A DNA stretch of 64,000 nt from a virus (IMGVR_UViG_3300046535_002148:1-64000); one strand, 5' to 3'; positions 1 to 64,000 are shown, numbered from the stretch's first letter. The notes: generated from the letters alone by a model not told the origin. Numbers and translations are program-made.

Positions 1-174
1 TTCGCCGAGTTGCTGCATCCCGAGTTCAAGGTGTCGCTGCGCCTGTTCTCCAAGGCCGGCCGTTCGGTGCGCTGCGAGCTGCGCAGCGACCGGAAGTGGT
101 TCGGGAGCTGGGAGATCGACATGAAATCCCAGTTCGAGCGCGTCAACCTGCGGGTGGCGATGCTCTGCGAGTAG
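1..174 (+). CDS. C-terminal part of an unrecognised protein (cut by window edge)
   Basis: Frame 1 is open from the first base to a TAG at 172-174, giving the last 57 residues of a protein whose start lies outside the window. The fragment is basic and rich in Arg, Phe and Trp, and ends in RVAMLCE. I do not recognise a family. A strong hairpin follows 18 bases downstream, so this is probably the last gene of an upstream + strand operon. Confidence 0.7.
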   Translation, partial: FAELLHPEFKVSLRLFSKAGRSVRCELRSDRKWFGSWEIDMKSQFERVNLRVAMLCE

Positions 175-192
175 TCCGCCCCTGATGCGTAG

Positions 193-223
193 GAGCCCCT
201 GCAGCCTCGTGCTGCAGGGGCTC
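193..223 (+). terminator. Hairpin after the first operon
   Basis: A perfect 13-bp inverted repeat (193-205 with 211-223) flanks a 5-base loop. No T-tract follows, so it could be a terminator or an RNA processing or stability element. It is the first of many such hairpins separating left-arm genes. Confidence 0.5.
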
Positions 224-289
224 TCGTGCATTCAGGTGCACGCCCATGCCGGAAGGGCATGTGTGTCCAGTGACCCATGGAGGTCTGCA

Positions 290-757
290 ATGAACGTCAA
301 GGTGACCCTGCCGGGCAAGCGCTTCACGCTGATGCCGGCCCTGGCCAAGCTCTCCGACGCCGACGCGGCGAAGGGCAAGACGGCCAACACGTACTGGGTG
401 CTGTGCAAGAAGAACGGCTCCCCCGGTGCGGCTGCGATGTACGGCAACAAGCTGCCGCAGCTGGCCGACACGCTCCCGGAGTCGGTGGTCTTCGACCTCG
501 ACGGCCAGCAGGTGACCGTGGTCCTCTCCCGGGGCACGACGACCAAGGGCAAGCTCAAGGTGTCCGGCAAGACCCGCGTCAAGGTCGCTGCCCTGGACGG
601 CGTCGAGAAGGACGTCATGTTCGCGATCAGCCTCCCGGTGCCGGGGTGCTGGAACGTGACGGCCAAGGTCATCGGTGTCGGTTCGGCCGGCGGTGGCGGC
701 ATGGCCGACTTCGACGACTTCGACTGCGAGGACGTCGAGGCTCTGGCCGCGATCTAG
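290..757 (+). CDS. Hypothetical protein, 155 aa
   Basis: The ATG at 290 follows GGAGG with good spacing. An open frame extends upstream to 185 but crosses the hairpin at 193-223, so the later start is preferred. The N-terminal two thirds are Lys/Val/Thr-rich and look like a compact beta-rich domain. A glycine run (GGGG) is followed by a strongly acidic Phe/Asp tail (DFDDFDCEDVE), a pattern also seen in DNA-mimic or ssDNA-binding protein tails, which is only a visual analogy. No family recognised. Hairpins flank it on both sides, suggesting a single-gene transcript. Confidence 0.7.
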   Translation: MNVKVTLPGKRFTLMPALAKLSDADAAKGKTANTYWVLCKKNGSPGAAAMYGNKLPQLADTLPESVVFDLDGQQVTVVLSRGTTTKGKLKVSGKTRVKVAALDGVEKDVMFAISLPVPGCWNVTAKVIGVGSAGGGGMADFDDFDCEDVEALAAI

Positions 758-775
758 TCCTGAGCGTGTGCCGGG

Positions 776-803
776 CCCCAGCGGAGCGTGCCCTCCGCTG
801 GGG
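776..803 (+). terminator. Inter-operon hairpin
   Basis: A 10-bp perfect inverted repeat (776-785 with 794-803) surrounds an 8-base loop, 19 bases after the preceding stop. There is no T-tract. It is followed by AGGAGGG, the ribosome site of the next gene. Confidence 0.5.
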
Positions 804-841
804 TCCGTGTGCGCTCAGCACAGTGATGAGAGGAGGGCGTG

Positions 842-1591
842 ATGCCCGTACTGCGTGCCAACAACGGCTCGCTGCTGATCTCGCCGTGGCGTCCCCGCGG
901 CCAGTTCCTGTACTCGACCCAGGTGTGGGCCGACAGTGCCTGCTCCGGCGCGTACCAGACGTGCGAGTCGCTGGGCCAGCTGGCCGACTACGCCGACGTC
1001 GAGTCCATCCCGGACGGTGTGCTCGCCTACTACGGCGACCGTCCCGAGGTCTTCGCGTTCGCCCTGCTGGGCTGGATGCGTGGCCGCGAGCTCGTCGGCA
1101 GCACGCTGTCCGACCTGCTGCCCGCCCGTGAGCGCAAGGTCGGCACGCGTACCCGTCGACCCCAGCGACAGCGGGAGCAGCTGCCCCCGGGTGTCGTGAT
1201 GACGCCGGAAGGGCATCTGATCTACACGCCGCCCGCCGGTGCGGGAGCGGTGCGTCCGCCGGCTACGGTCCCGGTGCATGTTGCACCTGCGACCAATTCC
1301 GTTCGTGCCTCCGTGTCGAACGATCGGCCCGGACACCAGTCGGCACCCAAGTACGGGCCGGGCGTCAAGCTGCCCGCCGAGTCGGTGCTCATGACCCGCA
1401 CCATGCTCGCCCGCGTCTCACCTGAGGCACGCAAGGCGCTGCGTGCACTGGGCGAGGACCGCTGGGTCGACCGCACCGTGGCCCGTACCCAGCGCCTGCT
1501 GGCATCGAAGTTCGCCACCAAGCACCTGGTCCGCGACCTCGAGGTCCTGTGCTGGGACCAGAGCATCTCCCCGCTCTCCGACTTTGCCTAG
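842..1591 (+). CDS. Hypothetical protein, 249 aa
   Basis: AGGAGGG at 831-837 serves the ATG at 842; a GTG at 839 is too close to it. The protein has a compact N-terminal region (about 1-95) and a Pro/Ala/Arg-rich linker (about 95-165). A basic C-terminal region (about 175-249) contains Arg/Lys-rich helices and ends in SPLSDFA. The two-domain layout with a basic tail could suit nucleic-acid or protein binding, but I recognise no family. Confidence 0.7.
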   Translation: MPVLRANNGSLLISPWRPRGQFLYSTQVWADSACSGAYQTCESLGQLADYADVESIPDGVLAYYGDRPEVFAFALLGWMRGRELVGSTLSDLLPARERKVGTRTRRPQRQREQLPPGVVMTPEGHLIYTPPAGAGAVRPPATVPVHVAPATNSVRASVSNDRPGHQSAPKYGPGVKLPAESVLMTRTMLARVSPEARKALRALGEDRWVDRTVARTQRLLASKFATKHLVRDLEVLCWDQSISPLSDFA

Positions 1592-1665
1592 GCACCGGTC
1601 GGGGGTTGAGGCCGTGAGTCCCCCTGCAACCATGTCGGCGTCCGAGCCGAACACCAGGGGGCCAC

Positions 1666-2040
1666 GTGTCTGAACCCGAACGCACCACCTACGACACGCT
1701 CGTGGGTGCTCAGGCACCACGCGGCACCACCGACAGGGTGGTCCTGCTGGATGCCTCCGGTCAGACCCGCGAGGTGCCGCTGTTGCGGTTCACCACGTGG
1801 GACTACTGGCACCAGGTGGTGGATTGGATCTGGGACGCGCACGGAGTGGTCAACTCCGGCCTCGACGACCCCTTCCCCACCGAGACGCTGCACCTGTTCC
1901 CCGAAGTGCACGCCCTGATGATGCGCGACATGCGCGGCTTTCACCTGGAGGCCGTCATGTTCGCCGTCCACGTGGACGAGGACTACGGGAAGCACGTGGC
2001 CTTCGACGAAGGTCTGCGCGACCTGCTGAACGGCAGCTAG
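1666..2040 (+). CDS. Hypothetical protein, 124 aa
   Basis: Starts at GTG 1666 behind an AGGGGG-type ribosome site. It is a small acidic protein rich in Trp, His and Asp with no signal peptide or membrane segment. The central part (WDYWHQVVDWIWDAHG) is strikingly aromatic. No family recognised. The gene ends 23 bases before a T-tailed hairpin. Confidence 0.65.
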   Translation: MSEPERTTYDTLVGAQAPRGTTDRVVLLDASGQTREVPLLRFTTWDYWHQVVDWIWDAHGVVNSGLDDPFPTETLHLFPEVHALMMRDMRGFHLEAVMFAVHVDEDYGKHVAFDEGLRDLLNGS

Positions 2041-2063
2041 CGCCACAGTCACCAGCCCCATCG

Positions 2064-2089
2064 GGCCGTACACCAATCGGTGTGCGGCC
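2064..2089 (+). terminator. Rho-independent-like terminator
   Basis: An 11-bp stem (2064-2074 with 2079-2089, one G-T pair) with loop AATC is followed by TTTTCG. This is a convincing intrinsic terminator between single-gene units. Confidence 0.7.
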
Positions 2090-2116
2090 TTTTCGCTTTC
2101 CTGGAAGGGAAACACC

Positions 2117-2383
2117 GTGGCAATCCCCGAGAACTACGAGGCCGAGCCTCACCCCGGCAACACCGAGTGGGGCAGCCTGCCCCGCGTCCACCGCATCCGC
2201 GTGCGGCTCACCATCGACGGCCGGCGCTTCACCTGGGCCGAGGTCGACCCCGGCACCGAGGCCATGCCGGGCATCGGCCACCTCATCGACGCAGACGGCA
2301 ACGTCGTCGCCGTCTGCAGCCTCGAGCTCACCAACGAGGTGTTCACCGTCGCCCGGGCCGAGGTCATCACCCCGACCCCGTGA
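2117..2383 (+). CDS. Hypothetical protein, 88 aa
   Basis: GTG start at 2117 behind GGAAGGG. The protein is acidic and beta-strand-like (RLTIDGRRFTWAEVDPG), of a kind common among small phage accessory proteins. No cysteine motif, membrane segment or known domain is visible. It is isolated between two hairpins. Confidence 0.65.
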   Translation: MAIPENYEAEPHPGNTEWGSLPRVHRIRVRLTIDGRRFTWAEVDPGTEAMPGIGHLIDADGNVVAVCSLELTNEVFTVARAEVITPTP

Positions 2384-2399
2384 CCCCCCCATTAGCCAG

Positions 2400-2442
2400 A
2401 CACCCCCTGGGCCGGAACGCCATTCCGGCACCCAGGGGGTGT
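2400..2442 (+). terminator. Two-part inter-operon hairpin
   Basis: An outer 12-bp stem (2400-2411 with 2431-2442) encloses an inner stem (2411-2417 with 2423-2429). The structure is very stable and sits directly upstream of the GGGAGG site of the next gene. Confidence 0.6.
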
Positions 2443-2461
2443 CTCTCACCAGGGAGGCACC

Positions 2462-2659
2462 GTGCAACCCAAGCTGTACTTCCGCGTCACCTCGCCGGCG
2501 TACGACGAGCCGCTCAGTGACGGCGAGACGGTGTTCACCGTCAGGCACCGGGCCCACGGCGACGTGCTGCGGGCTTCGGGCGTGGTGTGGATCGAGAACA
2601 CCACCTTGGACGCCGCCGCCGCGGAGTTCCCCGACGGCACCGTGTTCACCGTCGTCTAG
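2462..2659 (+). CDS. Hypothetical protein, 65 aa
   Basis: GTG start at 2462 behind AGGGAGG. The protein is short, acidic and probably all-beta (alternating Val/Thr/Phe with Asp/Glu turns). Its sequence has the same flavour as the preceding 88-residue protein. No family recognised. It is flanked by hairpins. Confidence 0.6.
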   Translation: MQPKLYFRVTSPAYDEPLSDGETVFTVRHRAHGDVLRASGVVWIENTTLDAAAAEFPDGTVFTVV

Positions 2660-2675
2660 GTCACCTCGACCCCGC

Positions 2676-2703
2676 CAACCACTCACCGAGGGGTGAGTGG
2701 TTG
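2676..2703 (+). terminator. Inter-operon hairpin 1 of 2
   Basis: A perfect 12-bp inverted repeat (2676-2687 with 2692-2703) with a 4-base loop. It is followed within 25 bases by a second hairpin, so this gap holds a tandem pair. Confidence 0.6.
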
Positions 2704-2724
2704 TCAGGACCGAGGATCCACCGG

Positions 2725-2749
2725 GCCCGGCTGGAATCACCAGCCGGGC
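2725..2749 (+). terminator. Inter-operon hairpin 2 of 2
   Basis: A perfect 10-bp inverted repeat (2725-2734 with 2740-2749) with loop AATCA. It sits immediately upstream of GGAAGGAG, the ribosome site of the next operon. Confidence 0.55.
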
Positions 2750-2776
2750 TTCCGCGTCTCTGGAAGGAGATCCACC

Positions 2777-3100
2777 ATGAGGCTGACCGCACAGCAGTGC
2801 GCCGCCTACGTCGCCACCGCCGAGGGCATGAGCGGCGAGGAGGCGGCGGTCTTCGGCCGCACCCCGCGGCTCTACGACGAGAGCACCAAGCGGTGGCGCG
2901 ACCTCACCCCGGGCGAGATCGCCCGTGGCCGGCGCTTCATCGCCCGGGCACCGCAGCGTGCCGCTCACCACCTGCGCGAGGAGCAGACCTGGGAGCGGAC
3001 CGCGCTGGCCGACCAGCGCCGCGAGCGCTCCGGCACCGACACCATGCGGCTCCGGTCGGCCTCCGAGGGCATCGCCCGCATCGCTGCGAGCACCCGATGA
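2777..3100 (+). CDS. Hypothetical protein, 107 aa
   Basis: ATG at 2777 follows GGAAGGAG. This is a small, highly charged, mostly helical protein with many Arg and Ala residues, including a repeated RRERS/TMRLRSAS-type basic C-terminus. No known domain. It heads a four-gene operon in which each following start overlaps the preceding stop. Confidence 0.65.
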   Translation: MRLTAQQCAAYVATAEGMSGEEAAVFGRTPRLYDESTKRWRDLTPGEIARGRRFIARAPQRAAHHLREEQTWERTALADQRRERSGTDTMRLRSASEGIARIAASTR

Positions 3101-3456
3101 GCCGGGACACCCGCCGGCCCCGGGACGTGTACGCCTACTACGGCGACACCGACGAGACCGAGAAGAGCCTGATCCTGCTCGAGCAGGTCACCGCGGCCTA
3201 CTGGAACGCCGCCTGCGACGAACGCAGCACCGTCTGCTCCAGCGCCGGCGACACCATCTATGCCGCACTGTCCGAGGCTATGCGCCGGACGCTCTACCTG
3301 GTCACCGGCGACGAGGAGATCAGCAGCTGGATCAAGGACCGCATGATCGACTCCGGCCTCGAGCCGCGTGAGGCGATCGAGGAGTGGTTCAGCGCCGTGG
3401 CACGGGAGTGCCGCTGGGACGTTGCGGACACCTTCTGGGAGGTCGTGGTCGCATGA
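3097..3456 (+). CDS. Hypothetical protein, 119 aa
   Basis: The ATG at 3097 overlaps the preceding stop in ATGA. The protein is acidic and helical, with several cysteines (positions about 44, 51 and 107) that do not form a recognisable metal site. The C-terminal half (ISSWIKDRMIDSGLEPREAI) is predicted helical. No family recognised. Confidence 0.65.
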   Translation: MSRDTRRPRDVYAYYGDTDETEKSLILLEQVTAAYWNAACDERSTVCSSAGDTIYAALSEAMRRTLYLVTGDEEISSWIKDRMIDSGLEPREAIEEWFSAVARECRWDVADTFWEVVVA

Positions 3457-3857
3457 GCGAGCACATCGAGTGGGACGTCACCTTCGACGGGACGCCCGAG
3501 GGCATCCACGAGTGGCTGTGCGTCGCCACCTTCAGCATCGCCGGCACCAAGGACGGCTGGGACGTCAGCAACCATCAGCTGCCCACGTTCGTCCTGCCGC
3601 GCAACACCGGCAACTCCGCCCGGGCCAACGCCCAGCACATCATCGGCGGGCTGTGGAACCGGCACGGCGGCAAGGACGACGGCGAGATCACCGTGCACAT
3701 GGTGATGAGCCCCCGACTGCCCGTCGATCCCGAGATCGCCGAGCACGAACGCGTCATGGCCAACGCACCTGCCGGCCCGATGCGCGATCACGTGGCCACC
3801 GGCGGTCCCGAGGCCGTCACCAACCTGCGCGACTTCTTCGCACCGATCGAGGACTGA
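3453..3857 (+). CDS. Hypothetical protein, 134 aa
   Basis: The ATG at 3453 overlaps the preceding stop. The protein is His/Trp-rich (SEHIEWDVTFDG at the N-terminus) with a beta-rich first half and a more helical second half ending DFFAPIED. No catalytic motif or known domain is visible. It is coupled to both neighbours. Confidence 0.65.
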   Translation: MSEHIEWDVTFDGTPEGIHEWLCVATFSIAGTKDGWDVSNHQLPTFVLPRNTGNSARANAQHIIGGLWNRHGGKDDGEITVHMVMSPRLPVDPEIAEHERVMANAPAGPMRDHVATGGPEAVTNLRDFFAPIED

Positions 3858-4009
3858 TGTTCACCATCGAGGCCAACTCCGAGGCCGGACGGCACCTCGC
3901 CGCCGTACTCGCCGACCCGCACACCTACAAGGTGTCGATCGAACCGCGCACGAACGGCGTGGCGATCAAGCAGAACGAGCACATGTGGTCGCCCACGCTG
4001 GCGGCCTGA
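3857..4009 (+). CDS. Hypothetical protein, 50 aa
   Basis: The ATG at 3857 shares a base with the preceding TGA (TGATG), indicating translational coupling. The protein resembles a beta-hairpin-type small protein. It ends 60 bases before a T-tailed terminator and is the last gene of its operon. No family recognised. Confidence rests on the overlap and position rather than on homology. Confidence 0.55.
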   Translation: MFTIEANSEAGRHLAAVLADPHTYKVSIEPRTNGVAIKQNEHMWSPTLAA

Positions 4010-4069
4010 CACCTCGTCACATCAACGCACCGTACTGGTGCCAACGACTTCCGGTCCGCCAACCGGGAG

Positions 4070-4097
4070 AAAGCCCCGGGTGGCTGCCCGGGGCTTT
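4070..4097 (+). terminator. Rho-independent terminator
   Basis: An 11-bp stem (4070-4080 with 4087-4097) followed by TT and then CATGCC. The U-tract and A-tract make this the best intrinsic terminator in the left arm. The 60 bases before it hold only the post-stop CTGACAC/CGTCACAT motif also seen at 16.2 and 20.4 kb. Confidence 0.8.
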
Positions 4098-4129
4098 TTC
4101 ATGCCCGAAAGAGATGAGTTCACCAACAC

Positions 4130-4813
4130 ATGCGCAACCTCATCACCGGCCTGCTCCTCGGGGCCTGCACCGCCGCCGTCATCGCCCCCGCCACCCCGGC
4201 CCAGGCCCTGCACCGGGACACCTACGGCACCCTGTGGCAGAACAACGCCAACATGCTGTGGGCACCGGACTTCCGGGTCAGCAGCGGGGAGACGCTCGGT
4301 GCCAACGCCGCCGCCCAGTGGAACGCCGCTCGACACGGCTCGAACCCGGGGTTCAACCGCTCGTCCGCGGCGGGCCCGCTGTCCTTCGACACCTCCGGCG
4401 CGTGCGGTCCTCGCAACTCCAGCAGCGGCAACATCAACGTCGGCGTCACCCAGGTCGACCTGGGCGGTTCCGTGGCCGGTCAAGCGCGCCTGTGCCTGAA
4501 CACCTCGACGAACCACTACTGGGGCGCCCTGGTCAAGATGGACGACAACGGTGGCGGCGCAGGCTGGTACGCCGGCACCGGAACCCCGGGCGCGACCCAG
4601 CGCGACAAGTTCAGCGTCATGGTCCACGAGTTCGGCCACGTCACCGGCCAGAACTACGACTGGCCGGACAACGACGCGACGGGCCTGTGCCCCACCGCCG
4701 GCCACGGTGACATCACCAAGCGGATCACCATGTGCGGGCAGATCCTGCTCGGTCGTACCGATCAGCGATCGCTGGCGACCGAGGACGTCGACGCCTTCAA
4801 CTACGACTACTAG
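4130..4813 (+). CDS. Secreted zinc metalloprotease-like protein
   Basis: The first 26 residues form a signal peptide (MRNL, a hydrophobic core, then TPAQA before the cut). Residues 166-170 are HEFGH, the HExxH zinc site, followed by Gly173. Asp177 or a nearby residue is a possible third ligand, as in snapalysin-like metzincins, although its spacing is one residue longer than usual. Two pairs of cysteines (about 92 and 122; 187 and 202) could form disulfides, and Met201 may serve as the met-turn. At 227 residues the length fits a small secreted metalloprotease. I infer export from the host followed by attack on extracellular or envelope protein. Catalytic activity is not certain because of the atypical third ligand. 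Confidence 0.75.
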   Translation: MRNLITGLLLGACTAAVIAPATPAQALHRDTYGTLWQNNANMLWAPDFRVSSGETLGANAAAQWNAARHGSNPGFNRSSAAGPLSFDTSGACGPRNSSSGNINVGVTQVDLGGSVAGQARLCLNTSTNHYWGALVKMDDNGGGAGWYAGTGTPGATQRDKFSVMVHEFGHVTGQNYDWPDNDATGLCPTAGHGDITKRITMCGQILLGRTDQRSLATEDVDAFNYDY

Positions 4814-4823
4814 GCCTGACACC

Positions 4824-4855
4824 GCCGGGTCGCGCCTTGACAGGTGCGACCCGGC
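4824..4855 (+). terminator. Inter-gene hairpin
   Basis: A 14-bp stem (4824-4837 with 4842-4855, one G-T pair) with loop TGAC, 10 bases after the metalloprotease stop. No T-tract follows. It separates two genes for exported proteins. Confidence 0.6.
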
Positions 4856-4892
4856 ACCTGACCATCCCCCCATTGACCTTGGAGGTCACCAC

Positions 4893-5351
4893 ATGCGCTC
4901 TACCCGCATCGCAACGCTCACCGGCGGCGCTGTTCTCGGCTTCGGGCTGATTGCCGTCGGCATCCACGCCGCGAGCGCCGACCAGTCCCAGCTGCCGGGT
5001 CCGCTGGACGTCAACAAGTCCGCCGCAGGTCCGCACCTCACACCCGACCTGAAGACCTGCCCGCGGTCGGACCAGCGCGGCGAGATCATCATCGACGACT
5101 TCGCCACGACACCTGACCTCAAGCACCTGAGCCCGGTTCAGGCCGGCAACGCTTACCTCACGCAGGCCGATCCGTGGACCAAGGCCCATGCCGACTCGTC
5201 GAAGACGACCGCGGCACCGGACCCGACGTCGCCGCTGACCCGACAGCACGTGTCCATCTTCAACAAGGACGGTCAGCTGATCGCCCTGCAGGTTGCCTAC
5301 AACGAGGGCATCGCAGGCTGGCACATCCTGCGCTCGTACGAGTGCGACTGA
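4893..5351 (+). CDS. Exported hypothetical protein, 152 aa
   Basis: ATG at 4893 behind TTGGAGG. A typical signal peptide (MRSTRIA, then a hydrophobic stretch to about residue 26) ends at ASA, with cleavage likely near residue 29. The mature part is polar and Pro/Thr/Asp-rich. It has only two cysteines, one about a third of the way in and one next to the C-terminus (ECD), which could form a disulfide. No family recognised. It follows the metalloprotease-like gene, so the two may act together at the host surface; that is inference. Confidence 0.7.
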   Translation: MRSTRIATLTGGAVLGFGLIAVGIHAASADQSQLPGPLDVNKSAAGPHLTPDLKTCPRSDQRGEIIIDDFATTPDLKHLSPVQAGNAYLTQADPWTKAHADSSKTTAAPDPTSPLTRQHVSIFNKDGQLIALQVAYNEGIAGWHILRSYECD

Positions 5352-5367
5352 TCTAGACGGCATCACC

Positions 5368-5400
5368 GAAGCCCCGCGGCCATGTTGGTCGCGGGGCTTC
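5368..5400 (+). terminator. Inter-operon hairpin
   Basis: An 11-bp stem (5368-5378 with 5390-5400) encloses an 11-base loop. CCTGCTGTGCC and then GAGGAGGAG, the next ribosome site, follow. Confidence 0.6.
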
Positions 5401-5437
5401 CTGCTGTGCCGGCACAACCCTTGAGGAGGAGAGACCA

Positions 5438-5770
5438 GTGGCGACAGCCATTGCACTGAAGACCGTCACCCTGCAGCAGGAGCCGGACACCGGCATGTGG
5501 CAGGCCTACCTCAACACCGCGACCGGTCCGGTCGCGCACCGCCGCTACCCGCTGCGCAGCGTGGCGGTCGACGACCTGTTCGCCAGCCGGTTCCGCATCG
5601 AGAGCCAGACCACCGGCCGCTCCGAGTGGGTGCTCTGGAAGTGCCCCAAGTGCGGGCACCAGGGCCCGATGGACGACGACAGCCGCGAGTACACCGCCGG
5701 CCGCGTCTTCGTCCTGTCGTGCAACCGCTGCAACCTCAAGTGCGACTACCCCACGGCGGTGGCCGCGTGA
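5438..5770 (+). CDS. Small zinc-ribbon protein, 110 aa
   Basis: GTG at 5438 follows GAGGAGGAG. The C-terminal half contains CPKCG and, about 25 residues later, CNRCNLKC, which is a probable four-cysteine zinc ribbon. The N-terminal half is beta-rich. Zinc ribbons of this size in phages often bind nucleic acid or a host protein; the role here is unknown. Its stop overlaps the GTG of the next gene. Confidence 0.65.
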   Translation: MATAIALKTVTLQQEPDTGMWQAYLNTATGPVAHRRYPLRSVAVDDLFASRFRIESQTTGRSEWVLWKCPKCGHQGPMDDDSREYTAGRVFVLSCNRCNLKCDYPTAVAA

Positions 5771-6273
5771 CCAGCTACAGCGTCACCAACCGGTTCGTGG
5801 ACGACCCGCAGGTCCAGCGCGAGGCCGACTGCGACACCTTCATGTACGGCGCCTGCCGGGCACTGCTCGACGAGGCGGACGCCGAGGAGCAGCCGCACCC
5901 CGAGATCGAGACCGTGACCACCGAGGCCGTGTGGTGGCACATCGACCGGCTCGGCTGGGAGCTCGACGCCATCACCAGCGAAGGAAGCATCGACGTCCCG
6001 GAGTTCCTCACCACCTGGGCCGAGGCCAACCACGACGAGCTCGCCGAGCTCGACTGGGCGTACGCACCGGCCCGGGACCTCGAGGCGTACCCGTGGTACC
6101 GCGCCGGCTACCTGTTCATTCACTCCGTCATGGGTTCGGGCATCGGGCTGTGGGAGTGCGGCGAAGCGGGCAAGCGCCTGCACGAATCGCTCTACATGGC
6201 CGTCTTCTTCGAGGCCTGGGAGCTCGGCAACAAGGTCCACGTCCAATTCAGCACCCGCAGCAAGGAGAACTGA
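5767..6273 (+). CDS. Hypothetical protein, 168 aa
   Basis: GTG at 5767 overlaps the preceding TGA. The protein is very acidic and Trp/Tyr-rich and appears helical. The first third has scattered cysteines (CDTFMYGACRAL). No signal peptide is visible. The pattern DLEAYPWYRAGYLFIHSV could be a conserved core. No family recognised. Confidence 0.65.
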   Translation: MTSYSVTNRFVDDPQVQREADCDTFMYGACRALLDEADAEEQPHPEIETVTTEAVWWHIDRLGWELDAITSEGSIDVPEFLTTWAEANHDELAELDWAYAPARDLEAYPWYRAGYLFIHSVMGSGIGLWECGEAGKRLHESLYMAVFFEAWELGNKVHVQFSTRSKEN

Positions 6274-6274
6274 C

Positions 6275-6652
6275 GTGCGCAAGTACGCCACCGTGATCGC
6301 CGCGACCCTGGTCGCACTGAGTGCCTGCGGCACCGTCCGCGCGACATCCGCACCGGACGCCAGGACCCTCGTCCGCACGGCCTCCGGCACCCCGGTCGTC
6401 GCACCGTCGCCGACCGTCGAGCCCATCGACCTGCTCACCGTGCACGACCGGGCCGACCGATCCGGCCTGCTCGCCACGCTGCACTCGCTGCCCCCGTGCG
6501 AGTACGAGGACGGCAACAGCGACGGGCGCGCCTGCAGCTGGGACGAGACGTTCTACATCACCTGCGACCAGCAGATCGTCTACATCGACGCGGCCATGGA
6601 CCGGAAGTACGGCGGTCCCACGGACACCGGCTACCCGGACACCTGCGCATGA
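6275..6652 (+). CDS. Probable lipoprotein, 125 aa
   Basis: GTG at 6275, one base after the preceding stop. The N-terminus is a lipoprotein signal: charged MRKY, a hydrophobic stretch, and the lipobox LSAC with Cys18 as the expected lipidated residue. A Pro/Thr/Val-rich linker follows, then a small domain with four cysteines (about 76, 87, 97 and 124) that may form disulfides. Surface lipoproteins made by phages often change receptor availability (superinfection exclusion); that role is inference here. Confidence 0.7.
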   Translation: MRKYATVIAATLVALSACGTVRATSAPDARTLVRTASGTPVVAPSPTVEPIDLLTVHDRADRSGLLATLHSLPPCEYEDGNSDGRACSWDETFYITCDQQIVYIDAAMDRKYGGPTDTGYPDTCA

Positions 6653-6918
6653 GCGACGCACTCGAAACCGCCATCCGCGACACCGCGATCGGCTGCCCCG
6701 AACAGTTCCTCGCCGTCACCAAACTGCTCGAGGCCGCGGCCGAGGCACGCCGTAGCGCCGACCTCATCGAGGACATCGAGCCTCACCTGAGCGGGGAGCT
6801 GCACCGCGTGGCGGGCGATGCGTGTGTCGTCGCCGAGAGGTTGCTCGGCGCGATCACGTCCGACGAGATCACGCGGGTCGTGCTGTTCGCCGAGCTCCGC
6901 AACCGCGCCCGCACCTGA
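6649..6918 (+). CDS. Hypothetical protein, 89 aa
   Basis: The ATG at 6649 overlaps the lipoprotein stop (ATGA). The protein is all-helical in appearance, rich in Ala, Glu and Leu, and lacks a signal peptide. No family recognised. It ends just before a hairpin with a CTTT tail. Confidence 0.65.
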   Translation: MSDALETAIRDTAIGCPEQFLAVTKLLEAAAEARRSADLIEDIEPHLSGELHRVAGDACVVAERLLGAITSDEITRVVLFAELRNRART

Positions 6919-6923
6919 GCAAC

Positions 6924-6947
6924 AACTCCCGAGCTGTCTTGGGAGTT
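6924..6947 (+). terminator. Rho-independent-like terminator
   Basis: A 10-bp stem (6924-6933 with 6938-6947, one G-T pair) with loop CTGT, followed by CTTTCG. Confidence 0.65.
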
Positions 6948-6994
6948 CTTTCGCCCCTGACCGCAGCACCGACTCCAGCAGGAGGCTCTTCACC

Positions 6995-7258
6995 ATGCCC
7001 GTTTCCCTGGCCAAGGCCACCGACTTCATCGCCGACGTGCCTTCGCAGGTGGTCTTCGAGGTCGTCGAGCAGAGCCGGCACGACCGTCGCACCGCCCTGG
7101 AGGCGATCCAGCGCCGTGACCCCGACGGCGACGAGGACCGCACCGGCCCGCCCACCGACGCCGACTACGCCGCCCACGAGCGCTGGGCTGTGGCCACCTA
7201 CGGCGACCAGCTCTACCAGGACTACGTCGTCGGTGGCTGGGCCACCCCCGAGGTCTGA
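6995..7258 (+). CDS. Hypothetical protein, 87 aa
   Basis: ATG at 6995 behind AGGAGG. The sequence is acidic and helical in its first half (FEVVEQSRHDRRTALEAI), then a Tyr/Trp-rich tail. It begins a long run of overlapping or closely spaced genes that continues to 11.3 kb. No family recognised. Confidence 0.6.
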   Translation: MPVSLAKATDFIADVPSQVVFEVVEQSRHDRRTALEAIQRRDPDGDEDRTGPPTDADYAAHERWAVATYGDQLYQDYVVGGWATPEV

Positions 7259-7261
7259 GGC

Positions 7262-7435
7262 ATGACCGTCCACGCCAACTACCCGCACGAGCCGGGCCGT
7301 CTCTACGACTGCCCGGCGTGCGAGAGCACCTGTCACTGCAAGGCCGGCGAGACCGAATGCGTCCACGACGGCCGGCACAACGGCACCGCCGCGACCGAGA
7401 CCCCAGAAGGACTGACCCATGACGACTCTCGCTGA
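7262..7435 (+). CDS. Small cysteine/histidine-rich protein, 57 aa
   Basis: ATG at 7262, three bases after the preceding stop. It has CPAC, then CHC, then Cys33 with nearby His residues, which could bind zinc. Its last 17 bases overlap the next gene in another frame. No SD is obvious, so expression probably depends on coupling. Confidence is moderate because of its size, but the spacing and cysteine pattern argue for a real gene. Confidence 0.5.
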   Translation: MTVHANYPHEPGRLYDCPACESTCHCKAGETECVHDGRHNGTAATETPEGLTHDDSR

Positions 7436-7664
7436 CACCACCACGACCATCGCCCCGGGCGAGATCGGCACCGCCGAGATGCCCTGGAGCGAGGTCTGCA
7501 TGCACCTGCGCGTGGCCGGAAAGGTCATGCGCTTCGAGTTCCTCGGGACCGCGGTGCAGCTGCTGGACGAGGACGGCAAGCCGTTCAGCTTCCCGATCAC
7601 CGCAGGCGAAGCCGGTATCCACCAGCACCCCGACGGCACCTACTACTACGAGGGGCAGACATGA
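7419..7664 (+). CDS. Hypothetical protein, 81 aa
   Basis: ATG at 7419 with AGAAGGA upstream, inside the end of the preceding gene. The N-terminus is Thr-rich (TTLADTTTTIAPG). The remainder looks like a small beta fold ending in DGTYYYEGQT. No family recognised. Confidence 0.6.
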   Translation: MTTLADTTTTIAPGEIGTAEMPWSEVCMHLRVAGKVMRFEFLGTAVQLLDEDGKPFSFPITAGEAGIHQHPDGTYYYEGQT

Positions 7665-8155
7665 GCGCCTGGGTCGTCAGCACCCACCACATCAACGCCC
7701 TGCTCCACGCCGGCCTCTACCTGTCCAACCAGCAGTGCCAGGGCTCCAAGCTCGTCTGGCGCTGCGGCGACGAGGAGGAGACCACCATCGCCAACGGACT
7801 GCGGTACGTCCTGGGCGACACCTACCGCGAGCTCACCTACGACAACGCCTCGCTGGTCGGCGCGATCCTGCTGGCGCAGAACATCCGCAGCGTCAACCAC
7901 CGGTACAACGAGGACGACCTCGAGCCCATCTACGAGTACCGGCAGCCCCCCGGCCGTCCGGACCCGTTGATCACCCTCAAGCTGATCTGCTGCCTGCGCT
8001 GCCAGAGCAACGAGACCAGCGACTACGAGGACACCGAGGCCTACCGCTTCACCGAGGCCCTGCAGGACGTCGCGATCGGGCTGCTGCCCGGCTTCGACGA
8101 GGCGCCCTGGGGCGTCAACGACACCAACGTCTGGCAGAAGGCAACCACCCGATGA
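7661..8155 (+). CDS. Hypothetical protein, 164 aa
   Basis: ATG at 7661 overlaps the preceding stop. The protein begins SAWVVSTHHINALLHAG and has a Tyr/Asn-rich centre (QNIRSVNHRYNEDD). A cysteine group (ICCLRCQ) precedes a C-terminal segment with LLPGFDEAPWG. From memory this general layout recurs in actinobacterial phage and plasmid proteins of unknown function. No role can be assigned. Confidence 0.65.
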   Translation: MSAWVVSTHHINALLHAGLYLSNQQCQGSKLVWRCGDEEETTIANGLRYVLGDTYRELTYDNASLVGAILLAQNIRSVNHRYNEDDLEPIYEYRQPPGRPDPLITLKLICCLRCQSNETSDYEDTEAYRFTEALQDVAIGLLPGFDEAPWGVNDTNVWQKATTR

Positions 8156-8427
8156 TCGCGATACCGCTGCCCCCCGCCGTCCCGGAGATCGTCGTCCGGG
8201 ACGGCGCCGTGTTCTGCCCGCACTGCGACCAACGGGACACCATCCAGGAGGTCGACTGCGCCACCCGGGGCAACCCCGGCGAGTTCACCATCGAGAACGG
8301 CCGGATCGTCGCCGTCTTCTGGAAGACCGGCGACGGCAACTTCGAGACCACGGGCTATGAGTGCAACAACTGCATGGGCCCGGTCCTCATCCCGAACATC
8401 ACCGACATCGACCAGGACTGGTGCTGA
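8152..8427 (+). CDS. Small zinc-ribbon protein, 91 aa
   Basis: ATG at 8152 overlaps the preceding stop. CPHC (about 19-22) and CNNC (about 74-77) form a likely split zinc ribbon, with an intervening Cys at about 33. It is the second zinc-ribbon protein in this arm. The stop overlaps the likely GTG start of the next gene by seven bases. Confidence 0.6.
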   Translation: MIAIPLPPAVPEIVVRDGAVFCPHCDQRDTIQEVDCATRGNPGEFTIENGRIVAVFWKTGDGNFETTGYECNNCMGPVLIPNITDIDQDWC

Positions 8428-9017
8428 CCATTTACACACCTTGGGGCGCATCCCAGACCAAGCAGAACATCAGCCGCGGAATCATCCTGGTCACCACGGC
8501 CTCGCATGGTGGGGTGCACCTCTCCCCCACCGTCAACGACCAGGTGCACCCGGCCTGGCGTGACGAGCACGGCTGGTACGAGGAGGACTGCGAGGCCAAC
8601 ATCGCCGTCGTCACCTTCCCGGACGAGTTCAAGGCTGCCGGCTGGACCGAGGAGCACGTCACCAAGGCAGCCGAAAGTCTCCGGCGCTGGTACCCCGACC
8701 AGTACATGACCGTCTACGGCGTCACCATCGACCCCTCGGAGAGTCACGTCCTGCGGGAGCGGCTGTTCCGGGAGCAGCACGCGAACGACTGGATCACCAT
8801 CACCGCCTGGGGTGACTGGCACGAGGACGTCCCCGAGGGCATGGTCGGCGTCGCCGCCACCAAGGGCGGCACCCGTGAGTCCGACGTGACCCGGGGTCAC
8901 TTCCTGATCCCCAAGGACGAGTACGACGACCGGGGCGAGTTCAGCTTCGTCGTCGACACCACGCGCCACGAGGGCTGGACCGCCTACCCCGGCCGCGTCA
9001 CCAAGTGCGCCAACTGA
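8421..9017 (+). CDS. Conserved phage protein, possibly DUF7007-like, 198 aa
   Basis: The most likely start is GTG at 8421, inside the end of the preceding gene; earlier in-frame positions lie deep in that gene. The N-terminal sequence YTPWGASQTKQNI followed by ILVTTASHGGVHLSP, WRDEHGWYEEDC and a further aromatic core resembles a DUF7007-type domain as I remember it (not verified). The region after residue 85 is alpha/beta and acidic. Function unknown. It is followed by a 237-aa protein and a possible DUF5983-like protein. Confidence 0.65.
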   Translation: MLTIYTPWGASQTKQNISRGIILVTTASHGGVHLSPTVNDQVHPAWRDEHGWYEEDCEANIAVVTFPDEFKAAGWTEEHVTKAAESLRRWYPDQYMTVYGVTIDPSESHVLRERLFREQHANDWITITAWGDWHEDVPEGMVGVAATKGGTRESDVTRGHFLIPKDEYDDRGEFSFVVDTTRHEGWTAYPGRVTKCAN

Positions 9018-9031
9018 CTGGAGGTCAGATC

Positions 9032-9745
9032 ATGAGCACCCTGCACGAGCGGGTCCACAGGATCCGCGCGAAGGCCCCGTTGCTGGGCATGAGCACCGCG
9101 GTGTCGATAGCGCGCTACGAGGTCAAGCAGTCCGAGCTGCCCTTCCTCAACGACGTGCCCACGTACTTCACCACCGGCCAGGTTGCCCGCGGCGAGCACC
9201 TGGGCTTCACCGTGACGGTCTCGCTGGAGTACGACGAGACCGCGCGGCTCGGCGACGACGACGTGACCGGCACGTTCCACAGCACCGAGCCGGGTCCGCA
9301 CTGCATCGAGAACAAGGCGCGCTACTACTGCTACAGCCAGAACGGCCAGGGTGAGAAGTGGTACACCCCGGCCAACATCCGGGTCTCCGAGGCCGATGGC
9401 TGGAAGTGGTTTCACCAGCACGACGGCATGTCCAAGCAGGTCGCCCGGGAGTACCTGGCCGAGATGATCCGCCGCGACATGCAGGAAGACGCCGACCGCA
9501 ACTACTACGTGGTGCACGTCAACATCGCCCACGACGGCGACACCCTGAACGACCAATGGCTCGCAGGGGTTGACGTGTTCGACGACGCCGCCGGCCGCGC
9601 CTACATCATCGAAACGGCGAGCAACCTGATCGACGAGGCGTTCGCCGAGCTGCGGGACGACACCGATCACCAGTTGGCCCGTGCCCACGAGCGCATCGCC
9701 AAGCTCACCAAGCTCCGCGCGCTCCTGAAAGTAGGAGGCCCCTGA
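9032..9745 (+). CDS. Hypothetical protein, 237 aa
   Basis: ATG at 9032 behind GGAGG. The first 150 residues look beta-rich with a Tyr/Cys segment (ARYYCYSQ). The C-terminal 60 residues form a helical, heptad-like region (HERIAKLTKLRALLK) that could mediate oligomerisation. No catalytic motif is obvious. It is one base from the next gene and so co-transcribed with it. Confidence 0.65.
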   Translation: MSTLHERVHRIRAKAPLLGMSTAVSIARYEVKQSELPFLNDVPTYFTTGQVARGEHLGFTVTVSLEYDETARLGDDDVTGTFHSTEPGPHCIENKARYYCYSQNGQGEKWYTPANIRVSEADGWKWFHQHDGMSKQVAREYLAEMIRRDMQEDADRNYYVVHVNIAHDGDTLNDQWLAGVDVFDDAAGRAYIIETASNLIDEAFAELRDDTDHQLARAHERIAKLTKLRALLKVGGP

Positions 9746-9746
9746 T

Positions 9747-10088
9747 ATGCCCGTCTTCAAGTACCTGGACCTGTCAACCGCCCACCTGCCGGCGGCTGAG
9801 CGGGACAAGCTCGACGACGGCACCGCGCCGGGCATCGTGCACCCGCACGAACACGGCTGGCGGGTGTGGGTGGCCGGGCACCCGGACTTCACCGGGAACG
9901 AGGAAGAGCGCTACACCGACATGCCGGCGCTGCTCACCTGCATCCGGTTCGCCCGGAAGCACGACTGCTACTGGGTCCTGTTCGACTCCGACGCCGACGT
10001 CGAGGAGGAGCTACCCACCTACGAGGACGAGAAGACCGAGGCCGAGGTCGTCGACATGGTCAGGAGGGGCATGCCTTGTCAGCACTGA
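9747..10088 (+). CDS. Conserved small protein, possibly DUF5983-like, 113 aa
   Basis: ATG at 9747 behind AGGAGG. The sequence YLDLSTAHLP near the N-terminus and CYWVLFDSDADVEEELP later are the features I associate with a DUF5983-type family in phages and plasmids; this is recall, not a search. The role of that family is unknown. Its 3' end overlaps the next gene, whose ribosome site lies inside this one. Confidence 0.6.
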   Translation: MPVFKYLDLSTAHLPAAERDKLDDGTAPGIVHPHEHGWRVWVAGHPDFTGNEEERYTDMPALLTCIRFARKHDCYWVLFDSDADVEEELPTYEDEKTEAEVVDMVRRGMPCQH

Positions 10089-10483
10089 ACTGGGTCTGCA
10101 CCGACAGCGCACCGCACTACGACGGGTCCTGCGCCGACTTCACTGATGCGGTCTCCTGGAGTGTGCGGTTCGCCCGACCGGGCGACGAGCGCTACACCGT
10201 CACGGTCACCCTGCGCACCGTCGACATGTTCGAGCGCACCGGCGAGGAGCACCACCGCGGCTGCTGGGAGGTCGAGGAGATCTTCGAATATGAGCGGTGG
10301 GTGGACGGCGAGCTCGACGAGATCGACGACCTGATGTCCTCGGCGGAGGTCAACTACCGCGACTTCACCCTCACCGAGGGCGACGAGCGTCTGCGGGCCG
10401 AGGAGGTGGCGCTGGCCTTCACCTGGGACTGGTGGCACAACGGCGCCGAGATGTACATCGCCTGGAACCCCGAGGAGCGCTGA
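10076..10483 (+). CDS. Hypothetical protein, 135 aa
   Basis: The start is TTG at 10076, placed by a strong AGGAGGGG at 10062-10069. No ATG or GTG gives comparable spacing. The protein is acidic and Trp/Glu-rich with a beta-rich N-terminal half and a helical C-terminal half (EEVALAFTWDWWH). No family recognised. Confidence 0.65.
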   Translation: MSALNWVCTDSAPHYDGSCADFTDAVSWSVRFARPGDERYTVTVTLRTVDMFERTGEEHHRGCWEVEEIFEYERWVDGELDEIDDLMSSAEVNYRDFTLTEGDERLRAEEVALAFTWDWWHNGAEMYIAWNPEER

Positions 10484-10824
10484 TGGTCGCCGCAGGTCGG
10501 ATCGAGTACACCGAGACAGTGCTGGAGAACGGCGACACCGAGGTGTCGCGCCAGGAGCACGAATCACCGAACCCCCGCGGCCGGGTCGTCGAGGTGTACG
10601 GAGCTTTCGGGTCCGGTCCGCGCCTCGACTACACCTGGCGCACGTGGGAGGTCTACCTCGACGGCGCGCACATCTGCAATGCCACCGACCTGGCCGAGGC
10701 CGGCCGCGCGATCACCGAGCAGATCAAGTTCCTCGACAGGAACTTCATCGACAACGTCAGCGATGACGCCGATGAGTACTGGCGGCAGGCCCGCTACGAG
10801 GCGAACACCGAGGAGACACCTTGA
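10483..10824 (+). CDS. Hypothetical protein, 113 aa
   Basis: ATG at 10483 shares a base with the preceding TGA (TGATG). The sequence starts with a beta-rich region (RIEYTETVLENGDTEV) and ends with an acidic helical tail. No family recognised. It is coupled to the next gene. Confidence 0.65.
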   Translation: MVAAGRIEYTETVLENGDTEVSRQEHESPNPRGRVVEVYGAFGSGPRLDYTWRTWEVYLDGAHICNATDLAEAGRAITEQIKFLDRNFIDNVSDDADEYWRQARYEANTEETP

Positions 10825-11282
10825 CCGACACAACTGTGACCGTCGACCTGGCGGCGGAACTGCCCAACAACCTCGACCAGATCGTCCGGGTGTGGCTCAC
10901 CACTCCCGACGAGGCCGGCAACAGCGTTCTGGAGTGGGTCGGCGCCGCGGACTGGACCTGGGCCGAGGTCACCGTCCTTCACGTCGAGAGTCTCGTCGGC
11001 GAGCTGTTCGGCAACGGCATGAACAAGGAGCTGATCGACGGCCCGGCCCGCTTCATGCACACCGATGCCGTGGTCGACGGCGACGGAGTCCTCGACGGCC
11101 TGCGCTACCTGATCTCCGGGCCCGGCGACGAGATCTACTACCTCGCCTCCAGCTACCACCAGGCCGGTCACCTCGGCCCTCGCAACCTCGACGGGGTGGA
11201 GTTCGCCGTCTCCGTCCTGATGGATGCGATCTGCGAGTTCCGCGCGCTCACCAAGCTGTACCTGGCGATCGAGGCATCTTGA
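10821..11282 (+). CDS. Hypothetical protein, 153 aa
   Basis: TTG at 10821 overlaps the preceding stop (TTGA), a coupling form used repeatedly in this arm. The protein is acidic with alternating hydrophobic strands and helices and ends KLYLAIEAS. No signal peptide or cysteine motif. Last gene before the toxin-antitoxin pair, 61 bases upstream of it. Confidence 0.65.
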   Translation: MTDTTVTVDLAAELPNNLDQIVRVWLTTPDEAGNSVLEWVGAADWTWAEVTVLHVESLVGELFGNGMNKELIDGPARFMHTDAVVDGDGVLDGLRYLISGPGDEIYYLASSYHQAGHLGPRNLDGVEFAVSVLMDAICEFRALTKLYLAIEAS

Positions 11283-11343
11283 CCACTTGCCCAATTACCC
11301 ACTTCGGGCAACACTGGAGGTCTCTCACGCAACGGAGGCACCG

Positions 11344-11577
11344 ATGGACACCTTGATCGAGACCGACGCCCGGGGTCGCGTCACCCTCCCCGGGATGGCC
11401 AACCGACGGTTCCTGATGCGGGAGACCGAGCACGGGACGGTCGTCCTCGAGCCTGCCGTCGTCATGAGTCAGGCGCAGTACGACTACGACACCGACCCCG
11501 AGCTGCAGGCCATGCTGCACGAGGCCATGACCGGTCCGCACCAGTCGCACCCGCGGCGCAAGCGCAGGCTCACGTGA
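11344..11577 (+). CDS. AbrB/MazE-like antitoxin
   Basis: ATG at 11344 behind CGGAGG. The N-terminal half (TDARGRVTLPG ... RRFLMRETEHGTVVLEP) matches the swapped-hairpin AbrB-type DNA-binding fold typical of type II antitoxins. The C-terminal tail (MSQAQYDYDTDPELQ onward) would be the toxin-binding part and ends very basic. The stop overlaps the GTG of the downstream 90-residue RelE/ParE-like gene. Like known modules, it probably represses its own operon. The 61-base gap upstream is available for a promoter or operator, although no clear -35/-10 pair is visible. Confidence 0.75.
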   Translation: MDTLIETDARGRVTLPGMANRRFLMRETEHGTVVLEPAVVMSQAQYDYDTDPELQAMLHEAMTGPHQSHPRRKRRLT

Positions 11578-11846
11578 CCGAACCGATCTACTCCGATCGC
11601 GCCTGGGCACAGCTCGACAAGCTTGACGACGACAAGACCGCGACGCTCTACGACGCGGTCCTCGACGCGATCGACCTCATCACCGACAGCACGTCGGAGG
11701 CGATGGCACGTTCGGACACCTTCCGCACCGACGACGGGCTGTTGAGGCGCCTGCCGATCGTCGGCCACTACAGCTGGTGCGTGTTCTGGTCCCCCGACGG
11801 GCCGAGCATCGAAGCCATCGCGCCGAGCCCCCGCGTCTCACGCTGA
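11574..11846 (+). CDS. RelE/ParE-like toxin
   Basis: GTG at 11574 overlaps the antitoxin stop. The 90-residue protein has the expected helix-helix-strand order. Residues about 59-82 (RRLPIVGHYSWCVFW...IEAI) resemble the beta-sheet core of RelE/ParE toxins. The family either cleaves mRNA at the ribosome or inhibits gyrase; which applies here cannot be told from sequence. Pairing with an AbrB-type antitoxin supports the call. It is terminated by a hairpin 14 bases later. Confidence 0.7.
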   Translation: MTEPIYSDRAWAQLDKLDDDKTATLYDAVLDAIDLITDSTSEAMARSDTFRTDDGLLRRLPIVGHYSWCVFWSPDGPSIEAIAPSPRVSR

Positions 11847-11860
11847 CCCCGGAAAACACG

Positions 11861-11886
11861 AGCCCCGCACCGTCTGGTGCGGGGCT
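11861..11886 (+). terminator. Terminator of the toxin-antitoxin operon
   Basis: An 11-bp perfect stem (11861-11871 with 11876-11886) with loop GTCT, followed by TTCTGCATGCC and GGAAGG. It is one instance of the recurring hairpin / TGCATGYC / SD element. Confidence 0.7.
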
Positions 11887-11911
11887 TTCTGCATGCCAGG
11901 AAGGAAATCGC

Positions 11912-12238
11912 TTGTTCCCCAGAGCCATTGGCAAGTTCGACAACATGCGCAAGCCGCAGGAGTTCGTCGTGCTGACCACCGACGGCGACGACCTGATCGT
12001 CCAGTCCGACAAGCGCTTCGGCCGCTTCAACTTCCGCACCGGCGAGGGCCGGCTCAGCACCAAGGGCAACAGCACGATCGACCTGCACCCGATCCGCGGC
12101 GGCATCGACTTCACCTTCCCGCCGGAGTTCGTCACCGCGTGCCTCGAGGCCGCGGCGCCCAAGGACGCCGAGGTCTCCCTGGCCGGCGGCGGCTTCATCA
12201 TCCAGACCACCGTCAAGGACATCGGAGGCCCCGCTTGA
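11912..12238 (+). CDS. Hypothetical protein, 108 aa
   Basis: TTG at 11912 is chosen because AGGAAGG lies 7 bases upstream; an in-frame ATG at 11945 has no SD. The protein is beta-rich with charged strands (DDLIVQSDKRFGRFNF) and a Gly-rich segment near the end. No family recognised. It is coupled to the next gene. Confidence 0.6.
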   Translation: MFPRAIGKFDNMRKPQEFVVLTTDGDDLIVQSDKRFGRFNFRTGEGRLSTKGNSTIDLHPIRGGIDFTFPPEFVTACLEAAAPKDAEVSLAGGGFIIQTTVKDIGGPA

Positions 12239-12642
12239 CCACCACCATCACCCGACCGCGCCGCACCCGCCCGGACAGCATCCTGCTGGTCACCGGCGAC
12301 GACTGCAGCCTGACCGTCCGGTCGCACCTGTTCGGCGAGATGCTGACGCGCGCGACGCCGATCGTCGAGCACTACGTAAGCGACCTGTACCACGACGCGC
12401 TGTTCATCGACCAGCACGTCACCAAGGCCGTCTGCCTGGACTTCCTGGTGCGCGAGCACGGCACGCACATCAGCCTGGCCACCACGCCGCTGGACCACAA
12501 CACCGCCCGTCTGGCGGCGAGCTCCGCGGGCCCGGCGGCGAGTTTCTGGCGCATCACCGTCCGTCAGGACCGCCGTGGATGGTGGGCCGACTTCGTCAAG
12601 GTGCCGCTGGATCAGGTGCGCGCCCTGCCGGTCCTTCGATAG
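12235..12642 (+). CDS. Hypothetical protein, 135 aa
   Basis: TTG at 12235 overlaps the preceding stop (TTGA) and is preceded by GGAGG. The sequence is alpha/beta with several His residues (VEHYVSDLYHDALFIDQHV) and a basic Trp-containing C-terminus (RQDRRGWWADFVKV). No known domain is visible. Confidence 0.6.
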   Translation: MTTTITRPRRTRPDSILLVTGDDCSLTVRSHLFGEMLTRATPIVEHYVSDLYHDALFIDQHVTKAVCLDFLVREHGTHISLATTPLDHNTARLAASSAGPAASFWRITVRQDRRGWWADFVKVPLDQVRALPVLR

Positions 12643-12656
12643 CACGACCGATCACC

Positions 12657-12686
12657 GAAGGGCCCCGGCATTCGTCGAGGCCCTTC
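12657..12686 (+). terminator. Inter-operon hairpin
   Basis: An 8-bp stem (12657-12664 with 12679-12686) with a GC-rich interior is followed by CTGCATGTC and GGAG. This is another copy of the recurring element. Confidence 0.55.
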
Positions 12687-12710
12687 CTGCATGTCTGGAG
12701 ACGATCAACC

Positions 12711-13244
12711 ATGTTCAGGACTGACCTCTCCCTCCGGATCGAGGGCCTACACCGCTACGCCACCAACGCCTGGGTCGACGAGCTCTGGCGCCTGGTCTCC
12801 AAGGAGATCCAGAAGCAGTTCCCCGCCGCGAAGGCCTACAAGACCGACGGCCAGCTGGGCGAGGAATGGATTCTTGGCGTCAACATCACCGAGATCACCG
12901 ACGCCGAGGGCAAGGTGCTGGCCGACAACGACGAGAACCAGACCCCGGCGTTCGACGCGCTCACCGACGTCGCCGAGCCCATGCTGCAGGAGATCGCCGA
13001 GCTCACCGGCGAGGACCTGATGCACGAGAACGAGCACAGCGTCGACCCCAAGCCGCTGGCTGACAACCCGCTGACCTTGCTGGTCACCGGCACCCCGGCC
13101 GACGGTTTCACGTTCTACGGCCCGGTCACCACGAACAGTGGCGCCCTCGACGAGTTCGTCGACCAACAGCTCAGCGACCAGTACTGGTGGTACACGGAGC
13201 TCCAGTCGCTGCCCATCCCTTCCTTCACCAACTGCGAGGACTGA
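12711..13244 (+). CDS. Hypothetical protein, 177 aa
   Basis: ATG at 12711 behind GGAGACG. The protein is acidic; residues 1-45 are helical (TNAWVDELWRLVSKEIQKQF), the middle is Asp/Glu-rich, and the C-terminus is Tyr/Trp-rich (DQYWWYTEL). It heads a four-gene coupled operon. No family recognised. Confidence 0.65.
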   Translation: MFRTDLSLRIEGLHRYATNAWVDELWRLVSKEIQKQFPAAKAYKTDGQLGEEWILGVNITEITDAEGKVLADNDENQTPAFDALTDVAEPMLQEIAELTGEDLMHENEHSVDPKPLADNPLTLLVTGTPADGFTFYGPVTTNSGALDEFVDQQLSDQYWWYTELQSLPIPSFTNCED

Positions 13245-13465
13245 TGGCCAAGGTCTGGTCCGTGCTGCTGCCCGTGCACGTCATCGCCGACACCGCCGAG
13301 GAGGCTATGGAGATCTTCGGTCCGATCGTCGACGACGGCGCGGTCCGAATCACCCTCACGCGCCTGCCCCACGTGTACGTCGACGCGATCCACGCTAACT
13401 ACCCCGACTGTCACGCACCCGAGCACGTCTACGACACCAAGGAACCGGAGGGCGAGAACGCGTGA
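13244..13465 (+). CDS. Hypothetical protein, 73 aa
   Basis: ATG at 13244 shares a base with the preceding TGA. The N-terminal 45 residues look like a small alpha/beta module (LPVHVIADTAEEAMEIF). It overlaps the next gene (GTGA). No family recognised. Confidence 0.6.
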   Translation: MAKVWSVLLPVHVIADTAEEAMEIFGPIVDDGAVRITLTRLPHVYVDAIHANYPDCHAPEHVYDTKEPEGENA

Positions 13466-13812
13466 CCACTCAGATCGTGCACCGCTCGGACTGCTCACTG
13501 CACAACCAGCCGGCCTACCTGCCCGACCCATGCGACTGCGGGGCCAATCCCGGCCAGCTGCCCGACCGCCTGGACTGCGCGATCGAGCGCACCCGAGGCG
13601 AGGAGGTCCGCATCGCCTCCCGCGAGCCGGACGAGGTCAAGGTGTGGTTCACCGACTGGGGCTACGAGGGCCAGGCGCAGTTCGTGATCCTCGGCGCCGA
13701 CAAGCAGGTCCTGCTGGAACTGCACCCGCAGGAAGCCTGGGAGCTGGCCTGCGCGCTGATGGTCGTCGCGAAGAGCGCCGAGGCAGCAACTCCTGTCGAG
13801 GTGCGTGGCTGA
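13462..13812 (+). CDS. Hypothetical protein, 116 aa
   Basis: GTG at 13462. The N-terminal region has HRSDCSLHNQ and DPCDCG, a cysteine/histidine grouping that could bind a metal. The rest is alpha/beta with a helical end (WELACALMVVAKSAE). No family recognised. Coupled to both neighbours. Confidence 0.6.
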   Translation: MTTQIVHRSDCSLHNQPAYLPDPCDCGANPGQLPDRLDCAIERTRGEEVRIASREPDEVKVWFTDWGYEGQAQFVILGADKQVLLELHPQEAWELACALMVVAKSAEAATPVEVRG

Positions 13813-13988
13813 TGCAGATACTCCACCTTCAGCCACTGGAGTCCGGCGCGCCACTGAACGCCGTGCTCGCCCAGATCACCGATGCCGTCACCACTGGACG
13901 GCCTGTGGTCGTGGCCATCCTCAACACCGACCAGAGCATCGAGGAGATCAGCAATCGGATCCGCCGCCCCCGCCGTTTGCCGAGCTAG
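13812..13988 (+). CDS. Hypothetical protein, 58 aa
   Basis: ATG at 13812 shares a base with the preceding TGA. The protein is short and alpha/beta (VVVAILNTDQSIEEISNRI) and ends in a very basic tail. It is translationally coupled. No family recognised. Confidence 0.55.
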   Translation: MQILHLQPLESGAPLNAVLAQITDAVTTGRPVVVAILNTDQSIEEISNRIRRPRRLPS

Positions 13989-14007
13989 CTCCGGAAGGAA
14001 TCCCTCG

Positions 14008-14406
14008 TTGAACGCTGATGAGCTCACCGAGGACGAGAGCAACGTCCTCGACGACCTGGTCCACGACACCGCCGCGGCGCAGGCGGCGAACGCCATCGCC
14101 TCGGGCGAGCAGATGGATTGGCTGGTCCTGATGACCGGCAGGAGCCCCGAGGACATCCTCGAGGAGGTCGAACGCCGCGCCTGCATGGACGAGGTCACCA
14201 GGCACGTCTACCAGGTGGAGGTGTTCACCCAGAAGGTCGGCCACGACCCGTTCCGTGGCGACCTGGCCGAGATCGCCGCAGCCATCAGTGATGGCAACGA
14301 CGTCGGCGACGTCCGCCACGTCAGCGAGGAGCCGGTGCCCTTCAGCGAGCTGCGCCGGCACCTGATCCGCATCGGCAATGACGGCGAGTTCTTCGCACCC
14401 GCCTAG
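14008..14406 (+). CDS. Hypothetical protein, 132 aa
   Basis: TTG at 14008 follows GGAAGGA with good spacing; no ATG or GTG start fits. The protein is acidic and helical throughout (DESNVLDDLVHDTAAAQAAN). No metal site or membrane segment. No family recognised. Confidence 0.6.
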   Translation: MNADELTEDESNVLDDLVHDTAAAQAANAIASGEQMDWLVLMTGRSPEDILEEVERRACMDEVTRHVYQVEVFTQKVGHDPFRGDLAEIAAAISDGNDVGDVRHVSEEPVPFSELRRHLIRIGNDGEFFAPA

Positions 14407-14435
14407 TCCTGTACCGAACACGGAATGGAAGACCC

Positions 14436-14717
14436 TTGAACCTCACCTGGATCCCGGCCGAGTCGGCCGACGAGGAACACCCCGACGTCGAGACCTCGGG
14501 CGAGCTCCCCCCGCCGGCGGTCTGGGCGTCGGTCACCCACGAGGGGTGGCAGCAGTGGCGCTGGGGCGTCTGGCCCCGTTGGCTCTGGCAGGACATCGAC
14601 GAGGCCGGCGGCGCGCTCGCCGAAGGTTTCGTCACCACCGTCGAGGACGGCAAGACCGCCGTCCTCGAATGGCTCACCCAGCTCGCTGCCGACCGGACGG
14701 AGAACGGCACCCGATGA
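14436..14717 (+). CDS. Hypothetical protein, 93 aa
   Basis: TTG at 14436 with GGAA upstream. The protein is Trp-rich, with eight Trp including WQQWRWGVWPRWLW, and otherwise acidic. That aromatic density is unusual. Coupled to the next gene through an ATGA overlap. No family recognised. Confidence 0.6.
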   Translation: MNLTWIPAESADEEHPDVETSGELPPPAVWASVTHEGWQQWRWGVWPRWLWQDIDEAGGALAEGFVTTVEDGKTAVLEWLTQLAADRTENGTR

Positions 14718-14923
14718 CGATGGACACCGACGGCGACCACGACGAGACGCTGACCAACTACGAGGTCAGCGTCTCGATCTATCTCGAGGCCACCGACCCG
14801 CAGGACGCCGTCCGGCAGATGGTCGCCTGGCTGGACGACTCCACCCGGCAGGCCCGCTACACACTCACACTGCCGGACGGCACCTCCACGTACGTGGACG
14901 CCGAGAACATGAACTGGAGGTAA
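14714..14923 (+). CDS. Hypothetical protein, 69 aa
   Basis: ATG at 14714 overlaps the preceding stop. The acidic protein has the strand/helix pattern VSVSIYLEATDPQDAVRQMV, suggesting a small alpha/beta fold. No family recognised. Confidence 0.55.
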   Translation: MTMDTDGDHDETLTNYEVSVSIYLEATDPQDAVRQMVAWLDDSTRQARYTLTLPDGTSTYVDAENMNWR

Positions 14924-14927
14924 GCCG

Positions 14928-15155
14928 TTGAGCACCGATTACGACACTGTGCTGGCCGACTTCGTGACCGTCACCAAGGTCGGCTTCGACCGGTACACCG
15001 TCACGTTCTCCAGGCTCCCCGGCCGGAGGTTCGGACCATGGAACCTCGCCGAGACCAAACGCGACCTGCAGGTCTCCGCACTGCTTGACGGCGCCGAGGC
15101 CCGGGACCTGGTCCTGGACGCCGCATCCATGGGATCCGCCACCAGGAGGCTCTGA
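14928..15155 (+). CDS. Hypothetical protein, 75 aa
   Basis: TTG at 14928 behind GGAGG. The sequence includes KVGFDRYTVTFSRLPGRRFG and a charged C-terminus. The next gene starts directly after its stop. No family recognised. Confidence 0.55.
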   Translation: MSTDYDTVLADFVTVTKVGFDRYTVTFSRLPGRRFGPWNLAETKRDLQVSALLDGAEARDLVLDAASMGSATRRL

Positions 15156-15395
15156 ATGAAGGTGGTCGTGCACGGCACGGTCCCGGTCGAGGTCGTCATC
15201 GACACCGATACCGGGACGGTCGAACAGGCCGTGGTGGACGACGAGCAGCTCTCCCTCGCTGCACCCGGCGTCCTCGTACCGGCCGCGGTGACCGACTTCG
15301 ACAAGAAGGCCGTCGACGACGACACCAGCAGGAAGGCTCTGAGCATCTTCCACAACAACGACGTCGAATGGCCGTCCTGGCAGTTCGGCTGGTGA
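15156..15395 (+). CDS. Hypothetical protein, 79 aa
   Basis: ATG at 15156 abuts the preceding TGA, with AGGAGG just upstream. It is beta-rich at the N-terminus (KVVVHGTVPVEVVIDTDTG) and acidic overall. No family recognised. Confidence 0.6.
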   Translation: MKVVVHGTVPVEVVIDTDTGTVEQAVVDDEQLSLAAPGVLVPAAVTDFDKKAVDDDTSRKALSIFHNNDVEWPSWQFGW

Positions 15396-15403
15396 GGACA
15401 CCC

Positions 15404-15769
15404 ATGGCGCGGTACGCGGTCGGAGACAAGGTCGACTTCTACAACCCCGAGTGGCGCCAACCCATGAGCGCGACCGTGACCGAGGTCCACGGCCCCGACG
15501 ACGTCGACGTCGTCACCTACGACCTGAACTTCGTCGCCATCCACCTCCGAATCACCGGCCAGGAGTTGCTGCGGCCCTCCGTGGTCGACCTGGCCCCGTT
15601 CGAGGCGACGCTGTTCAAGGCGGCGCTGGCATGGGAACGCGCCACCCGCACCGCCAAGGTCTTCGGCATGACCGAGAACGAGATCGACCAGACCCTCGCC
15701 AGGGCGAGCAGAGAAGTGGAGGCCACAGATCACCGTGAACACCAAGCCGATCTACCGGCTCGAGAGTAG
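15404..15769 (+). CDS. Hypothetical protein, 121 aa
   Basis: ATG at 15404. The first 35 residues (YAVGDKVDFYNPEWRQPMSATVTEV) resemble a small SH3-like barrel. The C-terminal half is helical and charged. The end overlaps the next gene by 35 bases in a different frame. No family recognised. Confidence 0.6.
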   Translation: MARYAVGDKVDFYNPEWRQPMSATVTEVHGPDDVDVVTYDLNFVAIHLRITGQELLRPSVVDLAPFEATLFKAALAWERATRTAKVFGMTENEIDQTLARASREVEATDHREHQADLPARE

Positions 15770-15995
15770 TGACCGCATCGCCGAGGTCCGCCGACTCCGG
15801 GGGAAGCCCGTCGAAGTGGTCGTCAACCGCCTGCGGGCCAAGCATGGCGAGGAGCGCCACTTCGGGGTTCTCGTGGCCGTCGGCAGCGCGATGGTCGGCA
15901 GCAGCGGCGACTTCCTGGCCCTCCGCGACGGCACCGGGTACGACCGGGCTTGGTCGTTGGCCACCGTGGTGTCCGTGGAGGAGCTCCCGATCTGA
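15735..15995 (+). CDS. Hypothetical protein, 86 aa
   Basis: GTG at 15735 lies inside the end of the preceding gene. The protein is basic in the middle (RRLRGKPVEVVVNRLRAKHG) and probably a small beta barrel. No family recognised. The overlap is longer than usual, so one of the two boundaries could be off. Confidence 0.55.
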   Translation: MNTKPIYRLESSDRIAEVRRLRGKPVEVVVNRLRAKHGEERHFGVLVAVGSAMVGSSGDFLALRDGTGYDRAWSLATVVSVEELPI

Positions 15996-16008
15996 TGGAT
16001 CGAGGCCG

Positions 16009-16236
16009 ATGAACACTCATTACGCACTGGTCGTCTTCAGCGGCGACTACGACAACGATCACCCCGACCCCGATCTGCGGGGTCGTGCACCGGACGCGGA
16101 CCTGATCGCAGCCGGCCCCGAGCAGTTCTGCTGGGAGGCCGCAGCCCGATGGACGACCAAGCGCCCGCTGCAGCGCGGCCAGCACGTCGAAATCGTCGCC
16201 CGCACCATGAATGCCGCTGAACCACCACCACTCTGA
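16009..16236 (+). CDS. Hypothetical protein, 75 aa
   Basis: ATG at 16009, 13 bases after the preceding stop. It is an acidic alpha/beta small protein (THYALVVFSGDYDNDHPD). Its stop begins the CTGACNC/CGTCACAT motif shared with two other operon ends. No family recognised. Confidence 0.55.
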   Translation: MNTHYALVVFSGDYDNDHPDPDLRGRAPDADLIAAGPEQFCWEAAARWTTKRPLQRGQHVEIVARTMNAAEPPPL

Positions 16237-16251
16237 CCCACCGTCACATTC

Positions 16252-16277
16252 AGGCCCCTGGCACCCGCCGGGGGCCT
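16252..16277 (+). terminator. Rho-independent terminator
   Basis: A 10-bp stem (16252-16261 with 16268-16277, one G-T pair) followed by TTT and GCATGTC, then GAGAGGAG. It is one of the clearest examples of the recurring element. Confidence 0.75.
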
Positions 16278-16300
16278 TTTGCATGTCTGAGAGGAGTCGC

Positions 16301-16996
16301 ATGCTCTACCTGTCCACACCTTCGGGTGGCCTGGTGCGTGAAGCGATGGAGTCCGGCCGCATCGGCTGCATGACCACGCCGATGCAGGGCAACAGGCTCC
16401 CGCCGAACGCCTGGTACGCCGCGGACAACGGCGTCTTCGGCAAGGGCTGGCCCGGTTACGACAAGTGGATGAGGTGGCTCGAGGCCACCGTCGCCGACTA
16501 CGGCACCGAGCGCCTGCTGTTCGCCACCGCACCCGATGTCGTCGGTGACTCGGAGGCCACGTTCCACCGCTCACGGACGTGGCTCCGGGTCATCCGCAAC
16601 CTCGGGGCACCAGCGGCGTTCGTCGCGCAGAACGGGATCGAGTCCAACCGCATGATCCCCTGGCGCGAGTTCGACATCCTGTTCCTCGGCGGCAGCCCCG
16701 AGTGCCTGCACTGCAACTGGGTCCGGCCCGCCACCGACTTCACGGTCAAGAACTGTCCGCACTGCCGGCACCTGCTCACCGAGTGGAAGCTGGGCCTCGG
16801 CGCCCGGGAGCTCACCGCCGAGGCCGTCAGCCGCGGCATCAAGGTCCACATGGGCCGGGTCAACTCCAAGCGGCGCCTGGCGATCGCGATGGAGTTCGGC
16901 TGCGCCACGGCCGACGGCACCTACATCGCCTTCGGACCCGACAAGAACCTGCCCCGCATCACCCGCTGGCTCGACGAGCTGGCCGGTGCCGCATGA
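16301..16996 (+). CDS. TGT/DpdA-like transglycosylase-type protein with zinc-ribbon insertion
   Basis: ATG at 16301 behind GAGAGGAG. The pattern LYLSTPSG, ADNGVFG (41-47), APDVVGD (77-83), FVAQNGI (107-113), FLGGS (128-132), EWKLG (161-165) and HMGRVNS (183-189) is that of the tRNA-guanine transglycosylase-like TIM barrel found in phage DpdA homologues. Between GGS and EWK lie two cysteine pairs (135/138 and 152/155), a probable zinc ribbon inserted next to the expected active site. Family members exchange guanine for a 7-deazaguanine in DNA or RNA. No pathway genes for the precursor are visible here, so the substrate is unknown. The next gene overlaps it. Confidence 0.7.
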   Translation: MLYLSTPSGGLVREAMESGRIGCMTTPMQGNRLPPNAWYAADNGVFGKGWPGYDKWMRWLEATVADYGTERLLFATAPDVVGDSEATFHRSRTWLRVIRNLGAPAAFVAQNGIESNRMIPWREFDILFLGGSPECLHCNWVRPATDFTVKNCPHCRHLLTEWKLGLGARELTAEAVSRGIKVHMGRVNSKRRLAIAMEFGCATADGTYIAFGPDKNLPRITRWLDELAGAA

Positions 16997-17307
16997 CCAG
17001 CAGGACGGCGAAACGGACTCCTACCCCGGCCGAGTTCGCGGCAATGCTCGTCGACACCGACGGGTACGGCGTCGTCTACTCCTCCCGCCAGCGCATCCCC
17101 GGTGGGGAGCTGGTGATCAGTAAGACCGTCTACGACTACTACCCCTCAGGGAAGATCCGCGGCCAGGTCCACGAATGCGTCGTGGCACGGATCGACGATC
17201 CCAAGCCCTTCTTGACCTCGATGGTGAGAGACCTGATCTGGTCAGCCAGCGAGCTGGCCGAGGAAGCCACCTACAACAACTGGTCCCCCGGCACCGTAGC
17301 CAACTGA
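16993..17307 (+). CDS. Hypothetical protein, 104 aa
   Basis: ATG at 16993 overlaps the stop of the TGT-like gene, so the two are probably made together. The N-terminus is basic (TSRTAKRTPTPAEF) and the middle is Tyr-rich (SKTVYDYYPSGKIRG). It may be a partner of the TGT-like protein, but I see no known domain. Confidence 0.65.
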   Translation: MTSRTAKRTPTPAEFAAMLVDTDGYGVVYSSRQRIPGGELVISKTVYDYYPSGKIRGQVHECVVARIDDPKPFLTSMVRDLIWSASELAEEATYNNWSPGTVAN

Positions 17308-17326
17308 CGTCGAGTCACACACCTCA

Positions 17327-17349
17327 CCCCCTGGCAAACGGCCAGGGGG
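17327..17349 (+). terminator. Intrinsic terminator
   Basis: A 9-bp perfect stem (17327-17335 with 17341-17349) followed by CTTTCG. The next 70 bases contain a CCCCAAAAATTTTTCGG motif immediately before the ribosome site of the DUF932 gene. Confidence 0.65.
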
Positions 17350-17419
17350 CTTTCGCTTGCTCATCAAGCGTTTCTGTCCCGGCCCGCATCCCGCCCCAAA
17401 AATTTTTCGGAGGACCCAC

Positions 17420-18496
17420 ATGTCCGCAGAGACGATGCTCCACCTCAACACCAACGTCCTGGTCGGCAACACCGACGCCCGCGGCAACGCCTGGCACTGG
17501 CGCGCCGACCTGCAGGGCATGGAGTCCAACCACTACACCGGGGCCATCCCCGTCGCCGACGTCGTGCGCCGGCTGTTCAACTGGAAGGCCGAGTCCCGCC
17601 GGGTCGCCGTGGAGGTCCCCGCGGACTTCGACACCATGACCCACCTCAACGACAACGGCATGCCGATGCGTTGGGACGTGCAGACCGAGCGCCAGGCGAT
17701 CACCCACGGCCAGACGCACCAGACCTTCGAGCTGTTCAAGGCCGGCTACGCCATGCACCAGTACGAGGAGTGGCTGCTGCAGTACGTCTCCAACATGCTG
17801 GGCGACTCCCTCGGCGTCTCCTCCGCCGGGCTGCTCAAGGGTGGCGCGATCGCCTGGGTCGAGGTGTCGGTGCCGGACTCCATCAACACCCCGCAGGGCG
17901 TCACCTTCCGGCCGAACCTCCTGGCCACCACGAGCTTCGACGGCAGCTGCGCCACCACCTACAAGCGCACGCTCACCGACACCGTCTGCGACAACACTCG
18001 CGCCATCGCCATGTCCGAAGCCTCGCCGACCTACAAGGTCCGCCACTCCAAGGGCAGCAAGGCCAAGGTCCTCGACGCCCGCCAGGCACTGGCGATGGTG
18101 CACCAGCTCGCCGACGACTTCGCCGCCGAGATCGCTGCCGCCTGCGCCATGCAGGTCACCACGGTCGAGTTCAACCGCTTCATGGACCTGGCCGTGCCGC
18201 TGACCAAGGACGGCACGAAGCTCGAGGGTCGGTCCAAGACCATGGCCGACAACAAGCGCGACCAGATGCTCACCCTGTGGCGCAACGACAAGCGCGTCGC
18301 TCCGTGGGCAGGCACCGCGCACGGTGTCATCCAGATGGTCAACACCTGGGCCCACCACGACCAGACGGTCCGCAACGCCACCCGCGCCGAGCGCAACCAG
18401 CTCAACACCATCGGCAACGAGTGGGAGAACCTGGACCGCGAGACGTGGTCGCAGCTGCAGCAGGCCATGGCCGGCGCCACCGCGGTCGCCGCATGA
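17420..18496 (+). CDS. DUF932 (phage/plasmid-like) protein
   Basis: ATG at 17420 follows CGGAGG. The 358-residue protein has the features of DUF932: an N-terminal WHWRADLQ region, then IPVADVVRRLFNW, YEEWLLQYVSNML, and ISSAG-type SSAGLLKGGAIAWV. A central core (RPNLLATTSFDGS, TYKRTLTDTVCDNT) and a helical C-terminus follow. The family is common on plasmids and phages and has no agreed biochemical role. It is coupled to an 80-residue protein. Confidence 0.85.
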   Translation: MSAETMLHLNTNVLVGNTDARGNAWHWRADLQGMESNHYTGAIPVADVVRRLFNWKAESRRVAVEVPADFDTMTHLNDNGMPMRWDVQTERQAITHGQTHQTFELFKAGYAMHQYEEWLLQYVSNMLGDSLGVSSAGLLKGGAIAWVEVSVPDSINTPQGVTFRPNLLATTSFDGSCATTYKRTLTDTVCDNTRAIAMSEASPTYKVRHSKGSKAKVLDARQALAMVHQLADDFAAEIAAACAMQVTTVEFNRFMDLAVPLTKDGTKLEGRSKTMADNKRDQMLTLWRNDKRVAPWAGTAHGVIQMVNTWAHHDQTVRNATRAERNQLNTIGNEWENLDRETWSQLQQAMAGATAVAA

Positions 18497-18735
18497 GCCT
18501 GGTCTGCATCGAGAAGGGCGACCCGGAGCTCGGGGATTGCACCGGGTCGCCCTCGGAGCACAGCTCCCTGACCGGCGCGAGCGTCTTCGTGCGCTGCGAC
18601 GGTCACTACGAGAAGTACGTCGAGCGCACCCAGCCCCGGCTGGACGCCGTCAACGCCCGCTATCCCGACTCGTCGTTCGCCCCGGACTGGTTCGACCCGA
18701 CCTACGCCGGCGAGCACTGGGACAGCGACTACTAG
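18493..18735 (+). CDS. Hypothetical protein, 80 aa
   Basis: ATG at 18493 overlaps the DUF932 stop. Three cysteines (about 4, 16 and 34) and an acidic Tyr/Asp-rich C-terminus. No known domain. Operon end, 13 bases before a hairpin. Confidence 0.6.
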   Translation: MSLVCIEKGDPELGDCTGSPSEHSSLTGASVFVRCDGHYEKYVERTQPRLDAVNARYPDSSFAPDWFDPTYAGEHWDSDY

Positions 18736-18748
18736 CAGCCCGTTCACC

Positions 18749-18774
18749 GAGCCCCCGGCACATGCCGGGGGCTC
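18749..18774 (+). terminator. Strong inter-operon hairpin
   Basis: A perfect 12-bp stem (18749-18760 with 18763-18774) with a 2-base loop, then TTTGCATGTC and GGAGG. It is the tightest copy of the recurring element. Confidence 0.7.
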
Positions 18775-18794
18775 TTTGCATGTCCGGAGGTCCG

Positions 18795-19475
18795 ATGTCC
18801 GTGCTCACCGACACCAAGCTGGTCGCCCAGTCGGGCAACAGCAAGACCGGCCCCATCCCCGTCACCTACCGCACCGACGCGACGTGCCCGACGACGTGCC
18901 CGCTCCTGCCCACCAACGGCGGCGGTTGCTACGCCTCCGGCCGACTGTTCGCGCTCGCCCGCAAGTGGACCGACGACATCACCTTCGAGGAGGCCGTCGC
19001 GGTACTGAACCGCGCACCCCGCAACGCCACCCTGCTGCGGGACCGTGTCGTCGGCGACCTCGTCACCGCCGACGGCGAGTTCGACTGGCAGTACATCGAG
19101 ACGATCACAGCTGCCGCCCAGGCGGTCGGGCTCAAGCCGTTCGGCTACACCCACGCCTGGCGTCTGCTCACCGCGGCCGACGTCCAGCGGATCAAGGCGC
19201 TGGGCTACGCACTCAACGCCAGCTGCGAGACCGAGCAGGACGTGCTCGATGCCACCGCGCTGGGACTGCCGACAGTCCTGGCCGGTGACAGCTGGACCGA
19301 CGGCCAGATGATCGGCGAACGACGGGTCGTCACCTGCCTGGAGACCACCCGCAACCTCAACTGCGCCGCCTGCGGACTGTGCGCCACCGACCGTGCCGCT
19401 GTCGTTCGCTTCCCCGTCCACGGCTCGGCCCGCGGCCGGGCCCGCAACACCCTGGCTGCGCTCGTCGCCGCCTGA
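18795..19475 (+). CDS. Cysteine-cluster protein, possibly DUF7227-like, 226 aa
   Basis: GGAGG at 18785-18789 selects ATG 18795; an in-frame ATG at 18780 is inside the recurring TGCATGTC motif. The protein has GNSKTGPIPVTYR, then CPTTCPL and CYA near the N-terminus, then an alpha/beta region that looks barrel-like. A C-terminal cluster reads NCAACGLCA, followed by VVRFPVHG. The cysteines suggest a metal or iron-sulfur centre. I recall phage proteins of this kind as DUF7227 (not verified). Role unknown. Confidence 0.65.
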   Translation: MSVLTDTKLVAQSGNSKTGPIPVTYRTDATCPTTCPLLPTNGGGCYASGRLFALARKWTDDITFEEAVAVLNRAPRNATLLRDRVVGDLVTADGEFDWQYIETITAAAQAVGLKPFGYTHAWRLLTAADVQRIKALGYALNASCETEQDVLDATALGLPTVLAGDSWTDGQMIGERRVVTCLETTRNLNCAACGLCATDRAAVVRFPVHGSARGRARNTLAALVAA

Positions 19476-19492
19476 TTCCGAGAAACACCCAC

Positions 19493-19519
19493 TGAGACTA
19501 GCCAGTCGGGCTAGTCTCA
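19493..19519 (+). terminator. Inter-operon hairpin before Ku
   Basis: A perfect 11-bp stem (19493-19503 with 19509-19519) with loop AGTCG. The sequence is less GC-rich than the other hairpins. It marks the start of the Ku/ligase/AAA operon region. Confidence 0.6.
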
Positions 19520-19562
19520 TCATCTGCTCGCCCGGCCAGGCGCGAGCTGAAGGGATCTGCAC

Positions 19563-20408
19563 ATGTCCGTGAGCAAAGAGGTTCCGTTCTCCATCGGTCT
19601 CGTCACCTTCAACGTCGACCTGCACTCCAGCGTCGAGAAGGACAACCGTGGCACCGGGCTGTCCAACTTCTGCATCGGCAAGCCCGGTGCCGTGCGGCAC
19701 GAGCCGCTCAAGACCGTCGCCCCGCTGCACTGCCCCGACCTGGGGTGCGGCAACGAGGACCGCAGCTCGTTCGAGAAGTTCAAGAAGCAGGGCAACGGCT
19801 GGGTCCACGTGCCCGACGGTGTCGTCATCGACGCGCAGGACACCGTGCCCACCAAGGGCGCGGGCATGCGCTTCACCGGCCACCCGACCAAGGACGTCGA
19901 CCAGCACATGATCGCCATCGACGCCCCCTACTACCTCGCCTACACCGGCGCTGCCGGTTCGGCCGGGGCCGAGGCCTACGCACTGATCGCCAACTGGGTC
20001 GGTGCGAACGGTGACGTCGCCCTGCTCACCAACTACGCCGTCCGCACCGCGCCGGCGATCTACCGACTGCTGGTGAACGACGGAGTGCTGATGCTGCAGA
20101 AGGTCTGCTTCCCCTCGGACATGCAGGCTGCGCCGATCGTCCCGACCCAGTTCAACCCCGGGTACGTGCCGATGCTCACCGAGGCGATCCGTTCCAACCT
20201 CGACGAGTTCGACCCGGCGAACTGGGCCGACACGCGACGCGCACTGATCGAGGCATACGACTCCCCCGACGCGCCGGTCACCGCCGCGGCCGACGCCCCG
20301 CTGGCACCGGTGTTCGACCTGACCGCCGCACTGGCCGCAAGCATCAAGGCACCGGCCGAGGCGAAGTCGGTGCGCAAGCGGGCGCCTCGCAAGAAGGCCG
20401 CTGCCTGA
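19563..20408 (+). CDS. ku: Ku-like DNA end-binding protein
   Basis: ATG at 19563 behind GAAGGG. The N-terminus PFSIGLVTFNVDLHSS matches the SFGLVNIPVKL start of bacterial Ku. About a third of the way in come IDAPYYLAYTGAAGSAGAEAY and then LMLQKVCFP, which align with the YYLEPDKAGAKAYALL and LVLQTLRWP regions of Ku. The last 15 residues are Lys/Arg/Ala-rich, like the DNA-binding tail of many bacterial Ku proteins. Length (281 aa) is normal. Ku binds double-strand ends and recruits a ligase. Mycobacteriophages Omega and Corndog are known to carry Ku. The next gene is an ATP-dependent ligase, which supports an end-joining role. Confidence 0.85.
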   Translation: MSVSKEVPFSIGLVTFNVDLHSSVEKDNRGTGLSNFCIGKPGAVRHEPLKTVAPLHCPDLGCGNEDRSSFEKFKKQGNGWVHVPDGVVIDAQDTVPTKGAGMRFTGHPTKDVDQHMIAIDAPYYLAYTGAAGSAGAEAYALIANWVGANGDVALLTNYAVRTAPAIYRLLVNDGVLMLQKVCFPSDMQAAPIVPTQFNPGYVPMLTEAIRSNLDEFDPANWADTRRALIEAYDSPDAPVTAAADAPLAPVFDLTAALAASIKAPAEAKSVRKRAPRKKAAA

Positions 20409-20423
20409 CACACCGTCACATCA

Positions 20424-20455
20424 CGCCCGGGTCGCTGGAAACAGCGACCCGGGCG
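20424..20455 (+). terminator. Hairpin between Ku and ligase genes
   Basis: A perfect 13-bp stem (20424-20436 with 20443-20455) with loop GGAAAC and no T-tract. It may reduce or process the transcript rather than end it, since the downstream ligase needs a promoter and none is obvious. Confidence 0.5.
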
Positions 20456-20481
20456 AAGCGGTACCCGAGGAGAATGCTGAG

Positions 20482-21423
20482 GTGGACATGATCGAGGAAA
20501 TGCTCAAGCAGAAGCCGATGCTGTGCTCGTCGCACCGCAAGCTCGGCACCGACATCGACGCCGTGATCGAACAGCTCTCCGGCAACCACCTGTTCCAGCC
20601 CAAGCTCGACGGGATGCGCTGCATCGCGATCGTCGACCATGACGACGTCGGTCTGATCAGCCGCGTCCGGGGCAACATGAGCATCCAGTACCCCGAAGTC
20701 GTTGCCGCACTGCGCAAGCTGGGCACCACGGCGGTCCTGGACGGCGAGCTCGTGCACTTCGGCGCCGACGGCAAGCCGGTCTTCAATGCGATGAGTCAGC
20801 GCAACAGCCAGCGCCACGGCGCGCGGATCGTCCGGTCGATGCACTCCCTGCCGGTCACCTACGTCGCCTTCGACATGCTGTGGGCACCCAGCGGTGACCT
20901 CCGCCGCCGGCCCCTGGAGCAGCGACTGGACGAGCTGGGGCGGTTGGGCCTGTCCGGCAAGCTGCGGACGTGCGTCACCACCGGCAACGGCGTCTGGCTG
21001 TGGCGCGAGGTCTGCGAACAGCAGCTGGAGGGACTGGTCGCGAAGAAGTCCGGCTCCCTCTACACCGGCGACCGTTCGTCGAACTGGGTGAAGATCAAGG
21101 AGGTCCACCAGGGCTCATTCATCGTCCTGGCCGTCCTGTCCACCACGACCAAGAAGGTCGGCAAGATCGAGGTCTGCGTACTCGCCGACGGACAACCCAA
21201 GTCGATGGGTGAGGTGGGCACCGGCTGGACCGACCGGACCCTCGCCGAGGTGTCCCGACGTGCCGCGCAGTACGCGGCGGCGCCGCACGACACCGCACCG
21301 GTCGTGGTCGACGTTGCCTTCACGGGGTTGTACTCCGACGGCAGGCTCAAGCACGCTGCCTTCAAGGGGATCCGCGACGACATCGACTGGCGCGACTGCA
21401 CCGATGAGCAGGAGGGGCTGTGA
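20482..21423 (+). CDS. ATP-dependent DNA ligase
   Basis: GTG at 20482 lies 9 bases after GAGGAG. The 313-residue protein has the nucleotidyltransferase motifs in order: KLDGMR with the adenylated Lys41 (motif I), RVRG (about 61), LDGELV (about 87), FDML (about 130), EGLVAKK (about 185) and WVKIK (about 203). A short OB-fold follows. No polymerase or nuclease domain of LigD type is present. The enzyme seals nicks with ATP. Adjacency to Ku suggests it seals joined ends. It overlaps the MoxR-like gene (GTGA). Confidence 0.92.
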   Translation: MDMIEEMLKQKPMLCSSHRKLGTDIDAVIEQLSGNHLFQPKLDGMRCIAIVDHDDVGLISRVRGNMSIQYPEVVAALRKLGTTAVLDGELVHFGADGKPVFNAMSQRNSQRHGARIVRSMHSLPVTYVAFDMLWAPSGDLRRRPLEQRLDELGRLGLSGKLRTCVTTGNGVWLWREVCEQQLEGLVAKKSGSLYTGDRSSNWVKIKEVHQGSFIVLAVLSTTTKKVGKIEVCVLADGQPKSMGEVGTGWTDRTLAEVSRRAAQYAAAPHDTAPVVVDVAFTGLYSDGRLKHAAFKGIRDDIDWRDCTDEQEGL

Positions 21424-22595
21424 CCGCACGTCGCAAGGACACCGCCGCTCGACTACGAACCGTCGTGGAGGAGCTTGACACGCAGTTCATCGGCCGACGT
21501 GAACACATCGTTGCCACCGTGGTCGGGTTGCTCGCCGGCGCGCATTCCTACTGGATGGGTGAGCGCGGGACCGGCAAGACCTCGCTTGCGCACGCGGTCT
21601 GTTCCAGGGTCACCGACGCCCGGTTCTTCGACTTCACCTTCGACCGTCAGATGAGCAAGGACGACGTGTTCGGTCCGACCGACATGCGTCGGGTCAACGA
21701 GGAAAACCTCTGGGTGCGCAACACCGGCAATCACCTTCCCGGTGCCCACCTGGCCCTCGGCGACGAATTGGACGAGGGCTCCACCTCGACTCTGAACGCT
21801 CTTCGCGCGCCCTTGTTGAACCGCCAGTTCTTCAATGGCGACCTCGGCATGCAGGAGATGCCGCTGATCTCCTTCATCGCCGCCTCAAACAGTTCCCTGG
21901 ACACCACCCGGTTCAACCTCGGCGCCCTTCAGGACCGCTTTCTGCTGCACCTGGTCTTCGAGCCCCTGTCGGCACCGGAAGAACTGCTGCAGCTGATGAG
22001 CGCGGTGCCGGACGCAAAGCCGGTCACGACCATCACCCTGAGGGACCTGCTGGCCGCGCAATCGGCAGCCGCCGCGGTGAAGATCCCGGTCGAGGTCGTC
22101 GAGGACGTCGTAGCTCTGTACCAGGACCTCACCGATGCCGGTGTACCGGTCTCCAACCGCCGGCTGCGTGAATGCCAGTCACTGATCCGCGCCCTGGCCT
22201 GGCTACGTGGTCGCGACCAGGCCGAGAAGCTCGACCTCGAAGTGCTGCGGCACTGCTTCTGGACCGACCCGCAGCACCGCGACGTCGTTCACCAGAAGAC
22301 CCTCGACGCGGCCGGGCTGACGGCACTGGCCGAGGCGATGAGCCTGGTCCAGTCCTGTCGCCGGCGGCTCAGCGAGCACGGCGGGTCGACCCAGGACCGC
22401 TCCCGATTGGGTTTGACCGTCCTGCGGGAACTCGACGAGCTGCGCTCTTCGTTCCAGTGGGAATCCCACTGCCAACCGCTCACGGTGGGCCTCACCCATG
22501 AGGTGTTGCGAGCCTGTCTTGATGAGGTCACAGTTATGGCACTGCGAGCCACCGGTTATGACGAGGACTCGGCACGTGAGCGTGCCTCACGGTGA
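21420..22595 (+). CDS. MoxR/RavA-type AAA ATPase
   Basis: GTG at 21420 overlaps the ligase stop. Walker A GERGTGKT (47-54) is followed by Walker B LALGDELDE (111-119). ISFIAASNSSLD is the sensor-1 strand and LGALQDRF carries the arginine-finger region, which together are typical of MoxR ATPases. Such proteins remodel other proteins with a VWA partner, and the next overlapping gene is a VWA protein. Its length (391 aa) allows a C-terminal lid and partner-binding region. It is part of the coupled ligase-to-RuvB-like operon. Confidence 0.88.
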   Translation: MTARRKDTAARLRTVVEELDTQFIGRREHIVATVVGLLAGAHSYWMGERGTGKTSLAHAVCSRVTDARFFDFTFDRQMSKDDVFGPTDMRRVNEENLWVRNTGNHLPGAHLALGDELDEGSTSTLNALRAPLLNRQFFNGDLGMQEMPLISFIAASNSSLDTTRFNLGALQDRFLLHLVFEPLSAPEELLQLMSAVPDAKPVTTITLRDLLAAQSAAAAVKIPVEVVEDVVALYQDLTDAGVPVSNRRLRECQSLIRALAWLRGRDQAEKLDLEVLRHCFWTDPQHRDVVHQKTLDAAGLTALAEAMSLVQSCRRRLSEHGGSTQDRSRLGLTVLRELDELRSSFQWESHCQPLTVGLTHEVLRACLDEVTVMALRATGYDEDSARERASR

Positions 22596-24019
22596 GTACC
22601 GTCGAAGAACTCCTGCTGCGGTTCGAGCGACTGGCCGCTCTGGCGTCGCTGTCGACCGACCTGGTGGAACGTGATCGCCTCAGCGATCGGGTTGTCCAAC
22701 GAGAGGCCGCGCGCGAACCCCTTGTCACTGCAGCGAAGGTCCGTACGGTGGCGCTGGTGAAGGACCTGTTCACAGTTTTCTGGGAACGGCAGCCGCAGCT
22801 GCGGCCCGCACACGAGGTGCGACCGGACCTGCGTGGCAATCTTCGGACGCTGTCCTACGTAGTCCGAGCACGCAATACGTACGGCCTCGCACGTTACGAC
22901 GAGTTCGAGGCGACGTTGGCGACGCTGGCGGTCCTGGAGCACCTCGACCAGCCGGTCGACATGGACGCACTGACTGCCCTCGTGGGCGGCGATGACCTGG
23001 ACGCGCTGGAGGCGGCACTGGACGCCGCGGAACAGTCCTTCGGGGACGACTCCCCAAGAGAGCTCGGGGAGGTCACCGCCGCCCTCGATGCGGCCAGGAC
23101 CCGTGCGGCCGAGGAGACGGCATTGGCGATGGCGTGGGGCTTCTCACGTTCGGAGCTGTCCAATATGAGCGTCGCGGATCGTCTGACCCTCACCAAACGA
23201 CTGTCCACCCCCGCACTGCGCAGGCTTGCCGACGAATTGGGACGTGACGTGACCAGTAACTCCGGAGCCAGCTTGGGAGTTTCGGTCACGCGATCGGGCC
23301 AGTTCAGCGACGTGGCGCCGACCTCCGAACTCGAGGACACCCTGCCGTCCCAGCGCGCCCGGTTCGGTACTACCAACCCGGTAGTTCGACTCCTGACACT
23401 GCGAGACTTCGCCGACGGCGCGCTGCTCGGGGAGGTGCGGGAGGAGCAAGTGTTCACCCGTGGCCCCGTGGTCGTCCTGGTGGACTGCAGCGAGTCCATG
23501 ACCAGCCATCACCAGGACGGACTGACCCGCGAGGCCTGGGCGAAGTCGGTGGCACTGGGCGTGCTCGGACACGCACCTGACCGCGAGGTCCACCTGGCCC
23601 TGTTCTCCGGCCCGGGTGAGTGGCGCAGCTGGCGCTTCCCCGCCGCTCCGGAGCGCCGCCGCACCGAGGACACTCTGGCGTTCGTCGAGTCGACATTCAG
23701 GGGTGGCACCGACCTGGTGGGGGCCGTCGACCGGGCGTTGGGCCTGATCGAGGAGCGAAGCTCACTCACGGAAGCGGACCTGATCGTGATGACCGATGGT
23801 CAGGTGTGTCTTCCCAGTCAGTGGGCGATCCGGGTCAATCGACGCAAGGTTGCCCTAAGATCCGCCTTCAAAGCAGTCGTGATTGGCCCCGAGACCCTGG
23901 GCGACCTCGATCAGATCTGTGACGACATCCGCACAGTCGAGGAGTTGTGCCGCCCAGGCGACACCGCCAGGGCGCTAACTGGGGAGCACCACGTGGGCGA
24001 ACAGAGTGGGGAACGCTGA
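22592..24019 (+). CDS. VWA-domain protein (ViaA/CoxE-like partner of MoxR)
   Basis: GTG at 22592 overlaps the MoxR stop. The first 280 residues are helical and Ala/Leu/Glu-rich, as in ViaA/CoxE-type proteins. The C-terminal VWA domain (about 290-475) has the MIDAS triad: Asp298-x-Ser300-x-Ser302 (VDCSESM), the later Thr in GGTDL, and the Asp in VMTDGQ. All metal-site residues are present. Such proteins guide MoxR ATPases to targets. The ATG of the next gene shares a base with its stop. Confidence 0.88.
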   Translation: MSTVEELLLRFERLAALASLSTDLVERDRLSDRVVQREAAREPLVTAAKVRTVALVKDLFTVFWERQPQLRPAHEVRPDLRGNLRTLSYVVRARNTYGLARYDEFEATLATLAVLEHLDQPVDMDALTALVGGDDLDALEAALDAAEQSFGDDSPRELGEVTAALDAARTRAAEETALAMAWGFSRSELSNMSVADRLTLTKRLSTPALRRLADELGRDVTSNSGASLGVSVTRSGQFSDVAPTSELEDTLPSQRARFGTTNPVVRLLTLRDFADGALLGEVREEQVFTRGPVVVLVDCSESMTSHHQDGLTREAWAKSVALGVLGHAPDREVHLALFSGPGEWRSWRFPAAPERRRTEDTLAFVESTFRGGTDLVGAVDRALGLIEERSSLTEADLIVMTDGQVCLPSQWAIRVNRRKVALRSAFKAVVIGPETLGDLDQICDDIRTVEELCRPGDTARALTGEHHVGEQSGER

Positions 24020-24993
24020 TGCAGGCGATCGGGTACCTGGTCCTGTTCTCCGTGCACGGCACGTCCAAGCCGGTGCGTATGGAGCTGGAGCGGGCCAGGG
24101 CGTTGTTCGACGACCTCGGCCTCGATCCGAATCACATTCCCGACAAGCTGCACCCGTTCTTCGCTTTCCAGGCGGCAAGCAGTTCCACGACGGTGGATTA
24201 TTCGAACAAGGATTGGGATTTCCAGCTCCGTGCGCAGGTCTCGCGGCGCGGTGACGAGTTCGAGGACCGTCACGTGATCCGACACGGCGTGAGCCGGCGG
24301 ACCCGTCGCCCGCAGCCGGCGTTCCTGATGTCGGTGAAGTTCTTCCACGGCGAGAAGGGTCGCGCACCCGAGGTACGCCGCACCGTGGCCGCTGAGCTCC
24401 TGGACGCCTCCAACCAGGTCATCGGTGACCTCGCCACCGAGGACCGGCGGGCAGCCAACGAGTGGTGGGCGGCGTTCAACAACCAGTACGAGGAGCTGCA
24501 GACACACCTCGCGGCCGACCAGTTGCGCACCGTAATTCGTGACTCGATCCTGGATTCCGACGGAATTCTGATCACCGCTCGCAGCGGTATGTACTTCGTT
24601 CCGGCTGAATACAACGACACGATGATCGCTCTGCGGGAATTCGTCGAGCAGATCTCCGAGGAATGTCGCCTTCATCTCATTCCTGTATTCAAGGACCCGA
24701 ATACTCTAAAACTTATCGCTGACGCCTGGCAGGACTCGGCCGAGACAAAAGGACAGCGTATTCTTTCTGAAATTCAACGAATCACCGTGAAGATGCGTAC
24801 GCAGCGCACCACCCGCGTCAAGCTGGAAACAGTCACCAAGTACCGCGTCGCCCTGGAGGACTACCAGGTGCGCATCGCCTATTACCGCGAACTGACCGGC
24901 GTCCCGACACCTGCAGGTGTCGCTGCGATCGCCCGGACCATCGACGAGGAAGTCGCCTACATGCAGACCCGGATGCCGAAGGGGCCCAAGTGA
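24019..24993 (+). CDS. Unrecognised third component of the MoxR/VWA operon, 324 aa
   Basis: ATG at 24019 shares a base with the VWA stop (TGATG). The N-terminal half is alpha/beta with a basic segment (RHGVSRRTRRPQPAF). The centre includes DGILITARSGMYFVP, and the last 110 residues are helical, basic and coiled-coil-like. It may belong to DUF6744 (recall only, not verified). AT content in parts (24.5-24.8 kb) is higher than in its neighbours. Position between VWA and RuvB-like genes makes it a candidate adaptor or substrate. Confidence 0.75.
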   Translation: MQAIGYLVLFSVHGTSKPVRMELERARALFDDLGLDPNHIPDKLHPFFAFQAASSSTTVDYSNKDWDFQLRAQVSRRGDEFEDRHVIRHGVSRRTRRPQPAFLMSVKFFHGEKGRAPEVRRTVAAELLDASNQVIGDLATEDRRAANEWWAAFNNQYEELQTHLAADQLRTVIRDSILDSDGILITARSGMYFVPAEYNDTMIALREFVEQISEECRLHLIPVFKDPNTLKLIADAWQDSAETKGQRILSEIQRITVKMRTQRTTRVKLETVTKYRVALEDYQVRIAYYRELTGVPTPAGVAAIARTIDEEVAYMQTRMPKGPK

Positions 24994-25916
24994 GCGAATA
25001 CCCCACCACCTGGGACGACTACATCGGCCAGGCCAAAGCCAAACGCGCCCTGCGGATCGCGGCCGAATCCGCTCGACTGCGCGACGTGCCCATGTGCCAC
25101 GTCCTGATCACCTGCCCCGACGGAGGTGTCGGCAAGACGGCACTGGCGACCCTGGTCGCGATGCAGTTGGGCTCCCGGCTCGAAACCATCTCCGAGCCGC
25201 CGGACCCGACAAAGTTCCGGTCCCTGATCCTGGGCATGGACGACGGTGACGTCCTGCTGATCGACGAGTTGCACCGCTTCGCCAAGGTCCAGTACCTCCA
25301 TCACCTGCTGCAGGACGGCCTCGTCACCGGCCGCGACGGCGTCCTGGAGCCGGCTCCGGCAATCACCGTGATCGGCGCGACCACCGACGTCCATGACCTG
25401 CACGACACGATCGTCGGTCGATTCCAGATGCGACTGGACCTCGAGCCGTACACCACCGAGGAGGCGGTCGACATCGCCAAGGTGATGAGTCGCCAGATCT
25501 TCGACGGCCTGCGCTTCCCCGACGACCCGTGCCTCGAAGACATCGTCGAGGCGACCAACCACAATCCCCGCGCCATCAAGCAGTTGTTGTCCACCATTCG
25601 TGACGAGGCGCTGGTCGGCGAGACGGAGTGGGAGGAGGGCTACGGCTGGGTCATCGAATCCGCGCTGGACACCTGCAACCTGCGTCGCGACGGCCTGCGC
25701 GACGAGCACCTCGCCTACTTGCTGCTGCTCAAGCGCATGAACGGCCAGGCCGGACTGGTCAACCTGGCCAAGCAGCTCGGCGGCAAGAAGGCGGTCGAGA
25801 AGATCGAGCGGCTGCTCTTTGCCCGCGATCTTGTCGAGCCGACATCCAGTGGGCGGCAGCTCACCGCCGACGGTCGGGACCGAGTCCGACACGAATCCGA
25901 CACCCTGGCCGCTTAG
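24990..25916 (+). CDS. RuvB-like AAA ATPase
   Basis: GTG at 24990 overlaps the preceding stop. The sequence has YIGQAKAKRAL near the start, Walker A PDGGVGKT (43-50), Walker B LLIDELH (89-95) and sensor 1 GATTD (129-133). VGRFQMRL carries the arginine finger (about 144), and a C-terminal winged-helix-like region ends SGRQLTADGRDRVR. This order and the DELH box match RuvB, the branch-migration motor. At 308 residues it is slightly short. No RuvA or RuvC is visible, so it may act with another partner. Confidence 0.85.
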   Translation: MSEYPTTWDDYIGQAKAKRALRIAAESARLRDVPMCHVLITCPDGGVGKTALATLVAMQLGSRLETISEPPDPTKFRSLILGMDDGDVLLIDELHRFAKVQYLHHLLQDGLVTGRDGVLEPAPAITVIGATTDVHDLHDTIVGRFQMRLDLEPYTTEEAVDIAKVMSRQIFDGLRFPDDPCLEDIVEATNHNPRAIKQLLSTIRDEALVGETEWEEGYGWVIESALDTCNLRRDGLRDEHLAYLLLLKRMNGQAGLVNLAKQLGGKKAVEKIERLLFARDLVEPTSSGRQLTADGRDRVRHESDTLAA

Positions 25917-25964
25917 CACAACCGTCTGCCAGACTGACAGCTTCAGCACGAAGGAGATTTGCGG

Positions 25965-26156
25965 ATGCCGCCCAGCAAAAAGATCGTAGCCGCCGTCGTA
26001 CCGGTGGAGGTTGACCCTACAGAGGAGCTGCGCCTGTCGTTGCGCAGTAGTCTGGATGCTCTGAAGGCAGTGAACCTGCGTCGCTACCGCGGCGAGACCC
26101 GAGACGGTGTGCGCGAGCTCCGCACCGCGACTGAAAAGCTGCTTCAGTCCATCTGA
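25965..26156 (+). CDS. Hypothetical protein, 63 aa
   Basis: ATG at 25965 behind AAGGAG. The protein starts basic (PPSKKIVAAVV) and continues as an amphipathic helix ending in RTATEKLLQSI. No family recognised. Lies 48 bases after the RuvB-like gene and is probably in the same transcript. Confidence 0.6.
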   Translation: MPPSKKIVAAVVPVEVDPTEELRLSLRSSLDALKAVNLRRYRGETRDGVRELRTATEKLLQSI

Positions 26157-26233
26157 AGCCCCCGATAGGTCCAGCGGCTTGACCGACCGCCCGCTCCGCA
26201 GCCACGGGGCACCGCCTGAGGGAACCGTTTTCA

Positions 26234-26461
26234 ATGCCCAGAGTCACCCGAAAATCAACGCTCGTGAACGTCAGCAAACACCTGGACGACGCCCGACGGA
26301 TCAAGAAGCAGCTCGATGCGCTCTATCCGGACATGCGTAAGGTCCCGCTGAAGGACCGCCAGGCGATCACCGATGCCAAGGCGAGCATCGAGAACATGAT
26401 CGCGATGCTGCAGCAGTTGATGGAGCAAGAGTTCGGCAACGGCAGAGTCGAAGTCGAGTGA
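26234..26461 (+). CDS. Hypothetical helical protein, 75 aa
   Basis: ATG at 26234; the upstream region has only a weak GAGGGAA. The protein is Lys/Arg-rich at the N-terminus and then helical with heptad-like spacing (IENMIAMLQQLMEQEF). No family recognised. Its stop abuts the bidirectional terminator and it is the last + strand gene of the left half. Confidence 0.6.
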   Translation: MPRVTRKSTLVNVSKHLDDARRIKKQLDALYPDMRKVPLKDRQAITDAKASIENMIAMLQQLMEQEFGNGRVEVE

Positions 26462-26507
26462 CGAAACGAGCCCCCGGCCGGGACAACCGGCCGGGGGCTC
26501 GTTTCGT
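26461..26507. terminator. Bidirectional terminator between converging operons
   Basis: A perfect 21-bp inverted repeat (26461-26481 with 26487-26507) with loop GACAA. It begins at the last base of the + strand stop and ends 13 bases before the - strand glycosylase stop. T-rich bases on one side and A-rich on the other let it serve both strands. Confidence 0.85.
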
Positions 26508-26519
26508 TGAGGGGTTGGG

Positions 26520-27113
26520 CTACACCGGGATGGGCACTTCCGGCGTGCACGGGCGCGCCCGGTCGGCCAGCTCCCCCACCATCCGGAAGTCCTGCCGCAG
26601 GACGCGCTGCATCGCGCTGTCGCGCAGACCCTGGGCCGGGTGGAACAGCGGCAGGAACGTGCGTCGGCCGCGGTGGAAGGGCCGGCCGTGCACCGAGTTG
26701 ATGCGGACGTTCGGGACGAACGCCTGGGCAGCGGTGCGACCGCACAACAGAATCAGTGCGGGGTCGACGATCTCGATCTCCTGGTGCAGGTACACCCGGG
26801 AGGCGCGGACCTCCGCATCCGACGGCGCACGACCACCGGGCGGCTGGAACTTCAGGACATTGGTCAGGAAGACGTCGCCGCGGGTCATCCCGACATCGGC
26901 CAGCAGCTGCTCGAGCGAACGGCCGGACGCACCGACGAACGGCCGGCGCTGGTGGTCCTCATCCGCGCCGGGGGCCTCGCCGATCACCATCACCTTGGCG
27001 TCGCACGGACCCTCGCCCGGCACGAAGGACGCCCGGGTCGAGAGATGGACGAACCGGGGGTTGGCGATCAGGTGGCTGTAGAGGTAGCGCAGTGCTTGGG
27101 TCTTGTCCTGCAT
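26520..27113 (-). CDS. Uracil-DNA glycosylase, family 4/5-like
   Basis: ATG at 27113 behind GGAGGAGAAGG. The sequence has GEAPGADED and PFVG (motif 1), TNVLKFQPPGG, a CGRTAAQAF strand and FHPAQGL (motif 2), as in family 4/5 glycosylases that excise uracil from DNA. The N-terminal CxxC that normally starts the iron-sulfur site is missing, and only two cysteines remain. An earlier in-frame ATG at 27131 is possible but is inside the SD. Confidence 0.85.
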   Translation of the reverse strand: MQDKTQALRYLYSHLIANPRFVHLSTRASFVPGEGPCDAKVMVIGEAPGADEDHQRRPFVGASGRSLEQLLADVGMTRGDVFLTNVLKFQPPGGRAPSDAEVRASRVYLHQEIEIVDPALILLCGRTAAQAFVPNVRINSVHGRPFHRGRRTFLPLFHPAQGLRDSAMQRVLRQDFRMVGELADRARPCTPEVPIPV

Positions 27114-27156
27114 TCCGTCCTTCTCCTCCATGCGGTGAACTGACTGGCTGTCAGAT

Positions 27157-27474
27157 CTACTGCCGTGACCAGCGCCGCAACTGCATCGCGGTGACACCGG
27201 GGCGGTGCACCACTTCCTGCAGCAGGGGGCGCCACATGCGGGCGTGCGGGCCGTGCGCGAGCTGGAGATGGCAGTCGTGCCACGGGGACCACCCGAGGCT
27301 GACCAGGTTCTCCACGACGTGCAGGCCCCCTTGACTCCGGAACTCAATGTGGTGCAGACAGACGTTCTCGTCATGGCGTCCGCACAGCCGGCACTTGAGG
27401 CCGTCCCTCTCGTGCACGAGCTCGCGGATCGCCTTCGGGACCGCCCGGGTCTCCTCATCCCCCCGGGGTGTCAA
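27157..27474 (-). CDS. HNH endonuclease, 105 aa
   Basis: TTG at 27474, overlapping the end of the upstream gene. CRLC (about 29-32) and HHIEF (about 41-45) followed by WHDCH form an HNH fold with a zinc site. The sequence fits free-standing HNH nucleases used in packaging or homing. With the terminase outside the window its role is unclear. Confidence 0.75.
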   Translation of the reverse strand: MTPRGDEETRAVPKAIRELVHERDGLKCRLCGRHDENVCLHHIEFRSQGGLHVVENLVSLGWSPWHDCHLQLAHGPHARMWRPLLQEVVHRPGVTAMQLRRWSRQ

Positions 27475-27778
27475 AGCCCATCCCGAGGTCCTCCTCCTCG
27501 CCGATGGCGGACAGCTGCATGGCCGGGATGGCGTCCACGTCCTCCAGCACGTCCTTCACCAACGCGATCGCCGCCTCGCGGACGGCGTCCAGCTCGTCGT
27601 CGTACTGGTCCCCGTAGGGCACTCGCAGCGAGTGGGAGTGGACGATGCCGTTGGCCTTGAGGTCCCGGTCGGGCACGACGTAGACGACGGTGACCGCATC
27701 GACATCGAACTCCACCGAGGCGATGACCGGTCCCCTGGCCACCTCCGGTCGCGGCCCCTCGATCGCGCGCAGCTTCAC
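27455..27778 (-). CDS. Hypothetical protein, 107 aa
   Basis: GTG at 27778 overlaps the upstream stop. The first 60 residues are beta-rich (VIASVEFDVDAVTVVYVV) and the remainder helical and acidic (AAIALVKDVLEDVDAI). It and the upstream protein both show Val/Asp-rich strands and may be related. No known domain. Confidence 0.65.
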   Translation of the reverse strand: MKLRAIEGPRPEVARGPVIASVEFDVDAVTVVYVVPDRDLKANGIVHSHSLRVPYGDQYDDELDAVREAAIALVKDVLEDVDAIPAMQLSAIGEEEDLGMGFDTPGG

Positions 27779-28185
27779 CGGCGGAACCGTTCGACGTCGA
27801 AGTCCCAGTCCACGACCACGCCGTCCTTGGCCTTGAACTTGTGCACGCGGCGCATCTCGCTGGGCCGCTGCGGGTCGGGCTCGAAGGCGACGTTGACGCA
27901 CACGGCCTCGATGATGATCTTCACCATCTCGTCCATCTGGTAGACCGCATCGTCGAGCGGGATCACGCTGCTGGTGATCTTGGCGACCGTGTGCTTGATC
28001 GGCTTGCCCTCGAAACAGATCTCCGATTCCGGGGCCCGCTTGGTGAACGGCATCTCCAGCGGCGTGACGGCCGGAGTGTTCGGCGGGGCCTCGTCGTAGG
28101 AATCCTTCTCCACCGGTCGCAGGTGCCGGGAGCTCGGCGGCGGGGTGGTGGGGTCGTAGGGGTTCTCGTAGCTCATGGCGGTCAC
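27775..28185 (-). CDS. Hypothetical protein, 136 aa
   Basis: GTG at 28185 is chosen because AGGAAGG is 6 bases upstream and the start overlaps the upstream stop; an ATG at 28176 is the alternative. The first 60 residues are Pro/Thr/Glu-rich and probably disordered. The rest is alpha/beta (DDAVYQMDEMVKIIIEA) and ends basic. No family recognised. Confidence 0.65.
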   Translation of the reverse strand: MTAMSYENPYDPTTPPPSSRHLRPVEKDSYDEAPPNTPAVTPLEMPFTKRAPESEICFEGKPIKHTVAKITSSVIPLDDAVYQMDEMVKIIIEAVCVNVAFEPDPQRPSEMRRVHKFKAKDGVVVDWDFDVERFRR

Positions 28186-28517
28186 GATGTGCCTTCCTGA
28201 TTCGCCGCCGGCTCGGGCCGACGGGGCTTCTCGTAGGGAAAGGTCCGTTTGCATCGGTCGCAGATCCACCAGGGACACCCCGGGGACAGCGTGTAGGTCG
28301 AGTACTCGTCGCCGGACTTCAGCTTGTTCTTGCGCGGGGGCCGGCAGTGCTCGAAGCAGCACTCCCCGGGGGCCCAGGTGCCCAGCCGGTCGTAGAGGCC
28401 CGGCCTGCCGGTGGCGCACAGGTAGCAGAACTCGTTCTCTTTCGGTTCATCACACGCGTCCTCGTAGGTCTTGTAGCACTTGCGGCAGCCGTGGCGATGG
28501 AGTCGCTTCTCAGCCAC
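28182..28517 (-). CDS. Multi-zinc-ribbon protein, 111 aa
   Basis: GTG at 28517. Eleven cysteines occur in pairs: CRKC, CYLC, CCFEHC and CDRC, with extra Cys at about 22 and 81. At least two zinc sites are likely. It lies in the replication module and could be a nucleic-acid-binding accessory factor. It is flanked by overlapping genes. Confidence 0.7.
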   Translation of the reverse strand: MAEKRLHRHGCRKCYKTYEDACDEPKENEFCYLCATGRPGLYDRLGTWAPGECCFEHCRPPRKNKLKSGDEYSTYTLSPGCPWWICDRCKRTFPYEKPRRPEPAANQEGTS

Positions 28518-28962
28518 TCGTCTCCAGCAGGTGGCCTCGGGTCTCGAACCACTCGCTGTAGACGGCCTGACGTCCGTCCCCGCGGGCCCGGGTCAGTCGG
28601 TTGACCCAGGGCTCGTGGCCCTGGGGCGCTCCCTGCTCGGCGGCGACGGCCTCGGCGATGGACTTGGCGATGTCCACGACCCGGGGCTCGGTGCGGACGT
28701 ACTTGTGCCGGGCCTCGGCGACCCACGCGGCAGAGACGCACGCGGCCGGTGAACGCTCCAGGCGCTTGTGCTTGAGGAACTCCACGACCAGGTGCAGGTT
28801 GTCCCAGGTGAACAGCTCCGGGTCGTGCGCGATACGCCGTTTGACCTTGGACGCCTCGATCATGAGGGCGCGGAACCGCGGCAGCTCCTCGGGCGGACAC
28901 CACCCGAGCTCACCCTCCACGTACTCGCAGAACGCCGTGGCGGTACGGAACGGGGCGCTCAC
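28510..28962 (-). CDS. Hypothetical protein, 150 aa
   Basis: GTG at 28962 overlaps the upstream stop. The protein is largely helical (LPRFRALMIEASKVKRRI, VDIAKSIAEAVAAEQG) and Arg/Glu-rich. No known domain. Coupled on both sides to small genes. Confidence 0.65.
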   Translation of the reverse strand: MSAPFRTATAFCEYVEGELGWCPPEELPRFRALMIEASKVKRRIAHDPELFTWDNLHLVVEFLKHKRLERSPAACVSAAWVAEARHKYVRTEPRVVDIAKSIAEAVAAEQGAPQGHEPWVNRLTRARGDGRQAVYSEWFETRGHLLETSG

Positions 28963-29114
28963 TGCTCGCCCCACTTCTGGAACCGCACCGACTCGGCGCC
29001 GTTCTCGAAGGCGTACTGGTAGGCCCAGGCCCGGTCGGCGAACACCGTCGCAGTGACCGGGCTCCCGTGGGACAGCACGACCCAGCAACCCTCCGTCGAC
29101 CCGTCGCTCACCAT
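28959..29114 (-). CDS. Hypothetical protein, 51 aa
   Basis: Start is ATG 29114 or GTG 29111; both overlap the upstream stop and there is no clear SD, so coupling is likely. The short sequence is beta-rich then helical (ADRAWAYQYAFENGAESVRF). No family recognised. Support comes from overlap at both ends. Confidence 0.5.
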   Translation of the reverse strand: MVSDGSTEGCWVVLSHGSPVTATVFADRAWAYQYAFENGAESVRFQKWGEQ

Positions 29115-29266
29115 GACGCGTGCGCCATCAGAGCCTCACGGATGAAGTCGTCCATCTTCTGGCCACGCTCGTGGGCAGCACCGAGGCAGTACTCGTAGTC
29201 CGCGCGGTCCATCTCGATCTGACTGACCGTCACCGTGGTCGAGGTGCGGAGATTGACGATGGTCAT
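29108..29266 (-). CDS. Hypothetical small protein, RHH-like, 52 aa
   Basis: ATG at 29266 overlaps the helicase stop. The strand-helix-helix pattern TTVTVSQIEMDRADYEYCLG then MDDFIREALMAH suggests a ribbon-helix-helix DNA-binding fold. This is a visual match only. Its position after the helicase suits a regulator or helicase partner. Confidence 0.5.
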   Translation of the reverse strand: MTIVNLRTSTTVTVSQIEMDRADYEYCLGAAHERGQKMDDFIREALMAHASW

Positions 29267-32200
29267 TTGGGACCTCCCATCCGAAGTTGCTTGGGCGCGG
29301 TCTCCTGGCGACGCAGGTCGTCCCAGGAGTGGCCGCGGAACTGCAGGAAGTTGTGCTGCTGCGCCTTCTTGGCGTGGGTGGTGTTGTCGTCGACCAGGGC
29401 CAGGGTCAACAGATCCATCTGCAGGCTGGCCACGGTGCCGACACCGCCGTGGCGTGACTTGAGCACCTGCATGCGGACCTTGCCGGTGGGCTGGGCGACA
29501 CCGTCGACCTGCTGGGCGTCGTCCGGCCGGAACACCGCGATGACGAAGTCCGCGGTCTCCTCCACCGCACCGGAGTCCCGCATGGAGTCCAGGTCGACGG
29601 GGCGACCCGCCTCGACGCCACGGTTGACCTGGGTGGGTGCGATGACGACCAGGCGGTGCGACTTCGCCTCCGCCTTGAGCTGCATCACCGCGTTGGTGGT
29701 CTTCTCGTAGGGCGAGCCGCCCTTCTGGCCGCGGGCGTAGTACCCGAGGTAGTCGATGAAGGCGATCTCGGGGACGGCGCCCTTTTCGATCGTGTACTCC
29801 TCGACGAGGGCCTTGAAGTCCCTCTCGCCGAGACGGTTCTCCTCGCAGATCATCAGCCGGTCGAATGCCGCAGCGATGTCCTCGTCCTTGGCTTCCGGGT
29901 ACCAGAACAGGTAGATCCGCTCGAGCCGGAGGATGATCTCCTCCTTGGTCATCTCGAGGGTGATGAAGAGGACCCGGCGGTGCAGCAGGTGCATGGCCAG
30001 GTTGCACAACACGAGCGTTTTTCCGGTGTTGTGGACGACGAAGCCGTTGGCCAGGAAGTTGTGGGGCTCGTCGGCCACCTCCAGGTCGTAGGTCTCCTCC
30101 AGGCCGAACGGTTCAATCGAGATCACGCGCTCAGTTACGACTCGTAGCTGGACGTTGCCCGTCGTGCCTTCCTCGGCGTGCAGTGCCGCGTGCTGCTCGT
30201 GCGTCAGCAACGCGAGGTTGCTGATCTCGTTGTTCTTCTCGTCGTGGTCGATGTGGTGCACCGCCCAGACGTCGGGATCGAAGAACTTGAAAGACGCCGC
30301 CTCCTCGGGACACAGGCGCAGCACCGTCAGGAAGTCCGACAGCGTGACGCCGTTGTGGTGTGCCTCGTAGACCAGGCGGTGCAGCGGGACGGAGTTGCCG
30401 CCGGCCCTGACGTTGCGGCGGTTGCGGTACGGGTGGTGGATCAGCCCGGACCGGTAGAAGTAGTGCTTGCCCTTCTTCTGTCGCCCGGCCGCACCACGGT
30501 GGCCGCGGACGTGGACCTCGTCGTCGACCTTGAGCTCGTCGAGTCGCAGCCACCCGCGCTCGGTGAGGAACGGGTGCTCGTCGGTCGCCCGGATGGTTCG
30601 GCCGGTCTCGGTGGTGACGGTGTAGGTCTGCTTGACGCCGCTGCGCCAGGCATCGACCAGGCGCCCGAGCCGGATCTTGCCCTCGACCTCGCGCTGCACG
30701 TAGGTCGGGATGGACCGGTTCCACTTCCTGCCGCCGCCCGGGGCCCCGCCGTTGAAGCGGTGGACCAGGTCAGCCAGCTTGATCGTGAACCCCTTACCGG
30801 CCCGATTGACGGCGATCTCCGCGTCGCCCTGGATGCAGCCAGTCTTTGCGGCCAGCACGAGCAGCTGGCCCGGCAGCATGCCGGGCTCGAGGACGGCGTC
30901 GATCTGCTTGTAGCCGAGCTTGATGCCGTGCGGGTTCTCGGCCTTGTACGCGCGGTAGGAGGCCAGGGACTCGGCCACGGTGTAGAGCCGGCGCCCTGAG
31001 CTGGACAGGAGCAGACGCTGGACGTCCTGCCAGGTGTGCCCGGCATGCGGATGCTCACGACGCCACCCGTCGTTGGCGTCGGCGGGGATCGGCAACAGGT
31101 ACGCCGACCAGTCGCACTTGGGCAGTTCCTCAGGCAGGGTGACGATCCGCGCCCGGCTGCCGAGCTTGTCCTTGATCCCCTGGGCGGCGCGCTTGCCGGC
31201 GTCGTCGGGGTCCAGCGCGATGTAGATGCGCTTGACGTCCTCGAAGAACGGGATCCATTCCTCGGCGAAGGTGCCGGTGCCGGGGATGGCGACCACGGCG
31301 GCGTTACGCAGGCGCAGGTCCGGGCAGGTGGCGAGGTGCTGACGCAGCACCATGGCGTCGAACTCGCCCTCGGTGATGATGGCGTCCTCGGCACCGGACA
31401 GCTCGTCGCGGCCGAAGAGGTCCGCCCCCATGCTGGGACTGGTCCAGTACTTCCCGCCCTTGAAGCCGTCCTCGGGCCAGATCCGACCGCGGATCTGCGA
31501 CACCGAGGAGCGGTGGGTGTAGGGGATGAGCAGGTGGCGGAAGAAGAACTCCTTGGTCCGCCCGTCCTTCTCCTGCATGAGGCCAGCCGTGCGCAACTGC
31601 TCGTCGGTGTACTGGCCGGGGATGCCGTTGGCCAGCGACCACCCGTTCCCGACCCAGCCGAGCTTGCGCTCGATGACGGTCTCCGGGGACAGGCCCCGCT
31701 CGTCCATGAGGTAGGTGAGCAGATCGTCGTTGTTGGCGAGCATCTGCATGCCCAGCTCGGTGGCCTCCTCGAGGATCTTGCGGCGCGAGCCGTCGTACTC
31801 GACCTTGCCGGGCCTGGGGTCGTCCCCGAAGTGCTCCTGCAGCAGGTAGGTCCCACCGCGTGAGTCGCAGACCTTGCAGTTTCCGGTGAGGATGTTGTCC
31901 TCGAGGGCGAAGGTCTCGGTGCCCGGGACGATCGCGCAGTAGACGGTCTCGGTTCGGGACGTCGGGCAAACGTCGGTGACACGCCAACGGACCTTCGTCG
32001 CGTGCCCCCCGACCTGCTCGTTGAACCGGGCACGGTGCGCATTCCGCAGGAAGAAGTCAGGCCACAGAGTGGTGCCGTGAAGCTGCACCCGCATGACCTC
32101 GTGCGCGGGCGCGATCTTGCTGGCCTTCATCAGGTAGGTCGAGATCGGGCCGGTCACGATGCCGAGCCGATTGGCGATGTCACGCACGCACTGCAGTGCG

Positions 32201-32961
32201 GCTGGGTCCGTCGAGTCGATCGCGAACGAGGTGCGGTTGACGGTGCCGTCGGTGGCGAAGTACCCCATCAGCCAGCCGAGCAGGTCGGAGTCCGACCAGG
32301 TTTCCAGGTCCGGCAGCTGCTTCCATGCTGGGTCGAGTCCGTTGACCCGGATGCCCTGCACCCCGCCAGCGGTCGGTTCGAGGTCGACAACGGTGCCATA
32401 GGACTCGAAGTGGCGCAGGAGTTCCTGCTTCTCCCCCCACAGAGCGACGTGATGTCCGGAACCGTCGCCGAAGTACACGCCTCGCGCGATGCACCGGCTC
32501 GACGCGACCCGGTGCTGCTCGGCGATGACGGCGTCGAGCTTGGCTCCCACGCGCAGGTCGCGCGTCAGCACCTCGTACCCGTCGACGATCCAGCGGTGCT
32601 GGTCCGTGGCGTACAGGATCTTCTCGCGACGGTTGCGGGTCAGCTTGATCGCCCAGAGGCGCTGACGGCCGAAGTCACGAATCTTCGCGTGAACCCATTG
32701 GCCACCCGACGTCAGGAGTTCGGCTTCCTGGTCCGCGACATCAGCGATCCGTCGAGTGCCTCCACGCGTGATGACGCCGGTGTCGCCGGCGAGGCAGTGG
32801 TAGTAGCCGTCCTCGACGGAGACGTAAAGCTTCAATTTCCTGGAGCCGGCGTCCTCGCCGCAGCCGATGAAACAAGGCATCGCAATCTCGCGACCACCGG
32901 ACACCGACTTGCCATGAAAGCCCTTGCTGGAAAGGTAAGCGACGACATCGAGATCACTCAC
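29263..32961 (-). CDS. Primase-helicase (T7 gp4-like) precursor with two inteins
   Basis: GTG at 32961 (or 32964) gives 1232 residues before splicing. The mature protein would have three parts. An N-terminal zinc finger (CFIGC ... YHCKVC) comes first. A TOPRIM domain follows (IITEGEFDAM, then YIALDPDDAG). A DnaB/RecA-type helicase with Walker A KTGTGKT, FIDYLGYY and a C-terminal KSRHGG loop completes it. The two inteins (306 and 270 residues) interrupt the zinc finger and the Walker A loop, so splicing is needed for activity. Mature length is about 656 residues, normal for the family. It makes primers and unwinds DNA at the phage fork. Confidence 0.9.
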   Translation of the reverse strand: MSDLDVVAYLSSKGFHGKSVSGGREIAMPCFIGCGEDAGSRKLKLYVSVEDGYYHCLAGDTGVITRGGTRRIADVADQEAELLTSGGQWVHAKIRDFGRQRLWAIKLTRNRREKILYATDQHRWIVDGYEVLTRDLRVGAKLDAVIAEQHRVASSRCIARGVYFGDGSGHHVALWGEKQELLRHFESYGTVVDLEPTAGGVQGIRVNGLDPAWKQLPDLETWSDSDLLGWLMGYFATDGTVNRTSFAIDSTDPAALQCVRDIANRLGIVTGPISTYLMKASKIAPAHEVMRVQLHGTTLWPDFFLRNAHRARFNEQVGGHATKVRWRVTDVCPTSRTETVYCAIVPGTETFALEDNILTGNCKVCDSRGGTYLLQEHFGDDPRPGKVEYDGSRRKILEEATELGMQMLANNDDLLTYLMDERGLSPETVIERKLGWVGNGWSLANGIPGQYTDEQLRTAGLMQEKDGRTKEFFFRHLLIPYTHRSSVSQIRGRIWPEDGFKGGKYWTSPSMGADLFGRDELSGAEDAIITEGEFDAMVLRQHLATCPDLRLRNAAVVAIPGTGTFAEEWIPFFEDVKRIYIALDPDDAGKRAAQGIKDKLGSRARIVTLPEELPKCDWSAYLLPIPADANDGWRREHPHAGHTWQDVQRLLLSSSGRRLYTVAESLASYRAYKAENPHGIKLGYKQIDAVLEPGMLPGQLLVLAAKTGCIQGDAEIAVNRAGKGFTIKLADLVHRFNGGAPGGGRKWNRSIPTYVQREVEGKIRLGRLVDAWRSGVKQTYTVTTETGRTIRATDEHPFLTERGWLRLDELKVDDEVHVRGHRGAAGRQKKGKHYFYRSGLIHHPYRNRRNVRAGGNSVPLHRLVYEAHHNGVTLSDFLTVLRLCPEEAASFKFFDPDVWAVHHIDHDEKNNEISNLALLTHEQHAALHAEEGTTGNVQLRVVTERVISIEPFGLEETYDLEVADEPHNFLANGFVVHNTGKTLVLCNLAMHLLHRRVLFITLEMTKEEIILRLERIYLFWYPEAKDEDIAAAFDRLMICEENRLGERDFKALVEEYTIEKGAVPEIAFIDYLGYYARGQKGGSPYEKTTNAVMQLKAEAKSHRLVVIAPTQVNRGVEAGRPVDLDSMRDSGAVEETADFVIAVFRPDDAQQVDGVAQPTGKVRMQVLKSRHGGVGTVASLQMDLLTLALVDDNTTHAKKAQQHNFLQFRGHSWDDLRRQETAPKQLRMGGPK
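30028..30837 (-). mobile_element. Intein 2 (HNH type) in helicase Walker A
   Basis: 270 residues from Cys1 (CIQGDAEI) to VVHN, followed by Thr+1. Removal restores KTG-TGKT, the Walker A loop. Block B is TDEHPFL. An HNH endonuclease core (VHHIDHDEKNNEISNL) lies near residues 190-210. The C-terminal splice block is NFLANGFVVHN. Confidence 0.9.
31879..32796 (-). mobile_element. Intein 1 (LAGLIDADG type) in primase zinc finger
   Basis: 306 residues from Cys1 (CLAGDTGV) to the terminal Asn (LTGN), followed by Cys+1. Removal joins YYH to CKVC, restoring a zinc finger. Blocks for LAGLIDADG homing endonuclease are visible (ARGVYFGDGSG and GWLMGYFATDGT). Penultimate residue is Gly rather than His, which is found in some active inteins. 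Confidence 0.88.
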
Positions 32962-33409
32962 CACGCCACCCCCGGACCACGGCAACCGCTTCGGCCTCAG
33001 TTGCACAGTTCTTCCGCATGACGGCCCCGTCGTTCATCCACGCCGCCTTCCAGGCGCCATTGATGCGGTCGAAGCTGACACCGCGATACTCCGACGTCGA
33101 AGCGTCTCGATGGCCGATCTGGTTCTGCATGTTCCGCTGATGCGTCACCACCAGCAGGTTCGAGCGGCGGTTGTCGAGCTTGTTGCGGTTGTCGTGGTCG
33201 ACCACACGGCGGTCGCCGGGCTGCAAGCCGCAGATGTCGCGGTGCAGATAGCCTCCAGGCGCCTCGTGACCCCGGCGACGCACCGGATTGCGCATGACGT
33301 AGCCGTTCTTGCCCACGAACCACCGATGCGTGACGAACAGCGCGACGTCCTCGTCGTCGACGAGCACGATGTGCGGCACATCCTTCCGCCACACGACGAA
33401 CTCAGGCAC
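32954..33409 (-). CDS. HNH-AP2 homing endonuclease-like protein
   Basis: GTG at 33409 is placed 4 bases after GGAGGAGG; a double ATG at 33454 is a weaker alternative. The protein has VVDHDNRNKLDNRRSNL, an HNH-type core. An AP2-like DNA-binding segment follows (EYRGVSFDRINGAWKAAW). This arrangement is typical of free-standing homing endonucleases. It overlaps the start of the intein-bearing helicase gene. Confidence 0.82.
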   Translation of the reverse strand: MPEFVVWRKDVPHIVLVDDEDVALFVTHRWFVGKNGYVMRNPVRRRGHEAPGGYLHRDICGLQPGDRRVVDHDNRNKLDNRRSNLLVVTHQRNMQNQIGHRDASTSEYRGVSFDRINGAWKAAWMNDGAVMRKNCATEAEAVAVVRGWRGE

Positions 33410-33600
33410 CGGTCCTCCTCCCGAATGATCCTCAAAGCTGGCTTCGGGCATCATTTTCTTGAGCCCTGTCAGATCAAGCGTTCTGCGGTTGAGCGCTGAA
33501 GCGCCCCCAAAATTTTTCGCTTCGTCACTTCAATGGTGCAGCAATTCCAGAGCGGAGATCAGAATCCGCACCCGGTCCGGAACCGTGGTATGACGACCCG
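33410..33600. promoter_or_regulatory. Non-coding gap upstream of the helicase operon
   Basis: About 190 bases without a convincing gene. It contains a CCCCAAAATTTTTCG motif near 33508-33523, nearly identical to one before the DUF932 gene at 17.4 kb. An AT-rich patch lies near 33450. It is the natural place for a - strand promoter, but no standard -35/-10 pair is clear. Confidence 0.35.
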
Positions 33601-34062
33601 TCAGAACGGTGGCGCTTCCTGGCTGCCGCCTTCCATGGACGGGATCACCTCGGCGACCTCCTCCCACAACTTGGCGGGGTCCTTGCGGTCGGGCACCTTG
33701 CGGATGGTGATGTCCGCGGGCATGCCGGTGAGGTCGTCGGTGTCGAGGTTCATGCCGACCGGGACCTCGCGCTGCAGGATCGCCTCGGCCCAGTTGCGGA
33801 ACTTGTTGTCCGGGTGATTGGTCAGGCGGGCCTCGCAGGTGCCCTTGACGCGACGGTAGCTGCCGTCGGCGGGGTTGCGGGTCTCATGGTCCTGGACCTC
33901 CCACCACCACTCCAGCAGCAGCTTGGTCTGCTCGATGCCGGCGTTCTTGCCGTCCTTGGGGGTCCAGCGGATCTCGCGGGGCTCGATCGACTGCAGGACT
34001 GCGCGGTAGATCTTGTCCTCGTCGAGGCTGAGGTCTGGCTGTTCTTCTACTCCGAATTGCAT
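33601..34062 (-). CDS. Possible ssDNA-binding protein (DUF669-like), 153 aa
   Basis: ATG at 34062 behind GGAAAGAAG. The central part (LLLEWWWEVQDHE, then KGTCEARLTNHPDNKFRNWA) looks like an OB-type beta barrel with aromatic residues. The C-terminus is acidic and Pro-rich, ending EAPPF, which resembles the tip of ssDNA-binding proteins. DUF669-like proteins commonly sit beside Sak4 recombinases, as here. The assignment is tentative. Confidence 0.55.
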   Translation of the reverse strand: MQFGVEEQPDLSLDEDKIYRAVLQSIEPREIRWTPKDGKNAGIEQTKLLLEWWWEVQDHETRNPADGSYRRVKGTCEARLTNHPDNKFRNWAEAILQREVPVGMNLDTDDLTGMPADITIRKVPDRKDPAKLWEEVAEVIPSMEGGSQEAPPF

Positions 34063-34088
34063 GGGGACTTCTTTCCAGCAGTGGGCGG

Positions 34089-35786
34089 TCAGGCGGACTT
34101 CTTCTGGCGCTGCAGGAAGCAGGTGCAGCAGATGTGGTTGCGGGCCTTGATGAAGGCCACGCGCAGGTAGCTCTCGACCTTCACGGGGCTCAGTGGCTCG
34201 CCACCGGTCAGCTCCACCGGGGGGACGGCCTTGATGTCGTTGCCGCACTGGCTGCAGTTGGCCGGTCGGTCACCCGGCGCGGGGGTGGACAGCTTGGGCT
34301 TCTCGGCCGGAGCCGCCGACGCGGCGGGCTCCTCGACCGCGGCATTGTTGGCTGCGACCTGCTGGGCCTTCTGCCCGATCTCCCCGGTGGTGGTGTTGAC
34401 CGGCTCGCCGGCGTCGGTGGTCGGGGACTCCCAGGAGTGCAGACCCCCGTGGTCCTTGTCCCAGACGCACAGATCGCCGCCGTCGGCCTTCATGCACTGC
34501 GGCAGGTTCGCCGCCTCGTTGAGGTCGTCCTCGGTGAAGGTTTCTGACGCTGCGTCAGTCAGCTCGTCGTCCACGTTCACTGGCGCGGACTTGGAGTCGC
34601 CGGAGGACGGCACGGCATCCTGAACAGGGCCGTCCGTCGAGCTCGGAGACTCCGTACCGGAGGTCGGCGACGCATCGTCCGGGGGCGTCTCGGTCTTCGC
34701 AGTAGCCGGGGCGTCGGTACCGGAGTCCTTCGCCTCGGTGATCTCCTGCCACTTCTTCAGTCCCCCGGCCTTGTCGATGGCCTCGATGAGCTCGGACTTC
34801 AGGGCGTTGCCCTTGGGGTTGAGCCCCATGTCGCGGGCGATGGTGACCAGTTCGACCTTGCTGCGTGAGGCCAACGGTGCCTCGGCCGGGGACTGCTGCG
34901 GCAGCGGTCCGCCCGACAGCGGGCCGACCGGGGCCGCATCGGTGACCGGCGGTGCACCGAAGGAGTCGGTGGCCGGCGGGATCTCGCCGATCTCCGCAGC
35001 GTTGGCGCCGGCCTTGTCCAGCTCGGCGATGCGCTCGTTGAGGCGGTCGAACAGGCCGAGGTAGTCGTTCTCGGAGAACGTCACCTCCATCCAGTCGGGC
35101 ATGATGCCCAGTCGATCCTTGAGGAACGGTCGTTCCGGGGTGGCCTTGAAGGTCAGGCCCCGCTTGCGGACCCGCTGACCGTCGACGGCGGCGTAGTAGC
35201 CGCCCATGAAGCAGGCGAGGTCGAGGTCGTTGAAGATGGTGTCCTTCGTCGACCCCTGCAACTGCAGGGCGAGTTCCTGGCGCTCGGAGGCCTGGTCGCC
35301 GACGCCCTCCTTGATCGTCTTCTCCTTGTAGTGGCAGTTGACGATCACGTTCATGTCGAGGTTGAGCAGTCGGGTGGTGAGCATCTGCATCTTCGACTCG
35401 AGGTATCCCCACGCCTCGTACCCGCGGAAGGACTCGGCGTTGGGGTTGCGCTGCAGCCACTCGTCCTGGACCAGTCGGGCGTAGCTGTCCAGGGTGTCGA
35501 CGCACACCGTCTGGAACTGGCGCTGGGCCCAGGGGCGCATGTTCTCGGTCTTGAGGAAGGCCAGGGCGTCGAGCATGTCCTGGCTGTTCTTGATGCGGGT
35601 GTAGGCCGCTCCGCGGTCGGCGGTGGAGGCCATGCCGCCCTCGCAGTCGAGGAACAGCGTCAACGGCCAGTAGGTGGCCATGCGGGTCTTGCCGATGCCG
35701 GGACCGCCGACGACCAACATCTTCAGCCGGGCGGTACCTCCTGGGGCGAATTGCTCCAGGCCGGTGCGTTGGATCTTCAGTCCCAT
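34089..35786 (-). CDS. Sak4-like RecA-type ATPase with long C-terminal extension
   Basis: ATG at 35786. Residues 1-260 form a RecA-like ATPase: Walker A VGGPGIGKT (26-34), FLDCEGG and VCVDTLDSYARLV (Walker B region), and a VNCHYKEKT strand. This is the Sak4/AAA_24 type that anneals or exchanges DNA strands in phages. A SAP-like helical segment (SKVELVTIARDMGL) follows at about 310. Then comes a 150-residue acidic Ser/Thr/Pro-rich linker and a C-terminal zinc ribbon (CSQCG ... CCTC). The extension roughly doubles the usual length. Confidence 0.85.
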   Translation of the reverse strand: MGLKIQRTGLEQFAPGGTARLKMLVVGGPGIGKTRMATYWPLTLFLDCEGGMASTADRGAAYTRIKNSQDMLDALAFLKTENMRPWAQRQFQTVCVDTLDSYARLVQDEWLQRNPNAESFRGYEAWGYLESKMQMLTTRLLNLDMNVIVNCHYKEKTIKEGVGDQASERQELALQLQGSTKDTIFNDLDLACFMGGYYAAVDGQRVRKRGLTFKATPERPFLKDRLGIMPDWMEVTFSENDYLGLFDRLNERIAELDKAGANAAEIGEIPPATDSFGAPPVTDAAPVGPLSGGPLPQQSPAEAPLASRSKVELVTIARDMGLNPKGNALKSELIEAIDKAGGLKKWQEITEAKDSGTDAPATAKTETPPDDASPTSGTESPSSTDGPVQDAVPSSGDSKSAPVNVDDELTDAASETFTEDDLNEAANLPQCMKADGGDLCVWDKDHGGLHSWESPTTDAGEPVNTTTGEIGQKAQQVAANNAAVEEPAASAAPAEKPKLSTPAPGDRPANCSQCGNDIKAVPPVELTGGEPLSPVKVESYLRVAFIKARNHICCTCFLQRQKKSA

Positions 35787-35833
35787 CAGCCGATCACCGG
35801 CCGCGGGTTCGATGGATTCATTCCGTCCCGTTC

Positions 35834-37771
35834 CTAAGCAGTCTTGAGTGGGTCACCGTGAAGGGCGTCAGGCAGTCCGCCCCCGCACACGGCTCGGTAG
35901 CTGCAGAAGTGGCAGTTCTCGCCAGAGATGGACAGCGGGTAGATCTCGTTCTTCACGGCTGCGGCCATCTGCTCCACGGCGAGCGTCAGTCGCCGGTAGT
36001 CGATCGGCCCACGCCAGCCGGCGTCGACGAACTTCATCTTGTGCATGTCGATCCAGGTGGCCCGACGCCCGGCGCCATGGAATCGCTCGTACAGATCGGT
36101 GCCCCGGTCCTCGCCGAAGCCGTCCTCGCCGCGCCAGCCGGTCCAGAACTCCTTCTTCGTGGAGGCGTAGCAGTTGTGCTGGACGACACCGGCACCCACG
36201 TAGGTGCTGGTGCCGGTGGTCATGTCGACGAGGTCCTGCTCGCCGACGGACTCGATGGCGACGATCCTGACTTCGGAGATCACGCGGACCGTGGTGTTGT
36301 CGAGGTCCTCGACCTTCCGGGCCAGGGCCGGTCGGATGGTGGCGGTGAAGGCCACACGCGTGGACTTGTCGCCGATGAGCTCGACGGACTTCGCACCGAC
36401 CCGACCTTCGAAGCCGAGCTGATTGAGGTGCTTGGCGATCGACTCAAGGACAGCGAAGTCCTTCTGGTAGAAGCTGATGACGTTGCTGTTCGTGCCCCTG
36501 CCGCCGTCGGTGTCGTACATTCCCGCAAGCCATCCGGCGACGTAGTCGTCACTTTCGGCCGCGCGCTCACACATGCTGCGGATCTGGTCGACGGCTGTCA
36601 CCGAGTGCGTCCGCAGCCCGGCCATGGGATTGCGCTGCCAGCCGCGACCGTCCGGTTCGCGGGTCCAGTCGAAGACCTGAACACCGAACTCGCGAAGGAA
36701 GGCGCGAAGGCGATCGAGGATGTCGGCGTCTGCGACGCCGACTCCGATGGTCCAGAAGGGAGTGTGTCCGGTGGGCCGGCTGATCGACCCGTCGCCGAGT
36801 GTGGCGCCAGCGATGTACCCGGCCATGTAGTCGGCGCTGCAGTAGTCGATCTCCCGCGGCTCCGGCATCACCTTGAAGACCTTGATGCCGGCGGTCTTGC
36901 GTCGAGGGTTGTCGAGGTTCTCGACGAGGTCCTCGACCGTCCGCCACGCCCATCCGCCCTCGCGCTGGGCCAGGAGCCGGTGTCCGGCGCCGACGGTGAA
37001 CTCGGTGCCGTCGTTGCAAGCCACCCGGAACGCAGGCTTCCGCGTGCGCCAGATGGCGTTGACGGTTGTACGACGCCAGTGACGACGACGGACGCCACCG
37101 TCAGTTTCCACGGGTTCCTCGTCGACACCCATGATCGTGTCGCCGACAGCCAGCTCACCGAACGGCTTCCAGCTGTAGTCACCCATGAGGATCGGGGTCT
37201 CGGGCGTTGCGCAGTAGCTGGTGAACTGGATGTTGTGCCGCAGGTACTCCGGCCGACGCATCGCGGACTTCCAGTCGTCGATGCACACCGCGGCCAGGCG
37301 GCGGTGGAAGCGGACGAGCAGTCGGTCGACCGTGCCGGCGATGATGTGCGGCTCGCCGAGGTCCTCGTCCCATGTGCCGTCGATCGGGACCGCGAAGCCG
37401 AACTCCAATGCGAGCATCTCGTGGTCGTCGTCGCGGATGAGCTCGGCGTACTGCTTGATCGCCTCGATGCCGCGGGCCCGGCACTCCCCGTAGGAGCGCT
37501 TGGGCAGCCACCCGTCGGCAGGGACCGGGTCGCAGATCGCCTCGATGTTGGCCGGGTGCCAGTAGTGGATGAACGAGGCGAGGGCGCGGGCCAGCGCCTC
37601 CTCGAAGGGGACGCCCTCGGCGCGCAGCCGCTCGAGGACCTGCAGTGCGTGGTGCAGGACGGAGCCGTACGCGGCCCCGCTGTTGGTGCGCCCCGGAACT
37701 CCGTTGCGGCCGAGGCCGTAGGCGTAGGCGCACCGCGCGTAGGACTGCAGGTCGGATGGATGGAACCTCAA
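35834..37771 (-). CDS. Cas4/RecB-type exonuclease precursor with an intein
   Basis: 645 residues starting at ATG 37771. The extein has the PD-(D/E)XK core: GTVDRLLV (about 146-153) and CIDDWKSA (about 163-170). Cys14 and a C-terminal CHFCSYRAVC provide four possible iron-sulfur ligands, as in Cas4 and AddB. A 347-residue intein splits the sequence after QFTSY. Mature length is about 298 residues, normal for phage Cas4-like nucleases. It probably resects DNA ends for the Sak4-like protein encoded just downstream. Confidence 0.88.
   Translation of the reverse strand: MRFHPSDLQSYARCAYAYGLGRNGVPGRTNSGAAYGSVLHHALQVLERLRAEGVPFEEALARALASFIHYWHPANIEAICDPVPADGWLPKRSYGECRARGIEAIKQYAELIRDDDHEMLALEFGFAVPIDGTWDEDLGEPHIIAGTVDRLLVRFHRRLAAVCIDDWKSAMRRPEYLRHNIQFTSYCATPETPILMGDYSWKPFGELAVGDTIMGVDEEPVETDGGVRRRHWRRTTVNAIWRTRKPAFRVACNDGTEFTVGAGHRLLAQREGGWAWRTVEDLVENLDNPRRKTAGIKVFKVMPEPREIDYCSADYMAGYIAGATLGDGSISRPTGHTPFWTIGVGVADADILDRLRAFLREFGVQVFDWTREPDGRGWQRNPMAGLRTHSVTAVDQIRSMCERAAESDDYVAGWLAGMYDTDGGRGTNSNVISFYQKDFAVLESIAKHLNQLGFEGRVGAKSVELIGDKSTRVAFTATIRPALARKVEDLDNTTVRVISEVRIVAIESVGEQDLVDMTTGTSTYVGAGVVQHNCYASTKKEFWTGWRGEDGFGEDRGTDLYERFHGAGRRATWIDMHKMKFVDAGWRGPIDYRRLTLAVEQMAAAVKNEIYPLSISGENCHFCSYRAVCGGGLPDALHGDPLKTA
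36173..37213 (-). mobile_element. Intein 3 (LAGLIDADG type) in the exonuclease
   Basis: 347 residues from Cys1 (CATPETPILMG) to VVQHN, followed by Cys+1. Block B is VGAGHRL. Two LAGLIDADG motifs are visible (MAGYIAGATLGDGS and VAGWLAGMYDTDGG). Removal restores TSY-CYAST in the exonuclease core. Confidence 0.9.
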
Positions 37772-37836
37772 CTGCTCTGCACACCGCCCCGTGACGAGCC
37801 GTCAGATGGTTCCCTCCGGGAAGGCTGGACGCAGAA

Positions 37837-37917
37837 AAGGGGCCACACGAGGCCACGCCGGAACACGCCCAGCTGGCTGCTGGGCTGCTCGTGACGTGGT
37901 GCTTCGTGTGGCCCCTT
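37837..37917. repeat. Long nested inverted repeat
   Basis: A perfect 14-bp arm pair (37837-37850 with 37904-37917) encloses further pairing segments (CCACG/CGTGG, CACG/CGTG, CCCAG/CTGGG). The result is an approximately 80-base branched stem. No T-tract flanks it in a way that clearly favours termination. Confidence 0.65.
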
Positions 37918-38052
37918 CGGCGACCGCGCCGCCTGGCGCCAGGATCCGTGACCGAGCCGCGGACCCCGTCAATCCGGGGTGAACCGGACTGGGATGACAG
38001 GAACCGTACGCCCCGGCCACGAACAGGTGTCAAGCCCGGTCGGCGAGTCCCT

Positions 38053-38077
38053 GAAACCCGTTCGCCGGTCGGGTTTC
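38053..38077. repeat. Short hairpin in the intergenic region
   Basis: Perfect 8-bp arms (38053-38060 with 38070-38077) with a 9-base loop. Confidence 0.5.
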
Positions 38078-38182
38078 CGTCCTCTGCGGCCGGTGGTGTC
38101 AGGTGGGGCGCAATGGGCTCCGGTGAACCCCGGAAACCTATAGTGCACAGCGAAAACGTCAGTTCCGACTAGAGTCGGGATC

Positions 38183-38581
38183 ATGGAGACGGGCGCGGTA
38201 CGAAACTCTCAAGCTGTCTCGGGACTTTTGTCTGATGATCCGTTGCGGGTGTCGGAGGGCCCGGCTAGGTTCTCCCGGGTGACGACGCGGTCGGGGGTCC
38301 GGGAGGACGCCAGCGAGGGCGAGCTGCAGGACGCGCTGAACCTCGCCGTGACGGTGTTCGGCCGGCGTGCGGTGATCACCGCGCTGAGACACGTACACCT
38401 CTTCGATCATCTGCGCAAGCGGGCCCGCGACCAGCTCACGATCGCCGAGACCGCCCATGCCGCCGGCGTGGAGTTCCTGCTGCACTTCAAGGTGTCGCCG
38501 CGCCCGAAGGCCGGGGACCGGGTGGTCATCTCCACCGAGATCCCGCCGGAGCAGCTGACGCTGCCGCCCACGGTGAGCTAG
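38183..38581 (+). CDS. Isolated + strand hypothetical protein, 132 aa
   Basis: ATG at 38183 with no SD; a TATAGT box lies 38 bases upstream, so a short-leader or leaderless transcript is possible. Residues 1-50 look disordered. Residues 50-100 are helical (LQDALNLAVTVFGRRAVITA) and the end is beta-rich. No DNA-binding motif is obvious. It is the only + strand gene in the right half and its stop overlaps the stop of the converging structural operon at CTAG. Confidence 0.6.
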   Translation: METGAVRNSQAVSGLLSDDPLRVSEGPARFSRVTTRSGVREDASEGELQDALNLAVTVFGRRAVITALRHVHLFDHLRKRARDQLTIAETAHAAGVEFLLHFKVSPRPKAGDRVVISTEIPPEQLTLPPTVS

Positions 38582-39015
38582 AAGTCCCCCATGACGGCCT
38601 GCGGGATGTCACGCAGGGCGTTGGCCTGGAACGTCCAGGTATGGGTCAGGGTGTAGCTCGGCTCCGCGACGCTGATGGATTGCTGGGAATAGCTCGGGCG
38701 CACGATCGCGGCGAGGAAAACCCCGGTGTAGTAACCGCGGTCGTCGTTGAGCCAGCCCTGGACCAGGCCCTCGGCCAGCGGCCAGCGGTACTGGACGAGT
38801 GTCTGTCCGGGGTCGAGGACCGCGCAGTGCCCGACGGCGGGCATCTCCACGAAGCCGTAGCCGAACAGCAGGGCGGTGCTCGAGCTGAACTCGCCCCACC
38901 CGCTGGTGAAGGACAGCGCGGTCACGGTGACCTCGCCGCCGGCGTTGGCCTGGTGGTGCGCGATGTCGGCCCGGCGGGCCTCCATGGCCCTGAACGGGTT
39001 CTGGATGATCGTCAT
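38578..39015 (-). CDS. Last tail-region gene, hypothetical, 145 aa
   Basis: ATG at 39015 overlaps the upstream minor tail gene stop. The protein is aromatic and beta-rich (FTSGWGEFSSSTALLFGYGF). It ends the leftward structural operon, with no hairpin before the converging gene. Probably a small tail-tip component by position. Confidence 0.6.
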   Translation of the reverse strand: MTIIQNPFRAMEARRADIAHHQANAGGEVTVTALSFTSGWGEFSSSTALLFGYGFVEMPAVGHCAVLDPGQTLVQYRWPLAEGLVQGWLNDDRGYYTGVFLAAIVRPSYSQQSISVAEPSYTLTHTWTFQANALRDIPQAVMGDF

Positions 39016-41210
39016 GAACTGATCAGCCCGATGCTCTTGAGGTAGTACTGCGTCTCGGCCGAGAGCTTGCTCGCGTCGATGACCCAGTTGCTGAACGGGT
39101 CGGTGCCCAGCCAGTTGGTCTCGAGGTCGTAGGTGTAGCGCCCGGTGCTGACGTCCAGGGTGCAGTTGATCGAACGGACGTAGTGCAGGTAGGACTCCCC
39201 CGTCATGCGCTCCCAGATCCGGACCTGGTCGTCGACCTGGATGGCCGGGTTGCCGGGGCAGGTGGCCGTACCGACCCGGTAGAGGAACATCTCCCGGACG
39301 CTGATCAGGTCGGCCATGATCTGGCACTCCTGGTCGGTGCTGAAGTCCTGGTCGATGTAGAGCCGGACCCGGCGCATCCCGCTGGGGTGGGGGTTGAAGC
39401 CCGGCGCCAGACCGCCGACGGTGCCGGAGGTGTCGGCGACGAAGTTGCGTTCGCGGACGTTGCGACCGGAGAGTTTGACCTTGTACGCGAGCAGGGTCGT
39501 TTCCTCGTCGAGCTCGACGTACTCCTGCACGCGGCCGACGTCCTCACCGGCGTCGGACTGGCTGACGTAGTTGCCGGGCTGCCAGATGTTGGGTGAGCGC
39601 CAGACCGCGCCGCCGCCCTCGTCGATGTAGAAGATGTAGCCGACGATGTCGCGCACGAAGCTGATGACGTTCATCAGTGGCTGCTTGTCGAAGTTGCCCT
39701 TGTCCAGCTTGGTGATGCTGGCGGTGCCGGTCTGCTCGAGGTCGCCCCACACCCGCCCGGCCGGCAGGACAGGGTCCGGGGCGTCAGGAGTGAACACGGC
39801 GCCGTTGCCGTCGCTCTGGGTCTGGAAGTTCAGGCCGGTGTTCGCCTCCGGCCAGTAGAAGCCGCCCCAGGCACACACCCACTTGACGATGTCGGTGAGG
39901 TCGGCGTAGTTGCCTTCCAGGTGGGTGCGGACCAGGCCGGTGGCCGGGTCGGTGTCCGGGACCATGGTCGTGGTCACCGAGCTGACCTGCATGGCGCACA
40001 GGCCGGCGCGCCATTTGTAGTCACCCAGGCCGCTGTTGGTCAGGGAGGTGAAGGTGACCCGGACCCGCTGGGCGTTGGCGATCGCCGCGGGCAGCTGGAT
40101 GACGGCGTCGGAGTCCTTGTTGACGGTGACGGCGTGGACGAAGGGGATGTCGCTGCCGTTGTTGATGACCTGGCCGTTGATCTTCTTGCTGTAGGCGGGG
40201 ATCTTCTGCGACCCGAGCCAGTTGGCGCCGTCGCTGACCGAGATGTAGATCCGGTAGGGCCCGCCCCAGACCTTGAGCCGTACTGCGGTCAGGGTGCGGC
40301 TGCTGAAGGTGCCGGTGATCCACTCGTAGCCGGGCTTGGACCAGCACCCGGTCGAGAGCCAGTAGGTGGTCAGGCTGGTGTCGAAGGCGTGGGAGCCGTA
40401 GTGCCCGAAGACCCCGCCGTTGCGGTCGACGTACTCGTACTTGCCGTCCTTGAGGCCGCGTCCGACGAAGGTCTTGTTCGAGTCGTTGCCGTAGGTCGGC
40501 CAGGCCCAGGTCAGTTGCGTCTGCGGGATGTTGGGGTTGTTGACGGAGTGGACCGGATCCCATTCCAGTGGGTAGTCGGTCTCACGTGGAATGACCGGCG
40601 GGAACGCGATCTGGTCGAGCAGCAGCCGCCCGAGGTCGCGGCACTGGATGGTGATCAGTCCGTCGTGGGTGAACTCGACGTCGTCGATGAGCCAGACGCC
40701 GCTGGCGTACATGTGCGGGTCGCCCTCGGGGGCGATGGAGTAGTCCGCGCCGTAGCCCTCATAGGTGCGGATGACCCGGTCGGGGACCAGGACGCTCTGC
40801 CACTCGTTGGGGTCGAGGCTCCAGCGTTCGCTGGCCTCGGGGTCGACGCCGTAGTTCGGGGTGTACCAACCCTCGCGCTCGAAGTACTGGTCGTCCTCGG
40901 GGACCTCTCCCATCGGGAGGATCTCGCAGTTCCACAGCGTCAGCGTCATGGTGGCGGCATCGGTGTCGACGCTGCGGCTCCATGTCATCGACTTGATGTT
41001 GGGCAGCTCGATCGGGACGTGGGACTGCCCGAAGGTCGCAGTGGTGAAGTTGCCGAGGCCGTAGCGCTGGACCCCGTTGAGCATCGTGAACTGGTACGGG
41101 ACCTTCTTGATCGACAGCTTCTGGACGGTGGCCCGGCAGCGGGGCGCCTGGGTGCCGGTCTTGTCCCCCGAGACCCAGGCCTGGGCGGTGTCGTTGTCGA
41201 CGATCCTCAC
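39012..41210 (-). CDS. Minor tail protein, baseplate-hub-like, 732 aa
   Basis: GTG at 41210 behind GGAGGG, overlapping the upstream stop. The N-terminal 190 residues look like a hub-type domain (IKSMTWSRSVDTDAATMTLT). A carbohydrate-binding-like insertion comes at about 260-440 (GSHAFDTSLTTYWLSTG resembles an F5/8-type discoidin fold). The C-terminal region (QVDDQVRIWERMTGES) resembles the Tal/gp27-type hub. Position after the two Dit-like proteins agrees. It would sit at the tail tip and help host attachment. Confidence 0.7.
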   Translation of the reverse strand: MRIVDNDTAQAWVSGDKTGTQAPRCRATVQKLSIKKVPYQFTMLNGVQRYGLGNFTTATFGQSHVPIELPNIKSMTWSRSVDTDAATMTLTLWNCEILPMGEVPEDDQYFEREGWYTPNYGVDPEASERWSLDPNEWQSVLVPDRVIRTYEGYGADYSIAPEGDPHMYASGVWLIDDVEFTHDGLITIQCRDLGRLLLDQIAFPPVIPRETDYPLEWDPVHSVNNPNIPQTQLTWAWPTYGNDSNKTFVGRGLKDGKYEYVDRNGGVFGHYGSHAFDTSLTTYWLSTGCWSKPGYEWITGTFSSRTLTAVRLKVWGGPYRIYISVSDGANWLGSQKIPAYSKKINGQVINNGSDIPFVHAVTVNKDSDAVIQLPAAIANAQRVRVTFTSLTNSGLGDYKWRAGLCAMQVSSVTTTMVPDTDPATGLVRTHLEGNYADLTDIVKWVCAWGGFYWPEANTGLNFQTQSDGNGAVFTPDAPDPVLPAGRVWGDLEQTGTASITKLDKGNFDKQPLMNVISFVRDIVGYIFYIDEGGGAVWRSPNIWQPGNYVSQSDAGEDVGRVQEYVELDEETTLLAYKVKLSGRNVRERNFVADTSGTVGGLAPGFNPHPSGMRRVRLYIDQDFSTDQECQIMADLISVREMFLYRVGTATCPGNPAIQVDDQVRIWERMTGESYLHYVRSINCTLDVSTGRYTYDLETNWLGTDPFSNWVIDASKLSAETQYYLKSIGLISS

Positions 41211-42151
41211 GAGACCCTCCGGGTGAGAAAGGTCCGGGCCTGGTAGGTGGCGCGCCAGGTCTCCTTGGCCGAGGGCCGCTGCTCGGTGATGTTCAACTCG
41301 ATGAACATCACTTCCCAGGTGCGCTGGAAGTGGTCGCGCACGAGGAGGAAGTTCGGCTTGTTCGACCAACGCCGCAGCTCCTCGTACATGGCCTGGCCGC
41401 GGATGACCCCGTTGAAGGTCCATTCGACCGGGCTGCGGCCGGTGCGGCGGGTCAGTGGGATGCCGGCGGTGCCGAGGGTCTCCAGCGCCTTGCTGGGGTG
41501 AGGGGTCGTCATCTGCCGGGGGTTGACCGGCATCTGCCACGTCTCGTTGAGGACGGGGTCGGTGAAGGTCCAGCGGTAGTTGGCCGGCGCCGGCGCGATG
41601 GCCGTGGGGATGTTGATGTTGTCGAACGCCGCGGCACCGGGAGCGGTCTCGGTCCCGTAGTAGCCGCAGAACAGGTCGAGGGTCACTGCGGTGAGCGGGA
41701 AGGTGCCCGTGGCCACCGAGTGCCGGGTCGTCCAGGCGACGCCGTCCCCGGAGGTCTCGAAGTAGACGGTGCCGTTGGATTCACGGATGCGCCACCCGGA
41801 GTGGACAGCCGGGTCGAAGGTGGTGCTCGACTGCGTCTGGACCCCGCCGATGATCGCGCGGAAGGTGAATACGCCGCCTGAGATGAAGATCTGCAGTTTG
41901 TTGCCGGTCCCGCCCTGCAGTTCGAAGCCGGACTCGATGGTGCCGTTGCCCGCGTCCGGGATGCCCCGCACGGTGAGGTAGGCCGCGGACCCGGTCAGGT
42001 CGTAGGAGCTGACGGTGCCGATCGAGGAGTAGGCAGGCGTACACGGCAGGGAGAGGTATCCGCTGGCGGTCGAGGGTGACCCGGCGGTACCCCAGACAGC
42101 AGGGTCCAGTGGTCCGTCGAAGTTCTCGACGAGCGTGGAGATCGACGCCAT
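41207..42151 (-). CDS. Minor tail protein: lectin-like domain plus Dit-like C-terminal module
   Basis: ATG at 42151. Residues 1-180 form a jelly-roll, concanavalin-like domain (ENFDGPLDPAVWGT, then RIRESNGTVYFETSGDGVAW). Residues 192-314 are a second module starting YRWTFTDPV and containing PVNPRQMTTPH and LLVRDHFQRTW. The same module ends the 1048-residue protein upstream. The lectin part probably binds sugars; the second part probably docks to the tail tube. Confidence 0.7.
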   Translation of the reverse strand: MASISTLVENFDGPLDPAVWGTAGSPSTASGYLSLPCTPAYSSIGTVSSYDLTGSAAYLTVRGIPDAGNGTIESGFELQGGTGNKLQIFISGGVFTFRAIIGGVQTQSSTTFDPAVHSGWRIRESNGTVYFETSGDGVAWTTRHSVATGTFPLTAVTLDLFCGYYGTETAPGAAAFDNINIPTAIAPAPANYRWTFTDPVLNETWQMPVNPRQMTTPHPSKALETLGTAGIPLTRRTGRSPVEWTFNGVIRGQAMYEELRRWSNKPNFLLVRDHFQRTWEVMFIELNITEQRPSAKETWRATYQARTFLTRRVS

Positions 42152-42224
42152 CGGCCGCTACCGGTCCAGTCCCGAGGTGCCCGTCACCCTTGGGTGGTTC
42201 GGCCCGTCCGGGGTCGACGGCAAA

Positions 42225-45200
42225 TCACGTTTGGACTGGGCCGCGGTAGATCAGGAAGCTCAGCTCGTAGTCGTGGGCCCACGGCGCAGTGGCGTTGCGG
42301 TGAGGGGTCGCGTTGAACGAGACCACGGTCACGACCCAGCCCCGGCCACGGTGGTCGACCACCCAGAACCGTCGGTTCAACCCCGAGAAGGCGAGCAGCT
42401 TCTCGTAGTGCTCCTGGGTCTCGAGGTAGCCCTTGCAGGACCAGTTCTGCGCCGGGCGGGTGCCCTCCCAGAAGACGAGCTGGCCGTGCGGGGACGTGGT
42501 GGCGTCGGAGGTGACCGGGCGCACGCCGAACGGGGATGTCATCTCACTGGGGTTCCACGGCACCTGGTAGGTGCCCAGCCCGCCGGGCATCGGGTCCTGG
42601 AACACCCAACGCTGCACCGACCCGGTGGTGTCGGGCAGGTCGGTGGGCGCGATCTCCAGAGCCGAGGGGGCGCCCAGGGGCGGGGAGACGACGGTCAGGG
42701 TGGATGACGCGCTCTCGGCGGTGACGTTGCTCGAGCCCGAGGCGATCGCGGTGAGGGTGTACGTGCCCGGCTGGAGCAGTCGGGCGATCGGCAGGGAGAA
42801 CTCGACCAGTCCTCCGGTCTCGTCGGTCATGACGTAGAAGGGCGGATTGCCGTTGCCGTTGGCCTGCAGCGGTGTGGCCGCGGCGCCGTTGGCGGTGATG
42901 GGGTCACCGTCGAGCTCGAAGGTGACCGTGATGCCGCGGTTGAAGTTGAGCAGGGTCGCCACAACCGCCCCGGGGGTACGGAACAGCCGGGTCTCCTGCA
43001 GGTGCAGTACGCCGTCGTAGGGGGCGGGCAGCATCGCCCAGTCGACGTTGACGTTGACCATCGAGCTGCCGGCGGTGCGCAGCACACGGATGTAGGTGTC
43101 GACGCCGCCGGAGACGGGGACCTCGACCTGCTGCCCCTGGCTGGTCGAGACCCGCTGGATGGTGTCGAGGTAGGAGCCCTGGTAGACGTCGATGATGTAG
43201 CCGGCGTTCGTGGTCAGGGAGCTGATGCGTAGCACGCCGTTGTTGGGTGTGGTGTACCGGGCCCAGTAGCTCTTGGTGCCGCCGTTGAGGTCGGGTTCAC
43301 CGGTCTGCACGGTCGTGTTGGCGATGTCGGCCGGGAAGGTGCCGGAGAGGAAGTCGCCTCCTGCGGACAAGACATAGGGCGCCTCGAAGTGGTCGCCGAT
43401 GCTGTAGGTGCTCGGCAACTGCATCAGCTTGCCCGGCAGGACCTGCACCATCGCCGTCTGTCCGGCGAGGTTGAGGAACCGGTTGGCCAGGGTGATGTTC
43501 GAAGGCGGTGCTGTCTGCAGGATCGTGGCTGTGGCGCCGCTGAGGTCCAGGGCGAAGTAGCCGGCGGCGACGCTCGTCGAGGCGGTGGCACCGGTCAGAG
43601 GCCCGGACACCTTGGCGGTGGCACCGCTGATCGCGTTGTACGGATCGACCGCCGCACCGATGTTGACCGTGGCGGTCGGGGTCTGGATGTCGTCGGGCTG
43701 CAGCGAGTACACGGCCTCCGAGCGGGAGGCGGTGATGGTGGCGGCAGTCGCGGTGACCGCGGTGATCGTGACGCTGCCGATCGTCCGGGCGGTCTTGTAG
43801 AGCCGGTCGGCCTCGCTGACGGTCAGTTCGCGTCGCCAGATCGCGACCTCGTCGATCGTGCCCTTGAAGGCCGTCTTGCCTGCCCATGCGCGTCCGATGT
43901 ACCACTGCTTGGCGTTGGCGTAGGTCCCCAGGACCAGACTGCCGGTGATCGTGCGGGAGTAGGACATGACCCCGTCGACGAAGATCTTCAGTGTCGACAG
44001 ACCACTGCCGTCGGGACTGCTGACGGTCAGCACGAGGTGTCGGGGCAGGTTGTTGTTGAGCTTGACGCCGGTGGTCAGTGTCGTGTTGACCCCGTCGGTG
44101 GCGGTGGGGCAGTTGAAGACCAGGCCGTTGGTGTTGTCGTGCGTGAGCCACCATTGCCGCTGTCCGGCGCCGTTGGAGTAGTAGCGGCCCATGACGAACA
44201 TGTCAGCGGTGGAGTCGGTCTTCATGATGAAGGTGACCGAGAGGCCCGGGAGGGCGTCCATCCACGAGACGAGGCTGGAGTAACCGGGGAAGTCGACCGA
44301 GCTGGTGAGGGCCTCGATCGCCAGGTCGTTGTCACCGACGACCATGCCCGGGGAGAACTTGATGTTGGTGTTCGGGGCGTAGGTGGCGAACGCGGTGTCG
44401 TTCCCCATCTCGTCGGTCAGGACCTTGCCGGTGACCGGGGCGACGGTGGCGCCCGGGGTCTGGGTGGTCTCGGCGGAGAACGCGCTGCCCAGGGCCGGCC
44501 CGGAGGTGGTGACCGCCCGGACGACGTACTTCCACTTGATCGTGTCCGCGGGCCCGACGTGGGTGTAGCTGGTGCCGCCGGAGGCGACGGAGGCCAGCAA
44601 CGTGTAGGTGTTGTCGTCCTGAGAGGCCCAGACCTCGGTCTTGTACTCGGCGTACCCGACGTGGTTGGTCCAGGTGATGACCTGGTTCGCGCCCGAGGAG
44701 CTGCGCAGGACGTTGGTCGGCGTCCCCGGTGTGGTCCAGATGTAGCCGGAGGTCGAGTAGGCCGAGGACCCGATGCTGTTGTTGCCACGGACCGCGTAGT
44801 TGTACCGGCTGTTGGCCGCGATGGCGTTGTCGGTGTAGCTGGTGGCGGTCGCCGCCAGGGTCGCCAAACCGGCGCCGTTGCGCAGCAGGGTGATGCTCGT
44901 GTACGGCTCACCGGAGGTGTAGTGGTCGGCCCAGGTGACGGACGCCGAGGCGTCGGAGTTGCGGCTGGCCGCGCACCCGGTCGGCGCGGCCGGCGCGCCG
45001 TAGGGACGGGTAGGAACGGTGGAGACGAGCGACTTGGTCGGGGTGACGCCGTTGAACGCCCCGGAGACGGTGGCGGTGAAGGTGACTCCGCCGGGGCTCG
45101 AGCCGTAGTTGGAGTAGGTGTAGGTGTAGCTCTTGGTCGCGCGCAGTTGCGCGCCGCCGCTGTCGTTGTTGGTGTAGCTGGTCGTGCCGCTGATGTCGTC

Positions 45201-45371
45201 GGAGTAGGTCAGCGTCTGGCTGTCGCTGTAGCTGTACTGGTTCTCGGTGTAGATGCTGATGGTCGCGACAGCGGTGGAGCTGGTGTGGGCCGGCGTGCTC
45301 CAGGACACGTCGATGCCGACGCGCATGCCGTTGCCGCCTGAATAATCCCAGCTTCCCCAACTGATGGCCAT
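42225..45371 (-). CDS. Minor tail protein with fibronectin III and LamG-like domains, 1048 aa
   Basis: ATG at 45371. Residues about 145-310 hold two fibronectin type III-like domains (AAPTGCAASRNSDASASVTW; TPTNVLRSSSGANQVITW). Residues about 320-545 contain a LamG/concanavalin domain (SVTFIMKTDST, then WYIGRAWAGKTAFKGTIDEV). A Thr/Ala-rich linker, further beta domains and a C-terminal Dit-like module (about 920-1048, WVFQDPMPGG) follow. It probably decorates the tail tip and binds the cell surface. Confidence 0.8.
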   Translation of the reverse strand: MAISWGSWDYSGGNGMRVGIDVSWSTPAHTSSTAVATISIYTENQYSYSDSQTLTYSDDISGTTSYTNNDSGGAQLRATKSYTYTYSNYGSSPGGVTFTATVSGAFNGVTPTKSLVSTVPTRPYGAPAAPTGCAASRNSDASASVTWADHYTSGEPYTSITLLRNGAGLATLAATATSYTDNAIAANSRYNYAVRGNNSIGSSAYSTSGYIWTTPGTPTNVLRSSSGANQVITWTNHVGYAEYKTEVWASQDDNTYTLLASVASGGTSYTHVGPADTIKWKYVVRAVTTSGPALGSAFSAETTQTPGATVAPVTGKVLTDEMGNDTAFATYAPNTNIKFSPGMVVGDNDLAIEALTSSVDFPGYSSLVSWMDALPGLSVTFIMKTDSTADMFVMGRYYSNGAGQRQWWLTHDNTNGLVFNCPTATDGVNTTLTTGVKLNNNLPRHLVLTVSSPDGSGLSTLKIFVDGVMSYSRTITGSLVLGTYANAKQWYIGRAWAGKTAFKGTIDEVAIWRRELTVSEADRLYKTARTIGSVTITAVTATAATITASRSEAVYSLQPDDIQTPTATVNIGAAVDPYNAISGATAKVSGPLTGATASTSVAAGYFALDLSGATATILQTAPPSNITLANRFLNLAGQTAMVQVLPGKLMQLPSTYSIGDHFEAPYVLSAGGDFLSGTFPADIANTTVQTGEPDLNGGTKSYWARYTTPNNGVLRISSLTTNAGYIIDVYQGSYLDTIQRVSTSQGQQVEVPVSGGVDTYIRVLRTAGSSMVNVNVDWAMLPAPYDGVLHLQETRLFRTPGAVVATLLNFNRGITVTFELDGDPITANGAAATPLQANGNGNPPFYVMTDETGGLVEFSLPIARLLQPGTYTLTAIASGSSNVTAESASSTLTVVSPPLGAPSALEIAPTDLPDTTGSVQRWVFQDPMPGGLGTYQVPWNPSEMTSPFGVRPVTSDATTSPHGQLVFWEGTRPAQNWSCKGYLETQEHYEKLLAFSGLNRRFWVVDHRGRGWVVTVVSFNATPHRNATAPWAHDYELSFLIYRGPVQT

Positions 45372-45400
45372 GCCGCTCCCCTATCGAACGGGCGGGTTGC

Positions 45401-46153
45401 TCACGAGGAGCTCCCCATCCGGAAGTAGACGTACGGCGCCATTCCGACGACGAGGTCCCGGTAGGTCGGGCGGACCATGCCCACGGTGATTCCCGGTGTC
45501 TGAGGGGCCGTCACATTTCCGGTGGCGCCGGTGAGGACCGGATTGGCGAGGAAGTTGTCCACCACGACGACGAGGCCGGAGTTGGTGTTGCCGGTGGAGC
45601 GGATCGCGCGCGCGCCGACCTTGCCGGGGTTGCCGGCCAGGTCGGTGTCGGCCGCAGTCACGTCCCACGTGCTCGGCTCGGTGCCGGTCCAGGCCCGTCC
45701 CTGCAGGGTGGAGCCGGCGATGTTGAACCGGGTCCGGTAGACGGTGTTGGCCGCTGCCGTGAAGGTGGATCCCATGGCCAGGGTGGTGAAGGTGCCGGCG
45801 ACCCTCTTGACCAGCGAGACGTAGTAGGTGCCGTCGGTGAGGAAGTTCAACGCGAGCTTGTAGAAGTTCTGGTCGTCCAGGGCGCGGGCCATGGAGCCGC
45901 ACGAAACGCTGGCCCCGGTGGGCAGTGCGGTGATCTGGTACTCCGCGTAGACGTCGAGGTCGAGCACGGTGACCGGGTTGAAGGCATGGTCGGACGTGCC
46001 GGCCGTGCCCATGGCCATGCGACCGGTGGTCCCGTTGACGGAGAAGTCGGCCGCGGTGGTGAGGGTCCAGGCCGCGCCGGTCTCAGGGGTGCCCCACGAC
46101 CCGGCAGCGACCGTCCGGGTGAACGTGTCACGGACGAGCGCGAGATCTACCAT
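45401..46153 (-). CDS. Minor tail protein, lectin-like, 250 aa
   Basis: ATG at 46153. A jelly-roll-like domain spans residues 1-195 (RDTFTRTVAAGSWGT, then WTGTEPSTWDVTAADTD and VDNFLANP). A short tail follows (PYVYFRMGSSS). It is a paralogue in style of the N-terminal domain at 41207-42151. Probable sugar-binding tail component. Confidence 0.65.
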   Translation of the reverse strand: MVDLALVRDTFTRTVAAGSWGTPETGAAWTLTTAADFSVNGTTGRMAMGTAGTSDHAFNPVTVLDLDVYAEYQITALPTGASVSCGSMARALDDQNFYKLALNFLTDGTYYVSLVKRVAGTFTTLAMGSTFTAAANTVYRTRFNIAGSTLQGRAWTGTEPSTWDVTAADTDLAGNPGKVGARAIRSTGNTNSGLVVVVDNFLANPVLTGATGNVTAPQTPGITVGMVRPTYRDLVVGMAPYVYFRMGSSS

Positions 46154-46157
46154 CGGA

Positions 46158-46589
46158 TCAGGCGACGACCAGCTGGACGAGCCCGGTCGTGGGCACGGCG
46201 ATCTTCACGTCCTGCGCCGAGGCGGAGTACGTGGCCTCGAAGTCCATGTAGGACAGCAAGGGCTTGGTGCCGGAGTTCTGGTACAGGACCAGGTACCGGA
46301 TGTTCGCCAGGGTGACGGCGGTGAAGGTGATCGGCGTGACCGTGGTGGTGAGCTTGAGGGTGTTCGTGGTGCCGTCGTAACTGGCGGTCTTTCCGGTCAG
46401 CGCCACCCCACCGGCGGTGTAGTTGGTGCCGGTGCACTCACCGGACAGGTCGGTCCAGTACCGGTGGGTGTCCTGGTTGGGCACGTAGGTCGAGGTGAAC
46501 AACGCGGCGTTGATGGCGTTGGCGGTGTAGTTCAGCTCGGCGTTCACCAGGGACAGCGTGAGCGGTCCGTATGCGCGGGCGATGGTCAT
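46158..46589 (-). CDS. Minor tail protein, 143 aa
   Basis: ATG at 46589 behind GGGAGACC. The protein is Thr/Ala/Tyr-rich and beta-rich (TPITFTAVTLANIRYLVLY) and begins ARAYGPLTLSLVNAELNY. It is the first gene after the tape measure gene in transcription order, where tail-tip proteins are expected. No specific family recognised. Confidence 0.6.
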   Translation of the reverse strand: MTIARAYGPLTLSLVNAELNYTANAINAALFTSTYVPNQDTHRYWTDLSGECTGTNYTAGGVALTGKTASYDGTTNTLKLTTTVTPITFTAVTLANIRYLVLYQNSGTKPLLSYMDFEATYSASAQDVKIAVPTTGLVQLVVA

Positions 46590-46632
46590 GCTGAGGTCTC
46601 CCGGAGTCGTGAGTTGACCCTGGTTTCATCGA

Positions 46633-46650
46633 CTGGCCCCGGCGGGCCAG
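46633..46650 (-). terminator. Small hairpin after the tape measure gene
   Basis: A 7-bp stem (46633-46639 with 46644-46650) with loop CGGC, 16 bases after the tape measure stop on the - strand. No T-tract; it may attenuate transcription or protect the message. Confidence 0.4.
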
Positions 46651-46665
46651 CAAACTGACCGAGCA

Positions 46666-49600
46666 TCATTTCTTCGTCGCCGTCGTCATGGACTGCGTGG
46701 CCGTCGGTCCGAAGGTGTCGGCGAGGACCTTCTGCATCGTCGGGATGTCGGCGCCGTTGACGTAGATGTTCACCGTCTGCGCGTTGCCCTGGGCGTACTG
46801 GCCGTAGTTCGCGGCCTGGGCGCCGATAAAGCGCCGGACCTCGTACTCGGTCGGGAGCTTGACGTCGCCGATGTTGAACTGGCCGGACATGGCGTCGCGG
46901 GCGTCCTTGAGCAGCCCGTCGATCTGGTCGAGCTCCTGCTGCTGCTGGTACGTGCGGTCCTTGACCGCGGACAGGCGGTCGTGCTCGTTCGACAGGTACT
47001 TGATGTACTGCGCGTGCGTGATCCGCCCGAGGTGATCGGCGGTCTGCACGGCCGAGAGGTTCTTGTCGAAGGCCGCGGCCTCCTCGGAGGCCTGTTGGGT
47101 CTTGACGTCGAGCTGGTCGGCGGAGATGACCTCGTCGAGCCCGGCGATCTGGGTGCCGAGCGCCTTCTTCTGTGAGGCGCTGACCGCGGCGTTGTACTGC
47201 TTGACCAGGTTGTCGCGCGCGGCCTTGTCGGTGGCCAGCTGCTTGTTCACGGCAGCAAGTTGGCTCTCGTACTTGGCCTTGTTCTTCTTGCTGTGCGACT
47301 TGGCGATCAGGTCCTCGAGCGCCTGCTGCTTCTTGTAGTCGGCGGAGACCTTGGCCCCGGCGGAGTCACGCTTCTTGGCCAGGGCGGCGATGCTGGCTGC
47401 GTCGGACCTCTGCTCGGCGACCAGGGCGGCGCGGCTCTTCAGGTCGGTGTTCAGCTTCGACCGGGCCTGCTGGGTGTTCGCCTTGGCCTGGACCAGCGGG
47501 TCGGTGATGTCGCTGCCGAGCAGGTACAGGGTCTTGGCGTAGTCGCGTTGCGCGGTCGCGTAGGCGTCCTGGGCGGAGTGGAGCTCGGTGAGGGCCTGGT
47601 AGTAGGCCGCGGATTCGGCACCGGCGAACTTCAGGGCGTTCTTCACCTTGTCGGTGGCGTCGGCCATCTTGGCGCTGGCGGATGCCACGCTGGCGCCGCT
47701 GGGCACCCGCGACGCGCGCCGGGAGGACGCCACCTCGGCCGCGGCGTCGGCGATCGTGGACTGCTGCTGGTTGATCTGGTCGGTGAGCTCGTAGTACTCC
47801 TGCGTGCCCTTGGTCGTCAGATTCCGCTTGGACGTCAGGTTGGTCAGCGCGATCTGGTCGCGCTTGAGGTTGTCCCCGGGCCGGGTCGCGGCCAACTGCT
47901 GGGCATTGGTGCGGGCGACCGTCGACTGGGCGATCTGCAGGCTGAGCTGCTTGACCTCGGCGAGGGCCTGGTAGTACTCCGGCTGCCCCTTCGGGTAGAA
48001 CTTCTTGCCGGCGGTGGCCCCGATCAGCTGCGCCCGGAGCTGACTCAACTGCGACTTCGGGTCGGCGTTGGCCTGCGCCTGCGCCTGGACCAACTGGACC
48101 GCAGCGACCTGCGCCAGCCTCTCCTGGGCCGAGGCGACGTCGATGTTGGACTGCATCTGGCCTGAGGTCAGCGCGCCGCTACTGCTGCCGCTCTTCTTGG
48201 CGCCGGCGGCAGCGGCCTTGCTGGCACTGCCCAGGTTGCTGATCTGCGACGTGAGGTCGTTGCGCTGGCGGATCAGTGCGCCGACGTCGGAGGGGTCGGC
48301 GGTCTTGATCTGGTCGTTGATGCTCTTGACCTGACTCTCCAGGTCCGCCTTGGAGATCCCGTCGGTGATGGAGCTGCCGAACAGCGCCGTCGCGTTGGAC
48401 ATGCGCGTGCCACGCGCCTCACCGGAGGAGCGTTCGAACATCTGGTCGAAGACCGCCGCGGCGCTGCTCGCCGTGCTGGTGCCCAGCAGGGCCCGCAGTG
48501 ACTTGTTCTCCCCGCCCGAGAGCTCCTGCCAGAGGTAGCCGAGCTGGGCGTCGAGGTCGGTCTCCTTGAGGCCGTGCTTCTTGGCGTAGGCCTGCAGGTC
48601 CGTTCGCCGGCCACCCTCCCACTGGGCGATGCCGATCGCCTTCTCGCCGGCGTTGTACGAGGTCGGGGAGAAGCCGGACTCGACCTGGAAGTTGCCCAGC
48701 ACGCCGGAGACCTGCGCCTTGCTCAGGCCCTTGCCCAGCAGGAACTTCGCGATGTACGCCGCGTTGGAATCGGAGGTTCCGGCCGCCCCGGTGGACAGTG
48801 GTGCCCCACCCGGGTAGACCGCGCCGTCGGCCGTGCCCCCGGTACTTGCGGTGGTGATGGAACCGAGCGCGGCGTTGACCCCGTCGATGATCTGCTGGCC
48901 GGCCTGCTTGCCGGTGTCCTGCCAGGGCAGGCCGGCGAAGGCGTCCAGGGCTGCGTTGCCGGCACCGACGATGTCGCCCTTGGCGATCAGCTCCTGGATC
49001 TGGTCTCCGCCGGGCAGTCCCTGGCCGGCGCCGAGTCCGCTCAGGTCACCTCCGGCGACCTGGTTCTGGTAGCGCTGCTTCTGCAGGGCCAGGTCCAGTG
49101 CGTTCTGCGCCTGGGCGAGGCTGCCCCGGGCGCCGGCGCCCTTGAGCTGGATCTCGTACTCCTTCTGCGACTCCAGCGCGTCGGCGAGTTCGCGGCGGGC
49201 CTGCAGTTCCTGCTGAACGGTCGCCTCGGTGACATCCATGTGGGTCGAGGCGGCGTTGGCCTCCTCCTGCAGGATTCCGGCGAGCTTCTGGCGTGCGATG
49301 GTGACCGGGTCGGCCGCGCGGTAGTCGCTCTGGTCGAAGATCCCGGCGCTGCGGGCCTGAAGTACGGCGGCGGCGTTGCCGTACTGCGAGTCCTGCGCCT
49401 TCTGGTTGAGGCGCTGGATGTTGCTCGATTGCAGGAAGTCCGAGCCGGTCTGGTCCAACCCGAGGACGTTGGTCGGGTCGAAGTCGGTCTTGAGCTTGTC
49501 CAGCCATCCCTGCCCGAAGGTCTGGGTGAGGATGTCGCGGGTCTTCGGGTCGACGTTGACCCCGCCGACGGCGACCTGGTTCTGCGCGAGCCGGTCGGCC

Positions 49601-52600
49601 AGTTCCTTCATCTGATCGTCCGTCAGCTTGCCGCCGCGCTGCGGGTTGATGCCGTTGGCGCCGAAGTAGTCGGTGACGATCTTCTTCGTGGAGTCGTTCA
49701 GTTTCTGGACGTCGCCGGCCGAGACATTCATCTCGAGCAGGCGTCGGGCGAAGGCGTTGTAGTCGTTCTTGTCGGCGGCGTCGTTGAGGCCCTTGTCGAT
49801 CAGGTTGGTGTCGTCGCCCTTGCGGATCAACTGCTTGAAGTAGTCGCCGAACCCGGGGCTCTTGATGTTTCCCTTGGCCAGGGTGATGTCGCCGAGGTCT
49901 GCACCGGACTGCTTCAGCGCGTCTGCGACGGCGTTGACGACCGTGTCGCTCTTCGGTGATCCGTAGAGGCCGGTGAGGTCGGCGATGGTCGAGTCGTAGC
50001 GCGATGCGATCAGGGTGCCCGGCTTCGCGCTGGACAGGTCACCGAGTGCCTTGTTGACCAGGTCGACGCTGTGCGCGGCGCTGACCCCGTGGTCGTCGAG
50101 GGCCTGGAAGGAGGCCTTCAGCCCGTCGATGGAGAAGTCCTGGAAGGGCTGCGCGTAGGGGTCGTCGGTGGATGCCTGCGCCGCGGCGGTGATCCGCGCC
50201 TTCTGTGCGTCGGCCTCCTTCTGCTTCGCGTCGGCGGCGTCGAGCAGTGCCTGACCCTGTGCGCCTCGGCCCTGCTGTCCGAACAGCTTGCCGACGTCGT
50301 CCTGGATGGAGCCGAAGAACCCACCGGCCGCGCTCTTGTAGTCCTGTCCGGCCTGGCGCAGCTCCTGGATGCCGGCCTGCAGGTCATCGACGGTCTTGGC
50401 CTGGTTGATCGCGATGAAGGCGTCGCGACTGGTCGCCTGGGCGTCGCTGGCCAGCTTCGACTTGTCGTTGTAGCCCTGGTAGACCTGGTCGGCGATGGTG
50501 ACGGCGATGAAGCCGCCGATTGCCTTGTTCGTGGCGCCGCCGAGAAGCCCCCGGACCCCGCCGCCGCGGCGCGACCCGACGGCGTTGAGAGCCCCGCTCG
50601 CCTCGAGTTCCGCGGCGTACTCGGCGTTGAGTCTGGCCGTGGCGGCGGCGAGGGCATCGGTGCTGAGAGTCAGCCGCAGGTTCAGGTCGTTGATGGCCAC
50701 GCCGGCTGCGGCGTAGCGCTCCTGGGCGTCGGTGACGGCCAGCAGTTCGGTCTGCAGTCGGCGCTCGACGATCTCGAGTTCCTGCTGCGCCCGGGCGTCG
50801 AGGTTCGTCGCCCGCACCGCGTTGATCTCTGCCTCGGTCCGCAGGGCGATCTCGCGGGCGATGCCGGCCTCGACCTGTGCCCGGGCCTGGATTGCCTGCT
50901 GTGCCGCCTTCTCGGCGGCGACCTCTTCCTTGAGGGCGCCCTGGAACGCGCCGATGCCGGGGTGCTCGATGGCGATCGGCTTCTTGCCCAGGGCGCGGCC
51001 GAGCCGACCGGGCTGGCTGCCCGGCAGGAAGACTGTGCTCTTCGGGATCCCGTCGGTCCCGCCGACCGCCCCGGCTCCGCCACCGATCGGGGTGCCGCCG
51101 GCGCCGGCGATGAACGCGCCACCGGAGGCGCGGTTGCGCAATGCGTTGTAGGCCTTGACCGCAAGGATGAGCTCGCCGAGGGTGATCAGCGCGCCGGAGA
51201 CGTAGCGTCCGAGGCCACCGAAGGCGCTGTTGAAGGCCTGGCCCATGTATCCGACGGCACCGGTGATGTCCGAGACGACCTTCAGGACGTGCTCGAGGAC
51301 GTCCAGCCCGACGCCGATGCCGGCGCCGAGCCCGGTGCGGGCGAGGTTGATCTGGATGTTCTTGACGTCGCCGGAGATGCGGCGGTAGAGCCCGGCGAGG
51401 TCGGCCTGCTTCTTGTTGAACAGGTCCGCGCCGGCCCCGACGTTCTTCAGGTCCTCCCCGGAGCGCTGCAGGATCGACTCGGCCTCGCTCAGCGCGACCG
51501 TGAACTCGCGGGCGTTGGCCGGGCCACCCAGTCGGGCGGTGAGGGCGCGTTGCTGGTCGAGGGGCACCTTGCCGGACTGGAACTGCTTCTGCAGTTGCGC
51601 CATCTGCTGCAGGATGCTCTGGTCGGTGTCGATGCCCAGGCCCGTGAGGATCTTCTGTGCGCCGGCGCCGTTGAAGATCTGGGTGATCTTGCCGATGCGG
51701 GTGGCGACGGTCTGGCCCGACTGGTCGGTCCGAGCTGTGATGGCGCCGATGAGGTCCGCGGCCTCGTTCAGCCCGATGCCGGCGCCGTGGGCGACCTCGG
51801 CGACGTTGGCCAGGCCCTGGGAGACCTGGCCGAGGTCACCGGTGTAGCGCCGGGCGTTGGCGATCGCGTCGGAGACCTGGTTGAGCTGGTTGGCTGCCAG
51901 GCCGTAGGAGCTGGCGATCGCCAGGACGTCCCCGGCTCGGTCGTGCACGTCCGAGCCGGTGTTGACCGCCACCTGCGCGGCGACGGTGGCGGTCTGCAGG
52001 GCGGTCTGGACCTTTTCCTGCTGCGGCGCCTCGGGTGCGGAGAGGACGCGCACGCCGCGGGCGGCGACGTCGAGGTACTGCCCGACGTTGGAGCCGGACA
52101 GCCGCGCCAGCCGCTCCAGGGACGGGGTGACCTCGTTGTCGATGACCGACCGGTAGCCGCGGAAGTCCTCCCCGCCGGTGGCCAGCGCCGAGGCGAGGTC
52201 GGTCAGGGAGTCGGTGTAGTCCAGGACCTGCTGCTTGGTCCCGCCCAGGGCGGAACTGACGCCGTAGATGATGCTGGACAGTGCGCCGTACTTGACCAGG
52301 CTGCCCGCGGTGCCGGCGATGCCGGTCAGGTCCGGGGCCAGGCTGCCGCCGGCGTGGAACCCGCGCGAGCTCAGTCCCCCGAGGAAGGCGTCGAAGGGGC
52401 CGCGCGGCGGGTTCGGACCGCTCGGGCCGCTGCCTCCTCCGCCTCCACTGCCGCCACCGCCGCCGTAGAAGGACTGCAGCCGCTGCTGGGCGTTGTTGGC
52501 GATCTGCGCTGCCGGGAGGATCGCTTCGGCGCGCAGCTGGGCGGCGGCGCGCTCGGCCGAGGTGGCGAGCAGGCGCATGGCCGGGCCCGCGCCGGACTGG

Positions 52601-54630
52601 GTGACCTGGTCGACGGCAGCGGCGCCGCGCTTGAGCTCGGCCTGGAACGCGGCGTAGGCAGCGCGCTCGGCCTCGATCGTCGCGCGGGCGTCGTCGACCC
52701 GGCTCAGCTGCCGTTCGGCGGATTTGACGGCCCTGGACGCATCGTTGATGGTGCCGGACTTGCGTCGCTCCGGGTCCAGGACATCGCCCTGGGCGAAGGC
52801 CAGCCGTGCCTCGGCCAGACGGCGGTCCTCAGCGAGCTTGGCTCGCCGCTCCGGGGTCAGCGACGCCCGCTGGTCCTTGGGGTCGGCGAGGACGGCCTTG
52901 CGCAGCGCGGCCTGGGCGCGTTGGAACTCGGTGAGCTGCGTCCGGCCGGGGCCGGCCTGGCGCGCGGCCTGCAGCTGCTCCTCGGCGAGGACCAGCTTGG
53001 CGGTGGCGACGGTCTCCTGCTGGCGCAGCGCGGCCAGCTGCGCTTCCTGCTTCTGGTAGTTCGGGGGCAGGACCGGCTTGTCACGGCGCAGGACGTCGGC
53101 GAGAGCGGCGCGCTGGGCGTCGCGCATCGCGTTGGAGTTCGGGCCGGCCAAGGCGCCGAGCGCGCCGCTGGGACTGGCCACGGTGCCAGCCAGCGACCGG
53201 ACCGCCTGCAGCGACGTGGCGCGCATGGCCGACGGGACGACCGATGCCAGGAGTCCCAGCGATCCGCTGGTCGGGGTCGGCGAGCCGAGCAGGGAGGTGC
53301 GCAGCATCTGCTGGGCGCGGAGGGCGGCGGCTGCCGCGGCCGAACGCTGCTGGGCTGCCGCGGCGTTGGCGGCTGCCTGCGCGTCGTATCCCTGTTGGCT
53401 CAGGTCCAGGCCCAGCAGGGAGGACCGCTGCCGCTGCGAATTCAGGAACGCCTGTCGCGCCGAGGGCAGCGAGGCAGCAAATGCGCCGAAGGACTGGCTC
53501 GACGAGAGCACGCCGCGCACCGAGCGCTCGACGCTCTGGCCGACGCCGACGCCGAACTGACGCGCCAGGAAGATCGGTGGCGTGGTGTTGCGCGATGCCA
53601 GGGTGCTGAGGTTCTGCCCGGCCGAGAAGACCTCGCGCAGTGCGCGCTCGACCTTCTGGCCCTGGACGATGCCCAGTTGGCGCGCGGCGTCGACCGGGCT
53701 CATCGGCTTGGGGCGCAGCGACTCGATCTGCACTGGGGTCAGGTTCGGCCCGAGCGCGGACTGGACCGGGTAGGCCGGCGGCTTCGGCTGCAGGGCGGCG
53801 ATCTGACTTGAGGTCAGTCGGGGGCCGAACGCGGCCGGCTGGCTGATCCGCGTGGCCATCGAGCCGAGGCTCTGGCCGGCCGCGACGAATCCGCGCAAGG
53901 AACGCTCGATCGCCGGGCTCTGCGCGGTGACGCCGAGCTGTCGGGCTGCCTCTACAGGACTCAGTGCGGGCGGGGACGGGGTGAACGGCCGAGTGCCCGA
54001 CATCTGGTTGAGCGTCCGGCTCGGGGAGTACTGCCCGCGCCGGGCCTGCCGCAGGGCCTCCTCGGCGGCGTCACGCTCGGCCCGGTACTGGGCCGAGGCG
54101 TACCCGGAGATCCTGGTCGCTTCCGCTGTTGCAGGCTTGCCCCGGGAGAGGGTGACGTAGTTGCGCGGCAGGACCACGCCCTCGGAACTGATCTGCCGGT
54201 AGGCGTCCCGGGTGGCCCTGCGGGTGCCCTCGACCAAGGACCTGGTCAACGGCGCGGGGTCGAAGGACGACAGCGGGACGCCTTGGCGGGCGAGCTGGCG
54301 GTAGAAGTTGCCGGTGACCTTCTCGATCTCGGCAAGCTGCTGGCGCTGGGCCTTGACCAGGCTGTCACCGCCCGGTACGACGGTGGCGCCGCGGGCGGTC
54401 TGCGCGATCTCGCTCTGGATCCGGCGCATCGTGCTCGGCACGATCTGGCCGGCACGCTCGAGGTCGGCGATGAACTGGTTCAGGGCAGTGCTGAGCCCCT
54501 TGCCGCCACTGCCGAACCCCGCGCGCTGCACCGAGGCGACCGAGTTGGAGATCTCGGCCATGCTCGACTTGATGAGGTCGGCAGCGACCGGAGCTGACGA
54601 GGCGTCAAATACGAACTCCATACCAGTCAT
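46666..54630 (-). CDS. Tape measure protein with lysozyme-like domain, 2654 aa
   Basis: ATG at 54630 behind GGGAGG. Long helical, Ala/Gln/Leu-rich regions with coiled coils dominate the protein, and hydrophobic segments near 1120-1180 may cross the membrane. A Gly-rich linker lies near 52.44 kb. Residues about 1953-2090 (48366-48774) contain YIAKFLLGKGLSKAQVSGVL, VESGF and AIGIAQWEGG. They form a Phage_lysozyme2-like domain with a probable catalytic Glu in VESGF. Three imperfect repeats (ARQLG...ER.LR...) occupy about residues 220-400. The gene sets tail length and helps DNA entry through the wall. Confidence 0.93.
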   Translation of the reverse strand: MTGMEFVFDASSAPVAADLIKSSMAEISNSVASVQRAGFGSGGKGLSTALNQFIADLERAGQIVPSTMRRIQSEIAQTARGATVVPGGDSLVKAQRQQLAEIEKVTGNFYRQLARQGVPLSSFDPAPLTRSLVEGTRRATRDAYRQISSEGVVLPRNYVTLSRGKPATAEATRISGYASAQYRAERDAAEEALRQARRGQYSPSRTLNQMSGTRPFTPSPPALSPVEAARQLGVTAQSPAIERSLRGFVAAGQSLGSMATRISQPAAFGPRLTSSQIAALQPKPPAYPVQSALGPNLTPVQIESLRPKPMSPVDAARQLGIVQGQKVERALREVFSAGQNLSTLASRNTTPPIFLARQFGVGVGQSVERSVRGVLSSSQSFGAFAASLPSARQAFLNSQRQRSSLLGLDLSQQGYDAQAAANAAAAQQRSAAAAAALRAQQMLRTSLLGSPTPTSGSLGLLASVVPSAMRATSLQAVRSLAGTVASPSGALGALAGPNSNAMRDAQRAALADVLRRDKPVLPPNYQKQEAQLAALRQQETVATAKLVLAEEQLQAARQAGPGRTQLTEFQRAQAALRKAVLADPKDQRASLTPERRAKLAEDRRLAEARLAFAQGDVLDPERRKSGTINDASRAVKSAERQLSRVDDARATIEAERAAYAAFQAELKRGAAAVDQVTQSGAGPAMRLLATSAERAAAQLRAEAILPAAQIANNAQQRLQSFYGGGGGSGGGGGSGPSGPNPPRGPFDAFLGGLSSRGFHAGGSLAPDLTGIAGTAGSLVKYGALSSIIYGVSSALGGTKQQVLDYTDSLTDLASALATGGEDFRGYRSVIDNEVTPSLERLARLSGSNVGQYLDVAARGVRVLSAPEAPQQEKVQTALQTATVAAQVAVNTGSDVHDRAGDVLAIASSYGLAANQLNQVSDAIANARRYTGDLGQVSQGLANVAEVAHGAGIGLNEAADLIGAITARTDQSGQTVATRIGKITQIFNGAGAQKILTGLGIDTDQSILQQMAQLQKQFQSGKVPLDQQRALTARLGGPANAREFTVALSEAESILQRSGEDLKNVGAGADLFNKKQADLAGLYRRISGDVKNIQINLARTGLGAGIGVGLDVLEHVLKVVSDITGAVGYMGQAFNSAFGGLGRYVSGALITLGELILAVKAYNALRNRASGGAFIAGAGGTPIGGGAGAVGGTDGIPKSTVFLPGSQPGRLGRALGKKPIAIEHPGIGAFQGALKEEVAAEKAAQQAIQARAQVEAGIAREIALRTEAEINAVRATNLDARAQQELEIVERRLQTELLAVTDAQERYAAAGVAINDLNLRLTLSTDALAAATARLNAEYAAELEASGALNAVGSRRGGGVRGLLGGATNKAIGGFIAVTIADQVYQGYNDKSKLASDAQATSRDAFIAINQAKTVDDLQAGIQELRQAGQDYKSAAGGFFGSIQDDVGKLFGQQGRGAQGQALLDAADAKQKEADAQKARITAAAQASTDDPYAQPFQDFSIDGLKASFQALDDHGVSAAHSVDLVNKALGDLSSAKPGTLIASRYDSTIADLTGLYGSPKSDTVVNAVADALKQSGADLGDITLAKGNIKSPGFGDYFKQLIRKGDDTNLIDKGLNDAADKNDYNAFARRLLEMNVSAGDVQKLNDSTKKIVTDYFGANGINPQRGGKLTDDQMKELADRLAQNQVAVGGVNVDPKTRDILTQTFGQGWLDKLKTDFDPTNVLGLDQTGSDFLQSSNIQRLNQKAQDSQYGNAAAVLQARSAGIFDQSDYRAADPVTIARQKLAGILQEEANAASTHMDVTEATVQQELQARRELADALESQKEYEIQLKGAGARGSLAQAQNALDLALQKQRYQNQVAGGDLSGLGAGQGLPGGDQIQELIAKGDIVGAGNAALDAFAGLPWQDTGKQAGQQIIDGVNAALGSITTASTGGTADGAVYPGGAPLSTGAAGTSDSNAAYIAKFLLGKGLSKAQVSGVLGNFQVESGFSPTSYNAGEKAIGIAQWEGGRRTDLQAYAKKHGLKETDLDAQLGYLWQELSGGENKSLRALLGTSTASSAAAVFDQMFERSSGEARGTRMSNATALFGSSITDGISKADLESQVKSINDQIKTADPSDVGALIRQRNDLTSQISNLGSASKAAAAGAKKSGSSSGALTSGQMQSNIDVASAQERLAQVAAVQLVQAQAQANADPKSQLSQLRAQLIGATAGKKFYPKGQPEYYQALAEVKQLSLQIAQSTVARTNAQQLAATRPGDNLKRDQIALTNLTSKRNLTTKGTQEYYELTDQINQQQSTIADAAAEVASSRRASRVPSGASVASASAKMADATDKVKNALKFAGAESAAYYQALTELHSAQDAYATAQRDYAKTLYLLGSDITDPLVQAKANTQQARSKLNTDLKSRAALVAEQRSDAASIAALAKKRDSAGAKVSADYKKQQALEDLIAKSHSKKNKAKYESQLAAVNKQLATDKAARDNLVKQYNAAVSASQKKALGTQIAGLDEVISADQLDVKTQQASEEAAAFDKNLSAVQTADHLGRITHAQYIKYLSNEHDRLSAVKDRTYQQQQELDQIDGLLKDARDAMSGQFNIGDVKLPTEYEVRRFIGAQAANYGQYAQGNAQTVNIYVNGADIPTMQKVLADTFGPTATQSMTTATKK

Positions 54631-54636
54631 GGATCG

Positions 54637-55727
54637 CTACCTCCCTCGCCGTAATCCCTTGGTGGCTTCGTTCTGTTCGAGCGGTACTTGTTCGATCGGT
54701 TCCCGGTCGGTGCTCGAGGAGGAGTACTTCTCCCGCACCCGGTCGAAATGCTCGGAGAGCGCTTCGTCGTCGAGGTAGATCGACTCCGGTGGCTGGTCCT
54801 CCTCCCGCATCTCGTGCCAACCGAGGATCGCTAGGGCGTGGGAGACGGCGACGCTGAGGTACCAGGGTCCGCAACGGGGATCACGTCCGGGCCAGAGGCT
54901 GTCGACGCCTCCTCCTCGTTTGAGGGCAGAGACGACGCGGATGAACTCTGCGGCCTGTCCGAGTTTTTTGCGTCCCTGGGCGTCATGTTCAGTTGGCTCA
55001 GGGCGGCGTGGATCTCCTCGATCAGGTCATCCGGCGCGTCGCGCACTTCCCGCCGGTTCTCGAAGACCTGCACGTGGTGGTTGTCGCAGGAGCTGTGGTC
55101 CCAGATGCCGTCGGTCGACTGTGTCCCGTCGCAGCAGCGAGCGGCGAAGAAGACTTCGGACAGCCGGTGTTCGGCCAGGGCGACGCCGGCGCCGCGCTGG
55201 TCGATGTAGAGCTTCACGAAGGCGTCGCGCACCTCGACGTCGCTCATGGCCTCGAACTTCTTGCGGTGGTCCTCCAGCGCTTCGTCGATGAGCTGGCCGG
55301 ACTCCACCAGGTAGTCCTGGTTGATCTTGTCGAGAAGTTGGCGCTCCGGGTCGCTGGGCTCCCGCGACAGGATTTCGTCCTGGCGGGCGGAGATGGCCAA
55401 CCGTTCCGTCCAGTCCGGGTCGTTGGCGATGGTCTCGTTGGCTCTGACCAGCGACTCGGGGTACTTCGCGTCGACCAGCTGCTCGATGATCCGCTCGCGG
55501 CCGATGACGAAGAAGCTGGCCTCGACCTTGGCGAGCTCGTCACTGCCGTGCTCCTGCAGGGCCATGACCATGCGGGCACGTGCACCGCGTCCGTCCTCGC
55601 GTGCAGCCTCGACCTCGAAGGAGTTGAGGACCTGGACCCACATGATGGTGCCGTCGCGCAGGGTGAGTTCGCGCCCGCGGACGTAGAGGTCGGTGACGCG
55701 TCGGTACTTCATCCGGTTCAGCGCCAT
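54637..55727 (-). CDS. Tail assembly chaperone G-T fusion made by -1 frameshift, 363 aa
   Basis: The product is read from 55727 through 54963 in the G frame (255 codons), then continues in the -1 frame from 54963 to a TAG at 54637-54639. The T part adds 108 residues (starting LGQAAEFIRVVSALKRG) and ends 6 bases before the tape measure ATG. This layout is the standard one upstream of tape measure genes in lambda-like phages. Both products fold the tape measure protein and recruit tail tube subunits. Confidence 0.85.
54831..55727 (-). CDS. Tail assembly chaperone G, 298 aa
   Basis: ATG at 55727 (alternative ATG 55712) gives a G-type chaperone with a helical, acidic first 230 residues. A Ser/Pro-rich tail after the slippery site ends SPSPTP. 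It lies between the major tail and tape measure genes. The upstream 190 bases hold a terminator hairpin, which would lower chaperone expression relative to the tail tube. Confidence 0.85.
   Translation of the reverse strand: MALNRMKYRRVTDLYVRGRELTLRDGTIMWVQVLNSFEVEAAREDGRGARARMVMALQEHGSDELAKVEASFFVIGRERIIEQLVDAKYPESLVRANETIANDPDWTERLAISARQDEILSREPSDPERQLLDKINQDYLVESGQLIDEALEDHRKKFEAMSDVEVRDAFVKLYIDQRGAGVALAEHRLSEVFFAARCCDGTQSTDGIWDHSSCDNHHVQVFENRREVRDAPDDLIEEIHAALSQLNMTPRDAKNSDRPQSSSASSLPSNEEEASTASGPDVIPVADPGTSASPSPTP
54963..54969 (-). promoter_or_regulatory. -1 ribosomal frameshift site A AAA AAC
   Basis: On the - strand the codons GCA-AAA-AAC carry the heptamer A AAA AAC, an exact X XXY YYZ slippery site. 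The -1 frame is open for 108 codons beyond it, up to the tape measure gene. Confidence 0.9.
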
Positions 55728-55870
55728 GGGGCGCCGCCAGGTGCAGACATGGGTGTGCTCCGTCCGGTCCTGTTCCAGTCCCACACAGACCCCCGGTGGG
55801 GGCCCCGTTCCTGTTCCACTGGGCTGCATCGGCATCGCCGCGACGGACGGCGAATCGGACCGGACATGGC

Positions 55871-55900
55871 GCAGGGCCCGGTGACGAAGCCGGGCCCTGC
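55871..55900 (-). terminator. Hairpin after the major tail protein gene
   Basis: An 11-bp stem (55871-55881 with 55890-55900) with an 8-base loop, 23 bases downstream of the major tail stop. It has no T-tract and is probably a partial terminator. The 140 bases between it and the chaperone start hold only a short, unlikely open frame. Confidence 0.6.
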
Positions 55901-55923
55901 GGTTTGCTGACTACCCCTCAGGC

Positions 55924-57135
55924 TTACGGACTGTCCGATTTGTAAACGTTGAGGATGCCCGCGTCGGACTCGAAGTTCAGGCTCATGCTCAGCTTCTGCT
56001 GGACCTGGCCGGAGTAGCCCGGCAGCGTGAACCGGGCGTCGGGGACCTCGATGGTCTTGATGGTCGAGCCGTTGGTCGGGCTCTTGAGCTTGATGAGCAG
56101 GCTCAGCGGGGTACTGGTGTACGGGCCGACGGCCTCGTTGGTGGCCGAGACCCCGGAGATCTGGCGGATGCGGGTCATGAGCTCGGCGACGTCGCGGGGC
56201 TTGATGTCGATGGAGCCGGAGACCTGCGGGACGTCGTAGTCCTGGGAGACGACGTAGTAGTTGCCGAACTCCTCGTCGCGGTCGAGGTTCACGCGGTACT
56301 CGACGTTGACCGCCTGGACCGAGGGCCACTTGAAGCCGGCGGTGTTGCCACCGACGTAGACCTCGATGTTCTTGCCCTTGATGGCAGAGGGCCTGGTCGC
56401 GGAGTCCACGGCGTGCGAGGCCTGTGGGTAGTTCGCGACGACCGCGCTCTGGTAGGAGATGCGGACCTTCTCGGCGACCGGGACCGCGGCCAGGATCGTG
56501 ACGGCGGTGGCGGTCTCGGTGTAGTCGACGCCCTTCACCAGTCGCTTGCCGGCGGTGACCAGCGAGACGCCCAGGGCGTAGCGGGTACCGGCGATCGCGT
56601 CGCCGTTGTAGGCGATCGGGGCGTTGGTGAAGTTGATCGCCTGGTTGGCGACGTTGGTGCCCACCGTCTCCTGGACGTAGGCCGACGCGCCCGCGTAGTA
56701 GATGGAGTCCCCGCGCAGGGTGGCGGTCTGGCTGGCGTTGTCGCGGATACCGAAGCGGTAGCTCAGCGACTCCAGCATCAGGTACGGGATGACGACCGAA
56801 CCCGAGACGTCGTACAGGTTGGTGTCGGTGCGCCCACGCTTGAACTCGTTGGCGATGTCCATGGGCAGCGACCGCGAGATGTCGTACTTGGTCGCGTTGA
56901 TGTCGGTGGCGAAGTCCTTGCCGACCAGCATGGCTTCGAACTCAGGGGAAACGTCGAAGCTCTCGTTGGAGAAGCTCAGATCCGGGGTGTCGCGAACCGT
57001 CGCGACGGACTGGTAATTACCCAGCTCGAAGACCTTGTCGGTCGGGATGTTGACCTGTCCCGGACCCGCGGTCTGAACTCGGTCAACCAGGATCTGGTTG
57101 CCGATAGTGATGATGTCGCCAGCCTTCAGCGCGAT
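55924..57135 (-). CDS. Major tail (tube) protein, 403 aa
   Basis: No ATG, GTG or TTG begins this frame; the first in-frame ATG is about 80 codons in. GGAGGG ends 8 bases before an ATC at 57133-57135, giving (M)ALKAGDIITIG, which is just where a start is expected. The protein has ILVDRVQTAGPGQVNIPTD, DLSFSNESFDV and repeated beta segments, followed by a domain at about 180-260 that may be Ig-like. Gene order (connectors, this gene, chaperones, tape measure) supports the identity. It is expected to be abundant, so an ATC start is surprising. Confidence 0.82.
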   Translation of the reverse strand: MALKAGDIITIGNQILVDRVQTAGPGQVNIPTDKVFELGNYQSVATVRDTPDLSFSNESFDVSPEFEAMLVGKDFATDINATKYDISRSLPMDIANEFKRGRTDTNLYDVSGSVVIPYLMLESLSYRFGIRDNASQTATLRGDSIYYAGASAYVQETVGTNVANQAINFTNAPIAYNGDAIAGTRYALGVSLVTAGKRLVKGVDYTETATAVTILAAVPVAEKVRISYQSAVVANYPQASHAVDSATRPSAIKGKNIEVYVGGNTAGFKWPSVQAVNVEYRVNLDRDEEFGNYYVVSQDYDVPQVSGSIDIKPRDVAELMTRIRQISGVSATNEAVGPYTSTPLSLLIKLKSPTNGSTIKTIEVPDARFTLPGYSGQVQQKLSMSLNFESDAGILNVYKSDSP

Positions 57136-57236
57136 GACTACTGCCCTCCAGATTTGGCGCCGGGCGCCGGCGCGACCGGGGTAATGCCGCCGTTGCTGGA
57201 GGTGTCGGCACCGTCGAGGGAGGCGCCAAAAAGGAC

Positions 57237-57992
57237 TCAGCCCTCGATGTAGCGATCGGGCGTAGGGGGCAGTCGGCGCGGCAACTCGCCGGGCCTGGCG
57301 TTGCGTCGGAACTGGTCGAACCGCGCCGCCTGGTCGGCGTGCTGGAAGCCGAAGGCTCTGCGCATCGCGGGCCTGATGCCGCGGCCGGCGTTGCTGTAGA
57401 CCAACTCGAAGATGTGGTCGGTGTTCAGCCACTTGTCGCGCAGATCGTCCATGGCGTCGCCGATGTAGCGGAACGGAACCCTCGGGCCCACCAGCGCCTG
57501 AATGACCGGCCCCTTGCGCATCTGGACGAACCGAACGGCGTTGTTGGCCCCTTCTCGCGGCCTTTCGTAACGGGTGTTTCCGCGTCGGCTCTGCAGCATG
57601 AACAGGCCTTGGAGTTGCTGTTTGCGACCCTCAGCTCCGACCTCGAGCTGGCGCCAGTACATGGTCGCCTTGCGGTCGAGGAAGGACTCGTTGTTGACGT
57701 CGAAGCCGTTGAGGGTGACGTGGCGGTTCTCGTCGGAGAGCAGGGCCTGCGCCAGAGGGCTCGCCGAGAACGGGCGCCGCTGCGGTCGCCGGTGCTCCCG
57801 GACGGAGTCACGCAGCTTCTCGCGCTCCTTCTTCTGCAGCTCGATGGCCAGGGCCGTGTTGACCTTGAGCATGATCTGGTCGATGCGCGCCGCGTCGCTG
57901 GTCAACCGTTCGCATTGGCGGCGGATGTTCGTGGTGTCGATCCGGGGGACCTTGAGGATCGGCCCGGAGAGTCGCCCACTGCTGTTAGCCAC
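57237..57992 (-). CDS. Hypothetical structural-region protein, 251 aa
   Basis: GTG at 57992 behind GGAGAAG, overlapping the upstream stop. The protein is basic, Arg-rich and helical (QCERLTSDAARIDQIMLKVN). Its TGA at 57237-57239 is followed in the same frame by 32 more sense codons ending in TAG. That extension is Gly/Pro/Ala-rich and fills the gap to the major tail gene. Lies between tail terminator and tube genes; role unknown. Confidence 0.7.
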   Translation of the reverse strand: MANSSGRLSGPILKVPRIDTTNIRRQCERLTSDAARIDQIMLKVNTALAIELQKKEREKLRDSVREHRRPQRRPFSASPLAQALLSDENRHVTLNGFDVNNESFLDRKATMYWRQLEVGAEGRKQQLQGLFMLQSRRGNTRYERPREGANNAVRFVQMRKGPVIQALVGPRVPFRYIGDAMDDLRDKWLNTDHIFELVYSNAGRGIRPAMRRAFGFQHADQAARFDQFRRNARPGELPRRLPPTPDRYIEG

Positions 57993-58269
57993 CGAGCTTC
58001 TCCACGATCTGGCGCTGGGAGGCATGCATGGCCTCGATCAGCTTCAGGGCGCGGTCGTTGCGCATCTGGTCCTGGTCGACGACCTTGAGGATGTCGCGCA
58101 CGAAGTCGGTGTAGGCGTCGGCGGCGTCGAAGACCTTCTGCCGGAAGCCGTCACGCTCATCGTCGGTGAGCTTCGGGTAGAACTCGCGCTCGGCGTGCCC
58201 GAGTACGGAGGCGATGAAGCGTTTGCGCTGCTCCAGCATGAGCCGGACCACCATGTCGTCACGGGGCAA
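57985..58269 (-). CDS. Hypothetical structural-region protein, 94 aa
   Basis: TTG at 58269 with AGGACC upstream; ATG 58254 is an alternative. The protein is highly charged and entirely helical (ASVLGHAEREFYPKLTDDER). It could be a scaffold-like or connector-associated factor; no family recognised. Confidence 0.65.
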   Translation of the reverse strand: MPRDDMVVRLMLEQRKRFIASVLGHAEREFYPKLTDDERDGFRQKVFDAADAYTDFVRDILKVVDQDQMRNDRALKLIEAMHASQRQIVEKLGG

Positions 58270-58278
58270 GACAGGTCC

Positions 58279-58791
58279 TCACTGGAAGCGCACTGAGGCG
58301 GGGGCCTTGACCACCCGCCAGTACCGACGGATGTCCGGGGAGCCCATGGACGCAGCCGGACGCTCGACGAAGACCTGCTCCCGCTCGACCCAGATGATCT
58401 CGGCGGTCTCGGTGCCGTCGGCAACTGACGTGTAGTCACGCAGGTTGAGGGCGAGGTCGCTGAGGATGCCCTTCACGTCGCTGGCGATGGACGTCGCGAT
58501 GGCGGCGTTCGCGCCGTAGACGTCGACGAAGACCGGGAACACGACCTCCCACAGTCCCCCGGTCGAGGCGCCCATCTCCATCGGCTGGTCGGGCTCCTCA
58601 TCGCCCAGGGTGATGGCAACGGTGTTGGCCTTGATCTCCTTGCCGGCCTCGTCGGGCTGGAACTCGAGGAACGTGATCGGGACCGTGTCGAAGTTGACCG
58701 GGGCGTTGACCCAGCCAAGTGATGCGAGCTGCGCTTCGACGTGATCGGCGAGGGTCTTGTGCACATGCCTCGGCCTGAACCGCAGCGCCAT
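58279..58791 (-). CDS. Tail terminator / neck-type protein, 170 aa
   Basis: ATG at 58791 shares a base with the upstream stop. The alpha/beta layout starts with a helix (HVHKTLADHVEAQLASLGW). Strands such as NTVAITLGDEEP and WEVVFPVFVDVYG follow, then a helix and a final strand. It resembles tail-terminator or completion proteins. Position just upstream of the tail genes agrees. Confidence 0.65.
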   Translation of the reverse strand: MALRFRPRHVHKTLADHVEAQLASLGWVNAPVNFDTVPITFLEFQPDEAGKEIKANTVAITLGDEEPDQPMEMGASTGGLWEVVFPVFVDVYGANAAIATSIASDVKGILSDLALNLRDYTSVADGTETAEIIWVEREQVFVERPAASMGSPDIRRYWRVVKAPASVRFQ

Positions 58792-59231
58792 CAGAGCTCG
58801 TTCTCGGCGACGAAGACCATCTGGTAGACGCCGACGTCGTAGAGACCGACCGGCGGGGCGGTGCGTCGGTAGAGGTACTTGTCGCCGCCGGCGATCACGT
58901 AGGAGCAGCCCTTCACCTGGTCGTACTCCTCATCGAGCAGGGTGATGTTGAGCTTGGTCGCGGTGACCGTGCCGAAGGGCACCGTCTCCCCCTCGTGGTC
59001 GATCCACTCCACGGCACAGGGCACGCGGACCTCGCGGCGCGGTGACTGGGTCACGGTCGCAGTGGGGTCGAACGGGGTGTTCTCGTCGTCGGTCGGTCTG
59101 TTGTAGATCAGCTGCTTCGGGAAGCAGAAGATGACCTGCTCGCTGGACTTGGGCGCCGCGCCGAGCTCCATCACCATGCGGATGTTGGTCCGGAACTCGT
59201 CGCCGTCGAAGTCGGCACTGGATCCCGCCAT
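58791..59231 (-). CDS. Head-tail stopper-like protein, 146 aa
   Basis: ATG at 59231. It is mainly a beta barrel (VTATKLNITLLDEEYDQV) with a Tyr-rich C-terminus. Length and place between adaptor-like and terminator-like genes fit a head-closure stopper. Confidence 0.6.
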   Translation of the reverse strand: MAGSSADFDGDEFRTNIRMVMELGAAPKSSEQVIFCFPKQLIYNRPTDDENTPFDPTATVTQSPRREVRVPCAVEWIDHEGETVPFGTVTATKLNITLLDEEYDQVKGCSYVIAGGDKYLYRRTAPPVGLYDVGVYQMVFVAENEL

Positions 59232-59239
59232 CGCTCACC

Positions 59240-59758
59240 TCACAGCAATCCGCCGACCGGATCGTGGTAATCCGATCGACCGTGGAGCCAGTTGAGGTCG
59301 TAGCTGGCGATGGAGCGGGCGACGCTGGCATCGGCCATGTAGACGGCGCTCGCGACGCCGTAGTTCGTGGACAGGGTGATCACCTGCTGCTTCTCCGCCT
59401 CGTACTGCTTGAGCAGTTCGACGAGGACCTGGCTGGCGTAGTCCTGCTCGGACACGACGCCGGGGGCCTCGTAGCGGACGTGGCTCTTGCGGTTGGCGAT
59501 CTGGGTGCGCAGGATCCGGGCGCCGGTGAACAGCACGACGACAGATCCCTGCTCGATGCTGATGTCCGGGGTGACGGTGTAGTCGTCCAGGTCGAGATCG
59601 GCGCTGCCGAACAGGCCGAAGCGGCGGGCCTCGGCCCAGCCGTCGGCGAGGGCCTCGGTGAGGTCCAGGTCGGAGGCGTCCGGGAAGTAGGTGTCGAACT
59701 GTCCCGGGGGCGCCACGAAGCGCTTCAGGGATCCCACCAGCGCAGCCAACTGACTCAT
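59240..59758 (-). CDS. Head-tail adaptor-like protein, 172 aa
   Basis: ATG at 59758. The N-terminal part (FPDASDLDLTEALADGWAEA) matches the helical start of gp6/HK97-type adaptors. The end contains long helices (SQVLVELLKQYEAEKQQV). No SD is visible, and a GC hairpin lies upstream at 59799-59835, so translation control may be unusual. Confidence 0.65.
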   Translation of the reverse strand: MSQLAALVGSLKRFVAPPGQFDTYFPDASDLDLTEALADGWAEARRFGLFGSADLDLDDYTVTPDISIEQGSVVVLFTGARILRTQIANRKSHVRYEAPGVVSEQDYASQVLVELLKQYEAEKQQVITLSTNYGVASAVYMADASVARSIASYDLNWLHGRSDYHDPVGGLL

Positions 59759-59798
59759 GTTGGGGGTATCGGGCCGTGGGTGGCCCGGCGAAAACGGC

Positions 59799-59835
59799 AC
59801 CGGGGCCCGGGCGGTCACGGCGCTCGGGCCCCGGT
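59799..59835 (-). terminator. GC-rich hairpin upstream of the adaptor gene
   Basis: An 11-bp perfect stem (59799-59809 with 59825-59835) with a 15-base loop. It is 41 bases before the adaptor ATG and follows the terminator at 59887-59910, making a tandem pair. It may be a processing or attenuation element. Confidence 0.5.
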
Positions 59836-59886
59836 TCGGGGTCGCGCTCTCGGCCGGATCGGCGACCGGGGCGACGGTGGGGATAA

Positions 59887-59910
59887 AACTCCGGAGCTGG
59901 CTCCGGAGTT
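59887..59910 (-). terminator. Rho-independent terminator
   Basis: On the - strand a 10-bp stem (59901-59910 with 59887-59896) with a 4-base loop is followed by TT and then ATCC. It directly follows the stop of the 183-residue gene and is the clearest terminator in the right half. Confidence 0.75.
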
Positions 59911-59912
59911 CT

Positions 59913-60464
59913 TCAGCTCAGGGGTGTGGCTGCGCGGTTGGGGTTGGCTTCCTCGCGGATGGCCTTCTGGCTCTTCGACTGCTTGTAGCGGGCGTCGATG
60001 ATCTCGGAGAGGATCTCCATCTGCTCCATGGTCGCCTCCTTGCCACCGACATCACGCAGGCGGCGCAGGACGAGCTCGCTGCTGATGTCCTCGATGGTGG
60101 CACGGAAGACCTCACCGTCCTTGACCGTGAAGAACTCCTTCAACTCCTCGAGGGTCAGGTGGTAGGTGGAGTCGATGTCCGGGACGTAGTCCTCCGGGGC
60201 GCCGTCGACGCGCAGGAACTTCAGGGCGCCGTTGCGGAACGGATTGGAGGTGGACATCTCCTCCACGATCTGCTGCTCGTTGTAGCGGCGGTCGTCGATG
60301 CTGATGCGCAGGAACTTGGAGCCGCCGTCGGAGCCGCCGACCTTCTGCTTGGTGTAGCCCTTCGTGCGCGGGTCCATCTGCCAGACCCAGATCGTGCCGG
60401 GTCCGGTGACCTGCCAGGTCTCGGTGCCCTCGGTGTAGATGTAATCGGTGAGCGCAGTTGCCAT
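59913..60464 (-). CDS. Hypothetical structural-region protein, 183 aa
   Basis: ATG at 60464 with GGGA upstream. The N-terminal domain is beta-rich and aromatic (TWQVTGPGTIWVWQMDP). The C-terminal half is helical and charged (ELVLRRLRDVGGKEATMEQM). It sits just upstream of the head-tail connector genes and is separated by a terminator. No family recognised. Confidence 0.65.
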   Translation of the reverse strand: MATALTDYIYTEGTETWQVTGPGTIWVWQMDPRTKGYTKQKVGGSDGGSKFLRISIDDRRYNEQQIVEEMSTSNPFRNGALKFLRVDGAPEDYVPDIDSTYHLTLEELKEFFTVKDGEVFRATIEDISSELVLRRLRDVGGKEATMEQMEILSEIIDARYKQSKSQKAIREEANPNRAATPLS

Positions 60465-60527
60465 TCCATGTCCCTTCACGACTTGTTGTTTCCGCTATCG
60501 ACCTTTCCAGCGAAAACTGAAAGTGCG

Positions 60528-60881
60528 TCAGGCGCCGGGGCTCTGCCCGGGGGCGTGCTTGGCTGAGGACGGGCCGATCGTGGTGATCTGCTCGAGGGTC
60601 TGTACGCCTGAGGGCAGCGGCTTGAGCAGGTGGGCGTAGGAGGTCTGCGCGGCGATGACCACGGCGGCGATGGACGCCATGGCCGAGGTCGCGGAGAAGT
60701 CGACCTCGCCGTTGAACAGGGCGTTGCCCAGGCCGACCAGGACGCTGATGACCAGGGCGACCGCGCGGCGCGTCTTGTCGTTCCAGCGGGCCTGGTTGAT
60801 GACGGCCACGAGGTAGGGGGTGACCACGCCGAGGATGAGACCCCAGCTGGCGGCGGTAGTCATGGTGCCGTTGTTGTCCAT
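60528..60881 (-). CDS. Holin-like membrane protein, 117 aa
   Basis: ATG at 60881 (an ATG six codons later is possible). Three hydrophobic segments are visible: about residues 12-30 (WGLILGVVTPYLVAVI), 40-58 (AVALVISVLVGLGNAL) and 64-84 (ATSAMASIAAVVIAA). A polar tail of about 30 residues follows. Size and layout fit a holin, which opens the membrane at lysis. No endolysin is next to it, so the role is likely but not certain. Confidence 0.65.
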   Translation of the reverse strand: MDNNGTMTTAASWGLILGVVTPYLVAVINQARWNDKTRRAVALVISVLVGLGNALFNGEVDFSATSAMASIAAVVIAAQTSYAHLLKPLPSGVQTLEQITTIGPSSAKHAPGQSPGA

Positions 60882-60889
60882 CGGAATCC

Positions 60890-61141
60890 TCAGCCCCGTA
60901 GGGCGACCGGGCGCCGGCTCTTGCGACGCTTCATGAGTTTGCCGAGCTTCTTCGGGCTGCGGATCACGTCCTCGCCCTTGGACAGCGGCGCGGTTGAACG
61001 CACCGGCTGCTGCCGGGCGTCGTTGTCGCGGGTCCGCTGCTCCGGGCTGCGTCGCAGGCAGCTCTTCGAGCAGTAGGCGCTGTCCTCGGACAGGTAGGCC
61101 ATGGTGGTGATGGGCGCCTTGCAGTGCTTGCAGTTGGTCAT
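60890..61141 (-). CDS. Small zinc-finger protein, 83 aa
   Basis: ATG at 61141. CKHCK (about 4-8) and YCSKSC (about 23-28) form a four-cysteine zinc site. The C-terminus is Arg/Lys-rich (LGKLMKRRKSRRPVALRG), suggesting nucleic-acid binding. Located between collar and holin-like genes; role unknown. Confidence 0.6.
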   Translation of the reverse strand: MTNCKHCKAPITTMAYLSEDSAYCSKSCLRRSPEQRTRDNDARQQPVRSTAPLSKGEDVIRSPKKLGKLMKRRKSRRPVALRG

Positions 61142-61223
61142 CGTGTTCGGCGTATGGTGCCGCGGCCCGTGAGGTGCGTTGACGCTGTTGTCATCGACCG
61201 GTCGGGCGCCCGCCGCAAACGAG

Positions 61224-61910
61224 TCAGGTCTTGATGATGTGGTACAGCGCGAGGTACGGGTCCTGCGTCGGCACTGCGTTGGGAGTTGCCGATCCGGTCG
61301 TTCCGGTGTTGCTCGGCGTGGTCGAACCGGTGTTGCCCGGTGTCGTGGATGCAGTGGTGCCCGAGACAGTGTGTGTGTGAGCCGAACCAGCGACCGTGAA
61401 GTCCGTGAAAGTACCCGTCGTCTGGCCGACGGGCCGGGTCGTTGCTGTCGGGCTCGCGTCGAAGGCGGTCGCCGCGCTCGCTGGGATCGCATTGCTGCTG
61501 CTCGTGGCGGAGAAGGTGTGCGTGTGCGCGGCCGACGTGTGCGTGTGCGCAGCTGACGTGTGGTCATGCTGGGGCAGCTCGCTGATGGTCAGTGTGTAGC
61601 TCGCAGTGCCACCCACTGCCGCCAAGGCCACGCCGGCCCCCGCGACGGCCGGGTTGTCACCGGCGCCGATCGCAACGCGTTGGCGCATGTCGGGCAGGCG
61701 GAACTCCGTCGCCAGCTCGCCCCCGGTGTTGTACGTCGTGCCGATCACGGCGAACAGCGCCGCGTAGGTGGCCCGCAACTGCTTGGTGCCGTCGCAGATC
61801 AACCAGCCGCTGGGGGCGGTGCTGCCCGCGAACTGCATCATCGCCCCCGGCGGCGTGCTGGCCCCGGGGGGGCTGACCTGGTCCAGGTTCAGGGTGGTGC
61901 CCAATCGCAT
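61224..61910 (-). CDS. Tail-collar domain protein (tail fibre), 228 aa
   Basis: Start at 61910. The N-terminal part (GAMMQFAGSTAPSGWLICDG, then FRLPDMRQRVAIG) is the phage tail-collar domain. HDHTSAAHTHTSAAHTHT is the metal-binding His-rich fibre segment. A Thr/Gly/Ser-rich repetitive stretch (NTGSTTPSNTGTTGS) precedes an end with PYLALYHIIKT, typical of collar proteins. It likely forms a fibre tip that binds the host. Confidence 0.85.
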   Translation of the reverse strand: MRLGTTLNLDQVSPPGASTPPGAMMQFAGSTAPSGWLICDGTKQLRATYAALFAVIGTTYNTGGELATEFRLPDMRQRVAIGAGDNPAVAGAGVALAAVGGTASYTLTISELPQHDHTSAAHTHTSAAHTHTFSATSSSNAIPASAATAFDASPTATTRPVGQTTGTFTDFTVAGSAHTHTVSGTTASTTPGNTGSTTPSNTGTTGSATPNAVPTQDPYLALYHIIKT

Positions 61911-61911
61911 C

Positions 61912-62226
61912 TCAGGCCAGCTGGCCGGAGATCGTCACCTTGTAGCCCTGGGCAGGGCCGGAGCCGCGGTCGACGAAGCGACCGTCACCGTCCTTCCACA
62001 TGGGAAGGACGGTCTCGGTGGCGACGACGTTCTTCTGCAGCTTGAAGCCGTGCGCGTCGGCCGAGGCCTTCCACTCGGCCTTGACCGCGGCGATCACGGC
62101 CTTGCGCTTCTTGTCGGTGTCGAATGCCGCAAGCTCGGCGACCTTGCTGTAGCTCCACATCTGGGGTGCAGGCATGAGGGCGGCGATCCTTTCCTTGATG
62201 GCCTGGATGATGTGCTTCAGATTCAC
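61912..62226 (-). CDS. Hypothetical protein, 104 aa
   Basis: ATG at 62226 overlaps the upstream stop. The N-terminal part is basic and helical (LKHIIQAIKERIAALMPA), followed by KVTISGQLA at the end. The sequences ETVLPMWKDG here and TVAPMWPLPV in the upstream protein suggest that the two are distantly related, with the same WSY start of a helix. Likely tail or fibre accessory proteins. Confidence 0.6.
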   Translation of the reverse strand: MNLKHIIQAIKERIAALMPAPQMWSYSKVAELAAFDTDKKRKAVIAAVKAEWKASADAHGFKLQKNVVATETVLPMWKDGDGRFVDRGSGPAQGYKVTISGQLA

Positions 62227-62723
62227 GGTGTCGTGGTCCCGTCCGGCGACGTCGTCAAATCCGGGAGGGCAGTGGTGACCGGCTGGATGACCTCGCCCAT
62301 GGCCGCAGCGTCGCCGGTGACCTCCTGGATGACACCGGAGGCGTCGATGACGACCTCCAGGCCGTCAGTGCCGGTGCTCGCGCTGGTGTCGACGGCCGGG
62401 TCGGGGAAGGTGACCTCGCCGGTGACGGTGAGCATGAAGGCCTCCGGCTCCACACCGTCGACGGTCTGGTCGTCCAGGACGCCGGTGACCGGTAGCGGCC
62501 ACATCGGGGCGACGGTCTCGATGGTGGTCTCGGGGTTCGGGACGTAGCCGGCGTCGCGGGCCGTCGATTCCCAGTACTGGTGCACGACGGTGGCGAGCTG
62601 GGCTCGCGCTGTCGGGTTGGTCTGCCATTTGGCGGTGGAGAGAAACTCTCCGTAGCTCCACAGCATGACTTCGTATCCCCCTCGGTCCTCGATGGTGAGA
62701 TTCCCTTGTCCTGCGTCGGCCAT
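62223..62723 (-). CDS. Hypothetical tail-region protein, 166 aa
   Basis: ATG at 62723 overlaps the upstream stop. Contains LWSYGEFLSTAKWQTN, then APMWPLP and MLTVTGEVTF, matching the plan of the downstream 104-residue protein with extra C-terminal sequence (Thr/Val/Asp-rich). Role unknown; fibre assembly is possible. Confidence 0.6.
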   Translation of the reverse strand: MADAGQGNLTIEDRGGYEVMLWSYGEFLSTAKWQTNPTARAQLATVVHQYWESTARDAGYVPNPETTIETVAPMWPLPVTGVLDDQTVDGVEPEAFMLTVTGEVTFPDPAVDTSASTGTDGLEVVIDASGVIQEVTGDAAAMGEVIQPVTTALPDLTTSPDGTTTP

Positions 62724-64000
62724 CAGAAGATCCCTGCCAGTCGCAGGTCGAATGGAGAGCCGACGGACTTCTTCACCTCGATGGCGGCGATGGTGTGCCC
62801 GCCGGCGAAGTTGGTGGTGAAGCCGAGGTTCTTGGCCCCGACTGGGCCGGCGTCGGGGTACCAGGCCGCGTAGGCGGTGTAGTTGCCGGAGCTGTTCGTG
62901 TAGACGATCTCCCCGCCGTTGCCGGCGCTCGGGGTGTAACCGTTCACCGCGTTCCAGACGCGGCTGGTTCCGGCGACGCCGGACCAGTCGGCCATGATCA
63001 CCAGGATGCCGGAGTTCGCCGCGGTGGTGCTCAGGGCCAGCGCGGGCGGCGTCGACCCGGAGCCGGTGGTCAGGGCCGAGGCGCCGGGCACGCCGTTGGC
63101 GAAGCGGGCCACCGCGGTGCCCCAGGTGCCGCCGACGCTGCCGGTCACGGCCTGGGAGTAGGTCCAGGTGGCCCCGGCGGCGACCGGTGCCGACCACAGC
63201 CCGGCGCGGCAGCGCGAGGCGGTGCCCAACTGCTGCTGCTGGGTCCAGGTCACCGCCCCGCCGGTCGGGGTGGCGAAGACCTCGGCGTCCTCCTCGTCCA
63301 TGGACAACGCGACCAGCAGGTCCCCGGCCGCGGCGGTCACCGACACGGTGCGCGGGGAGGTGGTGGCGTTGAACCCGGCGTCGTACTTGCCGAGGTAGGA
63401 CATCGCGCCCCCGCCGCCGACCACCGGGGGGACGTAGTTGACGTGGTCGACGTAACCCGCCGGGGGCACACCGGAGGCCGATTGCAACCACACCAGCGGG
63501 ATGGAGTAGTCCAGGAGGTCCGGGGTCCAGGGGTGCCCGCAGGAGGCGAACTGGGTCCAGTTGGTGCCGTCGGCGCTGTAGTCGTAGTAGAAGTACCCGT
63601 TCGATTCGCGCACCCGCACCCAGTCCGCCGCCGCGACCGGGGCCGAGTCGGTGTAGACGCCACCGGCGATGCGGGTGCGCGCGAACATCGTCGTCCCGGT
63701 GTAGACGACCCCGCAGTAGATGAAGCTGGCGGGCATGTTGGCCAGGTTCACCGCGACCAGCAGGTAGGTGTTGGCCGGCAGCGACGGCCGGTTGGGCACG
63801 TTGTAGAAGATCGAGCTGCCGCGCATGTTGAAACGGCCGTTCGCGTTCACCAACGTGTTGTACGGACTGGCGGAGGCGTCCAGGAGCACCACGCCGTTGG
63901 GCGTCGTGGCCACACCGGAGTAGACGGTCCAGCGACTCAGCGACCCGAAGGAGTCGATGAACTTCTCGATCTTCGGCAGGGTGGAGACGTAGGTGTCGTT
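62723..64000 (-). CDS. Lectin-like tail protein, N-terminus cut by window edge
   Basis: The frame is open to base 64000, so at least 425 residues are present and the true start is outside. The first 200 residues form a jelly-roll/concanavalin-like domain (FIDSFGSLSRWTVYSG, then VRVRESNGYFYYDYSADGTN), closely like the protein at 41207-42151. After a Gly-rich linker (VVGGGGAMS) a second beta domain follows (about 205-420). Probably a receptor-binding tail component. Confidence 0.75.
   Translation of the reverse strand, partial: NDTYVSTLPKIEKFIDSFGSLSRWTVYSGVATTPNGVVLLDASASPYNTLVNANGRFNMRGSSIFYNVPNRPSLPANTYLLVAVNLANMPASFIYCGVVYTGTTMFARTRIAGGVYTDSAPVAAADWVRVRESNGYFYYDYSADGTNWTQFASCGHPWTPDLLDYSIPLVWLQSASGVPPAGYVDHVNYVPPVVGGGGAMSYLGKYDAGFNATTSPRTVSVTAAAGDLLVALSMDEEDAEVFATPTGGAVTWTQQQQLGTASRCRAGLWSAPVAAGATWTYSQAVTGSVGGTWGTAVARFANGVPGASALTTGSGSTPPALALSTTAANSGILVIMADWSGVAGTSRVWNAVNGYTPSAGNGGEIVYTNSSGNYTAYAAWYPDAGPVGAKNLGFTTNFAGGHTIAAIEVKKSVGSPFDLRLAGIF

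Follow-up and report, generated by a model that had tools for sequence, protein, structure and literature searches.

The window analyzed here is a stretch of DNA that covers nucleotides 1–64,000 of a virus record in IMG/VR with a length of 134,639 bp. Its encoded proteins include one of 2,654 aa that matches tail families, another tail protein, the large subunit of a terminase, and a primase–helicase, and on these grounds we regarded the window as belonging to a tailed phage. The locus of interest is a run of five genes on the plus strand, in the order ligase, MoxR, VWA, DUF6744, and RuvB-like, and a Ku-like gene that an earlier note on this DNA had left outside its boundaries sits 73 bp upstream of the ligase (Table 1). 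Those tail, terminase, and replication genes of the window that could be identified are on the minus strand. The earlier note had described five ORFs with overlaps at all four junctions, and an ORF check reproduced each of them exactly. The sequence GTGA is shared at the ligase–MoxR junction (MoxR start, 21420; ligase end, 21423), the MoxR–VWA junction (VWA start, 22592; MoxR end, 22595), and the DUF6744–RuvB-like junction (RuvB-like start, 24990; DUF6744 end, 24993), and TGATG, with the ATG at 24019, is found at the VWA–DUF6744 junction. For the DUF6744 ORF, the ORF tool also listed a longer alternative with a GTG start at 23947. Of the 119 same-strand junctions of the genome, 26 (22%) could have an overlap of 1 or 4 bp; four in succession are unusual (about 0.2% per starting point) and constitute modest evidence of a unit, which alone is no proof. 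From these overlaps, we infer that the genes are transcribed as a single operon.

Table 1. Genes of the cassette and neighboring features in the window (positions counted from its first nucleotide).
Feature	Coordinates	Strand	Length (aa)	Profile matches (E-value)
DUF932 gene, then DUF7227 gene	17357–19475	+		
Ku-like protein	19563–20408	+	281	TIGR02772 2.7e-9 (under cut-off); phrog_4873 8.6e-7
ATP-dependent DNA ligase	20482–21423	+		PF01068 9.5e-24; PF04679 1.1e-8; TIGR02779 7.9e-50
MoxR-clade AAA+ ATPase	21420–22595	+	391	PF20030 1.5e-27; PF17868 1.1e-14
VWA protein	22592–24019	+	475	PF13519 8.1e-9
DUF6744 protein	24019–24993	+	324	PF20529 1.9e-9
RuvB-like AAA+ ATPase with winged helix	24990–25916	+		PF05496 6.1e-20; PF05491 7.7e-8
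Uracil-DNA-glycosylase superfamily domain	26520–27458	−		PF03167 1.3e-30
Small ORF overlapping the preceding gene	27157–27474			
Primase–DnaB-type helicase ORF	29263–33006	−	1247	

The MoxR protein belongs to the bpMoxR family and carries an AAA lid (PF20030, 96.5 bits against a cut-off of 27). Its ATPase site is intact, with Walker A K53, Walker B D115–E116, sensor-1 N157, R173, and R247/R248, and the key ATPase residues are invariant in an alignment of 40 sequences. The consensus P-loop of the MoxR proteins that occur with VWA and DUF6744 (hereafter, the triad) is GPPGTAKS, and that of the window itself reads GTGKT. The VWA protein has a complete MIDAS (D298, S300, S302, T373, and D402, in an alignment of 39), and its predicted model (pLDDT 78) consists of a helical N-terminal half and a C-terminal VWA domain with matches to VWA folds.

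As judged from its sequence, the fourth gene, listed as unknown in the earlier note, is a divergent member of the DUF6744 family: it scores 37.3 bits against a gathering score of 27, and the sibling loci have DUF6744 at the same position. The predicted model is confident (pLDDT 90.4, pTM 0.84) and is laid out as a beta-rich domain, a small alpha/beta domain, and C-terminal helices. A fold search of this model against the PDB returned no significant match (best E-value, 0.034), and the only models it matched were four viral ones, none of known function, including one from the haloarchaeal tailed virus HVTV-1. In a family alignment of 49 sequences, the window protein lacks several conserved residues (E89, D92, R186, and P187), and its function may have drifted. 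Because no obvious catalytic set was found and these conserved residues are lost, a role as an adaptor or substrate appears likelier than that of an enzyme. The protein has no net positive charge and thus gives no hint of direct DNA binding. Among open-license papers, we found none that names DUF6744.

The genes on either side of the triad were assigned with varying firmness. The ligase contains KLDG, conforming to KxDG, and its adenylation and C-terminal domains exceed the Pfam cut-offs. It most resembles the ligase domain of LigD, an end-joining enzyme, and although TIGR02779 is its top match, its score (169.8 bits) is under the cut-off of that NHEJ ligase equivalog (227.75 bits). The Ku-like protein scores below the curated cut-offs, with 16.2 bits for PF02735 (E-value 0.01; cut-off, 25) and 36.9 bits for TIGR02772 (cut-off, 150), but its assignment is supported by the E-values for TIGR02772 (2.7e-9) and phrog_4873 (8.6e-7). 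The P-loop and winged-helix domains of the RuvB-like protein score above the Pfam cut-offs, and the whole protein is below the RuvB equivalog cut-off (120 vs. 282).

No relatives emerged when annotated phages were searched at the DNA level with the operon region, and scanning viral contigs with the window MoxR and DUF6744 as single proteins also found none. Since the window proteins were too divergent for these searches, we used profiles built from plasmid and other phage homologues. When DUF6744 alone was used to search genomes from 84,980 species of bacteria and archaea, 49 loci were detected, 41 of which also had MoxR and VWA nearby. The other eight were mostly on short contigs or at contig ends; four of them retained VWA and one retained MoxR. 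In viral contigs, the same search detected five loci, each of which also has MoxR and VWA; in one of them (L014) the MoxR–VWA pair lies about 7 kb from DUF6744. Conversely, searching the viral contigs, which are uncultivated and mostly incomplete, with MoxR only gave 80 loci (62 non-redundant), and VWA was found in all 62 and DUF6744 in 40, some of the phage DUF6744 matches being weak (26–60 bits). A shuffled-ORF control of this search gave no matches. Furthermore, the trees of the three triad proteins correlate in their patristic distances (Mantel r 0.78–0.84, reached in none of 999 permutations), a correlation that also owes part to shared host phylogeny.

When the neighbors at 54 loci were clustered, only the three triad families recurred in nearly all of them. 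In Nocardia and Streptomyces plasmids the order is that of the window, MoxR–VWA–DUF6744, and plasmids of Brevibacillus, Alicyclobacillus, and Pseudanabaena, together with the Moorella phage MTATph1, have the order DUF6744–MoxR–VWA. The plasmid triads occur among conjugation or replication genes, including dnaN, SSB, and helicase genes, with no virion genes nearby. The neighbors of phage triads include genes for a PD-(D/E)XK nuclease, SNF2 helicase, ligase, DNA polymerase A, dCTP deaminase, and nucleotide enzymes, but this association is partly expected, as almost any early region of a phage is rich in such genes. Some Paenibacillus triads, located on chromosomal contigs of large size, have RHS and GmrSD-type genes as neighbors rather than replication genes. 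A GmrSD_N-type gene family was observed near VWA in the Paenibacillus-type loci L015, L018, L021, L024, L025, and L029, several of which also have RHS toxin genes. The core triad occurs on plasmids and chromosomes unaccompanied by the ligase or the RuvB-like gene, and Ku and RuvB-like genes are missing from most triads.

A larger arrangement was found in a subset of the viral contigs. In two of them (L126 and L128), the order Ku–ligase–MoxR–VWA–DUF6744–RuvB-like is identical to that of the window at 21–35% protein identity, and in L126 these six are the only ones to find a match among the 39 called plus-strand genes of the left arm of the window. Conservation at this level of identity amid unrecognizable neighbors indicates that the six genes are held together by selection. 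In L089, Ku, ligase, MoxR, VWA, and DUF6744 follow in order and the RuvB-like gene lies upstream; as in L126 and L128, the Ku-like homologue is immediately upstream of the ligase. In the contig group G004, DUF6744–RuvB-like is followed by ligase–MoxR–VWA, the whole spanning about 11 kb, and L087 and L125 keep the five non-Ku genes with looser spacing, no Ku being found near them. The RuvB-like gene was detected in 5 of the 50 triad-related viral contigs searched, and all five carry the terminase of the window phage. This divergent terminase is common to the window, L014/L078-L085 (G004), L125 (G034), L087, L089, L126, and L128; the window and G004 versions are about 42% identical, and contigs of this group reach 163 kb. 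With G004 and the window included, there are seven long contigs that share the terminase, and all of them have the five non-Ku genes. No DUF6744 was found in shorter contigs with the same terminase, as would be expected if these are fragments. The shared divergent terminase suggests an undescribed phage lineage.

These results indicate that the triad is general and that the six-gene cassette is lineage-specific, with the RuvB-like gene a member of this cassette outside the core triad; the link of Ku and the RuvB-like gene to the triad may be particular to one lineage. We regard the gene run as a real unit chiefly because the neighborhood is conserved elsewhere, the overlaps alone being weaker evidence. 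The proposal in the earlier note of a multi-gene unit rather than a random run is thus borne out by the recurrence of the six-gene order in divergent phages, and the neighborhood analysis, which it had named as the test that could refute the proposal, gave no sign of random association. The conserved order, for which it had proposed a comparison across actinobacteriophages, was found in the uncultivated viral contigs; the actinobacteriophages in the annotated collection did not show it. An assignment of the ligase and RuvB-like genes as unrelated passengers, drawn from bacterial and mixed loci, was dropped when the phage neighborhoods proved to keep them with the triad.

Several further features were observed around the cassette. 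The DUF932 gene of the window, which precedes the DUF7227 gene upstream of Ku, has a match with 50% identity in L089. Just past the other end of the cassette is the gene with the uracil-DNA-glycosylase superfamily domain, and the small ORF that overlaps it is kept in L126 and G004. The primase–DnaB-type helicase ORF appears to hold two intein-like insertions, one of which has an HNH match and splits Walker A (AAKTG/C...VVHN/TGKT).

MoxR ATPases are ring-forming remodeling proteins. By analogy with its family, the MoxR protein of the triad would form an ATP-driven ring, and the VWA protein would be its MIDAS-bearing co-chaperone, binding through the MIDAS as ViaA does for RavA. DUF6744 would be a dedicated third subunit, either an adaptor or a dedicated substrate. 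We infer that the three proteins form a complex that remodels in an ATP-driven manner and that its substrate is a DNA complex. The module would act on a protein–DNA assembly of the mobile element at the replication or end-joining stage, not in virion building, and would most likely load, open, or clear protein complexes where the phage DNA ends or forks. In the window phage, the Ku–ligase pair would seal the ends and the RuvB-like motor would move the DNA; the gene order suggests that the triad serves the Ku–ligase pair. On balance, we lean toward a self-contained, mobile AAA+ remodeling module of the replication or end-joining stage, which in this lineage is combined with the Ku–ligase pair and the RuvB-like motor. 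Of the DNA end-processing or packaging machine suggested in the earlier note, the link to DNA ends is plausible, Ku and ligase being kept beside the module, but the evolutionary core comprises only MoxR–VWA–DUF6744, and packaging is without support.

Among the alternatives, a role in counter-defense or inter-element conflict, in which the module disarms host defenses or competitors in the manner of the proposed MoxR–vWA ternary conflict systems, seems unlikely to us; the earlier note had also raised it, as an anti-defense complex. The MoxR protein does belong to the Pfam family named for such systems, and GmrSD, AbiTii, RadC, and RHS toxin genes are near the triad in some loci, but there was no PADLOC match of weight, and the variation in effector domains that marks conflict systems (PMC7159879) was not seen. 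Nor did the Pfam scan of the window proteins (E ≤ 1) reveal VMAP, inactive STAND (iSTAND), or FtsH, apart from a weak nSTAND6 match (0.099) to the P-loop region of MoxR, or a beta-propeller on VWA or bpX partners; bpX0/bpX1 were detected in a Hymenobacter plasmid locus used as a positive control for the beta-propeller type. We consider it distinctly improbable that the triad is a virion-assembly chaperone, with MoxR–VWA folding or maturing part of the tail or capsid, as in the Acidianus two-tailed virus (ATV). In ATV, the MoxR protein p618 binds virion proteins as well as the VWA protein p892 (PMC4124505), the same role is proposed for the MoxR–vWA pairs of jumbo phages (PMC7824862), and the MoxR proteins of ATV and SMV1 are detectable as relatives. 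However, virion genes are absent around the plasmid triads, the window triad adjoins Ku and ligase on the strand opposite the structural genes, and DUF6744 is not mentioned for ATV or jumbo phages in the available portions of these sources. The neighbors in phages and plasmids and the strand of the operon favor DNA metabolism over particle building.

Ordinary phage gene packing, in which independent early genes became adjacent by chance in one lineage, is favored by the frequency with which same-strand junctions in this genome can overlap (22%), and by the restriction of the RuvB-like gene, within the sets searched, to terminase-sharing contigs. It is nonetheless very improbable: for the triad, it is contradicted by recurrence in unrelated replicons in both gene orders, and the six genes stay in order while the remaining arm is unrecognizable. 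A cobaltochelatase-like (CobS–CobT) function that raises cobalamin for nucleotide synthesis is hardly credible. It draws on halovirus HCTV-5, where a DUF6744 gene occurs in the same genome as genes for a CobS-like ATPase and a VWA protein, such pairs in its virus family being called CobST (PMC8651126), but neither the window proteins nor the 25 families listed for 72 triad MoxR/VWA proteins include a CobS or CobT family, and with the profile of the triad MoxR, the ATPase of the halovirus reaches only 2.7 bits. HCTV-5 is a lead rather than a test, because its ATPase is outside the triad clade. In this genome (loci L086 and L010), DUF6744 is gp30, the CobS-like ATPase is gp62, annotated as porphyrin biosynthesis, and the VWA protein is gp60, elsewhere in the genome.

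The best reading of these data is that the triad is a RavA–ViaA-like AAA+ remodeler with a new third subunit that serves complexes of DNA replication or end joining; virion assembly and cobalt chelation are poor fits. More tentatively, and with considerable doubt, the triad could be a dedicated remodeler of DNA ends or replication complexes of mobile elements and a fifth type of MoxR–VWA ternary system with an adaptor of new fold, and Ku, ligase, the triad, and the RuvB-like protein could make up one end-joining machine. If so, virus-borne "CobS–CobT" pairs that co-occur with DUF6744 would be remodelers, not vitamin enzymes. The results also raise a question about related ATPase–VWA pairs encoded by viruses, which have been read as cobalamin enzymes. 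MoxR–VWA pairs are widespread but few of their substrates are known, and a fixed third gene offers a handle on what they act on; a guess about the target of the triad, open to testing, comes from its linkage to Ku and ligase. DUF6744, so far a name without a role, gains a stable functional context. No published description of the triad as a system was found in the open-license literature.

Among known systems, RavA–ViaA is the closest, and the remodeling analogy drawn in the earlier note was well chosen. RavA is the nearest solved relative of the triad MoxR profile (3.2e-90, over residues 6–332 of about 498); the AAA+ core and lid are homologous, the Walker A/B and sensor residues are present, the VWA gene with its intact MIDAS is directly downstream of MoxR, and RavA and ViaA are the top NCBIfam matches of the two proteins. 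However, the window MoxR lacks the C-terminal LARA region of RavA and scores 93.5 bits against an equivalog cut-off of 681, and the window VWA protein scores 43.6 against 500 bits, in the VWA domain only. The triad also adds DUF6744 and rides mobile elements beside DNA genes. It would work in the manner of RavA–ViaA without being a member of that system, having no LARA and falling under the cut-offs. With the known MoxR–vWA ternary systems (VMAP, iSTAND, FtsH, and beta-propeller; PMC7159879), it shares MoxR, VWA, and a third conserved protein, the bpMoxR family, and a consensus P-loop resembling a variant noted there, from which the P-loop of the window differs; its third component is none of the four described, and no effector domains were seen. 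The ATV p618–p892 and jumbo-phage pairs likewise combine a virus-encoded MoxR with a VWA partner, but virion assembly is proposed for them, and the jumbo-phage VWA is fused to a metallopeptidase (PMC7824862). In Bacillus phage 0305phi8-36, the MoxR gene is clustered with a linked second MoxR-chaperonin subunit, and the available part of that report recognizes no third subunit (PMC2147016). Finally, the Ku of mycobacteriophage Corndog is a phage Ku thought to support circularization by end joining (PMC4351075), whereas in the window phage Ku is joined, within one gene run, by a LigD-type ligase of the phage's own and the MoxR module.
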